Assembly (NCBI RefSeq): GCF_000235405.2
Contig: NC_017095.1
Location: forward strand, 310,001-374,000
Direction of reading: 5' to 3'
DNA: 64,000 nucleotides
Origin: Fervidobacterium pennivorans DSM 9078
Lineage (GTDB): Bacteria > Thermotogota > Thermotogae > Thermotogales > Fervidobacteriaceae
The notes beneath the pieces were generated by a model. That model saw only the letters and a program-made list of their open reading frames with translations, did no database searches and was not told where the DNA came from. Below are positions 1 through 64,000 of this stretch, in pieces. Within the stretch, counting starts at the first letter, position 1. Each line of letters starts with the position of its first letter. A program made the position numbers and the translations under genes.

Positions 1-743
1 TTCCGGGTTCCATGCCAAATTCTTCACCTATTGCAACCCTGACAGATGGAGCTGTTTGTGCAACGTAAACTTTGCCGGGTTCCTTGCTGTTTAGCATTTT
101 CCAAACTTTCTTCCAGTCTGGTGCTTCGTAAATAGCTCCTACTGGACACAAGTTGGCACACTGACCGCAGCTTATACAGTCAGTTTCGTAAAGTGGGACG
201 CCGAATTCTGTCTCTGGTAGGGATTCGTAACCACGTTCAATCATTGAGTATATGTTCATACCCTGTATTTCACTACACACTCTCACACATCTCTGACACT
301 TAATACACTTGGACAGGTCTCTGTGAACAGAAGGGCTACTCATATCTATTTCTTTTTCTATGTTAACATTTACACCAAATATAGGTTGAACATCGTACAT
401 GTGAACAAGTTTTTGAAGTTCACAGCGCCCATCTGCTTCACAGTACATACATTCGTGGGGATGGTTCGACATTATCAAAGAAAGGTTGAACTTGACTGCG
501 CTTTCTACTCTTTCCGTGTTTGTCTTTATCTTCATTCCATCGGCAACTTTTGTTGTACAAGCAGGTTGGAGCGTTCTTGCCCCCTCAATTTCAACAACAC
601 ATATTCTACAAGCTCCAATTGGTTCGAGTTCGGGATGGTGACAAAGGGTTGGAATTTTGAAACCTAAATCTGCCGCAGCTTCAAGCACTGTTTTGTTTTC
701 TGGAACTTGATAAGGTTTGTCGTTGATATAGATAGTTACCATC
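1..743 (-). CDS. hydA: [FeFe] hydrogenase alpha subunit, N-terminal part (cut by window edge)
   Basis: Catalytic subunit of an iron-only hydrogenase, which in Thermotoga couples NADH and reduced ferredoxin to H2 formation in the cytoplasm. I translated it by hand from the ATG at 743, which is preceded by GGAGG; 247 codons are visible. In order there are a [2Fe-2S] plant-type ferredoxin domain (Cys34, 45, 48 and 62), a His-Cys3 [4Fe-4S] site ending near residue 110, two 4Fe-4S motifs (CIKCQRC and CISCGQC), and the start of the H-cluster domain (APSVRVAIGEEFG). The H-cluster cysteines lie beyond base 1. No hydB or hydC lies directly upstream, and the gene has its own promoter. NuoG-type or formate dehydrogenase subunits share the front domains, but the APSVR segment argues for hydrogenase. 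Confidence 0.9.
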
Positions 744-789
744 GGCCACCCACCTCCGTATAATGATAGCAAAGAAAAAGTCTAATGCT

Positions 790-818
790 ATTCTACCACA
801 TAAGTAAAAATTTCACAA
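790..818 (-). promoter_or_regulatory. Promoter of hydA
   Basis: On the minus strand TTGTGA (813-818) and TAGAAT (790-795) are 17 bases apart, and the -10 is preceded by TGG (extended -10). It lies about 45 bases upstream of the hydA start. The rest of the 744-956 gap shows nothing else that I recognise. Confidence 0.6.
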
Positions 819-956
819 GTGACAAATACTAAAATTCGAAAAGAAAATGAGAGAATTTCTGTTTTATATTTTGAAATTCAGTCCTAATTGCTATTTTTGA
901 GAACATGCAAAACAAAGAAAAAATCATATTTTTCACATGTGTTACCGCAACTGCGA

Positions 957-1805
957 TTAGAACTTTGTTGAAAAACTGAGGTAATAATCTGTCGTTATAA
1001 ATGGAATTGAAATTCTTTGGTCTGGATTAGCGTAAAAAACAATATTGAAATAATTATAAATCCAGTCTGTGAAAGTGTATCCCTGAATCAGTCTGAGTGG
1101 ACTCTCATGACCGTGCAAAGTTATTCGATACCCGATTTCTATTCCAGAGTATCTGTCGTAATACCATATGCCTCCAAATCTTGCCATCACGTACTGTGAT
1201 TGCCTTCTTGCTTCTTCCAAAACACTCTGCCAATCTTCGGGCGGCGCTTGTGACTGCCAAACATTTATCAACATACCACCTTCCAGTAGTCCAAAAACTT
1301 CAAAGTCCTTGCTAAGTAAGATTCCATTGCTCAAAAAACCACGTGCCACTAGAACTGAAACGTACTCAGACTGACCAGGTAAGAAAATCGTTGCAAGTGC
1401 CGATTGCAGATAAGGACGCACGATTATCGGTCCGAGTATTGTGTTGTTGTGAATATGTGCCATATTGAGAAGGATATATGTTTGGAAGCTTGGGTCCACA
1501 GCCTCACCAAGATATGCTTTGTTAATAAAGAATGGATCCCACAAGAATGTTTCAAGGTTGAAGACTGTGGATTCTGATGGGAAATAGCGTATTTTGAGAT
1601 TGAAAGCCCCTACGATATCGAACAGTGGTTGTGTAGAAATTTCCCAGTTGCCAAACGAGTAACCTATAGAGGTAAACTCAACAAACAATCCTTCCTTGTG
1701 TGGTGGTACGATGCTCACCACGAAATCTCCACTTTGCACTGCCAAAGAGATACTAAATGCGATGATTAGAAAACTCAGAGCAAGTATTGTTCGCAGTTTC
1801 TTCAT
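957..1805 (-). CDS. Secreted or outer-envelope protein of unknown function
   Basis: I do not recognise a family. The start at 1805 is chosen over an in-frame ATG at 1868 because GAGGAGGTG sits just upstream of it and the protein then begins with a clean signal peptide (MKKLRTILALS, hydrophobic to about residue 20, cleaved near the AVQSGD region). The 282-residue product is rich in aromatic residues and short alternating hydrophobic stretches and ends in Phe, as many outer-membrane beta barrels do, so an envelope barrel is plausible but unproven. It stands alone, between the hydA promoter and a divergent HAD phosphatase gene. Confidence 0.7.
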   Translation of the reverse strand: MKKLRTILALSFLIIAFSISLAVQSGDFVVSIVPPHKEGLFVEFTSIGYSFGNWEISTQPLFDIVGAFNLKIRYFPSESTVFNLETFLWDPFFINKAYLGEAVDPSFQTYILLNMAHIHNNTILGPIIVRPYLQSALATIFLPGQSEYVSVLVARGFLSNGILLSKDFEVFGLLEGGMLINVWQSQAPPEDWQSVLEEARRQSQYVMARFGGIWYYDRYSGIEIGYRITLHGHESPLRLIQGYTFTDWIYNYFNIVFYANPDQRISIPFITTDYYLSFSTKF

Positions 1806-1902
1806 GTTTTCACCTCCTCGAGAGATTTGAAATGGATGAATCGAAAAATTTGGAATTATTTTTTTCATCCAGCACTTTTTAGACTCTCTCTTTTGTTGGA
1901 AC

Positions 1903-1918
1903 GTTCAACAAATTGAAC
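1903..1918. repeat. Short inverted repeat GTTCAA-N4-TTGAAC
   Basis: A perfect 6-base inverted repeat with a 4-base centre lies in the divergent region 1806-2055, about 30 bases downstream of the presumed minus-strand -10. The position would suit an operator; no regulator is identified. Confidence 0.4.
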
Positions 1919-1947
1919 ATTTCGTAGGTGCGTCTTAAACTTAAGCA

Positions 1948-1953
1948 ATTATA
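1948..1953 (-). promoter_or_regulatory. Extended -10 element for the envelope protein gene
   Basis: The minus strand reads GTGG-TATAAT here, an extended -10 that could drive the 957-1805 gene. A convincing -35 is not visible at standard spacing. Confidence 0.45.
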
Positions 1954-1995
1954 CCACTTACATAGTTATTTCACCAAAAGGTTTCTTCAGTGTGG

Positions 1996-2001
1996 TATAA
2001 T
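1996..2001 (+). promoter_or_regulatory. Extended -10 element for the HAD phosphatase gene
   Basis: TGTGG-TATAAT lies 55 bases upstream of the GTG start at 2056. The same TGG-TATAAT form recurs at several promoters in this window (55928, 61519), so extended -10 promoters seem common here. Confidence 0.55.
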
Positions 2002-2055
2002 AATCAAGAAAGCAACTGCTGATATTGTTTTTAAAACAGTTCGGAGGGATGAATC

Positions 2056-2907
2056 GTGGATAATGCAAATCAAAACCTCAGTGAGCCTTACGCGGAATTG
2101 AAGGAAGGTGCAAAAGAAAGAATTAAAAACTGCGAGCTTTTCATACTTGACATCGATGGGACATTTTATCTAAGCGGAAAACCTTTCGAAGGTTCTCGAA
2201 AATTTGTGGATGCTCTTGGAAGATTAGGTAAAAAGCTAGTTTTTCTTACAAACAACTCCAATAGAACGATAGAAAGTTATATCAACGAATTTGAAGAGAT
2301 GGGAATCAAGCTTGGCAGAAATCAAATAGTTACAGCAGGAGTGGCGACAGCTGAGTATCTTTTAGAGGAATTCGGTCCAAAGCGTGTGTACATTGTTGGA
2401 ACGGATGATATAAAATACGAATTTCAGAGAGTTGGGCACACAGTTGTAGAAGAAGACCCCGAAGTGGTCGTTGTAACGTTTGATAAGACTCTAACATATG
2501 AAAAAATCAAGAAAGCCACACAATTTGTTTCAAAAGGTGCGCTCTTTGTTGTAACTAACCCCGACCTCAATTGTCCTTCATCTGAAGGGCCACTTCCTGA
2601 TGCAGGTGCAATTGCATCCGCTGTAAGAAAGGCGTCAGGAGTTTATCCCAACATTATTTTTGGGAAACCAGAACCTAAGTTAATCGAGATGGTAATTAGG
2701 CACAACAATGTCGGCAAGAATGAGGCTTGTATGGTCGGAGATAGGTTGTACACAGACATACTTGCAGGTATTCAAGCAGGGACTTGGACCGTGTTAGTAC
2801 TCACTGGAGAAGCTAATATGGAGCAAGTTCAGAAAAGTCCAATAAAACCGCATCTAATCGCAAAGGATATTGGTGTGCTTGCCGATATCCTTCTTGGTGG
2901 AATATAG
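2056..2907 (+). CDS. NagD/4-nitrophenylphosphatase-type HAD hydrolase
   Basis: Predicted cytoplasmic phosphatase of the HAD superfamily, class IIA (NagD/AraL/PNPase group); the natural substrate is unknown. Motif I is LDIDGT with the nucleophile Asp32 and Asp34, motif II is FLTNNS near residues 67-72, and the GDRLYTD motif near 227-233 binds Mg2+. At 283 residues it has the family's usual size. The GTG start is set by GGAGGG 8 bases upstream; the nearby ATG at 2049 runs into a stop after four codons. It closely resembles a structurally studied Thermotoga protein of this class (from memory). It is followed by a sigma factor gene after 29 bases and probably co-transcribed with it. Confidence 0.9.
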   Translation: MDNANQNLSEPYAELKEGAKERIKNCELFILDIDGTFYLSGKPFEGSRKFVDALGRLGKKLVFLTNNSNRTIESYINEFEEMGIKLGRNQIVTAGVATAEYLLEEFGPKRVYIVGTDDIKYEFQRVGHTVVEEDPEVVVVTFDKTLTYEKIKKATQFVSKGALFVVTNPDLNCPSSEGPLPDAGAIASAVRKASGVYPNIIFGKPEPKLIEMVIRHNNVGKNEACMVGDRLYTDILAGIQAGTWTVLVLTGEANMEQVQKSPIKPHLIAKDIGVLADILLGGI

Positions 2908-2936
2908 CATAGAAAAGAACTTGCTGGGTATCCTAG

Positions 2937-3560
2937 ATGATAAAATACGCACTTAGGAGTAAGCCTACGGAAAAGCTTGTAGAACTTGCACAAAGTGGTC
3001 TGACGGAAGCGATGGACCTTATCATAGAGAAATTTTATCCGATGGTTGTGAGGATAGCCTCACAATTTTATGCTCCTTGGGCGGAATTTGATGATATCGT
3101 TCAAAACGGGCTGATAGGACTCATCAAAGCCATATTCTACTATGAACCAGGTAAAAGTTCATTTTCTACATTTGCATGGAGAAGCATAGAATCGGAAGTC
3201 AAAACATTTATAACCTACCAAAACAGAAAGAAGAACAAAATGTTATCTGACTCCACAAGCATGGATTCAATCTTTGATGACGTCGACGATGAGCAGATAG
3301 ATTATTTTGTAGCCGATACGTCAACAACAACGAATGTTGTTAGGAATACAATTCTGAGCATAGTTCATGAAGAGATTCTTGAATCTCTGAAGGAAGACGA
3401 GATTAAGATATTCGAGCTTTGGTTGGATGGTTATAGCTACAAAGAGATAGAAGAGCAAGTGGGTGTTAACTTCAAAAAGGTCGACAATACCATTCAGAAG
3501 GTGAAGAGAATAATTAGAAGCAGACTCAGTGCTTCAATTCTTCCGTTCTTGGAAGGGTAA
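2937..3560 (+). CDS. RNA polymerase sigma-70 family factor, SigH-like
   Basis: Alternative sigma factor that would direct RNA polymerase to a special promoter set. Region 2 is clear around residues 25-85 (FDDIVQNGLIGLIKA, a degenerate form of the DLVQEG core-binding motif, then the -10-recognition helix SFSTFAWRSIESEVKTFI). A short acidic linker follows, then a region 4 helix-turn-helix near 155-200 (LDGYSYKEIEEQVGV). Region 1.1 and region 3 are missing, as in SigH-type and ECF-like factors; the region 2 wording is closest to Firmicute SigH. No anti-sigma gene is adjacent. The ribosome binding site is weak, suggesting coupling to the upstream HAD gene. Confidence 0.88.
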   Translation: MIKYALRSKPTEKLVELAQSGLTEAMDLIIEKFYPMVVRIASQFYAPWAEFDDIVQNGLIGLIKAIFYYEPGKSSFSTFAWRSIESEVKTFITYQNRKKNKMLSDSTSMDSIFDDVDDEQIDYFVADTSTTTNVVRNTILSIVHEEILESLKEDEIKIFELWLDGYSYKEIEEQVGVNFKKVDNTIQKVKRIIRSRLSASILPFLEG

Positions 3561-3592
3561 TCATCGTAGATTAAACAAAGCGAGGGATATGT

Positions 3593-4063
3593 TTGGCAAA
3601 AGTCAAAAAGGTGCAATCCATACATGATATAGATTTTGATAAGCTTTTAAACTCGGGAAAGAGGATTTTTCTGTTTGATTTCGACAATACAATAAACGTA
3701 TGGCGTTCAACACATGTTCCAGAACAAGCTGCAAAATTATTTGATTATCTCAAATCAAAAGGCGCAGAAATTTATATCGTTTCCAACGGCCGTAAGCGAA
3801 ACTTGGATTATGAAGTCCCAGTTATTTGGCGTGCATTCAAGCCCTTTGCTTTTAAGGTAAGATTGAAGCTCAACCAGAAACTTAAACGAAAAGAAGAGGT
3901 ATTGGTCATTGGTGACCAAGTCTTTACGGACGTGCTTTTTGCAAAATTACTCGGAGTTGATGTTATCAAAGTCGAGCCGCTTGATAAGTCAAAGGAAGCG
4001 TTTGGGACAAAGATACTGAGGCTTTTTGAAAACATTCTTCATAGATTCATCAAGCAAAGATAA
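3593..4063 (+). CDS. YqeG-family HAD phosphatase
   Basis: Small HAD-superfamily hydrolase (class IIIA, YqeG-like). The nucleophile motif is FDFDNT with Asp29 and Asp31; VSNGRK near 62-67 is motif II and GDQVFTDV near 103-110 the Mg2+ site. Length 156 is close to YqeG proteins of Firmicutes, which are of unsettled function and often sit next to ribosome-assembly genes; that neighbourhood is not present here. The start is TTG, chosen because GAGGGA lies 5 bases upstream and the nearby ATG (3589) is in another frame. Last gene of a probable three-gene unit (HAD, sigma, HAD). Confidence 0.85.
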   Translation: MAKVKKVQSIHDIDFDKLLNSGKRIFLFDFDNTINVWRSTHVPEQAAKLFDYLKSKGAEIYIVSNGRKRNLDYEVPVIWRAFKPFAFKVRLKLNQKLKRKEEVLVIGDQVFTDVLFAKLLGVDVIKVEPLDKSKEAFGTKILRLFENILHRFIKQR

Positions 4064-4196
4064 CACTTACGGCGCAACCTTTTGGCTAATAGTCCAAAAA
4101 TTACAGCCCCGGATTCAAAAAATAATACGGCAATAGTTAAGAAACACGGAAAGTTAGATTATCGAGGCTTAAATAATGCCGAACGAGGTGATATGA

Positions 4197-5207
4197 ATGA
4201 AGAAAATCCGTTTAGGTATCGTTGGTTGTGGTATTGCTGCTCGTGAGTTGCATTTTCCTGCGTTGAAGGAACTAACAGACAAGTTTGAAATAGTTGCTGT
4301 TACGAGTAGAACCAGAGAACATGCTGAGGATTTTGCAAAGTTGGTGTCCGAGACGTTAGGTTCTACTCCGCAGGTATTTAACTCCTACGAAGAATTACTA
4401 CTCTCAAAGCAAGTTGATGCGGTGGATTTGACCTTACCCATAGAGTTGAACGTGCCTTTCATAAAGCAAGCCGTTGAACATGATTTGCATGTGATTTGTG
4501 AAAAACCGATATCAACTGATGTGAAAAGTGGGAAGGAATTAGTTGAGTTCTCACTTCAAACTAACAAGGTGATATACATTGCTGAAAACTACAGGCATGC
4601 GTTTAAGTACAATAAGATAAGAGAACTGTTGCACGAAGGAGCTATTGGTCAGCCTATTTTCGTTGACTGGCATCTATGGATTGGTATGGATAAGGAAAAC
4701 AAGTATGTGAAAACAACTTGGAGACAAATTCCAAAACACATAGGTGGTTTTTTGTCAGATGGCGGGGTTCATCATATCGCCGCACTTAGGGTTATGTTAG
4801 GAGACATCGAATGGGTTAGTGGACAAGTCAAACGCATCACAGATTATTTGGGAGACGTTGATTTCCTCTCTACTCTTTTTGAATTCAAAACAGGTGTTGT
4901 AGGTAATTATACAGTTAGTTACGCGGTCAAGGGAGAAGAGTATTTCGAGATTGTTGGAACAGAAGGGAAGATAAGATTAACGCCGAATTTAATAGTATTG
5001 TCTGGAAAAGTAGACGAAGATATTCCACTTATCCAGGAGAATACGTTCAAGAAGGAATTTGAAGACTTCTACGAGGTTTTGACAACCGAAAAGCCAAATA
5101 TCCTTGGAAACCCTGCAGAAGCACTCAAGGACCTTGCATTTTTTGAAGCGGCCATCAAGTCGAAAGGTGAAAAGGTAGAGATAGAAAGGTTGATAAAAGA
5201 GGCTTAA
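4197..5207 (+). CDS. Gfo/Idh/MocA-family NAD(P)-dependent oxidoreductase
   Basis: Cytoplasmic sugar-type dehydrogenase; the exact substrate cannot be told from sequence. The N-terminal Rossmann fold opens with GIVGCGIAARELHFPAL (residues 7-23), and CEKPIST near residue 101 carries the family's conserved Glu-Lys-Pro. The C-terminal half has the usual alpha/beta fold with GGFLSDGGVHHIAAL near 183-197, containing the conserved Asp and His pair. Length 336 is typical. GAGGTG 6 bases upstream fixes the ATG. It is followed after 20 bases by a small uncharacterised gene. The 133-base gap before it shows no clear promoter. Confidence 0.9.
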   Translation: MKKIRLGIVGCGIAARELHFPALKELTDKFEIVAVTSRTREHAEDFAKLVSETLGSTPQVFNSYEELLLSKQVDAVDLTLPIELNVPFIKQAVEHDLHVICEKPISTDVKSGKELVEFSLQTNKVIYIAENYRHAFKYNKIRELLHEGAIGQPIFVDWHLWIGMDKENKYVKTTWRQIPKHIGGFLSDGGVHHIAALRVMLGDIEWVSGQVKRITDYLGDVDFLSTLFEFKTGVVGNYTVSYAVKGEEYFEIVGTEGKIRLTPNLIVLSGKVDEDIPLIQENTFKKEFEDFYEVLTTEKPNILGNPAEALKDLAFFEAAIKSKGEKVEIERLIKEA

Positions 5208-5227
5208 AAGAGGTTGAACAGATTAGT

Positions 5228-5512
5228 ATGGAAAACAACAAAGACACGATTATCCATGTTTCGTTATTAGATAGAGATGTTCTGCTTACACCTCACGTAT
5301 ACGAACGCATGGTTGAAAGAGGAGTCACTCTGGAAGACCTTGTAAAATTGCTTGAATCAAAAGATTCAATGGCTGTCCTGCAAAAGAATTTCAGGCTCAA
5401 AATCACCAACGGCGAAATCAATGCCATATTGCAACTTTCAGGAAAAGTTTTGTATGTTATAACCGTATTCTGGGAAGATAAGAAAAGAGAAAAGAAAGAG
5501 ATTAACGGATAA
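5228..5512 (+). CDS. Small protein resembling DUF4258 (RelE-like fold)
   Basis: A 94-residue protein. The segment HVYERMVERGVTLEDLVKLL (about 24-43) followed by strands ending in KVLYVITVFWE resembles DUF4258 proteins, which have a RelE-like small fold and sometimes act as toxins or RNA-binding proteins. No antitoxin-like partner is adjacent, so a toxin role is not supported. It follows the MocA-type oxidoreductase by 20 bases and is followed by a terminator. Confidence 0.6.
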   Translation: MENNKDTIIHVSLLDRDVLLTPHVYERMVERGVTLEDLVKLLESKDSMAVLQKNFRLKITNGEINAILQLSGKVLYVITVFWEDKKREKKEING

Positions 5513-5543
5513 GGTATTTGGGATTATCGGGTAAATAATAAAA

Positions 5544-5570
5544 GACCACCCAGTCGGGTGGTCTTCTTAT
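5544..5570. terminator. Bidirectional terminator between convergent genes
   Basis: Perfect 8-bp stem GACCACCC/GGGTGGTC with a 4-base loop, T-rich after it on the plus strand and A-rich before it, so it can end both the 5228-5512 gene and the minus-strand Ior/Kor operon. Confidence 0.85.
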
Positions 5571-5582
5571 TCACACATATGC

Positions 5583-6560
5583 TTATATAAACTTTGCCAC
5601 TTCTTCGAGCGGTTTTCTTATCCTATTGCCCAGTTCAATTGTTGCATGTTTTTCATTAAGTATATCGAGATTTCCCCAATAACCTACTGCTATTACGGTA
5701 ATAATTATCCCGTTCAACCCGAATATCTCTTTTATCTTTACAGGGTCATACCCAGCAACTGGATGTGCGACAAGTCCCATCTGTGTTGCTTGGGTTAACA
5801 ATAATCCAACGGCAGTTCCTGTGTCAAATAGCGAGTAATTTCTCCTGTCGCTCAGTTGACAACCTAATTCATCGTCTGTATAAACGATGAGCATAACCGG
5901 TGCTTGCTTCATCCAGTAATTTCCTTCCGAAAGTGTAGAGTGAAGCTTTTCGAGATTCTCTTTTGTTCTCACCACAAGAAATCTCCAAGGTTGTTTGTTC
6001 ATACATGAAGGTGCCAACTGGGCTGCTTTCAAAAGAGTTTCTATCTTTTCATCTTCAACAGGGTCCGGTCTTATACCTCTAAATGCCCTTCTCACAAGGA
6101 TATCGTCGTTAAGAGTTTGGTCTTTTTCGATGATTCTTTTGTATTCTTCCAATACTTCTTCCGCATGTCCATTCACACTAACTTTAATCCATTCTCTTCT
6201 GATTCTCCCCCAGGGGTCGACTATGAATGTAGACCTTATCAATTTTCCATCTTTTGCTGCACCAAATTGCTCTGCTACTATCTTATCTGGGTCTGAAAGT
6301 AATTTTACTCTTAGTCCCTTTTTAGATTTAAAACTTGCGATGGCTTTGCAATCGTCAGGGGATATGCCTATTACATTGCCGTTAAATTCATCGAGAAGTC
6401 TTGTGAAATCAATACCCTCGAGTGTACAGCCTGGAGTATTTGCTTTGGGATAGAAATAAACCACTGTATACCTTCCCAAAAGGTTTGTCCAGGAAAAATC
6501 TTTTCCTTCTTCATCTTTTAAAGTAAACTGAGGAATGAGTTTATAGCGTGATTGAATCAT
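5583..6560 (-). CDS. Peroxiredoxin (BCP type)-nitroreductase fusion protein
   Basis: Two-domain redox enzyme. Residues 1-145 form an AhpC/TSA-type peroxiredoxin of the BCP/PrxQ group with peroxidatic Cys45 in TPGCT; residues 150-325 form an FMN-dependent nitroreductase (RRAFRGIR phosphate-binding start, [13 protein letters not shown]). The combination suggests that FMN/NAD(P)H electrons in the second domain help peroxide reduction in the first. The usual BCP resolving Cys five residues after the peroxidatic one is Ile here; Cys71 might serve instead. A similar hybrid is known from Thermotoga (from memory). Its ATG overlaps the korB stop by four bases, so it is the last gene of the ior-kor operon, fitting protection of oxygen-sensitive enzymes. 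Confidence 0.92.
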
Positions 6561-7405
6561 AACTCCAACCCCCTCAAAGCAACGGGTGTTTTATCAATTT
6601 GGTATGGTGCAAGTTGTTCTTCGTAAACGGGCTTGTTTGGGTTCATGTATATCACTCCAAGTGCGAGTTTTGAGGTGTCGGTTGCTATCTTAAATGCAGC
6701 TTGTCTGTCAGTTGGGTCGTAGCTATCGGGTAGCAAATATGTGTTCTCTCTGTACCACTGGTATGTGTTAACTTTGTTGAACGTGACACAGGGTTGTAAT
6801 ATATCAATTAAAGCGTATCCTTTGTGTTTTATAGCCATCTTGATAAGTTCTACAGTTAGCTGGAAATTCCCAGAAAAGCTTCTGGCAACAAAAGATGCAT
6901 CGAGTGCAACAGCAACAGCGATAGGGTTGAATGGGTCAACGATAACTCCATCAAATTGTAGCGTTGTTACCTGTCCGCGTGCGGTTGTTGGTGATGCTTG
7001 ACCTTTCGTTAACCCGTATATTTGGTTGTCGTGCACTATGTTTGTTATATCTGGATTTTTTCTTATCGTGTGTATGAAATGGTTACCACCTTCACCGTAT
7101 GTACACCCATCTCCACTTTCGGCAATTACAACAAGGTTCGGGTTAACCATCTTTATAGCAACCGCTGCAGGTAGCGACCTTCCATGCAGTCCGTTAAACA
7201 TATTAGCTCTAACATACTGAGGCATTTTTGCTGCCTGACCTATACCAGAGACCAACACTACTTGGGTTGGGTCAAGTTGTAACTGTGCAAGAGCCGTTTT
7301 TAGTTCATTGATTATTCCAAAATTTCCGCATCCTGGACACCAGGCGATATCAGCATCGGGAATGTCGTAGATTTTTGGGTCAAATGCGGTATTCGTACTG
7401 CCCAT
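6557..7405 (-). CDS. korB: 2-oxoacid:ferredoxin oxidoreductase beta subunit (TPP-binding)
   Basis: TPP-binding subunit of a two-subunit 2-oxoacid:ferredoxin oxidoreductase, probably acting on 2-oxoglutarate or a related acid. The CPGCGN motif near residue 23 ligates a [4Fe-4S] cluster; [13 protein letters not shown] near 100-112 and [15 protein letters not shown] near 127-141 form the TPP/Mg2+ site. Length 282 is usual. The start at 7405 is preferred over 7465 because AAGGAGG lies 7 bases upstream and the family begins shortly before the CPGCG motif. It starts one base after the korA stop. Confidence 0.9.
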
Positions 7406-7406
7406 A

Positions 7407-9095
7407 TTACTCAACCTCCTTAGAAATGGCTTCCATAACCTGTTCAACTGAGAACGGGAAGCCATCGTATTTCAATATTCTTCTTCGGGTGTCTACACCA
7501 TCAAATGTTAATTTTATAAGATTCGCAAATTGTCCTGCTGCGTTTTGCTCAAGGAATATTACTTTTTGTGCTTTTTTTAGATAACTTTCTGCAATTGGTG
7601 GCACAGGGTACACCTGCGAGAAGTGAAGCATCGCTACATCTTTGTTACCAAGCTTTTCAAGTGCTTCTTTGACTATCAATTGAGTGGAGCCCCAAGTGAC
7701 AATGAGGTATTTGTAGTTCTCACTTCCGAAAAGTTTAGGAGGAACTGCATCTTGGATAATTTTTTCCATCTTTTTCAAGCGCTTTTCAACCATTTTTCTT
7801 CTAACTTCCGCACTTTCTGTTATGTGCCCGTACTCATCATGCTCGTCACTATCAACTCTTACCAATCCCTTTCCATAGCCAGGAATACCACGTGGTGATA
7901 TTCCATCTTCTGTAAGTGTGTATCTTTTGTAATTCTCATCGGTTTTGACAATATAACGTTCTATCTTTACTTGTGGCATTTCATCCACATTGTAGAATGA
8001 GTCAAGGAAATACTGGTCGGTGAGGATAAAAACTGGTACCTGATATTTATCAGCCATGTTGAACGCTTTTGCACTGAGCTCATAGGCTTCGCACAAGTTT
8101 CCAGGAGCGTAAATGATTCTTGGAAAATCACCATGCCCTGCGTATAAAACAAGGTTCAAATCTCCTTGCTCGGTTCTTGTTGGTAAACCTGTAGCTGGTC
8201 CTGGTCTTTGACCGAGGTGCACGACTATCGGTGTTTCAATCATACCCGACAAACTGATGGCTTCTGTCATCAGTGCAAAACCACCACCGGAGGTTGATAC
8301 CATTGCACGAGCTCCTGCGTACCATGCAGCAATTGCCATATTGGCAGCAGCTATTTCATCTTCTGCTTGGTCAACAAGTATACCGTATTGTTTTGATAAT
8401 CTTGATAGTTCTGTAAATACCGTTGTTGCTGGTGACATAGGGTAAGATGATATGAAATTACAACCGCCGGCTATGGCACCTTTTGCAACCGCCTCAGAAC
8501 CGTTTAGAAGGTATTGCTTTTTCACTTGTTCGGAGGGTATTATTTCGAACCTCAGTCCAAGAGATTTTCCAATTTCGTAACCTTTTAGAGCTGCATTAAT
8601 GTTTGCCTTAACTACCTCTTCGGACTTCTTAGAAAAGTACGCTTTTATATTGTTAACCAAGGCATCTTCCTCGGCCTTTATAATCCCAGCCAGGATACCT
8701 ATCGCTACTGAGTTTTCGTATATCTTGTTACCAAAACTTTCTGCAATCTCTTCAAGTAGGATGCCTATAGAGTTCTTTTCATTTTCAACGTATTTCTTTT
8801 CACCAAGGATAATCGTTTCTTCCGTAATACGTGGTCTCAGCCGTTCGATTGCGTTATCATTGAGAGGAACTAATACATCGATTCGGTCCACGTAAGCTTT
8901 TACTGGTTGCGATGATATACGTATCTCCGTTGAGTTATTGCCTCCACGCACCCTTGACATATATTCTTTTGTTGCAAAGACATGGAATCCCGAATCCTTT
9001 GCTACCCTTGTTAGAATGTGTTCTACAGCTTGAACACCTTGTCCTGCAGCACCGCTTAATACAATTGAAATCTCACTTTTCTTCTCCATACTCAT
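7407..9095 (-). CDS. korA: 2-oxoacid:ferredoxin oxidoreductase, fused gamma-alpha subunit
   Basis: Large subunit pairing with korB. Residues 1-185 are the gamma domain ([17 protein letters not shown] at the start), and about 200-562 the alpha (pyrimidine-binding) domain, with [15 protein letters not shown] and [18 protein letters not shown] motifs. Gamma-alpha fusions of about 560-620 residues are typical of two-subunit Kor/OFOR enzymes, which lack a separate ferredoxin subunit. The start overlaps the iorB stop by four bases (ATGA), so translation is probably coupled. The substrate (2-oxoglutarate versus other 2-oxoacids) cannot be fixed from sequence alone. Confidence 0.9.
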
Positions 9096-9664
9096 ATCGC
9101 CTCCAAAATCCTTTCAAATATCTCTTTATTCGCAGTATAAATTCGTTCATTCATTAAATCTTCCATAGCCATCAGATAATGTTTAGGTTCGACACCAGGT
9201 ATAAGGTTGTTTCTTGCAACTACCCCGAGTAGTGCGATGTTTTGCATACGTGCATCTGGCAAATCGTATTTGACTTTGTATACCTTTATGCCTCGCGTGT
9301 TAGCTACGTTTTCAATTTCTTCTTCCTTTATTTCACCTTCTTTGCCTAATCTTACAGGTAACGGTTGCCACGATGTGTTGTAATAAACAAGAGTACATCC
9401 ATCTTTCAGATAGTTAAGTGCACGTGCAGCTTCGTGTCTTTCAAGTGCAAGTGCCAAATCAACATCTCCAGGTATTACAAGTGGGGAGTTCGCTTCTCCG
9501 ATTCTAATGTGCGAAGAAACAATACCTCCTCTTTGGGCTAAACCGTGGGTATCAACGCCTATGCATTTTTGACCACTGTAATCGATGGCACGAATCAGTA
9601 CTTCGCTCAACAGCCCTATTCCCTGTCCGCCAACGCCTATGAGGAATATGTCAAACTTTTTCAT
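9092..9664 (-). CDS. iorB: Indolepyruvate:ferredoxin oxidoreductase beta subunit
   Basis: Gamma-type small subunit of indolepyruvate ferredoxin oxidoreductase, which oxidises aryl pyruvates from Trp, Phe and Tyr to aryl-acetyl-CoA plus CO2 and reduced ferredoxin. The N-terminus [18 protein letters not shown] and the segment [18 protein letters not shown] (about 40-57) are characteristic. Length 190 is normal. The ATG overlaps the iorA stop by four bases and the gene's own stop overlaps the korA start in the same way. Confidence 0.92.
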
Positions 9665-11514
9665 TTCGCATCACCACCTGATACCACTTTCTCAAACTCC
9701 AACGCTCCAGATGGACAAACAACCATACATGAACCATCGCCAATACAGAGGTCTTCGTGGACAAAGATGCTTCCATCATCCGCTCTTTGGAACGATGGGC
9801 ATGCGAATTTGGTTATACACACACCGGCAAGTGTGCATCTGTTAGTTACCTTCATCTGAGGTACTTTTATAACACCCTTCCTTCTTCTTTCTCTTGTGAA
9901 TTTCAACATACATGGATGTTTTGCAATAACAACGTTGAATTCTCTTGTTTCAAGAGCTGTTCGCAAGACCTCTTCAAGTTTATCTTGTTGGTACGTATCG
10001 ACTTCCCAAATATGTTTCACACCGATAGCTTCGAGAATCTGTCGAATTTTCATTGTTTTTCCTGGATGGTCTTGATGACCGGTCATGGCTGTTGTCCCGT
10101 TTTCCATTATAACTAGTGTAAAGTTGTGCTTATTGAACACAGCGTTTATAATTCCAGGTATTCCAGCGTGGAAGAATGTGGAATCTCCGAGGAATGCAAC
10201 AACTTTTCTATCAGGGTTGAACATGCTAAGACCAGATGCCGTTCCTGTTGAGTGTCCCATCGATAGTAGGACTTGTCCCACGTTGTAAGGTTCCAAAAAT
10301 CCGAGTGTATGACACCCGATATCCGCCACGGATATATCTTTTTCTCTTAAAATTTTTGAGAGAATATAGAAAACAGGTCTGTGACCACAACCCGGACAAA
10401 GTTGTGGTGGACGGTTTAGAACTCGCATTGTGTTGTTTGGAACCTTGATATTTCTGAGCAACTCTGGTGCAAATTTCGAAAGAACTGAATAAACTTTTTC
10501 TGGAGTGTACTCCCCAATCCAGTCCTCCAAGTCCATTTTTCCAACAATTCTTACATCTATTCTTTCTTCAAAGGCAATCGCTTTCACCTTTTCTTCGATG
10601 AAATCATCTAACTCTTCCAGAACTTTCACTATTTTGTGCTTTTTAAGAAATTCTGTTATTGCCTTCCTTGGTAATGGGTAGACCATGCCAAGTCTTAAAA
10701 TGTCTACTCTTTTCACATTTTCTCCCAGCACATCGAGCAATGAAAGGTAAGGAAGTCCAGCCGTTATAATTCCTATCTCACTCCCGTTGTTTGTTATAAA
10801 AGCGTATTTTTCCGAAATCTCAGCCCACATTTGCAATTTTTCAAGCGCTCTTCTTTTCATTATTGGAACATTTTGAGCTATCGGAATGTATGGACCGTTA
10901 TTTTTAACATCAAAGACAGGGGAACCTAGCGGTGAGGGAATAAACGTTCCAAAGTTGACTTTTTGTTTGAAGTGAGCAGTGTGGGTTGTTAAGCGCAGAA
11001 TTACAGGGGAACGTAGCTTTTTGGAGTATTCGACAGCTTGTTTGAACATCTCGTAGACCTCTTGTGCGTCTTTCGGTTCAAAGACAGGGGTGTAGGAAAG
11101 CCTTGCGTAATGTCGGTTATCTTGCTCATTTTGTGAACTGTTCGCACCCGGGTCATCGCCTGTTACAATTACCATCCCACCAGGGATTTCCATCATGCTT
11201 AGCTGGACAAAAGAATCGGCAACCACGTTCATACCGACACTTTTGAAAAACACACATGAGGTAAATCCGTTAACTGCTGCACCAAACGCTACTTCTAAAG
11301 CTACCTTTTCGTTTGTTGAAAACTCAAAATACAGCGGATTTTTGTCTTTTGGTATGGAATTTATCGCTTCGGCTATCTCAGGTGTGGGCGAACCAGGATA
11401 TGACGTTACCACTCTTACACCGCTTTCAATCATTGCCCTCACAATTGCAGTGTTTCCAATAACAATTTCCGAAAAAGGACCAGGCTGGACTAACAACTCT
11501 CCTAAACTTTTCAT
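9661..11514 (-). CDS. iorA: Indolepyruvate:ferredoxin oxidoreductase alpha subunit
   Basis: Catalytic subunit with pyrimidine-domain start (VVTSYPGSPTPEIAEAI, about 35-51), a TPP domain in the middle (LCPGCGHRPVFYIL near 373, GDSTFFHAGIPG near 426) and a C-terminal ferredoxin-like region with two Cys clusters (CTLAGVCITKFAC and CIGDGSCMVVCPSG) that holds [4Fe-4S] centres. The first of these clusters departs from the plain CxxCxxC form, as is usual in IorA. Length 617 is typical. GAGGTGG precedes the ATG. It heads the five-gene operon iorA-iorB-korA-korB-peroxiredoxin/nitroreductase, which fits amino-acid fermentation. Confidence 0.93.
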   Translation of the reverse strand: MKSLGELLVQPGPFSEIVIGNTAIVRAMIESGVRVVTSYPGSPTPEIAEAINSIPKDKNPLYFEFSTNEKVALEVAFGAAVNGFTSCVFFKSVGMNVVADSFVQLSMMEIPGGMVIVTGDDPGANSSQNEQDNRHYARLSYTPVFEPKDAQEVYEMFKQAVEYSKKLRSPVILRLTTHTAHFKQKVNFGTFIPSPLGSPVFDVKNNGPYIPIAQNVPIMKRRALEKLQMWAEISEKYAFITNNGSEIGIITAGLPYLSLLDVLGENVKRVDILRLGMVYPLPRKAITEFLKKHKIVKVLEELDDFIEEKVKAIAFEERIDVRIVGKMDLEDWIGEYTPEKVYSVLSKFAPELLRNIKVPNNTMRVLNRPPQLCPGCGHRPVFYILSKILREKDISVADIGCHTLGFLEPYNVGQVLLSMGHSTGTASGLSMFNPDRKVVAFLGDSTFFHAGIPGIINAVFNKHNFTLVIMENGTTAMTGHQDHPGKTMKIRQILEAIGVKHIWEVDTYQQDKLEEVLRTALETREFNVVIAKHPCMLKFTRERRRKGVIKVPQMKVTNRCTLAGVCITKFACPSFQRADDGSIFVHEDLCIGDGSCMVVCPSGALEFEKVVSGGDAK

Positions 11515-11560
11515 CTAACCACCTCTCATAGTAAAGATGTAAGTGAATTAGGTTTAACTT

Positions 11561-11590
11561 ATTATAACATAAAAAGATAGACTTTGTCCA
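11561..11590 (-). promoter_or_regulatory. Promoter of the ior-kor operon
   Basis: Minus strand TGGACA (11585-11590) and a perfect TATAAT (11561-11566) are 18 bases apart, about 47 bases upstream of the iorA start. Confidence 0.65.
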
Positions 11591-11770
11591 CATATGTATT
11601 TTACACAATTTATTTAGATATTCGATGAAAAGTAAAACAACAAATAATTGAGCAATAAGGAGAAACTACAGTGATACCGACAGATAATTCAAAAGATTAA
11701 AGGCGCATCATTAGATTTTTTCGTTAATCAGTCCTTCACCTTACCGCTATGCTGATGTTTGGCACGTAAA

Positions 11771-11806
11771 AAAAAAACACAGGTCACCTTTCGGTGACCT
11801 GTGTTT
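11771..11806 (-). terminator. Rho-independent terminator of the solute-binding protein gene
   Basis: Read on the minus strand: a 14-bp perfect stem (11793-11806 with 11775-11788) with GAAA loop, followed by a run of about ten T. Ends transcription 20 bases after the SBP stop. Confidence 0.93.
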
Positions 11807-11826
11807 CGAATTCTTATGTACTCTAA

Positions 11827-13677
11827 TCATTGTTTTTTGTAAAGTGTGAAGAAGTCGTGACCTGGTCTCATTGGGTTGTAGTACCAACCTTTAACCCATG
11901 TTCTGAAAACATACGTCGCAGTTGGTTGATAGAGTGGGACACTGAGACAATTGTCAACAACAAATTTTTGAATCTGCGCATAGAGTTTTCCTCTAACTTG
12001 TGCGTCTGTCTCTGCTGCAGCATTTTCAGTAAGTTGGTCAAGGCTCTTTCCACCCAGTTCTTTTCTTGGAGTGCTCACAAATTTTTTGAATGCCTCTCCC
12101 TGTCTATCTGCGTAATCTCCCATACTGTGGTAGTGTGTGAATATGAAGTTATCTGGGTCTGGAAAGTCCGCTTGCCATGCGTTTATGGAAACCGGAATTT
12201 CTCCGTTCTGTGTTGCATCAAGGAAATTGGGCCACTGAAGTGGTTGAACTTCAATTTTAACCTTTCCAGGTGCTGCCATTTCCATGTACATCTTTATCAT
12301 TTCTGCAACTCGTTGCCTTGCTGTGTTACCTTCGTTGAACGCGATGCTGAATTTAATACCTTTCTGCCAAGCTTGTCCGTTCCAAGCCTTTTGTAGGTAC
12401 ATTTTTACTTCGTTCAAACTGAACTTGTAAAGTGGTAATGAAGGGTCGTAACCTAGCAAGCCTTGTGGTAAAGCTGTTGGAACTCTTTTACCAGAACCTT
12501 TTAGCACTTCCTGGATAAGTGCATCGTAATTGATAGCTGCGGCAACCGCTTTTCTTGCATTAATATCACTGAAGAAGTTAGGTGGTATTCCGTTTCCATC
12601 AAGCTTTCCACTACCTATGAATTTGCTGTTAGGGTTAACTGACCAGTTGAACAACAGAACCGTAACAGCAAGCGTTGGAAGGTTTCTTATTATTTGGATA
12701 TCTTTGTTTGAGCTAAGTTGGTCAACAAATTCAATTGCGACGTCAATAGTATCTGCATCACCTTTTTCGAGCATTGCTTTTCTTGTTGACCACTCAGGAA
12801 TTGCCCAAATTATTACTTTCTTAATCTTTGCTGGTCCTCTCCAATAATTCTCATTTGCAACGAGAATTACTTTTTGTTGTTTTCTGTCCCATTCTACAAG
12901 TTTGTACGGACCTGTTCCAATTGCATAAGAATAGAGTGGTGACTGTTCTTTCGTAACATCTTTGTATTTCCACCATGTGTCTGGTTTACCATCCCAAAGT
13001 CCAATTTTCACACATGTTTCCTTGTCAAGTATTGCTGCCCAGTGTGAGCTCTGTGCGATGATGTTGAGGAAAGGAGCATATGGTCTCTTGAGCTTAATTA
13101 CCACATTATCTCCTTGAACTTGGATCGCCGGGTCAATGACTTGCTTGTAAAAATTAACAAGTTTTTCTCTATATTCTGGTTTTGGCTGCCCATTCTGGTC
13201 GAATATTTCGCTAACAGGCTTTCCAACAAACTGTTCAATAGCTTCGTCTCTCGAATGGAAACCAAAGATAGCATACCAGAGCATCCACATTGGACCACCA
13301 TCTGGGTCGTAAAGAAGACCGCGTTCAAATGAATACTTCACATCTTCTGGGGTAAGTGGATTACCGTTGTGGAATTTTACACCCTTTCTAATTGGAAAAA
13401 TATACGTTTTTCCACCATCTTTAATGAGTCCGTTCTTGACAGTTGGAACTTCCGTAGCAAGTCTCGGCTCAAACTCGCTAACGCTTTGACCTTTGTAGGC
13501 TATGAGGTTTTCATAGATATTGTAGAGTACTTCACCGCTTGTTGTGTCATATGCTAGATGGGGATCAAGCGTGTCTGGTTCACCTATGGTTGCTTCAACA
13601 AATACTGTTGGGTCGAAAGCTGCAAGTAGGAGAATAGAGGCAAATACAAGTAGCGAGAGTGCCAGTGACTTTTTCAT
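11827..13677 (-). CDS. ABC transporter substrate-binding protein, family 5 (oligopeptide/oligosaccharide type)
   Basis: Extracytoplasmic ligand-binding protein of the SBP_bac_5 family; in Thermotogota such proteins bind peptides or oligosaccharides. The start at 13677 is set by AGGAGG 4 bases upstream and gives a signal peptide (MKKSLALSLLVFASILLLA) with no lipobox Cys, so it is probably secreted or held by the outer sheath. The family signature lies near residues 75-100 (KGVKFHNGNPLTPEDVKYSFER). Length 616 is usual. No permease or ATPase genes are adjacent, and the gene has its own promoter and terminator, so it is a monocistronic orphan SBP that must share a transporter encoded elsewhere. 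Confidence 0.9.
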   Translation of the reverse strand: MKKSLALSLLVFASILLLAAFDPTVFVEATIGEPDTLDPHLAYDTTSGEVLYNIYENLIAYKGQSVSEFEPRLATEVPTVKNGLIKDGGKTYIFPIRKGVKFHNGNPLTPEDVKYSFERGLLYDPDGGPMWMLWYAIFGFHSRDEAIEQFVGKPVSEIFDQNGQPKPEYREKLVNFYKQVIDPAIQVQGDNVVIKLKRPYAPFLNIIAQSSHWAAILDKETCVKIGLWDGKPDTWWKYKDVTKEQSPLYSYAIGTGPYKLVEWDRKQQKVILVANENYWRGPAKIKKVIIWAIPEWSTRKAMLEKGDADTIDVAIEFVDQLSSNKDIQIIRNLPTLAVTVLLFNWSVNPNSKFIGSGKLDGNGIPPNFFSDINARKAVAAAINYDALIQEVLKGSGKRVPTALPQGLLGYDPSLPLYKFSLNEVKMYLQKAWNGQAWQKGIKFSIAFNEGNTARQRVAEMIKMYMEMAAPGKVKIEVQPLQWPNFLDATQNGEIPVSINAWQADFPDPDNFIFTHYHSMGDYADRQGEAFKKFVSTPRKELGGKSLDQLTENAAAETDAQVRGKLYAQIQKFVVDNCLSVPLYQPTATYVFRTWVKGWYYNPMRPGHDFFTLYKKQ

Positions 13678-13757
13678 GTGACTTCCTCCTCTCAGTGTAG
13701 TGTCTGATGTTTGAAAAATAGTGTCCCTTGCAGCTTCCCCCCTCTTTAGCAAAAATA

Positions 13758-13786
13758 ATTATATTTGGTTTTTAAATGCGGGTCAA
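13758..13786 (-). promoter_or_regulatory. Promoter of the solute-binding protein gene
   Basis: Minus strand TTGACC (13781-13786), 17 bases, TATAAT (13758-13763): near-consensus promoter about 80 bases upstream of the start codon. Confidence 0.8.
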
Positions 13787-14065
13787 TCGCTATGCTTGTA
13801 AATATTGATTTTACTTTGCTTTCTATTGATAAACTTAGATTAAGATAGCGTTTATTTTTTCGATACTGTGCGTGCTGGGAAATTCTTTCTGCTTTATAGA
13901 GTTAACGGAACAAAAGCAAAACGTGAAAATAATTAAATGTTGTCGTTTAACAGCTATTAATAGCCTCAAAAGGTCATTAGTTTGGGGTTGATTTTTGCAA
14001 ACGAGTAAGTTAGCATTTTTGTTGGATAATAAGAATTTTAAATCACAAAAATTTAATACTCCCTC

Positions 14066-14229
14066 CCCTTAAAGGTGCACTTACGTGCTTAAAAGGGAAC
14101 TCCGGTGAAAATCCGGGACGGTCGGGCCACCGTGAGTGGGGACGAAACCTGCAAAATGCCACTGGCTTTAATGCTGGGAAGGCGCAGGGAGTAGGGTGAT
14201 CCACGAGTCGGGAGACCTGCCTTTAAGGG
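14066..14229 (+). ncRNA. Cobalamin (B12) riboswitch
   Basis: Adenosylcobalamin-class riboswitch aptamer. Closing stem P1 pairs CCCTTAAAGG (14066-14075) with CCTTTAAGGG (14220-14229). The conserved core elements appear in order: AAAAGGGAAC, CCGGTGAAAATCCGG, GACGGTCGGGCCACCGT, ATGCCACTGG, GCTGGGAAGGC, and the B12 box AGTCGGGAGACCTGCC (14206-14221). It lies about 70 bases upstream of the sucC-like ATG and is followed by an intrinsic terminator, so high cobalamin should switch the operon off. Finding it over succinyl-CoA-synthetase-like genes is unusual. Confidence 0.95.
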
Positions 14230-14237
14230 AATGGGTG

Positions 14238-14272
14238 CCCCAAAAACCATCGATTTTTGGGGGTATTTTTCT
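14238..14272 (+). terminator. Riboswitch expression-platform terminator
   Basis: Stem CCCCAAAAA (14238-14246) with TTTTTGGGG (14254-14262), 7-base loop, then TATTTTTCTTT. It sits between the aptamer and the ribosome binding site (AAAGGGGG, 14283-14290), as expected for transcriptional control by the B12 aptamer. Confidence 0.88.
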
Positions 14273-14299
14273 TTAAATCTCGAAAGGGGGTAGAAAGGT

Positions 14300-15367
14300 A
14301 TGAAGATTCACGAGTATTTGGCAAAGGATATCCTGAGGGCGGAAAAAGTAAGAGTACCAAGAAGCTATTTGGTAACATCCGAAGAACTAGCAGAAGAAAA
14401 GTCTTTAAGGAAGTGCTTGGAAAGGCTCGGTTTTCCGCAGGTCCTTAAAGCTCAAGTATTAGTTGGTGGGAGGATGAAAGCCGGCGGAATTGTGGTCGCC
14501 GAAAATTTGGAAAAAAGTCTCGAAGGTATTAGGAAGATTTTGGGGATGAAGATAAAAGGAGAGGAACCCTACGGAGTATTAGTTGAAGAATACATTCCGC
14601 ATGACACTGAGAGATACATTTCACTTTCAATCGACAGAAATGTCAGAGACGTTGTGTTTGTGTATTCTGAGGTTGGTGGTGTGGACATAGAAGAATTTGC
14701 ATCGAAATATCCAGACAAAGTGCTGCGTACAAGCAACATACGAGAACTTCCCAAAGACCTTCAGGAATTTGCGAAGCAGTTGTACGATATATTCGTAAGA
14801 TACGATTTAACGTTGCTCGAGATTAATCCTTTTGTTTTTAAAGACGGAGATTTTTACGCGTTAGATGCCGTGTTTCATGTGGATGACAGTGCGCTGTATA
14901 GACAATTGTGGGCATATGAGGATACTGAAGAAACAAATTCTTTCGTGCCGTTTGAAAATGGAGAAATTGGCGTGATTGGCTGTGGTGCAGGGATTGTTAT
15001 GGCAACGATAGATATACTTGTTGAGCATGGTTACAAACCAGCTAATTTTTGTGATTTGGGCGGTGGTGCAACAATGGAAAGTGTTTACGAGGCGTTGAAA
15101 AAAGTCATGTCTTTGTGTAGTAAAGCAGTTTTGAATATCTTTGGGGGCATCACCGATTGTTTGGAAATAGCCAAAGGCGTTGTGAATTTTAAAGAAGAAG
15201 ACCCAGATTTCGAAATTTATATTAGGTTGTCTGGAAACAACGAATTTCTGGCAAAAGAATTATTAAAAAAGCACGGAATTTATGCTGTTGACGATATGAA
15301 AGATTTAATTGAAAGACTTCAAGAAGATGAGAAGGTTCAAAAGAGGGGTGTTAACGATGTTTTTTAA
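14300..15367 (+). CDS. sucC: Succinyl-CoA synthetase-like ligase, beta subunit (ATP-grasp)
   Basis: ADP-forming acyl-CoA ligase beta subunit, which with the alpha subunit interconverts succinate (or a related acid) + CoA + ATP and the acyl-CoA. The N-terminal ATP-grasp domain starts MKIHEYLAKDILR; KAQVLVGGRMKAGG near 50-63 binds nucleotide and LLEINPF near 172-178 supplies the Mg2+ ligands. The CoA-ligase domain has FCDLGGGATMESVYEAL and NIFGGI near 250-290. At 355 residues it is about 30 shorter than typical SucC. Succinate specificity is not certain; malate or other dicarboxylate ligases look alike. First gene behind the cobalamin riboswitch. Confidence 0.85.
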   Translation: MKIHEYLAKDILRAEKVRVPRSYLVTSEELAEEKSLRKCLERLGFPQVLKAQVLVGGRMKAGGIVVAENLEKSLEGIRKILGMKIKGEEPYGVLVEEYIPHDTERYISLSIDRNVRDVVFVYSEVGGVDIEEFASKYPDKVLRTSNIRELPKDLQEFAKQLYDIFVRYDLTLLEINPFVFKDGDFYALDAVFHVDDSALYRQLWAYEDTEETNSFVPFENGEIGVIGCGAGIVMATIDILVEHGYKPANFCDLGGGATMESVYEALKKVMSLCSKAVLNIFGGITDCLEIAKGVVNFKEEDPDFEIYIRLSGNNEFLAKELLKKHGIYAVDDMKDLIERLQEDEKVQKRGVNDVF

Positions 15368-16205
15368 AACAAATACAGTTTGTGTTTACGGCGGAACAGG
15401 AAGATATGGAAGTTATCACCTCAAAAGGATGATTGAATACGGGACGAATGTAGTATGTGTGGTGAGTAAGAACAAACATATACAACGCATGGATGGTGTG
15501 CCAGTCTATCAAAGCCTCAGTGAGAGTTTTGAAAAGCCAGACACTGCTATTTTTTTCGTTCCGCCACAGAATGTTTTGGAAGCGTTTAAAGATGCTGTTG
15601 ACAATGGTGTGGTAAACCATGTAATAATAACTGAACATGTTCCTGTTCACGATACGATAAAGATGTTGAAATTGGCAAAAGAAAAAGGAGCTAGAATAGT
15701 TGGTCCTAATTGCCCAGGTGTTATTAACCCACACGAGCGAGTTAAGGTCGGTATTATGCCAGAAAAGTATTTTAAAGCAGGTGATGTAGCTATCATTTCA
15801 AGAAGCGGTACGTTGATGTATGAAACAGCAAAACATCTCAGCGAGGGTCCAGGCGTTGGCGCAGCACTTGGGTTGGGTGGAGACCCAATTGTTGGGACAA
15901 CTGTTTCAGAGGCTTTTGAAATAGTAAAAAATATAGGTTATGAAAAAGTTCTCTTGATTGGTGAAATTGGTGGTGAAGATGAGGTAAGAGGTGTTGAGCA
16001 CGCAATAAAAATAGGGTTCTCTCCAGAAAACATCGTTGCTTTCTTTGCAGGTAGACATGCTCCAGAAGGGAAACGTATGGGGCATGCGGGAGCAATTATT
16101 GAAGGAGAAAGGGGAAAAGTTTCTTTTAAGGAACGAAGACTAAAGGAATTAGGAGTTAAGGTGGTGAAATTTCCGTGGGAAGTAAGAGACGCTTGGAGAA
16201 ATTGA
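15357..16205 (+). CDS. sucD: Succinyl-CoA synthetase-like ligase, alpha subunit
   Basis: CoA-binding alpha subunit. The CoA-binding Rossmann domain starts VCVYGGTGRYGSYHL; GPNCPGVINP near 118-127 and the active-site loop RMGHAGAI, with the phosphorylated His243, are both present. Length 282 is typical. The start at 15357 is chosen because AGAGGGG lies 8 bases upstream and the family begins at this point; it overlaps the sucC-like gene by 11 bases, indicating co-translation. GPNCPG and GHAG support catalytic competence. Confidence 0.88.
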   Translation: MFFKTNTVCVYGGTGRYGSYHLKRMIEYGTNVVCVVSKNKHIQRMDGVPVYQSLSESFEKPDTAIFFVPPQNVLEAFKDAVDNGVVNHVIITEHVPVHDTIKMLKLAKEKGARIVGPNCPGVINPHERVKVGIMPEKYFKAGDVAIISRSGTLMYETAKHLSEGPGVGAALGLGGDPIVGTTVSEAFEIVKNIGYEKVLLIGEIGGEDEVRGVEHAIKIGFSPENIVAFFAGRHAPEGKRMGHAGAIIEGERGKVSFKERRLKELGVKVVKFPWEVRDAWRN

Positions 16206-17038
16206 TAAAAGAATATTTCCTCTCTTCATTTGGAGTGCTACTCACAGCCCTTGGATTGGTTATTTTTCTAATTCCTAACAACATTGCAGCTGGTGGAGCA
16301 TCAGGTCTTGCAATTGTCTTGAACAGATTAATCCCGCTTTCGGTGGGGATATGGATGTATATTATCAATGTTGCCCTTTTTCTGACAGCATTCCTGATAA
16401 TAGGATTTGACTTCAGTTTTAAAACAATATACTGCACTTTTTTGTTGAATTTTTTGATAGATTTCTTCGATAGAATAGTGCCTATTTACAAGTATCAAGG
16501 CAAAGATGTGATTCTTGCTGTATTCTTTGGGGATATACTAACTGCCATTGGTATGGCTATCGCTTTTTCCCAAAATGCCTCAACAGGCGGGACTGATATT
16601 ATCGCAAAAATATTGAATAAATTTTTTGGGGCACCATTCGGTATGTCAATTTTATTTATCGACTTTGCCATAGGTCTTGCCGCAGGGCTTGTTTACAACA
16701 TTGATACGGGTTTGTATTCGATACTTGCCATAATAGTCAACGGAACAACTATTGACTTTGTAATGAAAGGTTTGGAACTTTCTGTAAACGTATGGGTCGT
16801 TTCCGAGAGAATTGACGAAATCAGGGATTTTGTCTTATCGGAATTAGGTAGAGGTTGCACTGTCTTCGAAGCCAAAGGAGGGTATACTAATCTGCCACGT
16901 AATGTGTTGTTGGTTGTCTTGAAAAGACGAGAACTTCATGAATTGGTCAACGCAATCAGAAATGTCGATCCAAAAGCTTTCTTTCTTGTGAACGAGGCGA
17001 GGTTTGTTTACGGAGAAGGTTTCAAAGAGATTGTATAG
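16175..17038 (+). CDS. YitT-family membrane protein (DUF161/DUF2179)
   Basis: Integral membrane protein of unknown function. The hydrophobic N-terminal part (about residues 15-190) has five or so membrane segments and the family motif IPNNIAAGGASGLAIVLN plus ASTGGTDIIAKIL; the C-terminal DUF2179 domain (about 200-280) is soluble, with RGCTVFEAKGGYT. Length 287 is typical. The GTG start with AAGGTGG upstream overlaps the sucD-like gene by 31 bases; a TTG at 16193 is an alternative. It is the last gene under the cobalamin riboswitch and may be a transporter tied to the same metabolic step, which is inference. Confidence 0.85.
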   Translation: MGSKRRLEKLIKEYFLSSFGVLLTALGLVIFLIPNNIAAGGASGLAIVLNRLIPLSVGIWMYIINVALFLTAFLIIGFDFSFKTIYCTFLLNFLIDFFDRIVPIYKYQGKDVILAVFFGDILTAIGMAIAFSQNASTGGTDIIAKILNKFFGAPFGMSILFIDFAIGLAAGLVYNIDTGLYSILAIIVNGTTIDFVMKGLELSVNVWVVSERIDEIRDFVLSELGRGCTVFEAKGGYTNLPRNVLLVVLKRRELHELVNAIRNVDPKAFFLVNEARFVYGEGFKEIV

Positions 17039-17073
17039 TAAATCCCTTCCCATGCTCTTTGCTCATAGTTTTT

Positions 17074-17099
17074 GCCCTCCTTTAACGGAGGGCTTTTTT
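17074..17099 (+). terminator. Terminator of the B12-controlled operon
   Basis: Perfect 7-bp GC-rich stem GCCCTCC/GGAGGGC with 6-base loop, followed by TTTTTTA, 35 bases after the yitT-like stop. Confidence 0.92.
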
Positions 17100-17114
17100 A
17101 GTTAAAATCATGTA

Positions 17115-17145
17115 TTGACAAGATATGGTAGTCTTGTGATATAAT
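17115..17145 (+). promoter_or_regulatory. Promoter of the lysine operon
   Basis: Perfect TTGACA (17115-17120) and perfect TATAAT (17140-17145), though 19 bases apart. Transcription should start near 17152, giving a leader of about 320 bases before asd. Confidence 0.8.
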
Positions 17146-17231
17146 ATGGACAAATAAGCTGCCTAAGAAATAGCAAGAAAAAACGAGTAAAACAGAGATT
17201 TAATGAAATTTAGTCGGGAGGACGTCATAGC

Positions 17232-17351
17232 GTGTTTGATTATTTGAATTTATCAGCTGAAAACATCATGAATATTGAAATCAATATGAAATCTAAAGCT
17301 AAACGCAGCTGCCCGCTTTATGGTGGTCAGCTTGCGTTTGGCTTGGGATAA
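17232..17351 (+). CDS. Putative leader peptide of the lysine operon (39 codons)
   Basis: Short open frame starting at GTG with GGGAGG (17216-17221) 10 bases upstream and ending in TAA at 17349. Codons 20-24 contain three Lys AAA codons in five (K-S-K-A-K, 17289-17303), followed by Arg. The frame then runs through the 5' arm of the antiterminator (17311-17328) and stops in the loop of the inner hairpin. This is the arrangement of a ribosome-controlled attenuator: a ribosome stalled at Lys codons leaves the antiterminator arm free, while one that reaches the stop covers it. The peptide itself resembles nothing I know. The coding claim is inference from RBS, codons and geometry. Confidence 0.6.
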   Translation: MFDYLNLSAENIMNIEINMKSKAKRSCPLYGGQLAFGLG

Positions 17352-17393
17352 AAACCCACGCAAGCAAGTAACAAAAGACTACCATAAGCGGGC
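17311..17393 (+). promoter_or_regulatory. Antiterminator of the lysine-operon leader
   Basis: The arm 17311-17328 pairs with 17377-17393 in a 17-bp helix with one bulged U and one G-U pair. Inside it, GCTTGCGT (17330-17337) pairs with ACGCAAGC (17358-17365) and GGG (17345-17347) with CCC (17355-17357). The 3' arm shares bases 17387-17393 with the terminator stem, so the two structures exclude each other. Confidence 0.75.
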
Positions 17394-17423
17394 TACAGTG
17401 AAAAACTGTAGCCCGCTTTTTTA
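17387..17423 (+). terminator. Attenuator terminator of the lysine operon
   Basis: Perfect 13-bp stem (17387-17399 with 17405-17417), loop GAAAA, followed by a T run. It lies 50 bases upstream of asd, so it must be bypassed for operon expression. Confidence 0.9.
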
Positions 17424-17471
17424 TTAGGCTTATGAATACTTCAATCCATCATAAAAAAGGAGGTATTTTCT

Positions 17472-18488
17472 ATGGGGTTCAAGGTCGGTGTTGTAGGTGC
17501 AACAGGAGCAGTTGGAAGAACGATGGTCGAGGTTCTTGAAAAAAGCGGGGTTCCAGTTTCTGAACTCAGGCTCTTTGCATCGGAAAGGTCAGCCGGTCAA
17601 ACTCTAACGTTCAAAGGTGTGCAAGTGAAGGTCGAGGTTCTCACGGAAGAAGCTATGAGGGAAGGTTTTGACTATTTACTTTTCTCAGTTGGTGCAGATG
17701 TTTCAAGAAGATATGCACCAATTGCAGCAGAAGCGGGAACAACGGTAATTGATAACTCATCTGCATTCAGGATGGTCCCAGAAATTCCGCTTGTCGTTCC
17801 GGAAATAAACGGAAAACTGTTAAAGGGATACCGTGGAATTGTTGCAAATCCGAATTGTTCAACTATTCAAATGGTTTTAGCGCTTTACAGGGTGCATGAC
17901 AGATACCATTTACACGAGATATTTGTTTCAACATACCAGGCAGTTTCCGGGGCAGGTCACAAGGCTATTGTTGAATACGAAAGGCAACTTGCCGGTGATA
18001 CAACATATACGGTTTTCCCAAAACAGATAGCCCACAACGTCATTCCACTCATAGGTGATTTAAAAGATGATATATCTCAAGAGGAGTGGAAGATGATAAA
18101 CGAAACAAGGAAAATATTGAATTCAAGGTCTATAGCCGTATTCCCAACAACTGTAAGGGTTCCTGTTAGGGTGGGACATTCGGAAAGTATTGTAGCTCGA
18201 ACTCTCTTCCCAATAATGTCAAAAGAAGACTTAGTAGAAACTATTGCTTCAGGTGAGGATGTAGTAGTTCATGACTATATCATTACACCAATAGAAGTAG
18301 CTGGTGATGACTATGTCCACGTTAGTAGAATAAGGCTGTTTGATGCGCACACATTTGGATTGTGGGTTGTAGCTGACAATCTGAGAGTTGGAGCTGCAAC
18401 GAATGCCGTTAGGATTTTGAAGCTACACAGTCAATTGAATTCTGACTTGATTGTCGAAAGCGAGGCGGAGGAAGTTGAGGGAAGATGA
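17472..18488 (+). CDS. asd: Aspartate-semialdehyde dehydrogenase
   Basis: Second step of the aspartate pathway: NADPH-dependent reduction of aspartyl phosphate to aspartate semialdehyde. The N-terminal Rossmann motif is VVGATGAVGRTMVEVL; the catalytic Cys129 lies in NPNCSTIQ and the active-site His in VPVRVGHSES near 235-244. Length 338 is typical. AAGGAGG precedes the ATG. First structural gene of asd-dapF-dapA-dapB-dapH-lysC-aminotransferase, the same order as in Thermotoga, where asd follows a lysine riboswitch; here an attenuator-like leader stands in its place. Confidence 0.95.
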   Translation: MGFKVGVVGATGAVGRTMVEVLEKSGVPVSELRLFASERSAGQTLTFKGVQVKVEVLTEEAMREGFDYLLFSVGADVSRRYAPIAAEAGTTVIDNSSAFRMVPEIPLVVPEINGKLLKGYRGIVANPNCSTIQMVLALYRVHDRYHLHEIFVSTYQAVSGAGHKAIVEYERQLAGDTTYTVFPKQIAHNVIPLIGDLKDDISQEEWKMINETRKILNSRSIAVFPTTVRVPVRVGHSESIVARTLFPIMSKEDLVETIASGEDVVVHDYIITPIEVAGDDYVHVSRIRLFDAHTFGLWVVADNLRVGAATNAVRILKLHSQLNSDLIVESEAEEVEGR

Positions 18489-19242
18489 GTTAAGAAAGCT
18501 CGGGGTTGATTTAATTTGCAAATACTCAGCAACAGGTAATACTTTCGTCGTTGTCGATGCGACAAAGACAACTCTAAACGATGTAGAAAAGGAAAAGATT
18601 GTGCTTGAGGTTGTCGAAGAGAGGGATGGAGTTATCTTTGTTGAACGACATAGTAATCGGTTCTTTATGGATTATTTTAACAGAGATGGTAAACGAGCAA
18701 CCTTTTGTGGAAATGGAGCAAGAACGTTTTTGAAATTTCTCTCAGATTATTTCAACGTTTTTGGAAAAGTTAGCTTGGAAACAAACGCAGGTGTGCTTAA
18801 TGGATACATTGGAGAGAAAATTTTTGTCCAAATGCCAGACCCTGTTGTTAATTATTTCGTGCCTCAAGAAGAACTTTCAGGTTTTGAAGGAATACTGATT
18901 ACAGTAGGCGTACCCCACCTTGTTATGAACGTTGGAAAAGCAATCTGGGGGTTTGATATGGAAATCGCAAGGTTGCTTAGACATAAGTTCGATGCCAATG
19001 TTAATTTGTTTAATGTCTTAGATTCAAGTACGTTTGAGATTAGGACGTTTGAACGTGGTGTTGAAAGAGAAACGTTATCCTGTGGCTCAGGAACGACGGC
19101 TACGGCATATTTTGTTAAGTATTATATTCTTCAAGATAACAGGATACCAGATAGGTTAACGGCCCAAACAAAAGGCGGAATTCTCAATGTGCTTTTTGAG
19201 ACTGATGGAATATATTTGGAAGGGGGAGTCGAACATGAGTAA
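18475..19242 (+). CDS. dapF: Diaminopimelate epimerase
   Basis: Converts LL- to meso-diaminopimelate. Both catalytic cysteines are visible: FCGNGAR in the N-terminal half and SCGSGTTATA in the C-terminal half; KYSATGNTFVVVDA marks the start of the fold. The TTG at 18475 is chosen because GAGG lies 9 bases upstream; another TTG at 18451 has no ribosome binding site. Either way the gene begins inside the end of asd in another frame, so translation is probably coupled. About 255 residues, close to the family norm. Confidence 0.9.
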   Translation: MREDELRKLGVDLICKYSATGNTFVVVDATKTTLNDVEKEKIVLEVVEERDGVIFVERHSNRFFMDYFNRDGKRATFCGNGARTFLKFLSDYFNVFGKVSLETNAGVLNGYIGEKIFVQMPDPVVNYFVPQEELSGFEGILITVGVPHLVMNVGKAIWGFDMEIARLLRHKFDANVNLFNVLDSSTFEIRTFERGVERETLSCGSGTTATAYFVKYYILQDNRIPDRLTAQTKGGILNVLFETDGIYLEGGVEHE

Positions 19243-20143
19243 TTCATCAGGTCAGATGCGTATGTTTCATGGAGTTGGAACTGCGATAGTAACACCGTTC
19301 ATGAACGGTGAGGTTGATTACGAAAGTTACAAAAGGATTGTGAGATGGCAGATTGAAAGTGGTGTAAGCGCTATTATCGTTGCCGGAACAACAGGTGAAG
19401 GTGCTACTTTGACGGTTGAAGAAAGAGAGCGTTTGACAGCATTAACTAAAGAGATTTGTGAAGGTAAAGCTCAAGTTATTGTTGGAACCGGGACCAACGA
19501 TACGAAAAAGACTTTAGAACTCTCTTTGAGTGCGCAAAAGTTTGGTGCTGATGGTGTATTAATAGTTACTCCTTACTACAACAAACCTACACAGGAAGGT
19601 CTTTACGCACACTACAAGTATCTATCAGAAAGACTTGATGTCCCAATTATCATTTACAACGTTCCTTCTCGAACCGGAGTGAATATATCGCCTGAGACCG
19701 TGGCACGCTTAGCAGTGGAGTGTCGAAATATAAAAGCGATAAAGGAGGCTAATCCTGATGTTGCTCAGTCTGATGAAATTTACAGACTGACAAAGGACCT
19801 CGATTTTTACATCTACTCAGGAAACGATGATAGAGCATTTCATATGATATGCGCAGGTGCCAAGGGAGTAATATCTGTAGCTTCGAACGTTGTTCCCACT
19901 CGGATTGTAGAGATGGTCAATGCAATCTTTTCAGGTGACATCTCAAAAGCCCTCAAAATTCACACGCAGCTTATCCCATTGTTCAAAGCCCTCTTTATAG
20001 AAACCAACCCACTTCCTGTTAAAGCAGCTATGCACTTGTTGGGATTAATGGAAAACGAATTCAGACTACCGCTTGTTCCACCAAAAGAATCAACTGTGGA
20101 AAGACTAAGGGTGATTCTTAAGGACCTGGGGGCGATAGAATGA
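19235..20143 (+). CDS. dapA: 4-hydroxy-tetrahydrodipicolinate synthase
   Basis: Condenses pyruvate with aspartate semialdehyde, the first committed step to lysine. TIM-barrel protein with GTTGEGATLT near residues 50-59, the Tyr of VTPYYNKPTQEG near 115, and the Schiff-base Lys in IKAIKEANPD near 172. Length 302 is slightly above the usual 294. The ATG at 19235 follows GGGGGAG and overlaps the dapF end by eight bases. Confidence 0.95.
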   Translation: MSNSSGQMRMFHGVGTAIVTPFMNGEVDYESYKRIVRWQIESGVSAIIVAGTTGEGATLTVEERERLTALTKEICEGKAQVIVGTGTNDTKKTLELSLSAQKFGADGVLIVTPYYNKPTQEGLYAHYKYLSERLDVPIIIYNVPSRTGVNISPETVARLAVECRNIKAIKEANPDVAQSDEIYRLTKDLDFYIYSGNDDRAFHMICAGAKGVISVASNVVPTRIVEMVNAIFSGDISKALKIHTQLIPLFKALFIETNPLPVKAAMHLLGLMENEFRLPLVPPKESTVERLRVILKDLGAIE

Positions 20144-20820
20144 ATAGACTAAACACAGTGAAGATAAGATACGGTTTAGTGGGTGCAAACGGGAAAATGG
20201 GTGCGGAGATTCAAAGTTATTTCTCTTCGTTAGGTGATTTGTGCGTTTTGAGAAAAGATATGGGGGTTTTTGAGGAAATCGAGCGACCGCAAGTGATAAT
20301 TGATTTTTCATCCCCTGATGCTGTTTTTGAAACAATTGAACTGTGCAGGAAATTCAACTGCGGACTTGTGATAGGGACAACTGCTCTGTCCGAGGAACAT
20401 TTTGCAAAGCTAAAAGAATTGGCTGAACATGTCCCCGTGGTTCAGAGTTATAACTTTTCAACAGGAATCGCAATTTTAAGAAGAATTATAAAGGAATACG
20501 CGTCTTACTTCGAAGATTGGGATGCAGCTATGGTTGAAATTCACCATAATATGAAAAAGGACGCTCCTTCTGGTACTGCCAAGATGCTTAAACAAGCATT
20601 GGGACGAGATATACCTATAAGTTCCATAAGGGTTGGAGGTGTTTTTGGTGAACATACGTTGATTTTTTCTAACTCAGGTGAAACTGTTGAAATCACACAT
20701 AGAGCCTTATCACGAAGGGCGTTTGCAATAGGGGTAAGGAACGCAGCGCTGTTTGTTCTGGAAAAGGAAAAGGGATTTTTTAGCTATGATGACGTTTTGG
20801 AATCTGCGCAAGCCAGATAA
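20140..20820 (+). CDS. dapB: 4-hydroxy-tetrahydrodipicolinate reductase
   Basis: NAD(P)H-dependent reductase giving tetrahydrodipicolinate. The nucleotide-binding start GLVGANGKMGAEI and the active-site motif EIHHNMKKDAPSGTA are clear. At 226 residues it is shorter than Proteobacterial DapB (about 270) but matches the short Thermotoga form. The ATG overlaps the dapA stop by four bases (ATGA). Confidence 0.93.
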   Translation: MNRLNTVKIRYGLVGANGKMGAEIQSYFSSLGDLCVLRKDMGVFEEIERPQVIIDFSSPDAVFETIELCRKFNCGLVIGTTALSEEHFAKLKELAEHVPVVQSYNFSTGIAILRRIIKEYASYFEDWDAAMVEIHHNMKKDAPSGTAKMLKQALGRDIPISSIRVGGVFGEHTLIFSNSGETVEITHRALSRRAFAIGVRNAALFVLEKEKGFFSYDDVLESAQAR

Positions 20821-20841
20821 TTGGTGTGTGGAGGGGTTAGG

Positions 20842-21588
20842 ATGGGTATTAAAAAGAGTGTAAGAGAATTAACAAGTGAAGAAATTATCGAGATTATTGC
20901 GAAAAGCAAGAAAAAGGACTTAGTAAGGGTGTACATTTCTGGGGTTCTAGATGGCATTGATTTTGGCAAGTACAAATCTGAAGAAGTTGAATTTGATTTC
21001 GTTGTTGGAAAAGATTTTGGAGTGCTTTTTGGAGATTTTGAAGTCATCTCACAGGTGCTTAGGAATGAAGGAATTGAAAAATACAAAGTGGAGTACGTTG
21101 CTAGGAATTCGGCGATTCCGCTGGCAGATATATCCCAATTCAACGCGAGGATAGAACCAGGTGCAATTATCCGCGAGCTCGTTGAAATTGGTGAAAAAGC
21201 GGTTGTAATGATGGGAGCTGTAATCAATATCGGCGCTGTAATTGGTGAAGGGACAATGGTTGATATGAACGCTGTAATTGGTGCACGAGCTCGAATTGGA
21301 AAGTATTGTCATATAGGTGCTGGTGCGGTTGTGGCGGGCGTTGTTGAACCACCAAGTGCAACACCTGTTATCATTGAGGACTATGTTCTTGTTGGTGCAA
21401 ACGCTGTGATTTTAGAAGGTGTAAGAGTAGGTCATCATGCTGTTGTTGCCGCCGGTGCGGTTGTCGTTGATGATGTGGAACCTTACACTGTTGTTGCAGG
21501 CATTCCAGCTAAGGCAATCAAAAAGGTCGATGAAAAGACAGCTAATAAGACACAAATTTTGGAAAGTCTCAGAGAAATTAACAGATAA
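20842..21588 (+). CDS. dapH: Tetrahydrodipicolinate N-acetyltransferase
   Basis: Acetyl-CoA-dependent acyltransferase that commits the route to the acetyl branch of lysine synthesis. The C-terminal half is a left-handed beta helix of hexapeptide repeats (from about residue 85), with the DapH signature [14 protein letters not shown] and [14 protein letters not shown]. The N-terminal domain starts [14 protein letters not shown] as in DapH, not like the succinyl-using DapD. Length 248. Start at 20842 follows GGAGGGG by five bases; an upstream ATG at 20821 lacks such a site. Confidence 0.93.
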
Positions 21589-21618
21589 GCTATTCAAAGA
21601 GCAGGTAGGTGAGAGGGA

Positions 21619-22842
21619 TTGACAAGAAACGTTCTTCAGAGTAGAGTAATTGTTCAAAAGTATGGAGGCTCATCTGTGGCTGACCCTGACAGAATCAGAA
21701 ACGTTGCACGTAGAATAGCAAAGAAAGTCCAAGAAGGTTACAAAGTGGTGACCGTTGTCTCTGCAATGGGTAAGACAACTGACAATTTGATTTCACTTGC
21801 CAAGAATGTATCAAGCAAACCCGACGAAAGAGAGCTTGATATGCTTCTTACCACAGGCGAACAGGTTTCGTGTGCTCTTGTTGCAATGGCTTTGAAAGAT
21901 ATGGGCATTAATGCAATTTCTTTGAACGCTTTTCAGGTCAAAATTCTAACCACAAAGTCTTATAACAACGCGAGAATAATGGATATCAGTGTCAGGAAAC
22001 TGAGAGAATATCTCGACAGTTACGATGTGCTTGTCGTAACTGGTTTCCAAGGAATTACCGAAGACGAGCATCTTACAACACTTGGTAGAGGTGGTTCGGA
22101 CACTTCAGCAGTGGCTTTGGCTGCCAAATTGAAGTGCGATTGTGAGATTTACAGTGATGTTGCAGGTGTTTATACGTGCGACCCAAAACTTTATCCTGAG
22201 ACAAAGAAACTCAAGTACGTTACGTACGATGATATGCTCGAAATGGCAGCAACTGGTGCAAAGGTACTACATTCACGTTCAGTTGAGATAGCCAAAAAAT
22301 ACAACGTGCGGGTCTACTGTGGTTCATCATTTAGCGATGAGGAGGGAACTTGGGTGGTTGACAGAATACCTGAATGGCTTGAAGAACCACTTGTTACAGG
22401 GGTTAGTTTGGACAAAAATCAGGTAAAGGTTTCTATAATGAACTTGCCAAATGATGCAAAAGTGGTAACAGATATCTTCAAGAGAGTTGCAGAGAAAGGG
22501 ATAAACGTCGATATGATATCTCTCGTAAAGAACGGTACATCAACACACGTGTCGTTCACAGTTGTTCCTGAAAGGCTTGACAAAATAGAAGAATTGCTCA
22601 ACGAAACACTTTCTGATTACGGTGCTAAATACCATTTCTATGGGAAATTTTCAAAAATCACTGTTGTTGGAACAGGCATGAGGTCTCATTACGGTGTTGC
22701 TTCAAAACTTTTAGAAGTGCTTTCCGAACATGGTGTTGAACCGGAGCTAATAACCACATCAGAAATCAAAATCTCCGTTTTGGTTCCAGAAAACGTGGCA
22801 GAGGAACTGGTGAAAAGTATTTGCAAGGCTTTTGATTTGTAA
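21619..22842 (+). CDS. lysC: Aspartate kinase with C-terminal ACT domains
   Basis: First step of the aspartate pathway. The kinase domain opens with VIVQKYGGSSVAD and contains TTGEQVSCALVAMAL and GRGGSDTSAVALAAKL; two ACT domains fill about 260-407 and would bind the feedback amino acid, probably lysine given the operon. TTG start with GAGAGGGA just upstream. Length 407 is typical for the monofunctional class. It closes the recognisable pathway genes of the operon. Confidence 0.95.
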   Translation: MTRNVLQSRVIVQKYGGSSVADPDRIRNVARRIAKKVQEGYKVVTVVSAMGKTTDNLISLAKNVSSKPDERELDMLLTTGEQVSCALVAMALKDMGINAISLNAFQVKILTTKSYNNARIMDISVRKLREYLDSYDVLVVTGFQGITEDEHLTTLGRGGSDTSAVALAAKLKCDCEIYSDVAGVYTCDPKLYPETKKLKYVTYDDMLEMAATGAKVLHSRSVEIAKKYNVRVYCGSSFSDEEGTWVVDRIPEWLEEPLVTGVSLDKNQVKVSIMNLPNDAKVVTDIFKRVAEKGINVDMISLVKNGTSTHVSFTVVPERLDKIEELLNETLSDYGAKYHFYGKFSKITVVGTGMRSHYGVASKLLEVLSEHGVEPELITTSEIKISVLVPENVAEELVKSICKAFDL

Positions 22843-22870
22843 ACCTGAAAAAAATGGGGGAGGAATTTAA

Positions 22871-24010
22871 ATGCACAGTGCGATGGGAGAGACATATGTA
22901 GCTGGCACGTATAACAGGTATCCCATCAAGATATCACATGCTAAAGGAATTTATGTATGGGATAAAGATGGAAAACCTTATTTAGATACGTTCATGGGTA
23001 TTGGCGTGCTTCTTTTTGGACACAACCATGAGAAGATAATAGATGCCATGAAAAGAAAGATGGAAAAGTACGTTCATCTTTCGAACTTTTTCCTTGATGA
23101 CGATGCCTTGTTTGTTGCGCAAAGACTCGTCCAGGAGACGGGGAAATACGGAAGAGTTTTTTTCACAAACTCAGGTGCAGAAAGTACAGAATGTGCCCTA
23201 AAAGTGGTCAGGAAGGTCAAGAAGACGGGTAAGATACTTTCGTTCGTTAGAAACTTTCATGGAAGGACTTTAAGTGCATTGAGCGTAACTGGATTTGAAA
23301 ACATAAGAAGTCAGTTCATTAATGATGAAAACGTCGTTTTTCTTCCATATGATTATGAAACTGTAAAGAGATTTTTGGAAGACGAAGAACACATAGCGGC
23401 GGTCTTTTTGGAAGTAGTACATGGTAGTGGTGGTTTAGACGTTATTCCACAAGAGATTGTTGAGTTGATATCAGAGTACAAAAAAGAACATGGTTATCTT
23501 ATCGTAGCTGATGAAGTCCAAAGTGGACTTGGTAGAACAGGAAAGTTTTATGCGTATCAGCATTTTTCAATTCAACCAGACATTGTCACTGTGGCAAAGG
23601 GTATAGGTGGCGGACTACCACTTGGAGCATGTATCATGCTTGAGGAATATGCTGATGTTTTTAAAACAGGTGAACACGGTTCTACTTTTGCTCCCAATCC
23701 AGTAGCACTTGCTGCAGGAAGAGCGATTTTGGAGATGATTGATGAACATTTGTTAAACCATGTTGTAGAAATGGGTAAGTATTTTGAAGAACGTTTTTCA
23801 AAACTTGGTGATGTACTCGGTATGGGATTGATGAGAGGACTAAAGCCGAAGTTAGCTGTTGATTCAAAGTGGATAGAAAGATTTATAAACCAAGGACTCT
23901 TGGTTAATATCTTGGGAAACGGCGTTGTCCGGTTCCTGCTACCACTAAATATAACCAGAGAGCAAATCGACGAGATCTACAAGAGATTTTGTGAAGTTAT
24001 TGAACACTAA
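22871..24010 (+). CDS. Class III aminotransferase, ArgD-like; candidate N-acetyldiaminopimelate aminotransferase
   Basis: PLP enzyme of the acetylornithine/ornithine aminotransferase family. FFTNSGAESTECALKVVRK near 98-116 binds PLP phosphate, VADEVQSGLGRTG near 214-226 holds the Asp that contacts the PLP ring, and the Schiff-base Lys is in TVAKGIGGGLPLGA near 244. Length 379 is typical. GGGGGAGG precedes the ATG. Since it ends the lysine operon and no other DAP aminotransferase is present, it is a good candidate for the N-acetyl-2-amino-6-oxopimelate transamination; ordinary ArgD activity is the alternative. Its stop overlaps the stop of the convergent ecfT gene by four bases. Confidence 0.85.
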   Translation: MHSAMGETYVAGTYNRYPIKISHAKGIYVWDKDGKPYLDTFMGIGVLLFGHNHEKIIDAMKRKMEKYVHLSNFFLDDDALFVAQRLVQETGKYGRVFFTNSGAESTECALKVVRKVKKTGKILSFVRNFHGRTLSALSVTGFENIRSQFINDENVVFLPYDYETVKRFLEDEEHIAAVFLEVVHGSGGLDVIPQEIVELISEYKKEHGYLIVADEVQSGLGRTGKFYAYQHFSIQPDIVTVAKGIGGGLPLGACIMLEEYADVFKTGEHGSTFAPNPVALAAGRAILEMIDEHLLNHVVEMGKYFEERFSKLGDVLGMGLMRGLKPKLAVDSKWIERFINQGLLVNILGNGVVRFLLPLNITREQIDEIYKRFCEVIEH

Positions 24011-24747
24011 AATATTCGCATTATTAAAACTCCGAGTATCAATCCTACGTTTGCAGTAAGGTATACTGTGTCCCTTCTCGACCAGTTGAGTGTGTAGTAA
24101 TGCGTTCTTTTCGTTATACCGTACTTTCGAGCCTGAAGAGCTAGGGATAGCTCTTCAGCTTTTCTTAATGAAGAAACTAACAAAGGAATTATTATGCTCG
24201 TAACTGCAGATAGTTTGTTTCTGAGACCTTTTTCAGAATACTTGGCACCTCGAGATATCTGAGCTTTGATAATTCTGTCAGCTTCATCAAGTAGTATGGG
24301 AATGAAACGGATTGATATCGCAAGCATCATGCCGAAATCTTCTCGCTGTTCGTCTTTTATACCAAAGTATTTAAGAATATCTACGATACCTCGTGCCGTC
24401 AGTAGTGGAGGAGTTGTGTAAGTGAACATCGTGGCAAAAAGAAAGATGAGTGATAATCGCAAACCTATGTAAAGGCTGGAAGATATACCACCTATGAAAT
24501 ACTGAACAACAACAGCAAAGACTATCAAAAACCACATGCTTTTCAAACTTCTCAAGTAAACAACCGGCTTGATCCTTGATAGTGCCATGAATAAAATAAA
24601 AAAAGCCACAGGGATAATATAACCTAAGAGGTTTTTAACGAGCATAACACTAGTAACCTGAAAGAGGACTGAAATCATCTTTGCTCTGGGGTCTAAGTTG
24701 TGAATCAGGGAATCCTTTGGAATGTATTTTCCTATGGTCAGTCTCAA
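24007..24747 (-). CDS. ecfT: Energy-coupling factor transporter transmembrane protein
   Basis: Membrane scaffold of an ECF-type vitamin/metal importer, linking the S component to the ATPases. Five or so hydrophobic segments span residues 25-115 and the C-terminus; the two coupling motifs with Ala/Ser-Arg-Gly or related are visible (IKAQISRGAKY and ALQARKYG). Length 246 is usual. TTG start with AGGTGAT upstream. No EcfA ATPases or S component lie nearby, so it probably serves several S components encoded elsewhere. Last gene of a four-gene minus-strand unit. Confidence 0.87.
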   Translation of the reverse strand: MRLTIGKYIPKDSLIHNLDPRAKMISVLFQVTSVMLVKNLLGYIIPVAFFILFMALSRIKPVVYLRSLKSMWFLIVFAVVVQYFIGGISSSLYIGLRLSLIFLFATMFTYTTPPLLTARGIVDILKYFGIKDEQREDFGMMLAISIRFIPILLDEADRIIKAQISRGAKYSEKGLRNKLSAVTSIIIPLLVSSLRKAEELSLALQARKYGITKRTHYYTLNWSRRDTVYLTANVGLILGVLIMRIF

Positions 24748-24785
24748 TATAAATCACCTGCTCAGTGTTGTTAGTAATTAGAAAA

Positions 24786-25373
24786 TTATTTCCTTGCGCT
24801 TAAACTTTTTGAATGTAAAAATGAGACGTATTCATTAATTATATTCGCATAGTAGCTGAAGAACTTGACGGTATAAATGTTATACTTATCCGAGCGCCCG
24901 TTGTAGGCAGATATCGCTCTCGCAAGGTCCCAATCAAATACATAGCGAAGGGTTAAGTAGATGTATCGATACGCAATTCTTACTTGCCAATCTGGATAAT
25001 TAATGAGTTCTGCATGATTTCTGTGTTGTTGTTTGAATTGTCTAATATCTTCGTAGAAATTAGCTACGTAAAACACTGCGTTTTCGTGGAGCTGAAAATA
25101 ACCAACGGCTTTACCTTGGTCGCCGAAAATGTTCATAAAATTTGTTTCCGTAAGGCCAAAGGCAAGGATGTATAAAGGATCCACACTCTTCGGAACTATC
25201 TTCGATTCCTCTTCCAAGGCTTTAGCCATGAGTTTTGCATGGTTTTCTGGCACTTTGCGAGAGGTTAAAAACACATAGGCGAATTCGAAAAGTTCGCCTG
25301 CAATTAGGGTCTGTGAAATTGTTATCAGAAGAATAATCCAAATAATTTTAATAACCTTTGTGTATCGCTTCAT
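24786..25373 (-). CDS. Exported lysozyme-like protein (SLT/transglycosylase fold)
   Basis: 195 residues with an N-terminal signal peptide or anchor (IIWIILLITISQTLIAG). The body reads like a soluble lytic transglycosylase domain: LAFGLTETNFMNIFGDQGKAVG has the catalytic-Glu region followed by a GxxxGYFQL-type strand, and AISAYNGRSDKY corresponds to the AxAAYNAG motif. Thus a small cell-wall hydrolase is likely; sequence is divergent and activity unproven. It lies 23 bases after the SAM hydroxide adenosyltransferase gene. Confidence 0.7.
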   Translation of the reverse strand: MKRYTKVIKIIWIILLITISQTLIAGELFEFAYVFLTSRKVPENHAKLMAKALEEESKIVPKSVDPLYILAFGLTETNFMNIFGDQGKAVGYFQLHENAVFYVANFYEDIRQFKQQHRNHAELINYPDWQVRIAYRYIYLTLRYVFDWDLARAISAYNGRSDKYNIYTVKFFSYYANIINEYVSFLHSKSLSARK

Positions 25374-25396
25374 AGACCACCTCTTCTATTTGTCTC

Positions 25397-26155
25397 TCAG
25401 AAGAGAATTTCCAGTTCACAACCTTCGAAACATTTAAACCGTTCTCTCGCAACTCCTTTGTTTACAGCAATTTCTAAGTATCCTGTGCTATCTTCATGTA
25501 CTAACAGTTCCCCTTCTTCTACATCTGCATAAGTTTCAACAACGGGGACGAGAACGGTTTTATTTCCAACTTTTATTTTTACCTGTTCTTTGTCAGCAAC
25601 CCAAGCGAAAGGTATATTTGTTTCTATGTTACCAAATCTATCGAAATAAGCTACTTCACCGGAGATACCCGTGGCACTCAGATGAGCCTTTCGGTAAGGC
25701 ACGGTGGCGTAACTTGGCAATCTCGTTCCCAAATCATCGAAAATACCTTTTGTGATATATGCGGCAGCCGGAGAGAAAATGTCTCGTCCGTGGAAGGTCT
25801 TGGACGTTCCAAAGTGATACTTTTTGTTCACAAGGTCTACAATTTTTCTTGGCTGGTGTCTTTCCAAGACTAAAGTAAGAACACCATTGTCAGGTGCGAC
25901 GAAATAATATTTTTCTGTCTCGACAGCTATAGCTTTTCTAGCAGTTCCAACACCGTAATCTACTACAACCAGGAAAACGGATTTTTCAGGGAAGTAGTCA
26001 ACACTTCTGTCTAATATGTACATTGCTTCCCGCACGTTGTACGGTGTGATATTGTGTGTGAGGTCTATAATTTCCGCGTCTGTTATCTGACGAATTACAC
26101 CTTTACAGATTCCAACGTAATGTGAATTACCCCAATCTGTCATGAATACAATCAC
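25397..26155 (-). CDS. SAM hydroxide adenosyltransferase family (DUF62)
   Basis: Member of the SAM-dependent chlorinase/fluorinase superfamily; the common bacterial members hydrolyse SAM to adenosine and methionine. FMTDWGNSHYVGICKG at the start, TFHGRDIFSPAAAYI near 140 and DRFGNIETNI near 188 are family motifs. The usual DPGVGT is DYGVGT here. The GTG at 26155 is preferred to one at 26164 because AAGGAAGG sits 8 bases upstream of it and family members begin at this point. Length 252. It follows the M20 gene by 51 bases. Confidence 0.85.
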   Translation of the reverse strand: MIVFMTDWGNSHYVGICKGVIRQITDAEIIDLTHNITPYNVREAMYILDRSVDYFPEKSVFLVVVDYGVGTARKAIAVETEKYYFVAPDNGVLTLVLERHQPRKIVDLVNKKYHFGTSKTFHGRDIFSPAAAYITKGIFDDLGTRLPSYATVPYRKAHLSATGISGEVAYFDRFGNIETNIPFAWVADKEQVKIKVGNKTVLVPVVETYADVEEGELLVHEDSTGYLEIAVNKGVARERFKCFEGCELEILF

Positions 26156-26206
26156 ATATGACACCTTCCTTTCTATTTCTCTTTTCTGTTTCTTATTTAG
26201 TTGAAC

Positions 26207-27328
26207 TTAGATGTGATTGTACAATTCAACCAACCATTTTACCATAAAATCAACGAGGTATGGAACAACCTCATCGTCTGGAAGGAACTGTGGGTTGTGT
26301 AATCCAACGATTTTGTTCTTAGTTCTAACACCAGCCCAAAACATTATAGATGGATATTTCATGGTGAAGAATCCAAAATCTTCACCCGTGTATTTCATCC
26401 CACAATCTATGAATTTATATGAGTTTTTATTAAGGAAATCCTTGAAAACTTCAAATAGATTCGCATTGTTGATGACAGGTGGGTAGAGGCTACCTTTTTC
26501 CAGATTGCCTCCATATTTCTCTGTCATCTTTTTCAATTTTTCGAAACTTTCCAAGACGATTTCGAGTGTTTCTCCACGGATAGAGCCTTCTATTTGCGTA
26601 AAATCTGCAACGGCATTTCGAACACTTCCACCAAATATTCTTCCAAAACCTGCCAACACCCTTTGACCTTTTGTCGCATTGTCAATAGGGTTATCATAGA
26701 ACTCAGAAAGAAACCCCACCGCTTTCTTAATAGCGTCAATACCTTTTTCTTTTTGTGCGATATGTGCTGATAATCCTTTGAATTTAGCTGTGACCTCCAT
26801 TGCGCAAGCAAATAACGTTCCATCGGTTGAAGCAAACTCCCCAAGTTCGTATTCATCTGTCACATGCAATGCCGTTGCGTATTTTACTTTGTACTTCTCC
26901 CTCATTTCATCGAGGACGTATTTCGCACCACCGATAGTCTCTTCAGCTGGTTGAAAGACAAAAACGTAATTTCCTTCGATTTTTTCTTCTAATACTTTTT
27001 TAATCACCCCGTACAATACGGACATATGGATATCATGCCCACATGCGTGCATTAAGCCTTCATTTCTCGAAGCGAATTCCCAACCTGTTTCTTCTTTTAT
27101 AGGAAGTGCATCCATATCGGCTCGATAAAGAACAGAAGGTTTCGTAGGCTCACGTTCGATAAGAACCACTAACCCTGTCTTAGCGACTTTTTCATATCTT
27201 GCTCCAAGCTTTTCCAACGCTTCAACAAGTATTCGTTGAGTGTTGTATTCGTTGAACGCGAGTTCTGGAGCCATATGAAGTCTATGCCTGAGTTCAACGG
27301 GTGAAATTACATCCGAAATTTTGGCCAT
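26207..27328 (-). CDS. M20 family amidohydrolase; candidate N-acetyldiaminopimelate deacetylase
   Basis: Metal-dependent N-acyl-amino acid deacylase. RHRLHMAPELAFNEYNT, ADMDALPIKEETG and HACGHDIHMSVLYG carry the metal-binding Cys and His residues, and FQPAEETIGGAKYV the catalytic Glu. Length 373 is very close to the N-acetyl-DAP deacetylase of Bacillus. The acetyl branch started by dapH needs such an enzyme, and no other is in the window, so this assignment is attractive; a general amidohydrolase remains possible. Start at 27328 because AAAGGAG lies at good spacing. It heads the four-gene minus-strand unit that ends at ecfT. Confidence 0.82.
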   Translation of the reverse strand: MAKISDVISPVELRHRLHMAPELAFNEYNTQRILVEALEKLGARYEKVAKTGLVVLIEREPTKPSVLYRADMDALPIKEETGWEFASRNEGLMHACGHDIHMSVLYGVIKKVLEEKIEGNYVFVFQPAEETIGGAKYVLDEMREKYKVKYATALHVTDEYELGEFASTDGTLFACAMEVTAKFKGLSAHIAQKEKGIDAIKKAVGFLSEFYDNPIDNATKGQRVLAGFGRIFGGSVRNAVADFTQIEGSIRGETLEIVLESFEKLKKMTEKYGGNLEKGSLYPPVINNANLFEVFKDFLNKNSYKFIDCGMKYTGEDFGFFTMKYPSIMFWAGVRTKNKIVGLHNPQFLPDDEVVPYLVDFMVKWLVELYNHI

Positions 27329-27403
27329 TCCCATCTCTCCTTTTAGCATTCACATTACACTGGCTTTTACTAAAATTATACCAAAATCACTGAAAACAAA
27401 AAA

Positions 27404-27423
27404 GTCCACCTTTTCAGGTGGAC
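27404..27423 (-). terminator. Terminator of the EF-hand protein gene
   Basis: On the minus strand: 7-bp stem GTCCACC/GGTGGAC, 6-base loop, then TTTTTTGTTTT. It lies between the 27489-28376 gene and the M20 operon. Confidence 0.88.
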
Positions 27424-27488
27424 GAAAGTTTTAGTAAGGTGAGGTTATGTGTACCAGCATAGAGGCATTAGGGCCGGGAATATAGATT

Positions 27489-28376
27489 TTAGACTTTGAA
27501 ATCGAACTGCCTGACTGTTCCGACATTTCCATCTTCCGTAAGATAAATGCCAGTTCGCCTTACAACGGAATCGTAGTAATCAAATGGCGTGGTTACACTT
27601 CCAAGAAATATAGCTCCGACATTTAAGTCAAGCAAACCGACAAGTTTTTCCCTCCCGTTTTCATCGGTTGTCCAAATTTTCAATTTTAAGAATTCCAAAT
27701 CATCTTCGTCTATCCAATTATCACCATCGCTATCCAACTTGGCAAGTTCAGAAAAGCCATCTTTTGTTACAGGTCCTAACAATTCTGTTGCATCGTCTAC
27801 CTTTCCATTTCCATTCTTGTCGTATACTAATATTCCTCTTCCGCCACCAATGTAGAATTTATCCACTTCTCCATCGAAATTCAAATCAAGTTCTACTAAT
27901 TGTTTTTTGCTAGTTGGAGTTTTCAAATCAAGAATTAGAGGGTCTACAACCTTTCCATAAGTCTTTTCGTAAGAATAGCTAAGCTGGAAAAGAGATAGTT
28001 GTATTGAGAAATCTATAATCCTGCCATCTTTTGTTCTCACCTGACCATTCGCTGAGAAATTCGAGTACTGAATGTTAAGTGTTTCCATCTCGCTTTCAAT
28101 CTCTGTAACGTCTTGAGCATCTTTTTTAGTTACGGAAATTTCGTACTGGGGACCCGGTAGGTAAATTTTTAGCTTTTTGCCTGTAAGTTTTTCAAGCATC
28201 ATCTTCAATATCTTTATTTTGTTCAAAGTCTTTTCATCAATTATTGATGCCTTCTCGTGCACCGTAATTTCGATAGTTGAAGGCATCCTGTATGTGCGAA
28301 TCTTCGACGAGTTTCTAACATAGTTCAAACTAAGATTTTCGGAGAAAAGTGCTACGTTGTATTCTTCTATTCTCAT
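27489..28376 (-). CDS. EF-hand-like calcium-binding protein of unknown function
   Basis: 295 residues without a signal peptide. The C-terminal half (from VDPLILDL near 150) resembles the module found at the ends of large RTX/VCBS-type surface proteins: a VYDKNGNGKVDDATELLG loop near 190-207 and KLDSDGDNWIDEDDLEFLKL near 215-234, two Ca2+-binding loops with acidic residues at the right spacing. The N-terminal half (a strand-helix region with IKILKMMLEKLTGKK) is not recognised. Such a module in a free-standing, apparently cytoplasmic protein is unusual. Monocistronic. Confidence 0.72.
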   Translation of the reverse strand: MRIEEYNVALFSENLSLNYVRNSSKIRTYRMPSTIEITVHEKASIIDEKTLNKIKILKMMLEKLTGKKLKIYLPGPQYEISVTKKDAQDVTEIESEMETLNIQYSNFSANGQVRTKDGRIIDFSIQLSLFQLSYSYEKTYGKVVDPLILDLKTPTSKKQLVELDLNFDGEVDKFYIGGGRGILVYDKNGNGKVDDATELLGPVTKDGFSELAKLDSDGDNWIDEDDLEFLKLKIWTTDENGREKLVGLLDLNVGAIFLGSVTTPFDYYDSVVRRTGIYLTEDGNVGTVRQFDFKV

Positions 28377-28498
28377 TGTGTCACCACCATTCTTTGGGCG
28401 TGACAGGTTAATTTTTTTTCTACTTATATTATCGGAACATTAAACACAAGTTGTAGAGAACATATAAACAAATCTTGGAAAAAACGCAAGTACTATTT

Positions 28499-28526
28499 TT
28501 GTTCTTCGTCAAAAGTATGGTATAAT
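28499..28526 (+). promoter_or_regulatory. Promoter of the esterase gene
   Basis: TTGTTC (28499-28504), 16 bases, TATAAT (28521-28526) preceded by TATGG, giving an extended -10. It lies 55 bases upstream of the ATG at 28581. Confidence 0.65.
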
Positions 28527-28580
28527 TTTTACAAGATAGTTTAATGAAAGCTTAACTTTAGCACTGTGGGAGGGGGGATT

Positions 28581-29759
28581 ATGAATTCAAATTTGCTAAG
28601 AGATTTCATAAAAAGAAGCTTATATTTCGTTCTATTTATGCTCTTAGGTAGTTTCACAACAATATTTGGTTTCAAAGTTACATTTGTTGTTGAGGTTCCG
28701 ACTTACACACCTTTCGACGACGAGATTTATATAGCAGGAACATTTAACAACTGGAACCCTGGGGACCCAAAGTATAGGTTGGTTAAATCGGGTGATGCTT
28801 ACACAATAACACTCGAGTTGAGTGGCCTTATAGAATACAAATTCACGCGGGGCTCCTGGGAGACAGTAGAGAAAGGTCAACGGGGTCAGGAGATACCAAA
28901 CAGAGTGCTGAACGTGGATAAAGATATGGTTGTTAATATAACTGTGAATCATTGGAGGGATTTTGTGGAAAAGCAGCAGGCAGGTTTAAGAAAAACTTAC
29001 ACAGGAAACATAAAGCTCATAAAAGATTTTTACTCCCCTGAATTAGGAAATAAAAGGGACATAATCATTTACCTTCCTCCAGACTACGAAACTTCAAATG
29101 AAAGATATCCAGTTTTGTATATGCATGACGGACAAAATATTTTTGATGCATCAACATCGTTCTCTGGAGTTGAGTGGGGAGCTGATGAGACTGCCGAAGA
29201 TTTAATAAAGAAAGGTCTGATACGCCCCATCATAATTGTTGGCATATACAACACAGGTGTGGAAAGAATGAATGAGTATTCTCCGTGGGTTGATAGTAAC
29301 TATGGTGGAGGAAAGGGGGAGTCCTATGCTAAGTTTATCGTGAATACGCTTAAGCCTTACATCGATGAGCACTTCAGAACTTTGCCAGATAGAGGAAATA
29401 CTGCGATAATGGGCTCTTCTATGGGAGGGTTGATTTCACTTTACATAGGCTTTGAATACAACGATGTTTTCTCAAAAGTTGGGGCAATGAGTCCATCTGT
29501 ATGGTTTGCAGACAGACGGTTGATTGAATACATAAAGACCGCCGAAGTGAAAGATTTTACTATGATATATATTGACATGGGGACAGCAGAAGGTTCTAAA
29601 CCAGAGGTATATTTAAATGACGCTCGTGAACTATATAAAATCTTGCTCGGTAAGCAAAACCTTGATGTCATGTATTTAGAAGATAGGGGAGCACCACATT
29701 CGGAAAGTGCATGGGCAAGAAGATTGCCTGAAGCTTTGCTGTATTTCTTTGGTAAGTAA
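28581..29759 (+). CDS. Exported esterase with N-terminal carbohydrate-binding-like domain
   Basis: Predicted secreted alpha/beta hydrolase of the putative esterase (Esterase D/Fes-like) family. After a signal sequence (LYFVLFMLLGSFTTIFG) comes an AMPK/CBM48-like immunoglobulin fold (about residues 30-115; IYIAGTFNNWNPGDPKYRL), then the hydrolase domain from about 130. The nucleophile Ser lies in GSSMGG, the acid probably in DMGTAE and the His in APHSESAW. Length 392. The ATG at 28581 has GGGAGGGGG upstream. Ig-domain esterases are known from Thermotoga (from memory). Substrate unknown: sugar ester, peptide ester or siderophore-type ester. The next gene starts after 25 bases. Confidence 0.85.
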   Translation: MNSNLLRDFIKRSLYFVLFMLLGSFTTIFGFKVTFVVEVPTYTPFDDEIYIAGTFNNWNPGDPKYRLVKSGDAYTITLELSGLIEYKFTRGSWETVEKGQRGQEIPNRVLNVDKDMVVNITVNHWRDFVEKQQAGLRKTYTGNIKLIKDFYSPELGNKRDIIIYLPPDYETSNERYPVLYMHDGQNIFDASTSFSGVEWGADETAEDLIKKGLIRPIIIVGIYNTGVERMNEYSPWVDSNYGGGKGESYAKFIVNTLKPYIDEHFRTLPDRGNTAIMGSSMGGLISLYIGFEYNDVFSKVGAMSPSVWFADRRLIEYIKTAEVKDFTMIYIDMGTAEGSKPEVYLNDARELYKILLGKQNLDVMYLEDRGAPHSESAWARRLPEALLYFFGK

Positions 29760-29784
29760 AGCATAAGAAAGAGAGGATGAGAGT

Positions 29785-30777
29785 ATGTTGAAAAGAATTC
29801 ATTTTTTGTTATTATCAATCTTTTTAACTCTTTCGAGTCTGTTGTTTCCTTGGAGTGGGCATGAGTCTTATACTTACCTGGTTGTAAAATCACTGAACCT
29901 AAATCTCGACAAGTTAGTCGAAATAAGACCTTATACGTATAAAGAAACCCGAGTTTACAACACGAAGTATTACTACACCGATGACTTTGCTGGTCAAAGA
30001 AAATTCTTTGATCCACTCAACGATGGAAAGTTTCCACCAGACCCGTCTCCCGTTGATGGAAAGCTTCCTGCATGGCAAATATTAACTATTTACGCTCAGT
30101 TCCCAGATTTTGGCATGGATGAAGAGTTGAATCTGTCACCTCTTCAGTCACTTATAGGTAACAGTCAAGGTGTTAGACATATGAGATATAAACTGGGACT
30201 TATCGAAGCATTTGAGGGTGATAAGTCGTTTTTGTATTTTGTCGATATCTCCAAAGAGGCATTTGCCAAAGGAGATGAATATTGGGGTTACAGGTTCCTT
30301 TCTTATGCTCTTCACTACATGGAAGACCTTTTTCAGCCATACCATGAAACTCCTGGCACTTTCTGGGAAGTTGTGAGAAGTCTGATGGATAAGAAAACAA
30401 AGAACCTTTTGAACAACGCTCATTACGCTTACGATAATTATTTAGTTTACTTGATTCATTATTCAAAACACAGTGAAGAAGTTCGCAAGCTGATAATAAA
30501 CACTCCGAAAAGAAGGATACCTTCCAACTACGAGGCACTTATAAACGAGGTTATGATGTACGGTTATTCAAGATTTCCTGAGGTTCACAAACATATAAAA
30601 GCTGCGATGGGAGATATTTTGATAGAACGGGTACCAACAATCGATGATTACCAAAAATTAGAAGCGGAAGGTAAACTTGACAGACTTTACAAAGTAACCA
30701 AAGAGATAATAGTTGTTATGACAGGAACAATAAAGGCTTTTCTGGAAGATTATTTAACAACCTACGCGCAAAAATAA
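29785..30777 (+). CDS. Exported zinc-dependent phospholipase C/P1-nuclease-like protein
   Basis: Secreted (signal peptide LLLSIFLTLSSLLFP), with the trinuclear-zinc fold of phospholipase C and S1/P1 nuclease. The ligands can be placed: the mature N-terminal Trp and SGHESYTYLVV just after the signal peptide, LHYMEDLFQPYHE near 177-189 and NNAHYAYDNYL near 211-221. In this fold the N-terminal Trp is itself a ligand, and here PWSGHE starts right at the expected cleavage site. Length 330. Probably co-transcribed with the esterase; together they look like extracellular ester-bond degradation. Confidence 0.78.
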   Translation: MLKRIHFLLLSIFLTLSSLLFPWSGHESYTYLVVKSLNLNLDKLVEIRPYTYKETRVYNTKYYYTDDFAGQRKFFDPLNDGKFPPDPSPVDGKLPAWQILTIYAQFPDFGMDEELNLSPLQSLIGNSQGVRHMRYKLGLIEAFEGDKSFLYFVDISKEAFAKGDEYWGYRFLSYALHYMEDLFQPYHETPGTFWEVVRSLMDKKTKNLLNNAHYAYDNYLVYLIHYSKHSEEVRKLIINTPKRRIPSNYEALINEVMMYGYSRFPEVHKHIKAAMGDILIERVPTIDDYQKLEAEGKLDRLYKVTKEIIVVMTGTIKAFLEDYLTTYAQK

Positions 30778-30890
30778 TTGAAACAACCCAGTAGTTGTAT
30801 ACAAACCATATACGGAGAATAAGATTCGATAGCTATGTTTTTGATATCTTAATGGTAAAAATACGTGAATAAAGTGATTTTTCAAAGATG

Positions 30891-30920
30891 CGTGGAGTTT
30901 TTTGGACTCCACGTTTTTTT
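30891..30920 (+). terminator. Terminator after the esterase/phospholipase-like unit
   Basis: Stem CGTGGAGT (30891-30898) with ACTCCACG (30906-30913), 7-base loop, then seven T. It is 113 bases after the stop and 60 bases before glyA. Confidence 0.9.
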
Positions 30921-30930
30921 ATTGAGAATG

Positions 30931-30936
30931 TATAAT
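30931..30936 (+). promoter_or_regulatory. Probable -10 element of glyA
   Basis: TATAAT, preceded directly by TG, lies 40 bases upstream of the glyA start and just after the preceding terminator. No good -35 is visible. Confidence 0.4.
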
Positions 30937-30976
30937 GGATAATGAATTAATGCATGGTGATATAGGAGGTGTGTGT

Positions 30977-32254
30977 ATGTGGGAACATGTTAAAGCTACT
31001 GACCCTGAGATTTATGAGGTGCTTTTAAAAGAATGGGAAAGGCAAGAGTACGGACTTGAACTTATAGCCTCCGAAAACTTTGTTTCTTTGGCTGTGATGG
31101 AAGCGATGGGTAGCGTTTTAACTAACAAGTACGCAGAAGGATATCCAAAGAAAAGATACTACGGAGGTTGTGAGTGGGTAGACGTTGCCGAAACGCTTGC
31201 AAGAGAACGTGCAAAAAAACTTTTTAATGCAAAGTACGCCAACGTTCAACCACACTCAGGTTCTCAAGCAAATATGGGAGCATACTTTGCACTTGCAGAG
31301 CCCGGTTCTGTTCTTATGGGTATGTCTCTGAGTCATGGTGGACACCTCACACATGGTGCGAGTGTAAATTTTTCAGGACAAATCTACAAGGTGGTCCAAT
31401 ACGGTGTTAATCCACAGACGGAAGTAATCGATTACGACGAAGTTAGAAGGCTTGCGTTGGAACACAGACCAAAGATAATCGTTGCAGGTGGTAGTGCTTA
31501 TTCAAGGATTATAGATTTCAAAAAATTCAGAGAAATTGCGGACGAAGTTGGAGCTTACCTTGTTGTCGATATGGCACACTTTGCAGGTCTTGTTGCCGCC
31601 GGACTTTATCCAAACCCACTTGAATATGCACACGTTGTCACGAGTACGACGCACAAGACATTGCGCGGTCCACGTGGCGGTTTGATTTTGACAAACGACG
31701 AGGAGATTTACAAAGCAATTAACAAAGCCATATTCCCTGGTATTCAAGGTGGTCCGCTAATGCATGTGATAGCTGCTAAAGCAGTTTGCTTTAAAGAAGC
31801 TCTTACTGAAGAGTTCAAAGAATACCAAAAACAAGTTGTGGCGAATGCCAAAGCGCTGGCAAAAGCATTGGAAGAAAGAGGACTTAGGATAGTATCTGGA
31901 GGAACAGATACTCACTTGATGCTCGTTGATTTGAATCCTCTCAACGTAACAGGTAAAGCTGCTGAAACAGCGCTCGGTTACTGTCATATCACGGTTAACA
32001 AGAACACAATACCAAACGAAACAAGGTCGCCATTTGTTGCCAGCGGTATAAGGCTTGGAACCCCTGCTCTGACTACACGTGGTATGAAAGAGAAAGAAAT
32101 GGAAATTATTGCAGACCTAATTGTTAAAGTTTTGAGGAACATCAAAGATGAGGAAGGCAACATCGATGAAAGTATTGTCAAAGAGGTTTCCTCACAAGTA
32201 ATCGAATTGTGTAAACAATTCCCATTATATGAAGGAAAAATAAAGCTCTCTTGA
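30977..32254 (+). CDS. glyA: Serine hydroxymethyltransferase
   Basis: PLP enzyme converting serine and tetrahydrofolate to glycine and methylene-tetrahydrofolate, the main source of one-carbon units. LIASENFVS near residue 25-33, [13 protein letters not shown] near 50-62, the PLP Lys in [14 protein letters not shown] near 223, and NKNTIPNE near 340. Length 425 is typical. The ATG at 30977 follows AGGAGGTG. It works with serA and the serine-type aminotransferase (45.8-47.9 kb) and links to folate synthesis (folP, 41.5 kb). Confidence 0.97.
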
Positions 32255-32280
32255 GATTAAGTAAAATAGGAGGTGCGACG

Positions 32281-33516
32281 ATGGTTGTCAGACCGTTCAA
32301 AGCTTTGAGACCAACGAAAGAAATGATTTCAAAAATTGCTGCCAAACCATACGATGTCGTAACGGAAGAGCAGGCAAGAGAAGTTGCAAAAAACAACCCA
32401 TACACATTTTACAAGGTTTCCAGACCCGAAATAAACTTCGACCATCCTGTGGATACACACGACCCAAAGGTCCTAGAAGCTGGAAGAAAGCATCTGGAAT
32501 GGCTTATTGAAAATGGTTATATGTTTGTTGAAGATAAGCCTTGCATTTACATATATCAACAGCATTGGAGAGACCATATTCAGACAGGTTTCTTCGCCAC
32601 ATTTTCGGTGGATGAATACATCGATAACAAGATAAAGAAGCACGAGCTCACAAGAAAAGACAAGGAAGATGAGAGGGCACTACACGTTAGAGTGGTCAAA
32701 GCGCACACAGGACCAGTATTTTTGATGTACAAATCTAAGCCAGAAATCGATAATTTGATTTTCAGGCATGCAACAGGAACCCCGGAATACGATTTTACTG
32801 ATGAAACTGGAGTAAGACATATAGTTTGGGTCTTGAAAGATGAAGAGGAAATCAAAAAGATAGTTGATGCTTTTAAGAGTGTTGATGCGTTCTACATTGC
32901 CGACGGTCATCACAGAGCTGCAGCAGCGGTAAGGGCTGCGATTGATTTTAGAAACGAAAATCCAAACTACACTGGAGAAGAAGAATTTAACTTCTTCTTG
33001 GCGGCGCTCTTTCCACACAATCAGTTGAGGATACTCGATTACAACAGGGTAGTTAAGGATTTGAACGGCATGAGTGAAGATGAGTTCTTGAAAAAGGTCT
33101 CGGAAAAGTTTGAAGTTACACCAGTAGAAGGAGTTTACAAACCGGAAAAGAAACACACAATAGGTATGTATTTGTCAGGCAAGTGGTATAGATTGGAACC
33201 GAAGATTGGAACGTACGACGAAAACGATGTTATTGCTTCACTCGATGTGTCTATACTGCAAAATAACCTCCTTGCTCCAATACTTGGAATCGAGAACCCA
33301 AGAACTGACAAGAGAATAGACTTTGTCGGTGGAATTCTCGGGATTGAAGAGTTGATAAGACTTGTTGATAGTGGAGCGTTCAAAGTAGCGTTCGCTATGT
33401 ATCCTACTTCTATAGATGACCTTTTGAGAGTTTCTGATGAAGGTAAAATCATGCCTCCTAAGTCCACATGGTTCGAACCAAAATTGAAAAGTGGTATAGT
33501 GGTTCATCTGATTTAA
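32281..33516 (+). CDS. DUF1015 family protein
   Basis: Conserved protein of unknown function, about 411 residues, with the family's start VVRPFKALRPTKEMISKIAAKPYDVV, the central AHTGPVFLMYKSKP and the YIADGHHRAAAAVRA motif near 208-222. In other bacteria it often lies near serA and related genes of serine metabolism, and here it directly follows glyA (26 bases), supporting a link to serine/glycine metabolism. The ATG at 32281 follows ATAGGAGGTG. Confidence 0.9.
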   Translation: MVVRPFKALRPTKEMISKIAAKPYDVVTEEQAREVAKNNPYTFYKVSRPEINFDHPVDTHDPKVLEAGRKHLEWLIENGYMFVEDKPCIYIYQQHWRDHIQTGFFATFSVDEYIDNKIKKHELTRKDKEDERALHVRVVKAHTGPVFLMYKSKPEIDNLIFRHATGTPEYDFTDETGVRHIVWVLKDEEEIKKIVDAFKSVDAFYIADGHHRAAAAVRAAIDFRNENPNYTGEEEFNFFLAALFPHNQLRILDYNRVVKDLNGMSEDEFLKKVSEKFEVTPVEGVYKPEKKHTIGMYLSGKWYRLEPKIGTYDENDVIASLDVSILQNNLLAPILGIENPRTDKRIDFVGGILGIEELIRLVDSGAFKVAFAMYPTSIDDLLRVSDEGKIMPPKSTWFEPKLKSGIVVHLI

Positions 33517-33540
33517 GTAATGTGCTGTTAGAGTAATAGA

Positions 33541-33566
33541 AAAGGCGCCTTATTGGCGCCTTTTCT
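33541..33566. terminator. Bidirectional terminator overlapping the disA stop codon
   Basis: 9-bp perfect stem AAAGGCGCC/GGCGCCTTT with a 5-base loop, then TTCTTT on the plus strand. On the minus strand the last disA codons and its TAA form one arm and the loop, so coding sequence and terminator are merged. Confidence 0.88.
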
Positions 33567-34614
33567 TTATTTCACGTAATCTTCGCAAAATAGCTTTAGC
33601 TCGTTTATCACCAATGCCCTCTACTTTCTGCAACACACTTGGGTTGGTCTTAACCAGTCGGTCTATGGATCTGAAAGACTTTATAACATTTTGTGATATG
33701 TTCATTGGTATATGCACTTCATTTCTCAGGATTCTGTAACCTCTTGGCCTTACGATAGTGTCTGAAACTTGCTGTGAATTCACAACATCGTATCCTAATA
33801 ATTTAGCAAAAGGAACAGGCCGGTGATCGATTTTTAGCATGGTTTCGAGAATCTGTTTTGCATCATCCTCGGTAATATCCTTTTTTGAGTAATCCATGAT
33901 TATTAATGTTAGTATCTCATCTAAGTCTTTAAGAACTTCGAGTAACCTAAGTTGAGACAACCGTCCTTCAACACCCAGTTCAACGATACTGATTTCGATA
34001 CTGGATGAAATAGACTTAATTTCTATGCCTCTAATAAGTATCTCACAAACATACCCTAATGAAACGTTCCCTTCAATCTCAAGTTTGTCAAGCACTTCTA
34101 AACTTTTGTCAAAAGATTCTCTGAATCTTTCGAGAGCATTAATCGTTTGACCAACCTTTGTTAAGACAAGGTTTATATCGCCAAAAACGTACTTTTTGTC
34201 TTTATAATATAATGTCACAACGTTTCTTCGTTTTGAAATGGCTACAACCATAACCCCCAACTGTTTAGCCAATCTTTCCGCAGTTCTATGACGGGTCCCG
34301 GTTTCCGTTGTAGGAATACTTGGGTCAGGCACTATGTGAACGTTTGCTGCTAAGATTTTTGATGCGTTTTTGTCCATAACTATAGCTCCGTCCATCTTTG
34401 AAAGTTCATACAATCGCTCAGGTGAGAATGGACAGTCTAACTTGAAGCCTGATTGCAGTATACTGGAATATCTTGGGAATTCTTCTTCATCGATAAAAAC
34501 TATCAACGCCCCCAGCTGGGCATGAATGATGTCATCAAGAGCTTTTCTAAGTTTTGTGCCCGGGGATAAAAGTTTTATCTTTTCCGCAAGCTCTAGTTCA
34601 ACAATTTCAGACAA
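33550..34614 (-). CDS. disA: Diadenylate cyclase, DNA integrity scanning protein DisA
   Basis: Makes the second messenger cyclic di-AMP and scans DNA for branched lesions. The N-terminal DAC domain (to about 150) has DGAIV near 75 and the GTRHRTAERLAKQ motif near 108-120; a helical linker follows and the C-terminal helix-hairpin-helix domain ends with VEGIGDKRAKAILRRL. Length 354 is typical. TTG start preceded by GAGGGTG. The gene appears monocistronic, driven by a promoter near 34775 back to back with that of the sugar kinase. No phosphodiesterase is adjacent. Confidence 0.95.
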   Translation of the reverse strand: MSEIVELELAEKIKLLSPGTKLRKALDDIIHAQLGALIVFIDEEEFPRYSSILQSGFKLDCPFSPERLYELSKMDGAIVMDKNASKILAANVHIVPDPSIPTTETGTRHRTAERLAKQLGVMVVAISKRRNVVTLYYKDKKYVFGDINLVLTKVGQTINALERFRESFDKSLEVLDKLEIEGNVSLGYVCEILIRGIEIKSISSSIEISIVELGVEGRLSQLRLLEVLKDLDEILTLIIMDYSKKDITEDDAKQILETMLKIDHRPVPFAKLLGYDVVNSQQVSDTIVRPRGYRILRNEVHIPMNISQNVIKSFRSIDRLVKTNPSVLQKVEGIGDKRAKAILRRLREIKKRRQ

Positions 34615-34774
34615 GTTATCACACCCTCGGAAATCATTATTTTAATTGAGTATTTTAAAAAACTACCGCCTTGTGAAGCGATTTATAGTCTCTAAGGGTT
34701 TTCCAAGGCTTGATATGGTACAATTGCTCTGAGCAGTTGGATGTTTCAAAGTTGTAGTCAAAACTTCCCTTAAT

Positions 34775-34780
34775 ATTATA
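34775..34780 (-). promoter_or_regulatory. -10 element of disA
   Basis: Minus-strand TATAAT preceded by AGTG, 160 bases upstream of the disA start. It forms part of a near inverted repeat with the plus-strand TATAAT at 34802. Confidence 0.4.
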
Positions 34781-34801
34781 CACTATTACATGAGTTTGTG
34801 T

Positions 34802-34807
34802 TATAAT
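34802..34807 (+). promoter_or_regulatory. -10 element of the ROK kinase gene
   Basis: TTTGTGT-TATAAT, 65 bases upstream of the GTG start at 34872. The -35 position overlaps the divergent disA promoter and is not consensus. Confidence 0.5.
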
Positions 34808-34871
34808 GATTTAGGATTTTTGTGTTCGAATGGGTAACAAACCCATTAACTTGCCAAGGGAGGAAACGCTG

Positions 34872-35813
34872 GTGTACATAGTAGGTATAGATTTAGGTGG
34901 AACCTTTTTCAAAGTAGGTCTGGTTGATGCAAAGGACGGAAAGATTGTAAGAAAGATTGAAAGAGAAACGAAGGTGTATGAAGGTAGAATTAAAGTGGTT
35001 GAGCGTATGGCACAAGCCGTCTTGGAAATAACCGAAGGTTTCGAATACACTGGTATTGGAGTAGGTTCACCAGGGTCTATAGACCATGATAAGGGAATTG
35101 TGCGTTTCTCACCAAATTTCCCGGACTGGGTGGATTTTGAACTTGGTGGTGAGCTCTCTTCTTTGCTTAACAAGCCTGTCTACGTTGAGAACGATGCGAA
35201 TGCATTTGTGCTTGGTGAAAAATGGTTTGGCGCAGGCAAAGGGCACGAGCATATAGTTGCGCTAACACTTGGGACAGGTGTTGGTGGAGGCGTTATTTCC
35301 CACGGCGTTCTTATAACAGGAAAAGATGGGATAGGAACTGAATTGGGACATGTTATAGTAGAACCAAATGGACCGTTGTGTGGGTGTGGAAATTATGGTT
35401 GTCTTGAAGCGCTAGCTTCAGCAACAGCAATAAAACGAATGGCTTTGGAAGGACAAAGAAAATTTCCAGAATCCGAAATATTCAAAGCCGAAGAAGTCAG
35501 TGCAAAAGTTGTTTTCGACGCTGCAAAAAACGGTGATTTACTTGCTCAGACGATAGTAAATAGGGTTGTTAATGCGTTAGCCATAGGTGTGACTAATTTC
35601 ATCCACATATTTAATCCGAGCATAGTTGTCATTGGTGGTGGTGTTTCCCGTGCTGGTGATATTCTCTTCAAGCCGCTGAGAGAAAAGGTTGAGCGTCTTG
35701 TTATGCCTTCTTTCAAAGGTACGTATGAGATTGTCCAAAGCCCATTAGTTGAAGATGCAGGCATACTTGGAGCAGCTTCTATCGTATTGCAAAGAAGCAT
35801 GAACCAACAATAA
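34872..35813 (+). CDS. ROK family sugar kinase (glucokinase-like)
   Basis: Cytoplasmic ATP-dependent hexose kinase. IVGIDLGGTFFKVGLVDA is the phosphate-binding start, ENDANAFVLGE near 104-114 holds the catalytic Asp, and the ROK zinc site follows GTELGHVIV as CGCGNYGCLEALAS near 162-175. There is no helix-turn-helix, so it is a kinase and not a repressor. Length 313 matches glucokinases. The GTG start is chosen because AAGGGAGG lies 8 bases upstream. Glucose specificity is likely but N-acetylglucosamine or other hexoses are possible. Confidence 0.88.
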   Translation: MYIVGIDLGGTFFKVGLVDAKDGKIVRKIERETKVYEGRIKVVERMAQAVLEITEGFEYTGIGVGSPGSIDHDKGIVRFSPNFPDWVDFELGGELSSLLNKPVYVENDANAFVLGEKWFGAGKGHEHIVALTLGTGVGGGVISHGVLITGKDGIGTELGHVIVEPNGPLCGCGNYGCLEALASATAIKRMALEGQRKFPESEIFKAEEVSAKVVFDAAKNGDLLAQTIVNRVVNALAIGVTNFIHIFNPSIVVIGGGVSRAGDILFKPLREKVERLVMPSFKGTYEIVQSPLVEDAGILGAASIVLQRSMNQQ

Positions 35814-35855
35814 GTTGGGTAATTTTAAATCATCACATTTGGAGGTGTCTTAAGT

Positions 35856-36290
35856 ATGAGCAAGTATTTTCTCTACGTTTTAGTCGCAACATTTGTAGTT
35901 CTTGCTGTTATTATCGGAACAGCTGCAGATTCCAAAACGGGTCCAAAGTTGGGGTATATTGATCCAAACAAGGTCTTACAAAACTACGATAAGTGGGTCA
36001 ATTTCCAGAAGCAAATGCAAGATGAAATAGCAAAATACCAAGCAGAACTCGACAAAATAAAAGACCAAAATCAAAAACAGCAAAAGTATTTAGAGTACCA
36101 GCAACTAATTAATAACAAAATAGCGCAAACTCAACAACAGATAGAAGCAGAGATTTTGGCAAAGGTCAAAGAATATGCGGAAGTAATGGGATATGATTTT
36201 ATTTTCAACAGCACGACGATGGCTTACGGAAGTCAAGCTTATAATATAACAGATGCATTCATCAAGTATCTAAAAACATCTAAGAAGTAA
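35856..36290 (+). CDS. OmpH/Skp-family periplasmic chaperone-like protein
   Basis: Secreted or membrane-anchored helical protein: hydrophobic N-terminus (YFLYVLVATFVVLAVIIGTAA), then KLGYIDPNKVLQNY (the family's VDxxKVL start), a long Gln/Lys-rich coiled coil (about 50-105), and a C-terminal strand pair (EVMGYDFIFNSTT). In diderms Skp helps outer-membrane proteins across the periplasm; Thermotogota have a sheath-like outer membrane, so the role fits. Length 144. GGAGGTG precedes the ATG. Followed at once by the LptB-like ATPase gene. Confidence 0.87.
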   Translation: MSKYFLYVLVATFVVLAVIIGTAADSKTGPKLGYIDPNKVLQNYDKWVNFQKQMQDEIAKYQAELDKIKDQNQKQQKYLEYQQLINNKIAQTQQQIEAEILAKVKEYAEVMGYDFIFNSTTMAYGSQAYNITDAFIKYLKTSKK

Positions 36291-36330
36291 TGAATTGCGC
36301 AACAACTACAAGCATGGAAAACTATCTGGG

Positions 36331-37077
36331 ATGGGTCACGAGATGGAGGAAATGGAAAAGGGTTTTGACCAGATTTCTTGCGAAGGGATATACAAAAGAT
36401 TTGGCAGAAAAGAAGTCCTTAAAGGTGTCAATATGTATGTGAACACTGGAGAGGTAGTAGGCTTGCTTGGTCCAAATGGATCAGGCAAGACTACTTTATT
36501 TAATATCATACTCGGTGTGGTTGTCCCAACGAAAGGAAAAGTATATTTCAACGATAAGAATATCACAAACATGCCTATTCATAAAAGGGCCAGGCTTGGG
36601 ATAACGTATCTACAGCAAGAGACCTCGGTTTTCAGGGATTTAAGGGTGGAGGATAACATTAGGCTTGTTCTGGAATTTCAAAAACTCAAGAAAAAAGAAA
36701 TAGAATCTATTATCGATAACACACTTACCGAGTTTGGAATAGAAACATTAAGAAGGCAGTACGCATTCTCCCTTTCTGGTGGTGAGAAAAGAAGATTAGA
36801 ACTGGCAAGGATGATGTCATTAAAACCAAGGTTCGTCCTTCTTGATGAACCGTTTATTGGTATAGATCCAAAAACTGTAAAAGAAATACAGAAAGTCGTA
36901 TTAAGTTTGAAAGAAAGAGGAATTGGTGTAATTATTACCGACCATTCTGTAGAAGCGTTGAAACCTATTGTTGATAGATTGTACGTGATACACAAAGGAG
37001 AAGTTTTAGCGGAAGGGAAGCCCGAGGAAGTTTTGGCAAACGAAATGGTCAAAACTGCCTACCTTGGTGAAGAATAA
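36331..37077 (+). CDS. lptB: ABC transporter ATP-binding protein, LptB-like
   Basis: ATPase of an LptB/YhbG-type exporter. Walker A GPNGSGKTT near 44-52, Q-loop TYLQQETSVFRDL, signature LSGGEKRRLELARM near 150-163, Walker B FVLLDEPFIGID and H-loop ITDHSVEAL. The wording (SVFRDLRVEDNIRLVLE, EPFIGIDP) is that of LptB, although no LPS-synthesis genes are in view; the adjacent OmpH gene supports an outer-envelope role. The start is uncertain: ATG at 36331, 36343 or 36352 and TTG at 36295 are all in frame and none has a strong ribosome binding site. Confidence 0.85.
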   Translation: MGHEMEEMEKGFDQISCEGIYKRFGRKEVLKGVNMYVNTGEVVGLLGPNGSGKTTLFNIILGVVVPTKGKVYFNDKNITNMPIHKRARLGITYLQQETSVFRDLRVEDNIRLVLEFQKLKKKEIESIIDNTLTEFGIETLRRQYAFSLSGGEKRRLELARMMSLKPRFVLLDEPFIGIDPKTVKEIQKVVLSLKERGIGVIITDHSVEALKPIVDRLYVIHKGEVLAEGKPEEVLANEMVKTAYLGEE

Positions 37078-37104
37078 ATCAACGAATTAGTCTTGGAGGC
37101 TACA

Positions 37105-37704
37105 ATGGTCTTACTATTCAAGAAAAAAGGACTTTTGCGATTCTTGTCGGCTATCGAAACTTCAAATGCAATCATCAGGACTTTAATAAGAGCAGGTTTA
37201 AAAATCCAGTATTCCGAAGGATTTCACCCAAAACCGAAGGTTTCGTTTTTGGACACAGTCGCCACGGGTGTAATTGATTTGGCACTTTATGTAAGTGTGA
37301 AACTCGAAAAGACTGTTGATAACCTTGACATTGAAAGTTTAAAACGTAATATAAAAGAGGTTTCTGTTAAAGGCTTGGAGTTAGCCGAGATATTTCCAGT
37401 AGAAATCAATCTAAATGAAATCGTCTCTGCTTATGAGTATGTCTTGTTTTCGCGAAAAATTCTAGCTCTTGATCAGGTAATTTATAAGCACTCAGGTAAA
37501 TCGTTTGTGCCAAGTGAAGTAATGAAACACTATGAGGTCGCTTTGAAAAAAGGACTTTATATGGTAAAATACACTGTAGACCGACAGAAGATATTTAATC
37601 CTTACTTGATAGACGGTGTTTTCTTGGCTATCAGAACGAAAGCATTTTCAAAAGAAACCGAACTACGCGATTTGTTAACTAAAAATGGGGGGAAACCTTC
37701 ATGA
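37105..37704 (+). CDS. DUF2344 (TIGR03936) radical-SAM-associated protein
   Basis: About 199 residues with the family pattern: [49 protein letters not shown] at the N-terminus (described in parts: [18 protein letters not shown]). In most bacteria it is fused to or next to a radical SAM protein; here it is free-standing with none nearby. Function unknown, possibly RNA modification. The ATG at 37105 follows TTGGAGG by 5 bases, and the gene overlaps the CheY-like gene by four bases. Confidence 0.83.
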
Positions 37705-38066
37705 AAGTTCTTGTTGTTGATGATTCAGATGTGCTGAGAAAGATTACGGTGTTCAATTTGAAAAAATTGGGAATGGAAGTCGAAGAAGCCGTGGATGGTG
37801 TAGACGGACTGGAAAAGATGCGTTCATGGCATCCGGACGTGGTTATTCTTGACATCATGATGCCTCGAATGGATGGTTTCACCGTCTTGAAAGAGATGAA
37901 GAAAGACGAAACGATAAAAGATATCCCGGTAATTGTTTTGACTGCAAAGGGTGGTCAAGATGATGAACAAATAGCACTCTCGCTTGGTGCAAAAAAAGTT
38001 ATGACAAAGCCGTTCAGCCCCACCCAGCTTGTTGAGGAGGTTAAAAGTTTAGTAAATGTTCGATAG
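37701..38066 (+). CDS. Single-domain response regulator (CheY-like)
   Basis: Receiver domain alone, 121 residues: acidic pair Asp7-Asp8, phospho-acceptor Asp51 in [11 protein letters not shown], Thr in VLTAKGG near 78 and Lys in MTKPFSP near 102. No output domain, so it acts by protein-protein contact. Its stop lies 11 bases inside the following SpoIIE-type phosphatase gene, which suggests the two form one signalling unit. No histidine kinase is in the window. Confidence 0.93.
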
Positions 38067-39456
38067 ACTAAATGAAACACAGATTATAGAAATACTGAAA
38101 CCTCTTGTAGAATCCTTGGAGAAGATAGCTAGCCTATTCGAAAGGGATTTTAAACCAGTGAATAGTCTGGAAGATTTATTTTTTGCAACTAAAGAGCTCT
38201 ATGAGTATATTCAAAGATGGGTTTTAGACCAGAAGTCTAACAACGAAGCGCTACAACAACTTATTGATGCTCAGTTAGAAGAATTAACTGCAACATACGA
38301 GGGACTATCAGCCTTGTTTGAAATAAATAAGATAATCTCTTCTGTAGAAGAACCTTGGATGATTCTGAATAGTGTTCTGAAGCTTTTAAAAAATGCTGTT
38401 AACTTTTCCATAGCTGCTGTTTTACTCAGGATTAATGATAAGCAATATTTAGAATACTACGGTGATAAAAGTGCTGAAAATATCATTAATGAATTAATTC
38501 AAAGATATCAACAGGAAGAAAGTACAATTTTTGTTGACGTTGATAATGATCTTGGAGGACATATTGCAATTCCTCTTAAATCAGAAATAGGGGATTATGG
38601 AATAATGGTTCTTTCCGCTTACGGTTCCCATAAGATATTCACAGCAGGAGATAAAAAAATTGCCGAAGCGGTTGCACAACAAATTCTTACAGCTGTTAAC
38701 AGATATGTGATGCTCCAAAGAGAGATAGAAAAAAAGCGACTCGAAGAGCAGATTCAGATAGCACGAAGTATCCAGATGGGGTTGTTACCAAAGGAATTCC
38801 CCACCAATGAAAGGTTTGATATAGGTGCACAAAGTGCCCCAGCAATTCAAGTTGGTGGTGATTATTACGATGTCTTTGCAAGAGACGATGGAACAATAAT
38901 ATGCTGCATAGCAGATGTATCCGGAAAAGGTTTGCCAGCGGCACTTATAATGTCTTCTTTTAGAAGTATGTTTAGACTTTCAACTAAAATCTCTGATGAT
39001 TTAAAAATGTTGGCTGAACAGTTTGACAGGATGATACACCAAGATTTTGAAACAGGAAGGTTTATTACATCGATTATCTTTAAAATCACCCCTGATGGTG
39101 AGTTGGAGTACGTTAACGCAGGTCACGACCCTCTGTACATACTTAGGGATAATAAAATAATAAAACTTGAATCTACAGGTACACCTTTTGGAATACTTGG
39201 CGAGGGTTGGCATGATGTTGAGAAATTCAAGCTCCAAAAGAATGACCTGATTGTTGCTTACACGGATGGTGTTGTTGAAGCTCGAAACATAACAGGCGAA
39301 GAATTCGGATTTGAGAGGTTACAGGAGTTGATAATAAGGAACAGATACTTGAAAGCATCAGACATAGTTGATAAAATAATGAACGCGGTCTTTGAATTCT
39401 CTCAAGGAACAGTTCAGCATGATGACACTACGGTGCTAGTTGTAAAATACGAGTAG
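38056..39456 (+). CDS. GAF domain-SpoIIE/RsbU-type PP2C serine phosphatase
   Basis: Cytoplasmic regulator. A helical N-terminal region (1-85), then a GAF-like sensor domain (about 90-225; [22 protein letters not shown]), a coiled-coil linker with [22 protein letters not shown] near 225-246, and a PP2C-type phosphatase domain (about 250-466) with the metal-binding [40 protein letters not shown] and HDDTTVLVV motifs. Such enzymes dephosphorylate anti-sigma antagonist proteins (STAS). No STAS or anti-sigma gene is nearby; the SigH-like factor at 2.9 kb could be a distant target, which is speculation. It overlaps the CheY-like gene by 11 bases. Confidence 0.92.
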
Positions 39457-39507
39457 GTTGGTTAAAATGCATTATTAAATAAACAAAGAAGAGTTGGAGG
39501 GATTTGC

Positions 39508-40065
39508 ATGATTGAAGTTGGTGACCTTGAGAAAGGCATGTACATAAAGTACGAAGGTGACATATACAGAATCATTGATGTTAACAAACACTTCAGAGGA
39601 AGAGGTTCTGGACTCATTAGAACAAAACTTAAAAGCTTGTCAACGGGTCTCATTAGAGATGTCAACTTCGCAAGTGGTGAAAAGGTTGAAGAAGCAGAGC
39701 TTTCATTCAGAAAAGCAGAATACTTGTACAACGATGGAGAAAACTATTACTTCATGGATTTGCAAACGTACGAACAATATGCAATTCCTGAGTCGGAAGT
39801 GGATGAAGCAAAATACTATCTTGTTGAAAATACACAAGTGGACCTCGTGATGCACGATGAGAAACCAATCGGTATCCAGCTCCCAACGACCGTTGTTTTG
39901 GAAGTTGTTGAAACGGAACCGAACTTTAAAGGTGACACTGTTTCCGGTGGAGGAAAACCTGCGGTTTTGCAGACAGGTTTAAAGATAAGTGTTCCTTTCT
40001 TCATAAACGTTGGTGATAAGATTAAGGTAGACACAAGAACCGGAGAGTATATAGAACGTGCATAA
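39508..40065 (+). CDS. efp: Elongation factor P
   Basis: Relieves ribosome stalling at consecutive prolines. Three beta-barrel domains: KOW-like N-terminus ([17 protein letters not shown]), middle domain, and the C-terminal OB fold with [14 protein letters not shown] and [15 protein letters not shown]. The domain I loop that reaches the peptidyl-transferase centre is HFRGRGSG with Arg32 at the tip, where Escherichia has a beta-lysylated Lys; Arg-type EF-Ps of other bacteria are rhamnosylated. Length 185. A clear GTTGGAGGG precedes the ATG. Confidence 0.97.
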
Positions 40066-40123
40066 TCTCTTAGGGTTTTTAAAGTTTGTTTAAAACTTAC
40101 AACCCTTGAAAGGGGGAAGGTTT

Positions 40124-40441
40124 ATGGGAAACATAACGATATCAGATAACGTTATTTCTGAAATTGCCTACAGATCTATCTGTTCGGTCTACGGTGTCGA
40201 ACCGGATGACAAAGAATTTAAAAAGTTGAGAAAAAACATATCCGTTGAAAGAACCCCTGAGGATAATGTTATAATCAACGTTAAGCTTGAGGCTCCCTAT
40301 GGAGAAAACATATTGGAATTTTCCAAAAACATAATGAAAACCATAACTGAGAATGTTTCCCAGATGACAGAAAAAGTAGTTGAGGCAGTAAACGTTGTAG
40401 TCATTGGTGTTTCAGAGAGAGAATTTAACAAAAATTCCTAA
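40124..40441 (+). CDS. Asp23/Gls24 family envelope-stress protein
   Basis: Small (105 residues) alkaline-shock type protein. It starts NITISDNVISEIAYRSICSVYGVE, followed by the strand SVERTPEDNVIINVKLEAPYGENI and a helix, the usual Asp23 layout; paralogues are common next to efp and nusB in Firmicutes and Thermotogota, exactly as here. The ATG at 40124 follows GGGGGAAGG. Function is poorly known, thought to involve envelope or stress responses. Confidence 0.85.
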   Translation: MGNITISDNVISEIAYRSICSVYGVEPDDKEFKKLRKNISVERTPEDNVIINVKLEAPYGENILEFSKNIMKTITENVSQMTEKVVEAVNVVVIGVSEREFNKNS

Positions 40442-40477
40442 AGTTTTTAAAGAAGTTACTTCAAGGGGTTGAATGAT

Positions 40478-40903
40478 TTGGTATCGAAGAGACGGAAGCT
40501 TAGAGAAGCTGTAGTGAAAGCGCTTTTCCAACTGGACTTCAGGCCCGATGAATTCGAGGATATATTACGCGACACATTGAGCGATGAGAAAATACAGGAA
40601 GTAAAAAAAGACGTTGAAAGGTATTTGAAAAGAATCCGTGAGAACAGAGAGAGAATAGATGAGATTATTTCAAAATATCTTTTGAACTGGGATTTTGGAA
40701 GAGTCTCGTATATTGACCGTAATATCTTAAGACTAGGAGCCTACGAGTTGCTTTATGAAATGGATGTACCGATAGAAGTTACTTTGGATGAAATGGTGGA
40801 AATTGCCAAAAAATATGGGTCCGAGGAAAGTGGGAAGTTTGTCAATGGTGTGTTAGATAAGATAGCAAAGACAGAAGCACCAAAGGAAAAGTTCGATTTG
40901 TAA
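40478..40903 (+). CDS. nusB: Transcription antitermination factor NusB
   Basis: All-helical RNA-binding protein that with NusE acts in rRNA antitermination. [18 protein letters not shown] at the start, [53 protein letters not shown] at the end (family hallmark; parts [14 protein letters not shown] and [10 protein letters not shown]). Length 141. A TTG at 40478 is chosen because AAGGGG lies 9 bases upstream; a TTG at 40469 has no room for a ribosome binding site. Confidence 0.95.
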
Positions 40904-41009
40904 AAGCTTTTGTTTTGTTGAGTTTAATTTCTTTTTCTTTATTTTCTTATCGTTTCTACTTTTTGTTGCCTAAACGTATCTCAAGGGGGAAACTGGGGGT
41001 TCTCATTTT

Positions 41010-41522
41010 GTGAGTTACGTAGAATTTATTATATTTTTGCTCGTTGCGAGTTTGATTTTGACATGTGCGTTTGATGGATACAGCCATGTGTTGCAACACA
41101 TGGCTTATATTTTAGATACGAACAGAAAAACTTTGAGAACTTTTCATATGATAAACTATCTGAGATTCGATTTCCACAGACACAGCGTTGCAAATCCGAA
41201 TGTTAAAGTCAGTCAAACTGAAAACTATACGACCTTCGCATTCAACGAAGAGATAGACGGACAGGTCAAAAGAGTACTTTACAAGGCAACGAAACCTTTT
41301 GAAGGCAGGACTATTATATACAGAGAAGTCTATGAAACCTTTGGCAATAGCTATAAGTTGATAAATAGACGAACATACACGTTGGAAGGATTATACAAAC
41401 TTTATCTATCCGAAGACAAGAAATATCTTATCATACAGACCGATTATTATGAGAAATGTCTAATTCCCGTCAATCTTCCAAATGTCCAAATTCTAAGTAT
41501 AACTGTCACAAAAGAACAATAG
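41010..41522 (+). CDS. Small membrane-anchored protein with pseudopilin-like N-terminus
   Basis: 170 residues, unrecognised. The N-terminus reads M-S-Y-V-E-F-I-I followed by a hydrophobic stretch to about residue 20: a Glu at position 5 and a hydrophobic helix is the pattern of mature type IV pilins and pseudopilins, but the usual leader peptide is absent and the upstream frame has a stop at 40971. The rest is a soluble beta-rich domain with many Tyr. GTG start behind GGGGG. It lies between nusB and folP, in the same direction. Confidence 0.62.
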   Translation: MSYVEFIIFLLVASLILTCAFDGYSHVLQHMAYILDTNRKTLRTFHMINYLRFDFHRHSVANPNVKVSQTENYTTFAFNEEIDGQVKRVLYKATKPFEGRTIIYREVYETFGNSYKLINRRTYTLEGLYKLYLSEDKKYLIIQTDYYEKCLIPVNLPNVQILSITVTKEQ

Positions 41523-41538
41523 CTAAGGAGTGAGTAAT

Positions 41539-42381
41539 GTGGATAGAAACGTCCGTGTTCGTTTGATTGACGAACTTATGAGTTCCAAAAGAACCAAAGT
41601 AATGGGTATAATAAACGTAACTCCAGATTCTTTCTATTCTGGTAGCCGTGTTAGTGAAACTGAACTATTAGATAAAGTGGAAGAGATGATAAAAAACGGT
41701 GTGGATGTTATAGATATCGGTGGGGAAAGTACCAGACCAGGTGCAGACCCGGTCCCTCTTGAAGAGGAAATACGAAGAACCGTAACGGCAGTGAAACTTG
41801 TAAGGAGGCACTTCGATATCCCTATTTCAGTTGATACCTACAAATCGGAAGTTGCAAGGCTTTCTTTAGAAGAGGGAGCGGATATAATTAACGACATAAG
41901 TGCTTTAAGGTTTGACGAAAAAATGGTTGATGTAGCTGCGCATTACAAATGTCCAGTAATCATCATGCATATGAAAGGTACACCCAAAACAATGCAAGAA
42001 AATCCGGAATATACAGACGTTATTGGTGAAATTACTGACTTTTTCAAAGAAAGAATCGAGTTTGCCAAAAGTCATGGAATAGAGAAATTGATACTCGACC
42101 CTGGCATTGGTTTTGGAAAAAAGCTCGAGCACAATTTAGCGATATTTAAGCACATAGAAAGCTTCAAAGAGCTTGGATACCCAATCTTAATTGGTGCAAG
42201 CAGAAAATCAATGATAGGCATGATACTAAATCTACCGCCGGAAGAAAGACTGAACGGCACTCTCGCTTTAACTGCTTATTGCGTTATGCACGATGTTGAT
42301 TTTGTGAGAGTTCATGACGTGAAAGAGAATGTAGAAATTGTTAAAGTCTTGGAAGCGATAAAGAATTTTCGTAGTGAATAA
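41539..42381 (+). CDS. folP: Dihydropteroate synthase
   Basis: Joins p-aminobenzoate to the pterin pyrophosphate in folate synthesis; target of sulfonamides. TIM-barrel motifs: MGIINVTPDSFYSG, DIGGESTRPGADP, NDISALR, HMKGTPKTMQ, DPGIGFGK, GASRKSMIG and VRVHDV. Length 280. GTG at 41539 with AAGGAG 8 bases upstream is chosen over a GTG at 41530. Other folate genes are not in view. Confidence 0.96.
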   Translation: MDRNVRVRLIDELMSSKRTKVMGIINVTPDSFYSGSRVSETELLDKVEEMIKNGVDVIDIGGESTRPGADPVPLEEEIRRTVTAVKLVRRHFDIPISVDTYKSEVARLSLEEGADIINDISALRFDEKMVDVAAHYKCPVIIMHMKGTPKTMQENPEYTDVIGEITDFFKERIEFAKSHGIEKLILDPGIGFGKKLEHNLAIFKHIESFKELGYPILIGASRKSMIGMILNLPPEERLNGTLALTAYCVMHDVDFVRVHDVKENVEIVKVLEAIKNFRSE

Positions 42382-42395
42382 AGGAAGAGGGTAAG

Positions 42396-43133
42396 ATGAG
42401 GATGGAAGAAAATGAAAAAGGTAAGGGAAGAAAAAAGATTCGGTTGGACAGATTTTTAGCGAACGCACATATTGGCTCACGAACGGAAGTTAAAATGTAC
42501 ATCAAAGATGGACGCGTCAAAGTTAACGGAGAAATAGTTTATGACCCTGCTTTTTATGTGTCGGAAGAAGATGTTGTTACAATCGATGATATACTTGTGG
42601 AGGCTCATCGTTTTGTTTATATAATTCTAAATAAACCTGCTGGTTTTGTATCTACAACGTCCGAAAACGAACCAAGTGTGCTAAACCTTGTTGAACACCC
42701 ATATGTTAGTGAACTCCACATAGCCGGTAGACTTGACAAGGACGTAGAAGGCCTTTTGATTCTAACTAACGATGGTGAGTTTACACATAGATTAATATCA
42801 CCAAAAAAGAAAGTGGAAAAAGAATATTACATATACTCAAAAAGGCCTGTGAACATCACTCAAGAAATGGAAGCAGAAGTAGAAAAAGGATTAGAGATAG
42901 ATGGTGAAAAGTTTCTTCCGGGAAGAATTAGACAAATTGATGAAAGAACGGTTTCCATAACTATCGTTGAAGGAAAATACCACCAAATAAAAAAGATGTG
43001 TAAAAGACTGGGAATAGAGTGGGAAAAGATACAAAGAGTTCGAATTGGTGGGCTAATACTTGACCAAACCCTAAAACCTGGAGAATGGCGGGAGCTTACA
43101 AAAGATGAGGTAAAAAAGGTTTTTGAGAGGTAA
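42396..43133 (+). CDS. RsuA/RluB-family rRNA pseudouridine synthase
   Basis: S4 RNA-binding domain at about residues 16-65 (IRLDRFLANAHIGSRTEVKMYI), then the catalytic domain with NKPAGFVSTT, the catalytic Asp in AGRLDKDVEGLLILTNDG near 109-126, and EGKYHQIKKMCKRLG near 193-207. Modifies a uridine in rRNA; the KYHQIKKM form is closer to RsuA (16S) than RluB (RHREVRRM). Length 245. ATG with GAGGGTAAG upstream. Confidence 0.9.
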   Translation: MRMEENEKGKGRKKIRLDRFLANAHIGSRTEVKMYIKDGRVKVNGEIVYDPAFYVSEEDVVTIDDILVEAHRFVYIILNKPAGFVSTTSENEPSVLNLVEHPYVSELHIAGRLDKDVEGLLILTNDGEFTHRLISPKKKVEKEYYIYSKRPVNITQEMEAEVEKGLEIDGEKFLPGRIRQIDERTVSITIVEGKYHQIKKMCKRLGIEWEKIQRVRIGGLILDQTLKPGEWRELTKDEVKKVFER

Positions 43134-43152
43134 CAATAGGTTGCTAAAAACA

Positions 43153-43178
43153 AAGCGATGCCTACAGGGGCATCGCTT
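43153..43178. terminator. Hairpin terminator between convergent genes
   Basis: 10-bp stem AAGCGATGCC/GGCATCGCTT with a 6-base loop. The T tail is weak on the plus side (TATTGT) and on the minus side reads TTGTTTTTAG, so it fits better as terminator of the minus-strand VWA gene but can serve both. Confidence 0.8.
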
Positions 43179-43197
43179 ATTGTCTAACCTTTGAAAC

Positions 43198-44238
43198 TTA
43201 ATAGGTGACATCCTGGAGTTTGAGATATCTTTTATCTGAACCTTTTGTATAGAAAATTTCTATCGTGTGCGTTGATGCCGGTGAATCACTCTCAAATGTA
43301 ACAATCCAAGATGAAGTTACATACTCTACTATTCCAAGACTTGTGAGATCAACATTTCCATATGTATCAGTATATTTTATTACACCACCTGTCTCCTGGC
43401 AGAGCTCCCTCACATCTCCAGGGTCAGAAAAGTCAGTTGTGGATTCACTGTAATATCCGGGAATAAAAGCACCGTGTATAACAAAATATCCGACGAGTTT
43501 TGGTAACATCTCAGCCTTTGTAAAGTGGGCAAAAGATGTTCCATCACCCTTGTAATGTGCTGGTGCATCGGTAATAACAATCATTGTTCTTTGTGCACCT
43601 GATCTCCATTCAAGTGCTGTTGCAGCGAACATTATCGCGTCGTATGGGTTCTCTGCCCAATCCCCACCGTATCCGGCGTAAAGTGCTCCAATGTATTCTT
43701 GAGCAGAAGCAGGAGTTGTTAGGTTTAAAAATCCAGGACTAACGTCTATATCGCTGGGAGGATTCACATAATCGTCGAAAGGTATAACACCAATTCTAGC
43801 GTCCAATCCACTATCTGCAAGTGAATTGGCAAAAGAGATTATGCTGTTTTTAGCACCCTCAATAACAGGATCCATACTCCCAGTTACGTCTAGAATGATT
43901 GCAATATCTAATTTATTTTTCACCGATGATTCTTTGTAAAGCACGAATCCTTGCTCTTTGTTATCTTCGAAAACTCTTAATTCGCTTGGCAGTAAATTTT
44001 CAACCCCGGGCAGACTTATTCTTACACGCACTGAGTCCGGAACAGCGATGGGTACCAGCGTCGGTTGTTTATCTACACTTCCGTAAATGTCCGATGCTTC
44101 ATATTCTGATACCGATGGTTTCGTTGTTCCAGCGGGGTCAGGTGGTATAACTTTCGGAGCTTGTGGTATCTCAGAGCAACTGAACAAAAACACTAGAACA
44201 AACACAAAACTTAAGGCACTTATAAGCATTCTTCTCAT
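43198..44238 (-). CDS. VWA-domain lipoprotein
   Basis: Envelope-anchored protein. Signal peptide with lipobox LFSCSE (Cys near residue 21), a Pro/Ser-rich spacer, a beta-rich segment (VRVRISLPGVENLLPSELRVFEDN), then a von Willebrand factor A domain from about residue 105 with the MIDAS start DVTGSM, a later Thr region and VITDAPAHYKGD. Metal-dependent ligand binding is likely; the ligand is unknown. Start at 44238 follows GGGAGTGATG. 346 residues. It starts 13 bases after the small envelope gene 44252-44731 and the two form an operon. Confidence 0.85.
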   Translation of the reverse strand: MRRMLISALSFVFVLVFLFSCSEIPQAPKVIPPDPAGTTKPSVSEYEASDIYGSVDKQPTLVPIAVPDSVRVRISLPGVENLLPSELRVFEDNKEQGFVLYKESSVKNKLDIAIILDVTGSMDPVIEGAKNSIISFANSLADSGLDARIGVIPFDDYVNPPSDIDVSPGFLNLTTPASAQEYIGALYAGYGGDWAENPYDAIMFAATALEWRSGAQRTMIVITDAPAHYKGDGTSFAHFTKAEMLPKLVGYFVIHGAFIPGYYSESTTDFSDPGDVRELCQETGGVIKYTDTYGNVDLTSLGIVEYVTSSWIVTFESDSPASTHTIEIFYTKGSDKRYLKLQDVTY

Positions 44239-44251
44239 AATCATCACTCCC

Positions 44252-44731
44252 TCAGAACCCAATGCCTACGCCAACAGAGACTGCGTAGGTATCAAAAATT
44301 TGGAAGGACGTGTTCATCGTCGCCAGTCCTTCAACAAAGAATATTATGCCAGTTCCAAACCTCACACCTGCTTTAACATGGAATATATCCTGGTACATCG
44401 CAAATTGTGTATTTTTTAAATCAAAAATGATGATTGGCGCAGCTCCTGTGTAAATCAAAGTTCCCATCAATGGTATTCCTACGTAAATGTAGGGGTCAAC
44501 TTCTATAAACTGAATTTCCTCGATGTTTATTTCCTCCAACGCTTCGAAAGACGAAACAGGGTAATAACCTTCTAACATCAGAGAAATTCCACCAGAAAGC
44601 GTTCCTATACGAGCACCGAAATAAGGTCTGTTTTTCCCACCAAGTTCCATACCACCGAACGCAGATATTTCAAAACCAAATGCGGAGATTAGCGCTGCGA
44701 TAACAAAAACAATAATCAAAACTCTTCTCAT
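44252..44731 (-). CDS. Small secreted envelope protein, probably a beta barrel
   Basis: 159 residues with signal peptide (RRVLIIVFVIAALISAFG). The mature part is Gly- and aromatic-rich with alternating hydrophobicity (GGMELGGKNRPYFGARIGTL, AVSVGVGIGF at the end) and terminates in Phe, which suggests a small outer-membrane barrel. No family recognised. Start at 44731 with GGAAGGTGG upstream. Cotranscribed with the VWA lipoprotein downstream. Confidence 0.72.
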   Translation of the reverse strand: MRRVLIIVFVIAALISAFGFEISAFGGMELGGKNRPYFGARIGTLSGGISLMLEGYYPVSSFEALEEINIEEIQFIEVDPYIYVGIPLMGTLIYTGAAPIIIFDLKNTQFAMYQDIFHVKAGVRFGTGIIFFVEGLATMNTSFQIFDTYAVSVGVGIGF

Positions 44732-44999
44732 AAAAAACCACCTTCCTTTCATTTTGTTTTGCTCTACTGGGTTGAACGCGTTGTCACTTCCCAGAGAGTT
44801 ACTAAATCATCTACCTTTTAAAAGATTTCTTTCAACCTCGTTTTCTTAAATCACCTTGCGAAATACACAACCAGATAATACCTTTCTTAGTGTGCTTACA
44901 CATTTTTAGACGCTTGTTATTAAAAAAACGTTCAAAAACTTGACTTTGATTCAAAATACGAGAAAGCTGAACCGCTGGAAGAAAGCCATCTTTTTCTCT

Positions 45000-45017
45000 T
45001 TTGCAATATATTGCAAA
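45000..45017. repeat. Perfect 18-base palindrome TTTGCAATA-TATTGCAAA
   Basis: Self-complementary over all 18 bases, without spacer, in a non-coding stretch about 270 bases upstream of the 44252-44731 gene. Operator-like; no known regulator assigned. Confidence 0.5.
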
Positions 45018-45049
45018 GTTACAGAAAAAAAGATTGCTAAAAAAATCAA

Positions 45050-45077
45050 AGGGCTCTCGCTTTCACGAGAGCCCTTC
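45050..45077 (-). terminator. Terminator of hsp20
   Basis: 11-bp stem AAGGGCTCTCG/CGAGAGCCCTT with a 6-base loop; the minus strand continues TTGATTTTTTTAG. It lies 28 bases after the hsp20 stop. Confidence 0.9.
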
Positions 45078-45104
45078 TTATTGGTACGTAGTTATCCCGA
45101 TATA

Positions 45105-45533
45105 TTATTCAACTTTTATCTCAAGGGCAGGTTTTTCTACCTTTTTCTTTGGTAATTCTATTGTTAAGACTCCATCGTTATATTTTGCCTTAACGTTTTG
45201 GATATCTACGTAGTCTGGTAGTAAAAACGCTCTTTCGAATTTACCAAAGCTTCTTTCAACTATTCTGTAGTTCCTTCCTTTTTCATCTCTTTCAGCTTTC
45301 TTTTCACCCGATATTCTTAGGATGCCGTCTTCTACAGTGATTTTTAGTTCGTCTTTTTTAACTCCAGGAATTTCGAGTTCGAGAACTACTTTATCTTCTG
45401 TTTCATAAGCATCAACCTTTGGAAGGAATTCTACATCTGTTCTGAATGGCTTCATAAATTCCGAGAATAGTCTGTCAACTTCTCTCTGCAATTCCATGAA
45501 TGGTTCAAATAAGTCGTTTCTTCTTGCTAACAT
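45105..45533 (-). CDS. Small heat-shock protein, Hsp20/alpha-crystallin family
   Basis: ATP-independent holdase. Alpha-crystallin domain at about residues 38-130 with FLPKVDAYETEDKVVLELEIPGVKKDEL at its start (given here as key residues VDAYETEDKVV) and the conserved AxxxxGVL form in KAKYNDGVLTIELPK; C-terminal anchoring motif ALEIKVE. Length 142 is typical. GGGGGTG precedes the ATG. Transcription starts from a promoter overlapped by a CIRCE element, so HrcA control is expected. Confidence 0.95.
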   Translation of the reverse strand: MLARRNDLFEPFMELQREVDRLFSEFMKPFRTDVEFLPKVDAYETEDKVVLELEIPGVKKDELKITVEDGILRISGEKKAERDEKGRNYRIVERSFGKFERAFLLPDYVDIQNVKAKYNDGVLTIELPKKKVEKPALEIKVE

Positions 45534-45584
45534 ACTTTCACCCCCCTGCTCATGTTTTGCATTTTCCCTTCGAATTCCACTTAT

Positions 45585-45612
45585 ATTTTACCACTTATCA
45601 CTCATATGTCAA
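45585..45612 (-). promoter_or_regulatory. Promoter of hsp20
   Basis: Minus strand: perfect TTGACA (45607-45612), 16 bases, TAAAAT (45585-45590) with TGG in front. The -35 lies inside the CIRCE spacer. Confidence 0.8.
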
Positions 45613-45621
45613 GAGTGCTAC
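45595..45621. promoter_or_regulatory. CIRCE element (HrcA operator)
   Basis: TTATCACTC-N9-GAGTGCTAC, differing from the consensus TTAGCACTC-N9-GAGTGCTAA at two positions, with exact 9-base spacing. It covers the -35 and spacer of the hsp20 promoter, so bound HrcA would block RNA polymerase. Confidence 0.88.
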
Positions 45622-45734
45622 TTATGAATACGGTGGTAATAACTATTAGCGTAAAATAGACCTCTAAGTAGGATAAATGTTATCGTAACCAAAATGTTAA
45701 GCATGTGTATACTAAAAATGATAAAAGGGGTTAA

Positions 45735-45762
45735 ACAAAAAGGGGAGCGTCGAAGCTCCCCT
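45735..45762 (-). terminator. Terminator of serA
   Basis: On the minus strand an 8-bp stem AGGGGAGC/GCTCCCCT with a 6-base loop followed by TTTTTGTTTAA, 36 bases after the serA stop. Confidence 0.88.
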
Positions 45763-45797
45763 GGTGGATAGTATTAGTAATAAACTATTGAATATCC

Positions 45798-46706
45798 TTA
45801 CGCAATTTCTTTTATAAGTCTTTCAACAAGTAACATTCCAACTCTTTCTTGTGCCTCGAATGTGGATGCACCTATGTGAGGTGTCGCAACGACATTTGGT
45901 AGGGCGAGTAACTTTTGTCTTAGTTCGTCTGTTGGTGGCTCAACTTCGAAGACATCGAGCCCGGCAGCGTAGACCTTGCCGTTTACCAAAGCTTCGTATA
46001 ACGCTGCTTCATCAATAATGCCGCCTCTTGCTGCGTTAATTATTATGACTCCATCTTTCATTTTTGAGAAGGTCTCTTTGTTTATAAGGTTCTTTGTTTC
46101 TGGTGTAAGTGGTACGTGTATTGTTATGTAGTCACTTTCTTTGTAGAGTGTGTCCAAATCAACCATCTTAACGTTCATGTCAGTTTCTTTTACAAACGGG
46201 TCATAAGCTAAGATTTTCATATCAAAGGCGAGTAACCTTTTTGCAACTTCACGGCCTATGTTACCAAATCCGATTATACCAACAGTCCTTCCAAAAAGTT
46301 CGTGACCTTCAAGTTCTTTTTTTGTCCATTTTCCGTTCTTAAGGTCGATAGTTCCACGTGCGATGTGCCTGGAACAAGCTATCATTAGTCCAATTGTTAG
46401 TTCTGCTACGGATATGCTGTTTGCACCTGGTGTATTAATGACTTTTATTCCTTTTGCTTCCGCTGCCTTTACGTCGATGTTGTCCAAACCGGTGCCAGCT
46501 CGTCCAATGATTTTAAGCTTTGTACCTGCCTCAATGATGTCCGCCGTTACCTTAGTAGCGCTTCTAACGATTAGCACTTCTATTTCTGGCATAATTTTTA
46601 GGAGTTCTTCCTTTTCCAAGTGTTCAGATGTTAGTTCTACTCCAGGAACGCTTTTCAGTCTCTCGGTGGCTTGTTTGTCAAGAGGGTCATTAATGTGAAT
46701 CCTCAT
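45798..46706 (-). CDS. serA: D-3-phosphoglycerate dehydrogenase (short form)
   Basis: NAD-dependent first step of serine synthesis. GRAGTGLDNIDVKAAEAKGI near 68-87, nucleotide-binding GIIGFGNIGREVAKRL near 143-158, the catalytic Arg in NAARGGIIDE, Glu in DVFEVEPP and His in PHIGAST. At 302 residues it lacks the C-terminal ACT domain of long SerA, so serine feedback through ACT is absent. The start is one base after the stop of the aminotransferase gene, and the two form an operon. Confidence 0.93.
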   Translation of the reverse strand: MRIHINDPLDKQATERLKSVPGVELTSEHLEKEELLKIMPEIEVLIVRSATKVTADIIEAGTKLKIIGRAGTGLDNIDVKAAEAKGIKVINTPGANSISVAELTIGLMIACSRHIARGTIDLKNGKWTKKELEGHELFGRTVGIIGFGNIGREVAKRLLAFDMKILAYDPFVKETDMNVKMVDLDTLYKESDYITIHVPLTPETKNLINKETFSKMKDGVIIINAARGGIIDEAALYEALVNGKVYAAGLDVFEVEPPTDELRQKLLALPNVVATPHIGASTFEAQERVGMLLVERLIKEIA

Positions 46707-46707
46707 A

Positions 46708-47850
46708 TTATTTCACCAGCCCTTTGAAAAGTACTTCTTCAGCCGCTACGACGCCTTTTCCAATTTCAACTTTGTATCCCATTTCGTTAAGTGCGAATTC
46801 AAGAGCCGTGATACCTGTAATGATGTCAAATGGTGTAAGGTAACCAAGATGGGAAATTCTAAATATCTCATCTTTCATAGGTTCCTGTCCTGCTGCTATT
46901 GTAACACCGTATTTGTCCCTCATGAGTTTTGTCAGTTTACTTGATGGGATGCCTTTTGGTGAGTTAACAGCAGTTAAAACGTTACCCGGTCTTTCAGAGA
47001 AGAATGTTAAGCCTAAAGCCTTAACAGCAGCTCTTGTTGCTTCTCCATAGAGTGCGTGTCTTGCCCACACGTTTTCAATACCTTCTTCTTTGAGCATCTT
47101 AACGGCTTTGTTCAGCATGTAAATCAAATTAACTGCTGTTGTCCATGGGTTATCTGGAGAGCTCTTTTTGTATTTTCTAAGGTCGAAGTAATACCTACTG
47201 TTTGTGCATTTTTCAACCTTTGCATATGCCTTATCGTTAATAGCTATAAATGCAAGCCCTGGAGGCAACATCCAACCTTTTTGCGAACCGCTAACTACAA
47301 CGTCGACTCCCCATTCATCCATCTTCAAAGGTTCTGCCAAAAGACCACTGACCGCATCTGTTACGAGGACAACGTCTGTATCTTTTGTCAATTTTGCAAT
47401 GTTTTCTAAGTCAATAACTGTTCCTGTCGAAGTTTCACTGTATGTTGTGAATATAACTTTTGCATCTGGGTTTTCTTTCATTGCCTTTTCAATCATTTCT
47501 GGTGTGACAGCCTTACCCCAGGGGAGTTTGATTTCAACAACGTTCACACCGTAGGCTTTTGCGATTTCAACCCATCTTTCGCCAAATTTACCAGCGTTTA
47601 CAATTATAGCCTTCTCGCCGGGGTTAACCAGGTTAACAACAGCTGTTTCCAAAGCACCGGTTCCCGATGATGTTAATACGTAAACTGGGTGCTTTGTCTG
47701 AAAGACGTATTTTGTGAGTTCAAGTGTTTCTTCTAATAATTTAACGAATTCTGGCGTCCTGTGGTGAATAGTTTCTTTAGCACCCTCAAGTAGTATTTCC
47801 TGAGGAACTGGTGTTGGACCGGGTGATAGTAACAAGTACTTTCTTATCAC
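46708..47850 (-). CDS. Alanine-glyoxylate/serine-pyruvate-type aminotransferase (probable serine pathway)
   Basis: Class V PLP aminotransferase: [12 protein letters not shown] at the start, [16 protein letters not shown] near 63-78, [13 protein letters not shown] near 160-172 and the PLP Lys in [13 protein letters not shown] near 190. Length 380. It precedes serA by one base in the same operon, an arrangement I recall from Thermotoga, suggesting that it does the SerC step (3-phosphohydroxypyruvate to phosphoserine) or a serine-glyoxylate exchange. GTG start at 47850 fixed by GGAGGGG. Confidence 0.9.
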
Positions 47851-48180
47851 AAAAACCCCTCCTTCTCTTGTATTGGTGTGGAATTTTTCATCTTTTACCG
47901 CAATCTGAAACAACTTAAGTATCACCGAATGAGAATAAATTCACCAATATTTTACATCTTGGAAAGTATTTTTGACAACAGGCTTAATAGTGCAATTTCT
48001 TTCATGCAATGATTTGCAAGGCAAAAAAACAATGAAAATCTCTCTTAATCTATTTATACCGTCAGCATACATTTGAATTCTGTTTTTGCTTTTTGGCATA
48101 ATGTTGCTAATATATAATTGGAGAACAATATCTGTGCGGAATTTTGTGCCAAAAATACAACAACAAGGAGTGTGGGATTC
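47851..48180. other. 330-base divergent intergenic region
   Basis: Separates the minus-strand serine operon from the plus-strand aminotransferase/buk/vor run. A plus-strand TATAAT is at 48113-48118; a minus-strand promoter is not obvious. No conserved RNA structure seen. Confidence 0.55.
48113..48118 (+). promoter_or_regulatory. Probable -10 of the aminotransferase/buk operon
   Basis: TATAAT 63 bases upstream of the ATG at 48181. TTGGCA at 48093 gives a short 14-base spacing, so the match is only partial; CATAAT at 48097 is an alternative. Confidence 0.4.
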
Positions 48181-49416
48181 ATGAAATTAGAGAGCAAACT
48201 GTCAGAAGTTGGTATGAACCTAAAGTCTTCTTTGATTAGAGAATTGCTCAAATACGCTTCCGTGCCGGGTTCGATATCATTTGGAGGTGGAGTACCGGAT
48301 CCCAACACATTCCCACGTCACGAGCTAGCAGAGATTGCAAAAGAAGTTATAGAAAAAGAATATGCGTACACTCTCCAATACAATACTACTGAAGGTGACG
48401 ACGAACTTGCCAAACAAATGATAAAGCTCCTTGAAAGGGTTTATGGAATAACAGGTCTTGATAGATCTAATTTACTTTTCACCACAGGTTCGCAGCAAGC
48501 CCTCGACCTTCTTGCCAGAGTCCTACTTGACAGAGATAGCATATGCTTTGTTGAGTTCCCTGTCTACCTTGGCGCAGCGAGTGCGTTCAGAATGACCTTT
48601 ACAAAGTTTGAGACCATCCCTCTACTAGACGATGGTATGGATGTTGATTATTTGGAGAGAAAACTAAAGGAACTTGACCAAGCTGGAAAGTTAAAGCATG
48701 TGAAATTCATATACACCGTTCCAAACTTCCACAATCCTGCCGGTGTTACAATGAGTCTGGAAAAGAGGAAAAGATTGATAGAGATAGCCGAAAGATACGA
48801 TATTCCTATCCTTGAAGACGACCCGTACGGTCTTCTCAGATTTGAAGGCGAACACTTACCCTCTTTATATAAACTAGCTGGGCCAGATAGGGTAATTCTG
48901 TTGAACACATTTAGCAAAATTCTCACGCCTGGTTTGAGAATAGGAGTAATAGTAGGTCATGCGGATATCGTTAGAAAAGCAACTCTTGCAAAACAGGCAG
49001 CTGATTTGTGTAGCCCGAGCTTGAATCAGAGGATGGCCGCAAGATTCTTGGAAAGGTACGACTTGCTTGAATACCTGAAGCCAGGAATTGAACTGTATAG
49101 GAAGAAAAAAGACACAATGATAAAAGCACTCGAAGAGAATTTCTCAGATATAAAGGGAGCGAAGTGGGTCAATCCGCAAGGAGGTCTGTTTGTTTGGTTC
49201 ACGCTTCCTGAAGGTTACGACACCATGGAAATGTTTGATATAGCAAAAGAAAAGAAGATTTATTACATCCCAGGGCAAGCTTTCACAATAGACGACAGTA
49301 AGAGTTCTTCGATGAGACTTTCGTTCTGCTTACCACCAGAAGAAAAAATAATTGAGGGAGTCAAAAGACTTAAGGAAGTTGTTGTAGAGTACGGAAAGAA
49401 GAAAGGGTTGATTTGA
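48181..49416 (+). CDS. PLP-dependent aminotransferase, class I/II (2-aminoadipate/aromatic type)
   Basis: Fold-type I transaminase of the MocR-like/LysN group without a DNA-binding domain. SISFGGGVPDPNTFP near 30-44, TTGSQQALDLLARVL near 98-112, PNFHNPAGVTMS near 187-198, and the PLP Lys in NTFSKILTPGLRIG near 244. Length 411. AAGGAG precedes the ATG at 48181. It is followed one base after its stop by buk, so it probably supplies 2-oxoacids from amino acids for the Vor/Ptb/Buk route; branched-chain or aromatic substrates are likely. Confidence 0.9.
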   Translation: MKLESKLSEVGMNLKSSLIRELLKYASVPGSISFGGGVPDPNTFPRHELAEIAKEVIEKEYAYTLQYNTTEGDDELAKQMIKLLERVYGITGLDRSNLLFTTGSQQALDLLARVLLDRDSICFVEFPVYLGAASAFRMTFTKFETIPLLDDGMDVDYLERKLKELDQAGKLKHVKFIYTVPNFHNPAGVTMSLEKRKRLIEIAERYDIPILEDDPYGLLRFEGEHLPSLYKLAGPDRVILLNTFSKILTPGLRIGVIVGHADIVRKATLAKQAADLCSPSLNQRMAARFLERYDLLEYLKPGIELYRKKKDTMIKALEENFSDIKGAKWVNPQGGLFVWFTLPEGYDTMEMFDIAKEKKIYYIPGQAFTIDDSKSSSMRLSFCLPPEEKIIEGVKRLKEVVVEYGKKKGLI

Positions 49417-49417
49417 T

Positions 49418-50494
49418 ATGAGAATTTTGGTTATTAACCCTGGAGCAACAAGTACAAAAGTTGCTGTTTTTGAAGATAAGCAGAAGATTCTTCAAGAGAC
49501 ACTTCAGCACAGTGTTGAAGAGCTGGATAAATATCCGACAATAATGGATCAAAAAGAAATGAGAGCGAATGCAGTCGAAGGATTTTTAAAAAGGCACAAC
49601 TTAACAATTGACCAATTTGATGCTATAGCTGCTCGTGGTGGAATACTACCACCAGTTGAAAGTGGGACTTATATCGTTGATGAAAACATGGTGAATTATT
49701 TAATAAATAAGACAAAAGTTCAACATGCATCAAATTTGGCAGCGGTCATTGGTTATGAACTATCCAAAAGAGCATCAAGAACCATTCCAGTTTACATTAC
49801 CGACCCAGTAAGTGTTGATGAAATGATTCCAGAGGCAAGGTTATCCGGGATAAAGGACATCGAGAGAAAAAGTCTTTCACACATATCGAACATGCGAGCT
49901 GTTGGAATACGAATTGCTGAAGAATTGGGTAAGAGCTTTTACGAATTGAATATGGTCATTGCTCACCTTGGAAGTGGTATTTCAGTTGCACCGTTTGAAA
50001 AAGGAAGGATGATAGATGTAAATAACGCCAACGACGAAGGTCCGTTTAGTGTTGAAAGGACTGGTGAGTTGCCTGTTGGAGATGTTGTTAAATTATGCTA
50101 TTCGGGTCAATATACGAAGGAGCAATTGAAAAAGATGTTTGTCGGTAAGGGAGGGCTTGTTGCTTATCTTGGCACCAACGATTTAAGGGAAGCGTTCAAA
50201 ATGGCAGAAAACGACCCGAAAGCGTTAGAAGTGATAGAAGCTATGGCTTACCAGATTGCACAAGAAATAGGTGCCATGTGTGTTGTTTTAAAAGGTAAGG
50301 TGGATGCGATTGTTCTTACGGGTGGTATGGCTTATAGCGAAAGGTTTGTCGATATGATAAAATCCTACGTTTTCAAATTTGCCCCTATCTTTGTAGTGCC
50401 TGGTGAGATGGAGATGGAGGCTCTTGCCTACGGAGCTTTGCGCGTTCTTACCGGTGTTGAAGAACCCAAAGTATGGAAACCTCAGGAGGTGTAA
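49418..50494 (+). CDS. buk: Butyrate (branched-chain fatty acid) kinase, first copy
   Basis: Acetate/butyrate kinase of the ASKHA fold making ATP from acyl phosphate. [18 protein letters not shown] at the start, AARGGILPPVESGTYIV, VIAHLGSGISVA near 187-198 and VLTGGMAYSERF near 304. In the nucleotide-binding loop it has GSGIS where the second copy has GGGIS. Length 358 is usual. Upstream of ptb; the pair brackets ptb together with the second kinase. Confidence 0.95.
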   Translation: MRILVINPGATSTKVAVFEDKQKILQETLQHSVEELDKYPTIMDQKEMRANAVEGFLKRHNLTIDQFDAIAARGGILPPVESGTYIVDENMVNYLINKTKVQHASNLAAVIGYELSKRASRTIPVYITDPVSVDEMIPEARLSGIKDIERKSLSHISNMRAVGIRIAEELGKSFYELNMVIAHLGSGISVAPFEKGRMIDVNNANDEGPFSVERTGELPVGDVVKLCYSGQYTKEQLKKMFVGKGGLVAYLGTNDLREAFKMAENDPKALEVIEAMAYQIAQEIGAMCVVLKGKVDAIVLTGGMAYSERFVDMIKSYVFKFAPIFVVPGEMEMEALAYGALRVLTGVEEPKVWKPQEV

Positions 50495-50497
50495 GAA

Positions 50498-51388
50498 ATG
50501 AAGAAACTCCAAGAACTTTTAGATAAAGCTAAGAGTGTAGGTAAAAAAGTGGTTGCCGTTGCAGCGGCAGATGATGATGTTGTTTTGAGAGCCATCGATA
50601 TGGCAAAGAAAGAAGGAATTGTTAATGCCTTGTTATTTGGGGATGCTCAAAAGATAGAAGTTGCTGCTGAAAAAGCAGGTTTAGATATCAAAGATTTTGA
50701 GATAGTCGATTCAAAAAATCCTGCAGATGACGCTGTAAAAGCAGTTGTGGATGGCAAAGCGCATTTTGTTATGAAAGGGAACATAAAAACCGGAGATTTA
50801 ATGAAGGCTGTTTTGAAAGATGAGTATAATCTGAAAACAGGAAGAACAATGTCACTTGTTAGTATTTTCGAAACACCGCTCTATCATAAATTGCTTATCG
50901 TTACAGACGCAGGAATGACCATAGCTCCTGATTTGGAACAGAAGGTTCATCTTATCGAAAACGCAGTTCTTGTTGCTAAGAAAGCCGTTGGTGTGGAAAA
51001 ACCGAAGGTAGCAATTTTGGGCGCTATTGAAGTTGTCAACCCAAAGATGGAAGCAACAATACATGCGGCCTTACTTTCAAAGATGAATGAGAGAGGGCAA
51101 ATCAAAAACTGTGTAGTCGATGGTCCTTTTGCGTTAGACAACGCAGTATCAAAAGAGGCAGCGGAGCACAAGGGTATAGTTAGTCCTGTTGCAGGTGATG
51201 CCGATATACTGATTATGCCAGATATCGAGGCTGGAAACATCTTCTATAAAGCTATGGTTTTTCTTGCAGGTGCAAAGGTTGCTTCAGCAATAATTGGTGC
51301 TAAATGTCCTGTTGCACTCACCTCAAGAGCAGATAGTGATGAAACAAAGCTTTTATCATTAGCATTAACGTGCTTGATGAGCGAATAA
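50498..51388 (+). CDS. ptb: Phosphate butyryltransferase
   Basis: Converts acyl-CoA plus phosphate to acyl phosphate, the substrate of Buk. KKVVAVAAADDDVVLRAIDMA at the start, VMKGNIKTGDLMKAVL near 90-105, and AGDADILIMPDIEAGNIFYKAMVFLAGA near 228-255 (key part MPDIEAGN). Length 296. Starts three bases after the first kinase gene and is followed by the second after 34 bases. Confidence 0.95.
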   Translation: MKKLQELLDKAKSVGKKVVAVAAADDDVVLRAIDMAKKEGIVNALLFGDAQKIEVAAEKAGLDIKDFEIVDSKNPADDAVKAVVDGKAHFVMKGNIKTGDLMKAVLKDEYNLKTGRTMSLVSIFETPLYHKLLIVTDAGMTIAPDLEQKVHLIENAVLVAKKAVGVEKPKVAILGAIEVVNPKMEATIHAALLSKMNERGQIKNCVVDGPFALDNAVSKEAAEHKGIVSPVAGDADILIMPDIEAGNIFYKAMVFLAGAKVASAIIGAKCPVALTSRADSDETKLLSLALTCLMSE

Positions 51389-51422
51389 TTGTGAATTTTT
51401 CTGAGGATAGGTGGTGTGTTAG

Positions 51423-52508
<1,086 letters not shown>

Positions 52509-52530
52509 AAATGGAAAGGAAGTAAAACAA

Positions 52531-53175
52531 ATGGCAAAGAATTACGCATTTATCGGTTTGTTTGGTAGTGGGAAGACCGAGGTAGCAATCAACTGGGCTT
52601 TAAAACTGAAAGAAGAGCATGAAAAAGTTGCGATTATAGATGGTGATATTATCTCTCCATATTTCAGAACAAGAGATATTGCAGAAGAGCTTGAAAGGGT
52701 AGGATTAGTGACAGTTTATCCAAAAGGAGCATTGAGGAACGCAGATTTACCAATTATCACAGGTGCTGCAATTGGCTACCTTTTAAATCCTGAGTTCAAA
52801 ACAGTTGTAGATGTTGGCGGAGAAGAAAACGGTGTTGTTGTGCTTGGTTATTTGAAGCCTTACCTTGGTGACGCAGAAATAAGCATGGTTGTAAACATTG
52901 CAAGACCATTTTCTTCAACAGTTGATGGGATAATCAGAGCATACGAACAATTGAGAAGGATTGCAAGGGTTGAGGTAGATTATCTAATTAACAACGCAAA
53001 TTTGTCATACGAAACCACACCAGATATTATAAGAAAAGGAGAGGAAATACTTTCCAAAGTTTCTGAAATTATCGAAGTTCCAGTGAAATGGACAGTTGTT
53101 CCAGATTTTATCGAAGAAGATGACTTCAAGTACCCTGTATTTAAGATTCATCGTTTCATGAAGATGGAACTATAA
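52531..53175 (+). CDS. P-loop NTP-binding protein of unknown function
   Basis: 214 residues with Walker A GLFGSGKTE near 9-17, an IIDGDIISPYFRTRDI segment near 39-54 resembling the nucleotide-switch region of SIMIBI-class NTPases, VVDVGGEENGVVVLG as Walker B, and the possible base-recognition element LINNANLSY. No assigned family. It sits invariably, as I recall for Thermotoga, between buk and the oxidoreductase genes, and could help assemble or regulate the oxidoreductase. ATG at 52531 follows AAAGGAAG. Confidence 0.75.
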   Translation: MAKNYAFIGLFGSGKTEVAINWALKLKEEHEKVAIIDGDIISPYFRTRDIAEELERVGLVTVYPKGALRNADLPIITGAAIGYLLNPEFKTVVDVGGEENGVVVLGYLKPYLGDAEISMVVNIARPFSSTVDGIIRAYEQLRRIARVEVDYLINNANLSYETTPDIIRKGEEILSKVSEIIEVPVKWTVVPDFIEEDDFKYPVFKIHRFMKMEL

Positions 53176-53220
53176 CGGTTTGAATTTTAAAAACCAAACT
53201 TTTAGCAAAGGAGGATACTT

Positions 53221-53451
53221 ATGCCAAAGGTCAGAGGAAAGATAGAGATTGATCAAGAAAGATGCAAAGGTTGTGGCTTGTGTATAAGCGTTTGTCCAAC
53301 GAAGGTTATTGAGTTTAGCGAATCTTTTAATTCTAAAGGTTACCACCCGGCGGAAGCCAAGCACGTTGAAAAATGCATTGCCTGTGGTTTTTGTTACAAT
53401 ATGTGTCCTGATGTTTGTATAACAGTTTACCGAGAAGTAGAAAGTGCTTAA
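53221..53451 (+). CDS. 2-oxoacid:ferredoxin oxidoreductase delta subunit (2[4Fe-4S] ferredoxin)
   Basis: 76 residues with two CxxCxxCxxxCP-type clusters (CKGCGLCISVCP near 15-26 and CIACGFCYNMCP near 51-62). It passes electrons from the TPP subunit to external ferredoxin. AAAGGAGG precedes the ATG. First of four subunit genes in the order delta-alpha-beta-gamma. Confidence 0.93.
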   Translation: MPKVRGKIEIDQERCKGCGLCISVCPTKVIEFSESFNSKGYHPAEAKHVEKCIACGFCYNMCPDVCITVYREVESA

Positions 53452-53465
53452 GGAGGGAAAAACAA

Positions 53466-54527
53466 ATGAGCGAAAGAGTTATGGTAAAAGGAACGGAAGC
53501 GATTGGTGAAGCAGCGATACGTGCAGGTTGTCGTTTGTTTTTTGGTTACCCAATAACACCTCAGAATGAACTACCTGAATATATGTCAAAAAGAATGCCA
53601 GAAGTTGGTGGAACTTTCTTACAAACAGAAAGCGAAGTTGCAACAATTAACATGGTCTATGGTGCAGCATGTACGGGCACAAGAGTTATGACATCTACAT
53701 CTTCTCCAGGTTTTAGCTTGATGCAGGAAGGAATTTCTTACATGGCATGTGCACAGTTACCAGCGGTTCTCGTCAATGTTGTGCGTGGTGGACCTGGACT
53801 TGGAGATATCCAACCTTCACAGGGAGACTATTGGCAAGCGACAAAAGGCGGGGGGCACGGAGATTATAAACTTATTGTTCTTGCGCCGTCAACAGTGCAG
53901 GAAGCAGTTGACCTGACATATCTTGCGTTTGACCTTGCCGACGAGTATAGAAATCCTGTGTTGATAATTGCCGATGGTGTTATTGGTCAGATGATGGAAC
54001 CTGTAACATTCCCCGAATTTAGGGATTTGAATACGTTACCTAAGCACGAAAGTTGGGCATTGACAGGTGCCAATGGGAGAGAAAAACACATAGTTGTATC
54101 GTTCGATATTGATCCATATGTGTTGGAAAAGATGAACCTTGAGCTTGTTGAAAAATACAAAAAAATTGAGGCGAAAGAGAAACGTTGGGAAGAATATAAG
54201 CTAGATGATGCTGAAGTGGTCATTACTGCATTTGGAACGGTAGCAAGAATTGCTAAAAGCGTTGTCGAACAAGCAAGGAAGGAAGGTATCAAAGTAGGCT
54301 TATTTAGACCAATAACACTTTGGCCGTTCCCATATGAGCGACTTGAAGAGGTTTCAAAAGGTAAGAAATTGATTTTCGATGTTGAGATGAACATGGGGCA
54401 GATGTTGGAAGATGTGAGGCTTGCTGTAAAAGACCACGCGCCAGTTGAATACTACGGAAGGCTAGGAGGAGTTGTACCAACACCTGACGAAATACTCCAA
54501 GCATTAAAATCTAAGCTCGGGAGGTAA
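53466..54527 (+). CDS. 2-oxoacid:ferredoxin oxidoreductase alpha subunit (Vor/Kor type)
   Basis: Pyrimidine-binding subunit: [34 protein letters not shown] at the start (key part [12 protein letters not shown]), [25 protein letters not shown] near 80-104 and [21 protein letters not shown]. The four-subunit form with these motifs is typical of 2-oxoisovalerate or 2-oxoglutarate oxidoreductases. Neighbouring ptb and buk genes favour branched-chain 2-oxoacids. Length 353. ATG at 53466 after AAGGAGGG. Confidence 0.92.
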
Positions 54528-54532
54528 TGTAT

Positions 54533-55288
54533 ATGGCATTTGAAGTTATATTGAAAAAACCGGAAGCATTAACTGAAAGGGAATTTACATATTGCCCAGG
54601 GTGTACACATGGAATAATCCATAGATTAGTTGCAGAAGTCATTGATGAGCTTGGCATAAGAGAAAAGACTATCGCTGTAGCTCCCATCGGATGTTCGGTC
54701 TTTGCGTATCAATTTTTCAACACAGATGCAACCGTTGCAGCGCACGGAAGAGCACCTGCAGTTGCTACTGGTATGAAAAGAGCAAGACCGGACCTTTACG
54801 TATTCACATATCAGGGGGATGGAGACCTCGCAGCTATAGGAACTGCGGAAATAGTTCATGCGGCGAACAGAGGTGAAAAGATTACAACTATCTTTGTAAA
54901 CAACGCAATCTACGGAATGACGGGTGGCCAGATGGCTCCTACCACACTGTTGGGTATGAAAACAACGACAACACCATATGGTAGAAGTGCAGAAAACGAT
55001 GGTTATCCACTACACGTTGCTGAAATCATAAAAGAAGCACGCGGTGTTGCATTCTTGGCTAGAACGAAAGTTAATACACCTCAGGATGTTGTAAAAACAA
55101 AGAAAGCAATAAAGAAGGCATTCTTGGCTCAAATAAAAGGTTTGGGCTTTGGAATGGTGGAAGTACTATCTACATGTCCGACAAACTGGGGTATTGACCC
55201 TGTTTCGGCACTCAAATGGTTGGAACAACATATGGTTCCGGAATATCCACTTGGAGTATTTGTTGATAAGGTAGGGGATGAACAATGA
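54533..55288 (+). CDS. 2-oxoacid:ferredoxin oxidoreductase beta subunit (TPP)
   Basis: TPP subunit: [14 protein letters not shown] near 20-33 ligates the pyrophosphate region, [39 protein letters not shown] (key parts GDGDLAAIG and [11 protein letters not shown]) binds Mg2+-TPP. Length 251. Start at 54533 since GGGAGG is then 8 bases away; the ATG at 54527 would be only two bases from it. Last bases overlap the gamma start (ATGA). Confidence 0.93.
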
Positions 55289-55830
55289 CAACAAGGATGA
55301 TATTTGCCGGTTTTGGTGGACAAGGCGTTATGTTGATGGGGCAAATCATATCCTTAGCGGGAATGTTACAAGGTAAGAACGTTACTTGGATGCCATCGTA
55401 CGGACCTGAGATGAGGGGAGGAACTGCGAATTGTACCGTTGTTATAAGTGATGAACCAGTTGCCTCACCTGTAACAACAAAAGCAGAGATTATAGTTGCA
55501 ATGAACATACCCTCGCTTCTGAAATTTGAACCTGCTGTTACAGAAAACGGATATCTTTTCATTAATCAGTCGGTTGTGGACAGGGAACCTACCAGAAAGG
55601 ACATACACGTTGTAAAAGTACCTTGTAACGAAATTGCTGATGAATTAGGAAATTTGAAAGTCGCAAACATGGTTATGCTGGGTGCCGTTGTTGGAGCAAC
55701 GAATGTCGTTGATGTTGATAATGTCTTCAAAGCTCTTGAGAAGAAACTTGCCGGAGGAAAAGCTACACTTATTGAGGTTAATAAGCAAGCGATTTTAAAA
55801 GGTATTGAGATAGCAAAAAGCCAACTCTAA
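55285..55830 (+). CDS. 2-oxoacid:ferredoxin oxidoreductase gamma subunit
   Basis: 181 residues: [18 protein letters not shown] at the start, [22 protein letters not shown] near 33-54, typical of the gamma chain. Four-base overlap with beta. Followed by a strong terminator, so it ends the long transcription unit aminotransferase-buk-ptb-buk-P-loop-delta-alpha-beta-gamma. Confidence 0.93.
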
Positions 55831-55880
55831 GCCCAGAACCAATACACTCTTAAAGGCGGATTAGATAGACACACGCATTA

Positions 55881-55909
55881 AGCCGGGTTGAGAAACCCGG
55901 CTCTTTTTT
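55881..55909 (+). terminator. Terminator of the buk/oxidoreductase operon
   Basis: Perfect 9-bp stem AGCCGGGTT/AACCCGGCT, GAGA loop, then CTTTTTT. Confidence 0.95.
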
Positions 55910-55927
55910 GCATTAATTAAACTGTGG

Positions 55928-55933
55928 TATAAT
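55928..55933 (+). promoter_or_regulatory. Extended -10 of the outer-membrane-like protein gene
   Basis: CTGTGG-TATAAT, 88 bases upstream of the ATG at 56021. A weak TTTGCA lies 15 bases upstream. Confidence 0.55.
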
Positions 55934-56020
55934 TATAAAGCCTATTGAGAGAATAACCTTTCTAAAGAGATGAACGATATACCAATCACTGTGGTCAAAA
56001 CTAGTAGGAGGTGAACAGCG

Positions 56021-57193
56021 ATGGTGAAGCATGCGTTCAAAGCAGTTTTGGCTTTGGTTCTTCTTTTTGCAACATTGAGCTTTGCAGATTTTTATCTTAA
56101 CGTTGGTACACTTCAGGTTGGCAACGAGAACTATATGGTCTACGAATTTGGTCCAGAATTCACGGTAGGTCCTCTCACACTTGGGTTCACACTTACGACG
56201 TATGCAACTGATTTAACAACTGGTAGTTTTTACTTTGGATATCCTGGTTCTTCGGCACCGAGTACGAATATCCTTGATGGTATCAACATAACAGCACTTG
56301 GGTTAGACTTGGGGAACGTCTGGTTTAGATATGGAAGGATGAGACCTATAACTTATGGAATGGGCTTCGTTTTTAGTGGATACTCGAGTCCTAATGCAAG
56401 AACGTTTGATGTAGGTATTAGAATGGGAATGTTGAGTGCTTCCGCCCACATTCCATATCAGCTTGTGCAACTTTCAACATTTACCTTTACACAATCTGAC
56501 CCAGTATATACAGCAGTTGTAAGTTCTAAGGTTTCTCTATTCGAGCTCTCTGTGTTTGGTGGAGTTGATATGGACGGTCTAAAGGAGGATGCAATTGCCA
56601 CGCCTCTTACATATGCAGCAGGGGTTTCTCTCACTACAAACGTACTTGGATTTTCAGTCGGTGCAGAAGCTGGAGCCCAGATGTGGAAAGATGGAACTGT
56701 CGGATATGGTGCTTTCGGTGGTGTTTTTGGCGATTTTGGTATGCTTCAATTTGTTGCAGGTCCATTCTACGCATCCGATGGTTTCAAACCATGGTTGATT
56801 TCAAAGAATTACGGTTTTGAAAAATCGCAACCTGACTTTGGTCCAGATAAATACAAATTAGACCTCGGTTACATTGCCAACTTGGCTTTGACATTCAGCC
56901 CATATGGAAAAGTAGCAGTTCTTTTGAAGGGTAACTTCGAAGGAAACCTGACATTATCTGGTGAAGGGCTTATAAACATACCAGCTATCGGTGGTACAAA
57001 CGGCCTAGTTCTCTATGGCTATCTTTACGATGAGACGCCTTTTGAAGGTGGACAATTTTTCGACAACAACACATTGGCAAGGCTGACAATAGCTTATCCA
57101 GTCTTCTCAGGCTTCTACGCTGGTATAAAGTACAGTTGGGAAGACAGTCAATGGAAACAAACAGCATTTGTTGGTGGAACCGCCAACTTCTAA
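56021..57193 (+). CDS. Outer-membrane beta-barrel-like protein
   Basis: 390 residues, signal peptide HAFKAVLALVLLFATLSFA cleaved before DFYLNVG. The mature protein is Gly/Phe/Tyr-rich with repeating amphipathic strands (for example LDLGNVWFRYGRMRPITYG, AGIKYSWEDSQW) and ends in Phe (GGTANF), the mark of outer-membrane barrels. No named family recognised; Thermotogota have several such sheath proteins. GTAGGAGGTG precedes the ATG. Monocistronic, probably with the tRNA promoter downstream. Confidence 0.75.
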   Translation: MVKHAFKAVLALVLLFATLSFADFYLNVGTLQVGNENYMVYEFGPEFTVGPLTLGFTLTTYATDLTTGSFYFGYPGSSAPSTNILDGINITALGLDLGNVWFRYGRMRPITYGMGFVFSGYSSPNARTFDVGIRMGMLSASAHIPYQLVQLSTFTFTQSDPVYTAVVSSKVSLFELSVFGGVDMDGLKEDAIATPLTYAAGVSLTTNVLGFSVGAEAGAQMWKDGTVGYGAFGGVFGDFGMLQFVAGPFYASDGFKPWLISKNYGFEKSQPDFGPDKYKLDLGYIANLALTFSPYGKVAVLLKGNFEGNLTLSGEGLINIPAIGGTNGLVLYGYLYDETPFEGGQFFDNNTLARLTIAYPVFSGFYAGIKYSWEDSQWKQTAFVGGTANF

Positions 57194-57223
57194 TACGAGG
57201 TTAAATCTTGGAACCTGAGGGTC

Positions 57224-57252
57224 TTGAAAATATCTCTGCCTGATGATATAAT
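57224..57252 (+). promoter_or_regulatory. Promoter of tRNA-Gly
   Basis: TTGAAA (57224-57229), 17 bases, TATAAT (57247-57252), followed by a second overlapping TATAAT (57252-57257). It lies just upstream of the tRNA. Confidence 0.75.
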
Positions 57253-57267
57253 ATAATTAGAGCTTGA

Positions 57268-57343
57268 GCGGGTGTAGCTCAGTTGGTAGAGCATCAGCTT
57301 CCCAAGCTGAGGGCCGCGGGTTCGAATCCCGTCGCCCGCTCCA
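57268..57343 (+). tRNA. tRNA-Gly (anticodon CCC)
   Basis: 76-base cloverleaf: acceptor GCGGGTG/CGCCCGC, D arm AGCTCAGTTGGTAGAGC, anticodon stem TCAGC/GCTGA with loop TTCCCAA (anticodon CCC, reads GGG), T arm GCGGG-TTCGAAT-CCCGT. Discriminator T and an encoded CCA end follow. Confidence 0.97.
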
Positions 57344-57362
57344 AACACAAGATTCAATATAA

Positions 57363-58958
<1,596 letters not shown>

Positions 58959-59000
58959 GTTGATAGTTGACAAGTTTTTCGAAATCAAAAAATCAAATAA

Positions 59001-59044
59001 AACAACAAGCGGGGTTTCATTCCTTCCCCGCTTGTTGTTTTTTA
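59001..59044. terminator. Bidirectional terminator between guaB and the envelope operon
   Basis: 14-bp stem AACAACAAGCGGGG/CCCCGCTTGTTGTT with an 11-base loop, followed by TTTTTT on the plus strand and an A-rich tract on the other side. Confidence 0.92.
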
Positions 59045-59063
59045 ACAACTGACTTTAAACTTT

Positions 59064-59366
59064 TTACCAGTTTTCTTTTCTATACCTTGCAACCATGAGT
59101 TTCAAACCAATCTCTATCAAGCCAGCGGCAATGATGGCCACAACGAATTCCCAAAATCCCATTTTGATGTAACCTAGTGACTGAACGATGATTAGGGCTC
59201 CTAAGATTGATAGTCCAAGACCGTTTGGGAAACTTTTTATCAAGCTAACTACACCACCAACCAACGCTAGCGCACCAAAAATTAGCCAAACTGGGGATGT
59301 TATTGAGAAAATGACGCTCAGGAGAATAAAAATACCGGCCGTAAAAAGTATGACACCCCAAAACAT
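59064..59366 (-). CDS. Small membrane protein (DUF5668/LiaF-like transmembrane region)
   Basis: 100 residues with three or four hydrophobic segments (IFILLSVIF, VWLIFGALALVGGVVSLI, LGLSILGALIIVQSLG, FWEFVVAIIAAGLIEIGLKL) and a basic C-terminal tail. The layout recalls the membrane part of LiaI/LiaF-type envelope-stress proteins. Last gene of the four-gene minus-strand operon, so it may anchor or sense for the two polymer-forming proteins. AAAGGAG precedes the ATG. Confidence 0.7.
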   Translation of the reverse strand: MFWGVILFTAGIFILLSVIFSITSPVWLIFGALALVGGVVSLIKSFPNGLGLSILGALIIVQSLGYIKMGFWEFVVAIIAAGLIEIGLKLMVARYRKENW

Positions 59367-59394
59367 GCTATCACACTCCTTTCTGCGTAGAATT

Positions 59395-60471
59395 TTAATC
59401 CAATTTAATAATGGGATTGCCTTTTAGTTCTTCACACCTAAATCTCTCTGCAAAGATTTTTCCCTTGTTTTCCACATAATCGCTTTCGAGAACTTTCGCG
59501 TTTATTTGGCCGGTGTTGTAAAGTTCTTCTAAACCTAACTCATTTGCTTGTAAATCCCCCGAGTTGCTTAGTTTTTCTACAGATAACTTCTCAACTTTTA
59601 AGTTACCATTGTTGGAGACATCTTCAAAACGCAATTCCTGACATTCGACCGAGCCTTTGTTGTTCATTCTTTCGCCGATAAAATTTATTGAAATTAACCT
59701 GCCCGAATTATCTGCACTCTCGCATTTGATTTTGTCTGCCTTGACGAAACCCGAATTTGCAAGTACTTCCGTTTCCAGAATATTTAGGTGGCATTCCCCA
59801 CTGTTGACAATTCTTTCAACTTCTGCTCGTTCAGAAGTTAGTATACCATTTTTAGAGATAACCACATCATCTGCTTTTAGATCAACTACTCCTAAAGTTC
59901 CTGTTAAGACAAGTTTATCACATTCGATTGAAACGGCTGAGAGTTTTCCATTTACTATCACTTTTTCTTTCTTTAGAAACCCTATTTTTTGTTCGCCTTC
60001 AATGAAAATTTCTCTGTCAGATTTAAAAGTCATCTTTTTAGTCAATTTTTCAACAAAAGGAACGTCAAATGCTATAACATTGTGCTTTCCAGAGACCTTC
60101 GGAGTTCCTTCCTCTTTTGAGAGTATTGAATTTACATCTCCTTCTACCTTCCCGCCAGCCCAGATTATCTTGGACCTTATGGCGTTCAAGTTCCCATTTA
60201 TAATACCTTGGATTTCAATAATACTATTTACCACAGATACATTTCCGTTGACTTTACCTTTGAGTATAAGTTTTCCGTTGGTCATGGAAATATTCCGGTG
60301 TATCTCTTTGGTTTCCTCAATCTCTTCTGTTACTTCTACAAACTCTTCTTCCTTGCTTTTTTCCTCATTTTCTTTACTGTACATCGCTTCTATCAATTTT
60401 TCAGCATCTTCTGGACTTATTTCTCCTCTTTCGACAGCTTCTAACACTTGTCTTAATTCTGCTTTATCCAT
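59395..60471 (-). CDS. SHOCT-like N-terminus + polymer-forming (bactofilin-like) beta-helix protein
   Basis: 358 residues. N-terminal helical hairpin LRQVLEAVERGEISPEDAEKLIEAM (about 6-30), an acidic linker (35-60), then repeating beta-strand units with strong N-G turns (KLILKGKVNGNVSVVNSIIEI, INGNLNAIRS, GGKVEGDVNSI; later VSNNGNLKVEKLSVEKLSNSGDL and similar to the end), the pattern of bactofilins and of DUF4097-type adhesin-like beta helices. Probably a self-assembling scaffold on the inner face of the membrane. The hairpin matches those of the two upstream proteins. ATG after GAGGAAAG. Confidence 0.72.
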   Translation of the reverse strand: MDKAELRQVLEAVERGEISPEDAEKLIEAMYSKENEEKSKEEEFVEVTEEIEETKEIHRNISMTNGKLILKGKVNGNVSVVNSIIEIQGIINGNLNAIRSKIIWAGGKVEGDVNSILSKEEGTPKVSGKHNVIAFDVPFVEKLTKKMTFKSDREIFIEGEQKIGFLKKEKVIVNGKLSAVSIECDKLVLTGTLGVVDLKADDVVISKNGILTSERAEVERIVNSGECHLNILETEVLANSGFVKADKIKCESADNSGRLISINFIGERMNNKGSVECQELRFEDVSNNGNLKVEKLSVEKLSNSGDLQANELGLEELYNTGQINAKVLESDYVENKGKIFAERFRCEELKGNPIIKLD

Positions 60472-60507
60472 CTTTCCTCACCTGCCTATCTGTATTTGGT
60501 TTGAAAA

Positions 60508-61005
60508 TTATTCTTCGATTTTTACACCCGACAAAAAAGGTTTTATTACCAGATTTCTAACAATTCCAAGTACACCATTTATGAAAAAGTTATTCACCTC
60601 GTTAACTTTCCCATCTACAATGGGTTTGGCACCTTTGTAAGAACAACCTACCATTTCAAGATTACCTGTGATATGTCCACCATTCCAGACAATGTTTGTC
60701 CCTACAAGTTCAACATTTCCTGCTACCTCTCCCGAAAAAATCAGTTCCCCGAAGACAACTTCAAGGTCACCAAGAAGTCTTCCGTTGATAACGGCTTTGC
60801 CATTCACTACTTCAACTTTTCCAAAATACTCCTCGCCTGGGTTTATTATGAAATCCTTACCAATGTAACTTTTTGACCCTTTTCTCCGCTCTTCGGTTCG
60901 CTTATCCATAATTGCTTGGATAAGCTGCTCTGCTTCGTCAACGGTAATGTCCTTTCTGGCAAGAGCTTGCAAAATCGCCAGTAAGTCATTCGGAAGTTCT
61001 CCCAT
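60508..61005 (-). CDS. SHOCT-like N-terminus + short bactofilin-like protein
   Basis: 165 residues with the helical hairpin LLAILQALARKDITVDEAEQLIQAIMD (about 8-33), a basic linker, then a beta-repeat region: KVEVVNGKAVINGRLLGDLEVVFGELIFSGEVAGNVELVGTNIVWNGGHITGNLEMVG (key parts NGRLLGDLEVV, GEVAGNVELVG, GGHITGNLEMVG), typical bactofilin strands. The short hydrophobic C-terminus could touch the membrane. Start at 61005 (AGAGGTG, 6-base spacing). Begins 20 bases inside the end of the DUF2089 gene. Confidence 0.75.
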   Translation of the reverse strand: MGELPNDLLAILQALARKDITVDEAEQLIQAIMDKRTEERRKGSKSYIGKDFIINPGEEYFGKVEVVNGKAVINGRLLGDLEVVFGELIFSGEVAGNVELVGTNIVWNGGHITGNLEMVGCSYKGAKPIVDGKVNEVNNFFINGVLGIVRNLVIKPFLSGVKIEE

Positions 61006-61384
61006 CGTTTTCACCTCTTTTCTTTTTCAGAATAGCTATAGCTTCTTCAACGGTAATTTTCTTCTCTTTCAGTAGCTTAAAGACATCTTCAGAGTTTGCC
61101 TGTTCTTCCTCGTCTTCGATTGGCGTGAGTCCCATCTTTTCTAAGACTTTGTCAAGCCTTCCTCTTAATGCAAAATATCCAATACCTGTTAACCGTTCCA
61201 TCTCTTTCAAGTTACCTTTAGTCCTTAGAAACATCATAATGAACCTTGTGTCTTCTTCATCTAAGTATGCGAACGCGGGTGCTTCAAATGCGCCACTAAC
61301 AGTGACACCATCATCATCACATCTAAGCTGGACAACTTTCATTGGTTGCCCACATACGGGACATCTTGGTAACATTTTTGCCAC
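60986..61384 (-). CDS. DUF2089 family protein (zinc ribbon + helical hairpin)
   Basis: 132 residues: N-terminal CPVCGQP with a Cys pair (half of a zinc ribbon), FEAPAFAYLDEEDTRFIMMFLRTKGNLKEMERLTGIGYFALRGRLDKVLEKMGL (a helix-turn-helix-like DUF2089 core, key part RTKGNLKEMER), and a C-terminal hairpin VFKLLKEKKITVEEAIAILKKK. DUF2089 proteins are probable transcription regulators of envelope genes in Firmicutes. First gene of this operon, so it may regulate it. GTG at 61384 with GGGAGG 8 bases upstream, preferred to the ATG at 61414. Confidence 0.82.
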   Translation of the reverse strand: MAKMLPRCPVCGQPMKVVQLRCDDDGVTVSGAFEAPAFAYLDEEDTRFIMMFLRTKGNLKEMERLTGIGYFALRGRLDKVLEKMGLTPIEDEEEQANSEDVFKLLKEKKITVEEAIAILKKKRGENDGRTSE

Positions 61385-61496
61385 GATTCCCACCTCCCAA
61401 AAATATTGTATCATAATCCAAATAATTTGTCAAATTAAACAAAAAATCTGTAGAGAACAAGCTGAAAGGAATTATAAACATGTTGAAAACATCTCT

Positions 61497-61524
61497 TTGA
61501 AATCTACATAAGTTGTGGTATAAT
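61497..61524 (+). promoter_or_regulatory. Promoter of hfq
   Basis: TTGAAA (61497-61502), 16 bases, TATAAT (61519-61524) with TGTGG in front; 55 bases upstream of the hfq start. Confidence 0.75.
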
Positions 61525-61578
61525 CACATTGCATTGTGTCATTTTTTTCATCCTTTATAAACATTGGGGGGATTTTGA

Positions 61579-61872
61579 GTGGCTAAAGAGAAGTTCAACC
61601 TTCAAGATCGTTTCTTAAACATTGTTAGAACACGGAAGATAGAGGTGAAGGTTTACTTAGTTAACGGTTTCCAAGCCAAGGGTATTGTTAGGTCCTTTGA
61701 CAACTTTACTGTCCTTTTAGAAAACGGTAGGCAACAGATGCTTATTTACAAACATGCCATTAGCACTATCCAACCTGCTCAGTACATCATGCTAATGAAA
61801 ACAGAGGAGCAAGAGGGGGAACAGCAAGAGCAAGAGCAGCAAGAACAACAAATTGAGGAAAAGCAAGAGTAG
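61579..61872 (+). CDS. hfq: RNA chaperone Hfq
   Basis: Hexameric Sm-like RNA-binding protein that pairs small RNAs with mRNAs. The Sm1 motif is in LQDRFLNIVRTRKIEVKVYLVNGFQAKGIVRSFDNFTVLL (key parts NIVR, VYLVNGFQ, FDNFTVLL) and Sm2 in YKHAISTIQPAQ. After residue 72 comes an unusual tail of about 25 residues made almost only of Glu and Gln. Length 97; GTG start after GGGGGG. HflX follows it, the classic hfq-hflX order. Confidence 0.95.
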   Translation: MAKEKFNLQDRFLNIVRTRKIEVKVYLVNGFQAKGIVRSFDNFTVLLENGRQQMLIYKHAISTIQPAQYIMLMKTEEQEGEQQEQEQQEQQIEEKQE

Positions 61873-61901
61873 GTGTTCAGAAATCTATTTGTAGAAGGGA
61901 G

Positions 61902-63173
61902 ATGACAGAGTTTAGGAAAAAAGGAGTTATAGTAGCAATAACGCAAGTTCTTGACTATAGAACCAGGGAATCTGTTGAAGAATTGGAATTACTTTGTAAG
62001 ACATTGGGCATAGAAGTTTTGGACACAATAATTCAACGTAGAGAGAAACCTGACCCAGCAACTTACGTTGGTAGTGGGAAACTTGAGAAGATAAAGAACT
62101 TCTGTGAAGAAAACCGAATTGATGTGGTAATTTTTGATGATGAAATCACACCAATTCAACAACGAAACATAGAAAATATTTTGAAAGTTCCCATCCTTGA
62201 TAGAACTCAGGTAATCCTTGAAATTTTTTCTAGGCATGCAACAACTCACGAAGGAAAGTTACAAGTGGAAATGGCAAAACTTGTTTATGAATTGCCTCGA
62301 CTGAGAGGGAAGGGTTTGTATTTATCGAATCCTGGTGCAGGTATAGGTACAAGAGGTCCAGGAGAAACCGCGCTTGAGCTTGACAAAAGAAAGGTAAAAC
62401 AAAGAATTTCGACGCTACGAAAAGAACTGGCAAAGTTAAAACTCAACAGAGAAAATGCAAGGAAGTCTAGATTGGAAAGCGGATACTATCTTGTTTCAAT
62501 TGTTGGTTATACGAACGCTGGGAAAAGTACGTTGTTAAGTTCGATTTCAGGTGAAAAAGATATAATTGTTTCAGATAAACTCTTTTCCACATTAAATCCA
62601 ACTATCCGAAAGGTTAAATTACCAAGTGGTCGAAGCTGTCTTGTTGGTGATACAGTAGGGTTCATAAGTAAGTTGCCTCATACACTTGTTGAGGCTTTCC
62701 ACTCAACACTGGAAGAGATACTCTATTCGGACCTTTTGTTGCTTGTTGTTGACATTTCGGATCCATTTTACAAAGACAAAATCAGCGCCTCATACAGCGT
62801 GTTAGAAGAAATCGGAGCTCACGAAAAGCCAACAATTCTTGTTTTTAATAAAATTGATGTTCTACCATATGATAAACTTGAGATTATAAAATACGAATAC
62901 CCTCACGGGGTTTTCATATCCGCAAAACAAAGAAAGGGTTTAGATGATTTGTTCTCGAAGATGGAAGATTATTTTAAATCTTTCGATGTTCGCATGAATC
63001 TTAGAATAAACCATTCAGATTATGGGCTAATCTCTAAGTATTTTGAATACGTGACTATAGAAAAGCTAAGCTCTTCAGGTGAGTTTGATTTCGTCCAAAT
63101 AAGTGGACCTGAGAATATAGTGCTCAAGATAGAACATATTTTGAATTCAAAGGTTCCGAATTCTTATCTGTAA
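61902..63173 (+). CDS. hflX: Ribosome-associated GTPase HflX
   Basis: Rescues or splits stalled ribosomes, especially after heat stress. N-terminal domain with ITPIQQRNIENIL and VLDRTQVILEIFSRHATTHEGKLQVEMAKL (key part FSRHATTHEGKLQ), a coiled coil, then the G domain: GYTNAGKST (G1), GDTVGFISKLPH (G3), NKID (G4) and SAK (G5). Length 423. The ribosome binding site GAAGGGAG abuts the ATG closely. Downstream of hfq by 29 bases, same operon. Confidence 0.95.
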   Translation: MTEFRKKGVIVAITQVLDYRTRESVEELELLCKTLGIEVLDTIIQRREKPDPATYVGSGKLEKIKNFCEENRIDVVIFDDEITPIQQRNIENILKVPILDRTQVILEIFSRHATTHEGKLQVEMAKLVYELPRLRGKGLYLSNPGAGIGTRGPGETALELDKRKVKQRISTLRKELAKLKLNRENARKSRLESGYYLVSIVGYTNAGKSTLLSSISGEKDIIVSDKLFSTLNPTIRKVKLPSGRSCLVGDTVGFISKLPHTLVEAFHSTLEEILYSDLLLLVVDISDPFYKDKISASYSVLEEIGAHEKPTILVFNKIDVLPYDKLEIIKYEYPHGVFISAKQRKGLDDLFSKMEDYFKSFDVRMNLRINHSDYGLISKYFEYVTIEKLSSSGEFDFVQISGPENIVLKIEHILNSKVPNSYL

Positions 63174-63185
63174 GGAGAGGTGAAC

Positions 63186-64000
63186 ATGGAGGTATTAGAA
63201 GTTAGACAATTCTTATACCGCTTTAAGTTCGTTTTGTTTGTTAGTTTCTTATTCATAGCTTTTGTACCATCTTTGTTGGTTGCGTTATATCAACTACCCG
63301 TCGATAGCTCGTATATTACAGCTACATTCATGGAGTTTCGTTCCACCGGAAAGGTTCCGCACTTCCATTCGGGAATAGACTTTAGTACTTTTCTTAAAGA
63401 AGGAGTTCCAATCAAAGCAGTTGCTAACGGTTTTGTGAGAAGGTTGGAGATAGACTTGGATAACATATATGGTAACACCATAGTTTTAGAGCACCTAGAT
63501 GGTTATAGAACGCTGTATGCTCATCTTTCACAATTTGCAGAGAAATATGAAAAATTGGCAAATATGTTGAGGGAAGAATTTGGAGCTAAAAGGATTGTTG
63601 TTGAGTTTTTATCCGATGATTGGAAAGTTTCTGCAGGTGAGGTAATAGGTTATTCTGGAAAGACTGGTGAAGCTGCACAACCACATTGTCATTTCGAGGT
63701 TCGAGATAAAGAGGAAAAGAACATCTATGACCCTATGGACTTTATTGACAAAAGTTTGTTGAAACCGGTACAAATGGAGATTATTTTGAAAAGTTTGATA
63801 ATAGATGGTAAAGAATACTCATATTCGGAAAATGCTACATACGAGTTTTCCGGAACGTACCCAAAAATAGCTGTTGAAACGTACACAGAATTAGCAAAAA
63901 ATTTACTTGGAGTTAAAGAAATAAAACTGTACTTTTCGGGTGATTTGGTGTATCATATAATACTTGACAGGTTGCCTATGGAATATTGGGAAAAACCCTA
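63186..64000 (+). CDS. M23-family metallopeptidase (LytM-like), cut by window edge
   Basis: Translated by hand from the ATG at 63186 (AAGGAGAGGTG upstream); 271 codons visible, no stop before base 64000. An N-terminal membrane anchor (FKFVLFVSFLFIAFVPSLL) is followed by the lysostaphin fold: FHSGIDFS with the first zinc His, LYAHLSQF, and PHCHFEVRDK with the HxH pair; a Gly-Tyr-Ser-Gly-Lys-Thr-Gly stretch precedes it. Peptidoglycan endopeptidase or scaffold; the C-terminal part after 64000 is unknown. 12 bases after hflX. Confidence 0.88.
   Translation, partial: MEVLEVRQFLYRFKFVLFVSFLFIAFVPSLLVALYQLPVDSSYITATFMEFRSTGKVPHFHSGIDFSTFLKEGVPIKAVANGFVRRLEIDLDNIYGNTIVLEHLDGYRTLYAHLSQFAEKYEKLANMLREEFGAKRIVVEFLSDDWKVSAGEVIGYSGKTGEAAQPHCHFEVRDKEEKNIYDPMDFIDKSLLKPVQMEIILKSLIIDGKEYSYSENATYEFSGTYPKIAVETYTELAKNLLGVKEIKLYFSGDLVYHIILDRLPMEYWEKP

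Follow-up and report, generated by a model that had tools for sequence, protein, structure and literature searches.

The trp, his, thr and leu attenuators of Proteobacteria combine leader codons for the end product with a protector hairpin, an antiterminator and a terminator. In 2010, leader-peptide systems had been shown only in Proteobacteria and Actinobacteria, until a case in Firmicutes was added, namely the His leader peptides of hisS and hisZ in Bacilli, where relatives use T-boxes (PMC2965389). According to the same paper, it was already known that a leader peptide can take the place of a T-box or riboswitch. One suggestion is that attenuators for amino acids may have arisen in gamma-proteobacteria, with very few transfers (PMC3766115). 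That source also reports a lysine riboswitch in most Thermotogales, and a further survey finds one in all Thermotogae species of its set (PMC5584792). A comparative attenuation survey, Lopatovskaya et al. 2010, is cited in PMC4833913 and may include Thermotogae. We found no paper on the leaders described below in the open literature; the 2010 survey may have predicted some of them.

The leader upstream of the lysine operon in Fervidobacterium pennivorans shares all the above parts of the proteobacterial attenuators, as well as their logic, and its hairpin P1 is the counterpart of the 1:2 hairpin of the trp attenuator. Unlike them, it appears to read lysine, has no Rfam leader match and occurs in Thermotogota, a phylum in which a single similar architecture is found with Lys codons, Thr codons and apparently His/Lys codons. 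The lysine riboswitch (RF00168) is located 5′ of the asd ortholog in further genera of the same family (g3-g5), but binds lysine directly, needs no leader peptide, and is absent from Fervidobacterium (g1), its sister genus (g2) and the family f2. The Bacilli His leaders are similar in being attenuators outside Proteobacteria and Actinobacteria, but differ in amino acid, phylum and genes. T-boxes also sense tRNA charging through transcription termination, but they bind the uncharged tRNA directly; there is no Rfam T-box match in the window.

Leader and predicted switch

The window, i.e., the whole stretch of 64,000 nucleotides that was analysed, corresponds to positions 310001-374000 of contig 1 in a genome of 2.17 Mb. 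All positions below are window positions unless a contig is named.

17115-17145, +: promoter, with TTGACA (17115-17120), a 19-base spacer, and TG followed by TATAAT (17140-17145)
17216-17221, +: leader ribosome-binding site GGGAGG, 10 bases 5′ of the GTG
17232-17351, +: leader frame of 39 codons, from GTG at 17232 to TAA (17349-17351), with the peptide MFDYLNLSAENIMNIEINMKSKAKRSCPLYGGQLAFGLG
17289-17303, +: regulatory codons AAA TCT AAA GCT AAA (Lys-Ser-Lys-Ala-Lys), with AAA at 17289, 17295 and 17301
17301-17339, +: protector hairpin P1 of 39 nt, pairing 17301-17311 with 17328-17339 (U bulge), with an apical stem of 17313-17317 and 17322-17326
17311-17328, +: 5′ arm of the antiterminator, from folding, mask folding and arm-swap permutations
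17377-17393, +: 3′ arm of the antiterminator, of which 17387-17393 also belongs to the terminator
17387-17423, +: intrinsic terminator, pairing 17387-17399 perfectly with 17405-17417, followed by a T run
17472-18488, +: asd, aspartate-semialdehyde dehydrogenase (NCBIfam NF011456)
18451-19242, +: dapF, diaminopimelate epimerase (TIGR00652)
19187-20143, +: dapA, 4-hydroxy-tetrahydrodipicolinate synthase (TIGR00674)
20140-20820, +: dapB, 4-hydroxy-tetrahydrodipicolinate reductase (TIGR00036)
20821-21588, +: dapD, tetrahydropyridine-dicarboxylate N-acetyltransferase (TIGR03532)
21619-22842, +: lysC, aspartate kinase (NF005154)
22871-24010, +: acetylornithine-type aminotransferase at the operon end (best match TIGR00707, under its cut-off), likely an acetyl-DAP aminotransferase

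The promoter, the GGGAGG, the GTG frame and its three AAA codons in five, all part of the original prediction, can be read directly from the sequence. Our promoter scan missed this promoter because it takes only spacers of 16-18 bases. Similar -35 and -10 elements, with spacers of 18-19 bases, are readable in five relatives (G001, G004, G005, G008 and G010). In a separate observation, a cobalamin riboswitch (RF00174, 116.7 bits) lies at 14056-14238, upstream of a gene pair at 14300-16205 that we call succinyl-CoA-synthetase-like from a reading of the sequence only.

The leader region has a stable RNA fold (17180-17430, z = -6.4), with none of 200 shuffles equally stable. The antiterminator folds as had been predicted, with 17 pairs and one bulge, as does the perfect terminator, whose stem is counted as 14 pairs in the terminator/promoter scan. 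Given that the two structures have bases 17387-17393 in common, they are mutually exclusive. P1, with a stability of about -21 kcal/mol, overlaps the regulatory codons in that the third Lys codon opens its 5′ arm, and the 5′ arm of the antiterminator lies in its apical part. The leader frame thus has a ribosome site and end-product codons at the predicted stall position, and the intrinsic terminator lies 5′ of the first structural gene. In the Rfam search, neither RF00168 nor any other family matched the site at its gathering score, and this includes Thr_leader, Trp_leader, His_leader and the other Rfam leaders. Permissive thresholds yielded only chance matches under the gathering scores, such as a Thr_leader match on the opposite strand with 17.6 bits, far under the cut-off of 55.

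We interpret this element as a lysine-specific, ribosome-mediated transcription attenuator of the operon asd-dapF-dapA-dapB-dapD-lysC-aminotransferase, and put the probability of this interpretation at about 0.93. A ribosome would translate the leader of 39 codons and, given a shortage of Lys-tRNA, would stall at the Lys codons in 17295-17303 and cover the 5′ arm of P1 (17301-17311). The stall would free 17311-17331 to pair with 17377-17393, and the resulting antiterminator would take 17387-17393 from the terminator, such that RNA polymerase continues into asd. With ample Lys-tRNA, the ribosome would move past the codons and leave, P1 would re-form and lock the antiterminator arm, and the terminator would stop transcription. 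The frame with its Lys codons, the three covarying helices and the match between codons and downstream gene come from the sequence and its comparison, and from these we infer that the ribosome stalls, in which order the RNA folds and how it responds to lysine.

Mask folding is consistent with this scheme for a ribosome at the Lys codons. The antiterminator is available for ribosome positions as far as the regulatory codons, and diminishes or disappears once the ribosome stands at or just after the last one. This places the boundary of occlusion at 17289-17303, where a stalled ribosome had been predicted to leave the antiterminator arm open. The structure 3′ of the ribosome weakens there from about -20 to -35 kcal/mol to about -5 to -20 kcal/mol. 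The position of the regulatory codons is probably fixed because, up to roughly this point and no further, a stalled ribosome can open P1 and still leave the antiterminator core uncovered.

The original prediction had also supposed that a ribosome finishing at 17349 would cover the antiterminator arm. This part did not hold, since about 17332 is the furthest point 5′ that a ribosome with the stop codon in its A site would cover, and mask folding leaves the antiterminator free. Because 17311-17328 is left uncovered, termination in lysine-rich cells would need P1, a hairpin that the prediction lacked. Its comparison to trp/his attenuation is right as to the classical logic, but the route to termination would go through P1. 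In equilibrium folding of the full transcript, the terminator wins at every ribosome position, whereas the antiterminator wins when there is no ribosome and the transcript ends before the 3′ arm of the terminator. Equilibrium folding by itself thus fails to reproduce the switch, and kinetic folding is needed, in which P1 comes first and persists. Such behavior of P1 is plausible.

Conservation of the reading frame and the helices

The element is present in all nine g1/g2 genomes with readable asd leaders. Upstream of the core, the leader frame of these genomes has no stop in 202 codons, as compared to 31 and 20 stops in the other frames, and none of 5,000 shuffles matched this. A start codon and, 5′ of it, a purine-rich candidate ribosome site are present in each of the nine leaders; the site is clear in most cases, with weaker ones in G001 and G004. 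The five codons before the core always include two or three Lys codons, and the last two Lys of Lys-Ser-Lys-Ala-Lys (17289-17303) are kept in 9/9. The N-terminal part of the peptide drifts freely, as expected of a leader. P1 has an identical length of 39 nt in every case. In the g2 core, the peptide has Gly instead of Ser and Pro instead of Leu, which are the two sides of a single A-U to G-C change in P1.

The leader core and the terminator stem are almost invariant in g1/g2, which is beyond the strict needs of attenuation. The terminator stem GCGGGCTACAG/CTGTAGCCCGC (e.g., 17388-17416 in the window) is nearly wholly invariant in the nine genomes, past the part that it has in common with the antiterminator.

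We built a covariance model, R1, from the nine g1/g2 leaders. It finds related leaders in the families f2 and f5, and further ones were retrieved with a second model, R2. In an alignment of 19 leaders that was fitted to the R1 structure, and is hence tilted towards it, 95.7% of the cells in P1 and the terminator are paired, versus 85.6% in shuffled alignments, and 12 pairs have changes at both bases. These values are not attained in any of 500 shuffles, and are lost when the partner is shifted. One pair is A-U in the Lys leaders versus C-G in a leader upstream of the homoserine dehydrogenase gene (hom), a difference by which a Thr codon takes the place of a Lys codon in an intact stem. The arms of the antiterminator pair best with their own partners, with a mean of -27.8 kcal/mol versus -18.4 kcal/mol when swapped (0/20,000 permutations), a preference that is not always seen within close g1 leaders; the leaders share descent and are thus not 24 independent observations.

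An alignment of asd leaders from relatives had been proposed as a check of the prediction. It bears the prediction out in that the frame, the start codon and the Lys codons are conserved in 9/9, and the helices covary over the 19 leaders. Neither of the two outcomes named as contrary, i.e., covarying helices with no conserved frame or Lys codons, or a hit to an Rfam family, was observed.

Related leaders with other codons

Leaders with Lys codons occur 5′ of asd in f5, dapA in three f2 genomes of three genera, dapD in nine f2 genomes, dapF and lysC. For these biosynthetic leaders, every downstream gene belongs to the lysine pathway. A leader with four Thr codons (TTTT) lies 5′ of hom in G076. 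We did not find hom in Fervidobacterium, so there is no Thr leader to compare in that genus. The 23 lysine-pathway leaders in this frame all carry Lys at the codon four before the Pro codon CCG (or before its counterpart CTG, Leu, in G021), against a baseline of 7% Lys residues in seven genes of the window. The corresponding codon is Lys in the lysC leader and Thr in the hom leader, and the run of TGG codons in a Trp leader ends at the matching place.

This Trp leader, in which WWW or WWWW is followed by x-x-G-x-C-P-P with a terminator, is found 5′ of a TrpB-like gene in 10 of the 13 genomes of the family that were read, including genera that keep the riboswitch. The copy in F. pennivorans (WWW; L162, contig 1 of G000, 1304671-1304808, - strand) also has a terminator and precedes a TrpB-like gene; further Trp leaders are L184, L186, L188, L190, L191, L192, L194, L196, L197 and L198. 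The layout is the same as that of the Lys leader, but the sequence is different, and a common ancestor of the two is less certain.

Additional leaders are associated with transport. Leaders with Lys/His codons (IKHHAKYSPV, IKKHVKRCCPG, HHHKLWRPV) lie 5′ of the gene for an amino-acid ABC transporter binding protein (L148-L151, L153-L155 and L165), and the substrate of this transporter may be readable from their codons. In two f8 genomes, the leader NRKHDKYLPG precedes an APC-type amino-acid permease gene (L156 and L157). The Lys/His specificity of both groups is less certain. A leader-like element (MREEIIEYCPV..., L164) occurs 5′ of the gene for an apparent peptide-binding ABC transporter protein, and its regulatory codons are ambiguous. 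We discarded the R2 matches L158, L159, L161, L163, L166 and L167, which are terminators only or chance matches.

The exact motif GCCCGST...CGGGCTA...TAGCCCGSTTT matches five stretches in 84,980 species genomes, all of them in Thermotogota, although records of close relatives are possibly absent from this set. Our somewhat favored model is that one ancestral attenuator of Thermotogota was copied and re-coded. According to this model, the leaders have the same hairpin-terminator frame, and the codon four before Pro (CCG) sets the specificity, which would be Lys for asd, dapA, dapD, dapF and lysC, Thr for hom, and probably Lys/His for the amino-acid transporters. At the lysine operon, this attenuator would exchange with the lysine riboswitch.

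We considered whether P1, with its bulged U and its C-U mismatch, could be an aptamer for lysine or a protein, with the open frame being incidental. The near-invariance of P1 in g1/g2 suits an aptamer, given its identical length and the fact that synonymous positions of the core scarcely vary in the nine genomes. However, an incidental frame would not be expected to lack stops where the other frames have many, the pairing but not the sequence of P1 is kept in f2 and f5, the codons change to Thr 5′ of hom, and no Rfam family reaches its gathering score. We therefore regard an aptamer as quite improbable. Arrest of the ribosome by the nascent peptide itself, i.e., by KAKRSCPLxGGQLAFG in response to lysine, seems more improbable still. 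The C-terminal peptide is indeed very alike in all nine g1/g2 leaders, but its changes track the RNA helix, as in the paired Ser-to-Gly and Leu-to-Pro substitutions in g2. Moreover, the residues that follow the Lys codons are not shared outside g1/g2 or by the Thr and Trp leaders, and we saw no peptide conservation beyond what the RNA needs.

The leader could also sense general translation or another charged tRNA, through the Arg, Cys or Pro codons that follow the Lys codons. Arg does follow Lys in all g1/g2 leaders, but other leaders have Cys, His or Ser in its place, and a ribosome stalled at Arg would cover much of the antiterminator core in g1/g2 according to mask folding. Since the biosynthetic leaders with Lys codons also all precede lysine-pathway genes, we consider this the most far-fetched of the alternatives. 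Attenuation governed by the Lys codons is thus the interpretation that we adopt.

Lysine riboswitch and proposed attenuator in Thermotogota

RF00168 occurs in 57 of 103 Thermotogota genomes, including 14/14 of f3, which we infer to be the Thermotoga family. By coordinates, it lies immediately 5′ of asd in all nine genomes of g3-g5. It was found in 0/11 genomes of g1/g2, in agreement with the predicted lack of a lysine riboswitch at this site, and in 0/11 genomes of f2. Two asd genes in f11 have no leader in the upstream region that was read.

In a tree of Asd proteins, g1 and g2 form one clade (100/100), and the attenuator-bearing f5 genome G021 groups with riboswitch-bearing genes of the Thermotoga family (94/95). 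Because the deep forks are weak and G021 is placed in this way, the tree does not settle which regulator is older. The riboswitch and the attenuator are interleaved among lineages. The prediction that one regulator was replaced by another within the phylum is half borne out: the riboswitch is absent here and present in neighboring genera, but the tree leaves the order of gain and loss undecided.

The mechanism is classical ribosome-mediated attenuation; the novelty is in the lysine specificity, the phylum and the re-coded design. Given that two genera have a lysine-codon attenuator instead of the riboswitch, and that similar leaders occur in several families, attenuation would be broader than the view in PMC3766115. 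Since neighboring genera carry one or the other regulator 5′ of the same gene, sensing of free lysine and sensing of Lys-tRNA become directly comparable. The Lys and Thr leaders seem to be naturally re-coded forms of a single RNA switch, whereby the exchange of one base pair yields another codon and leaves the stem intact.
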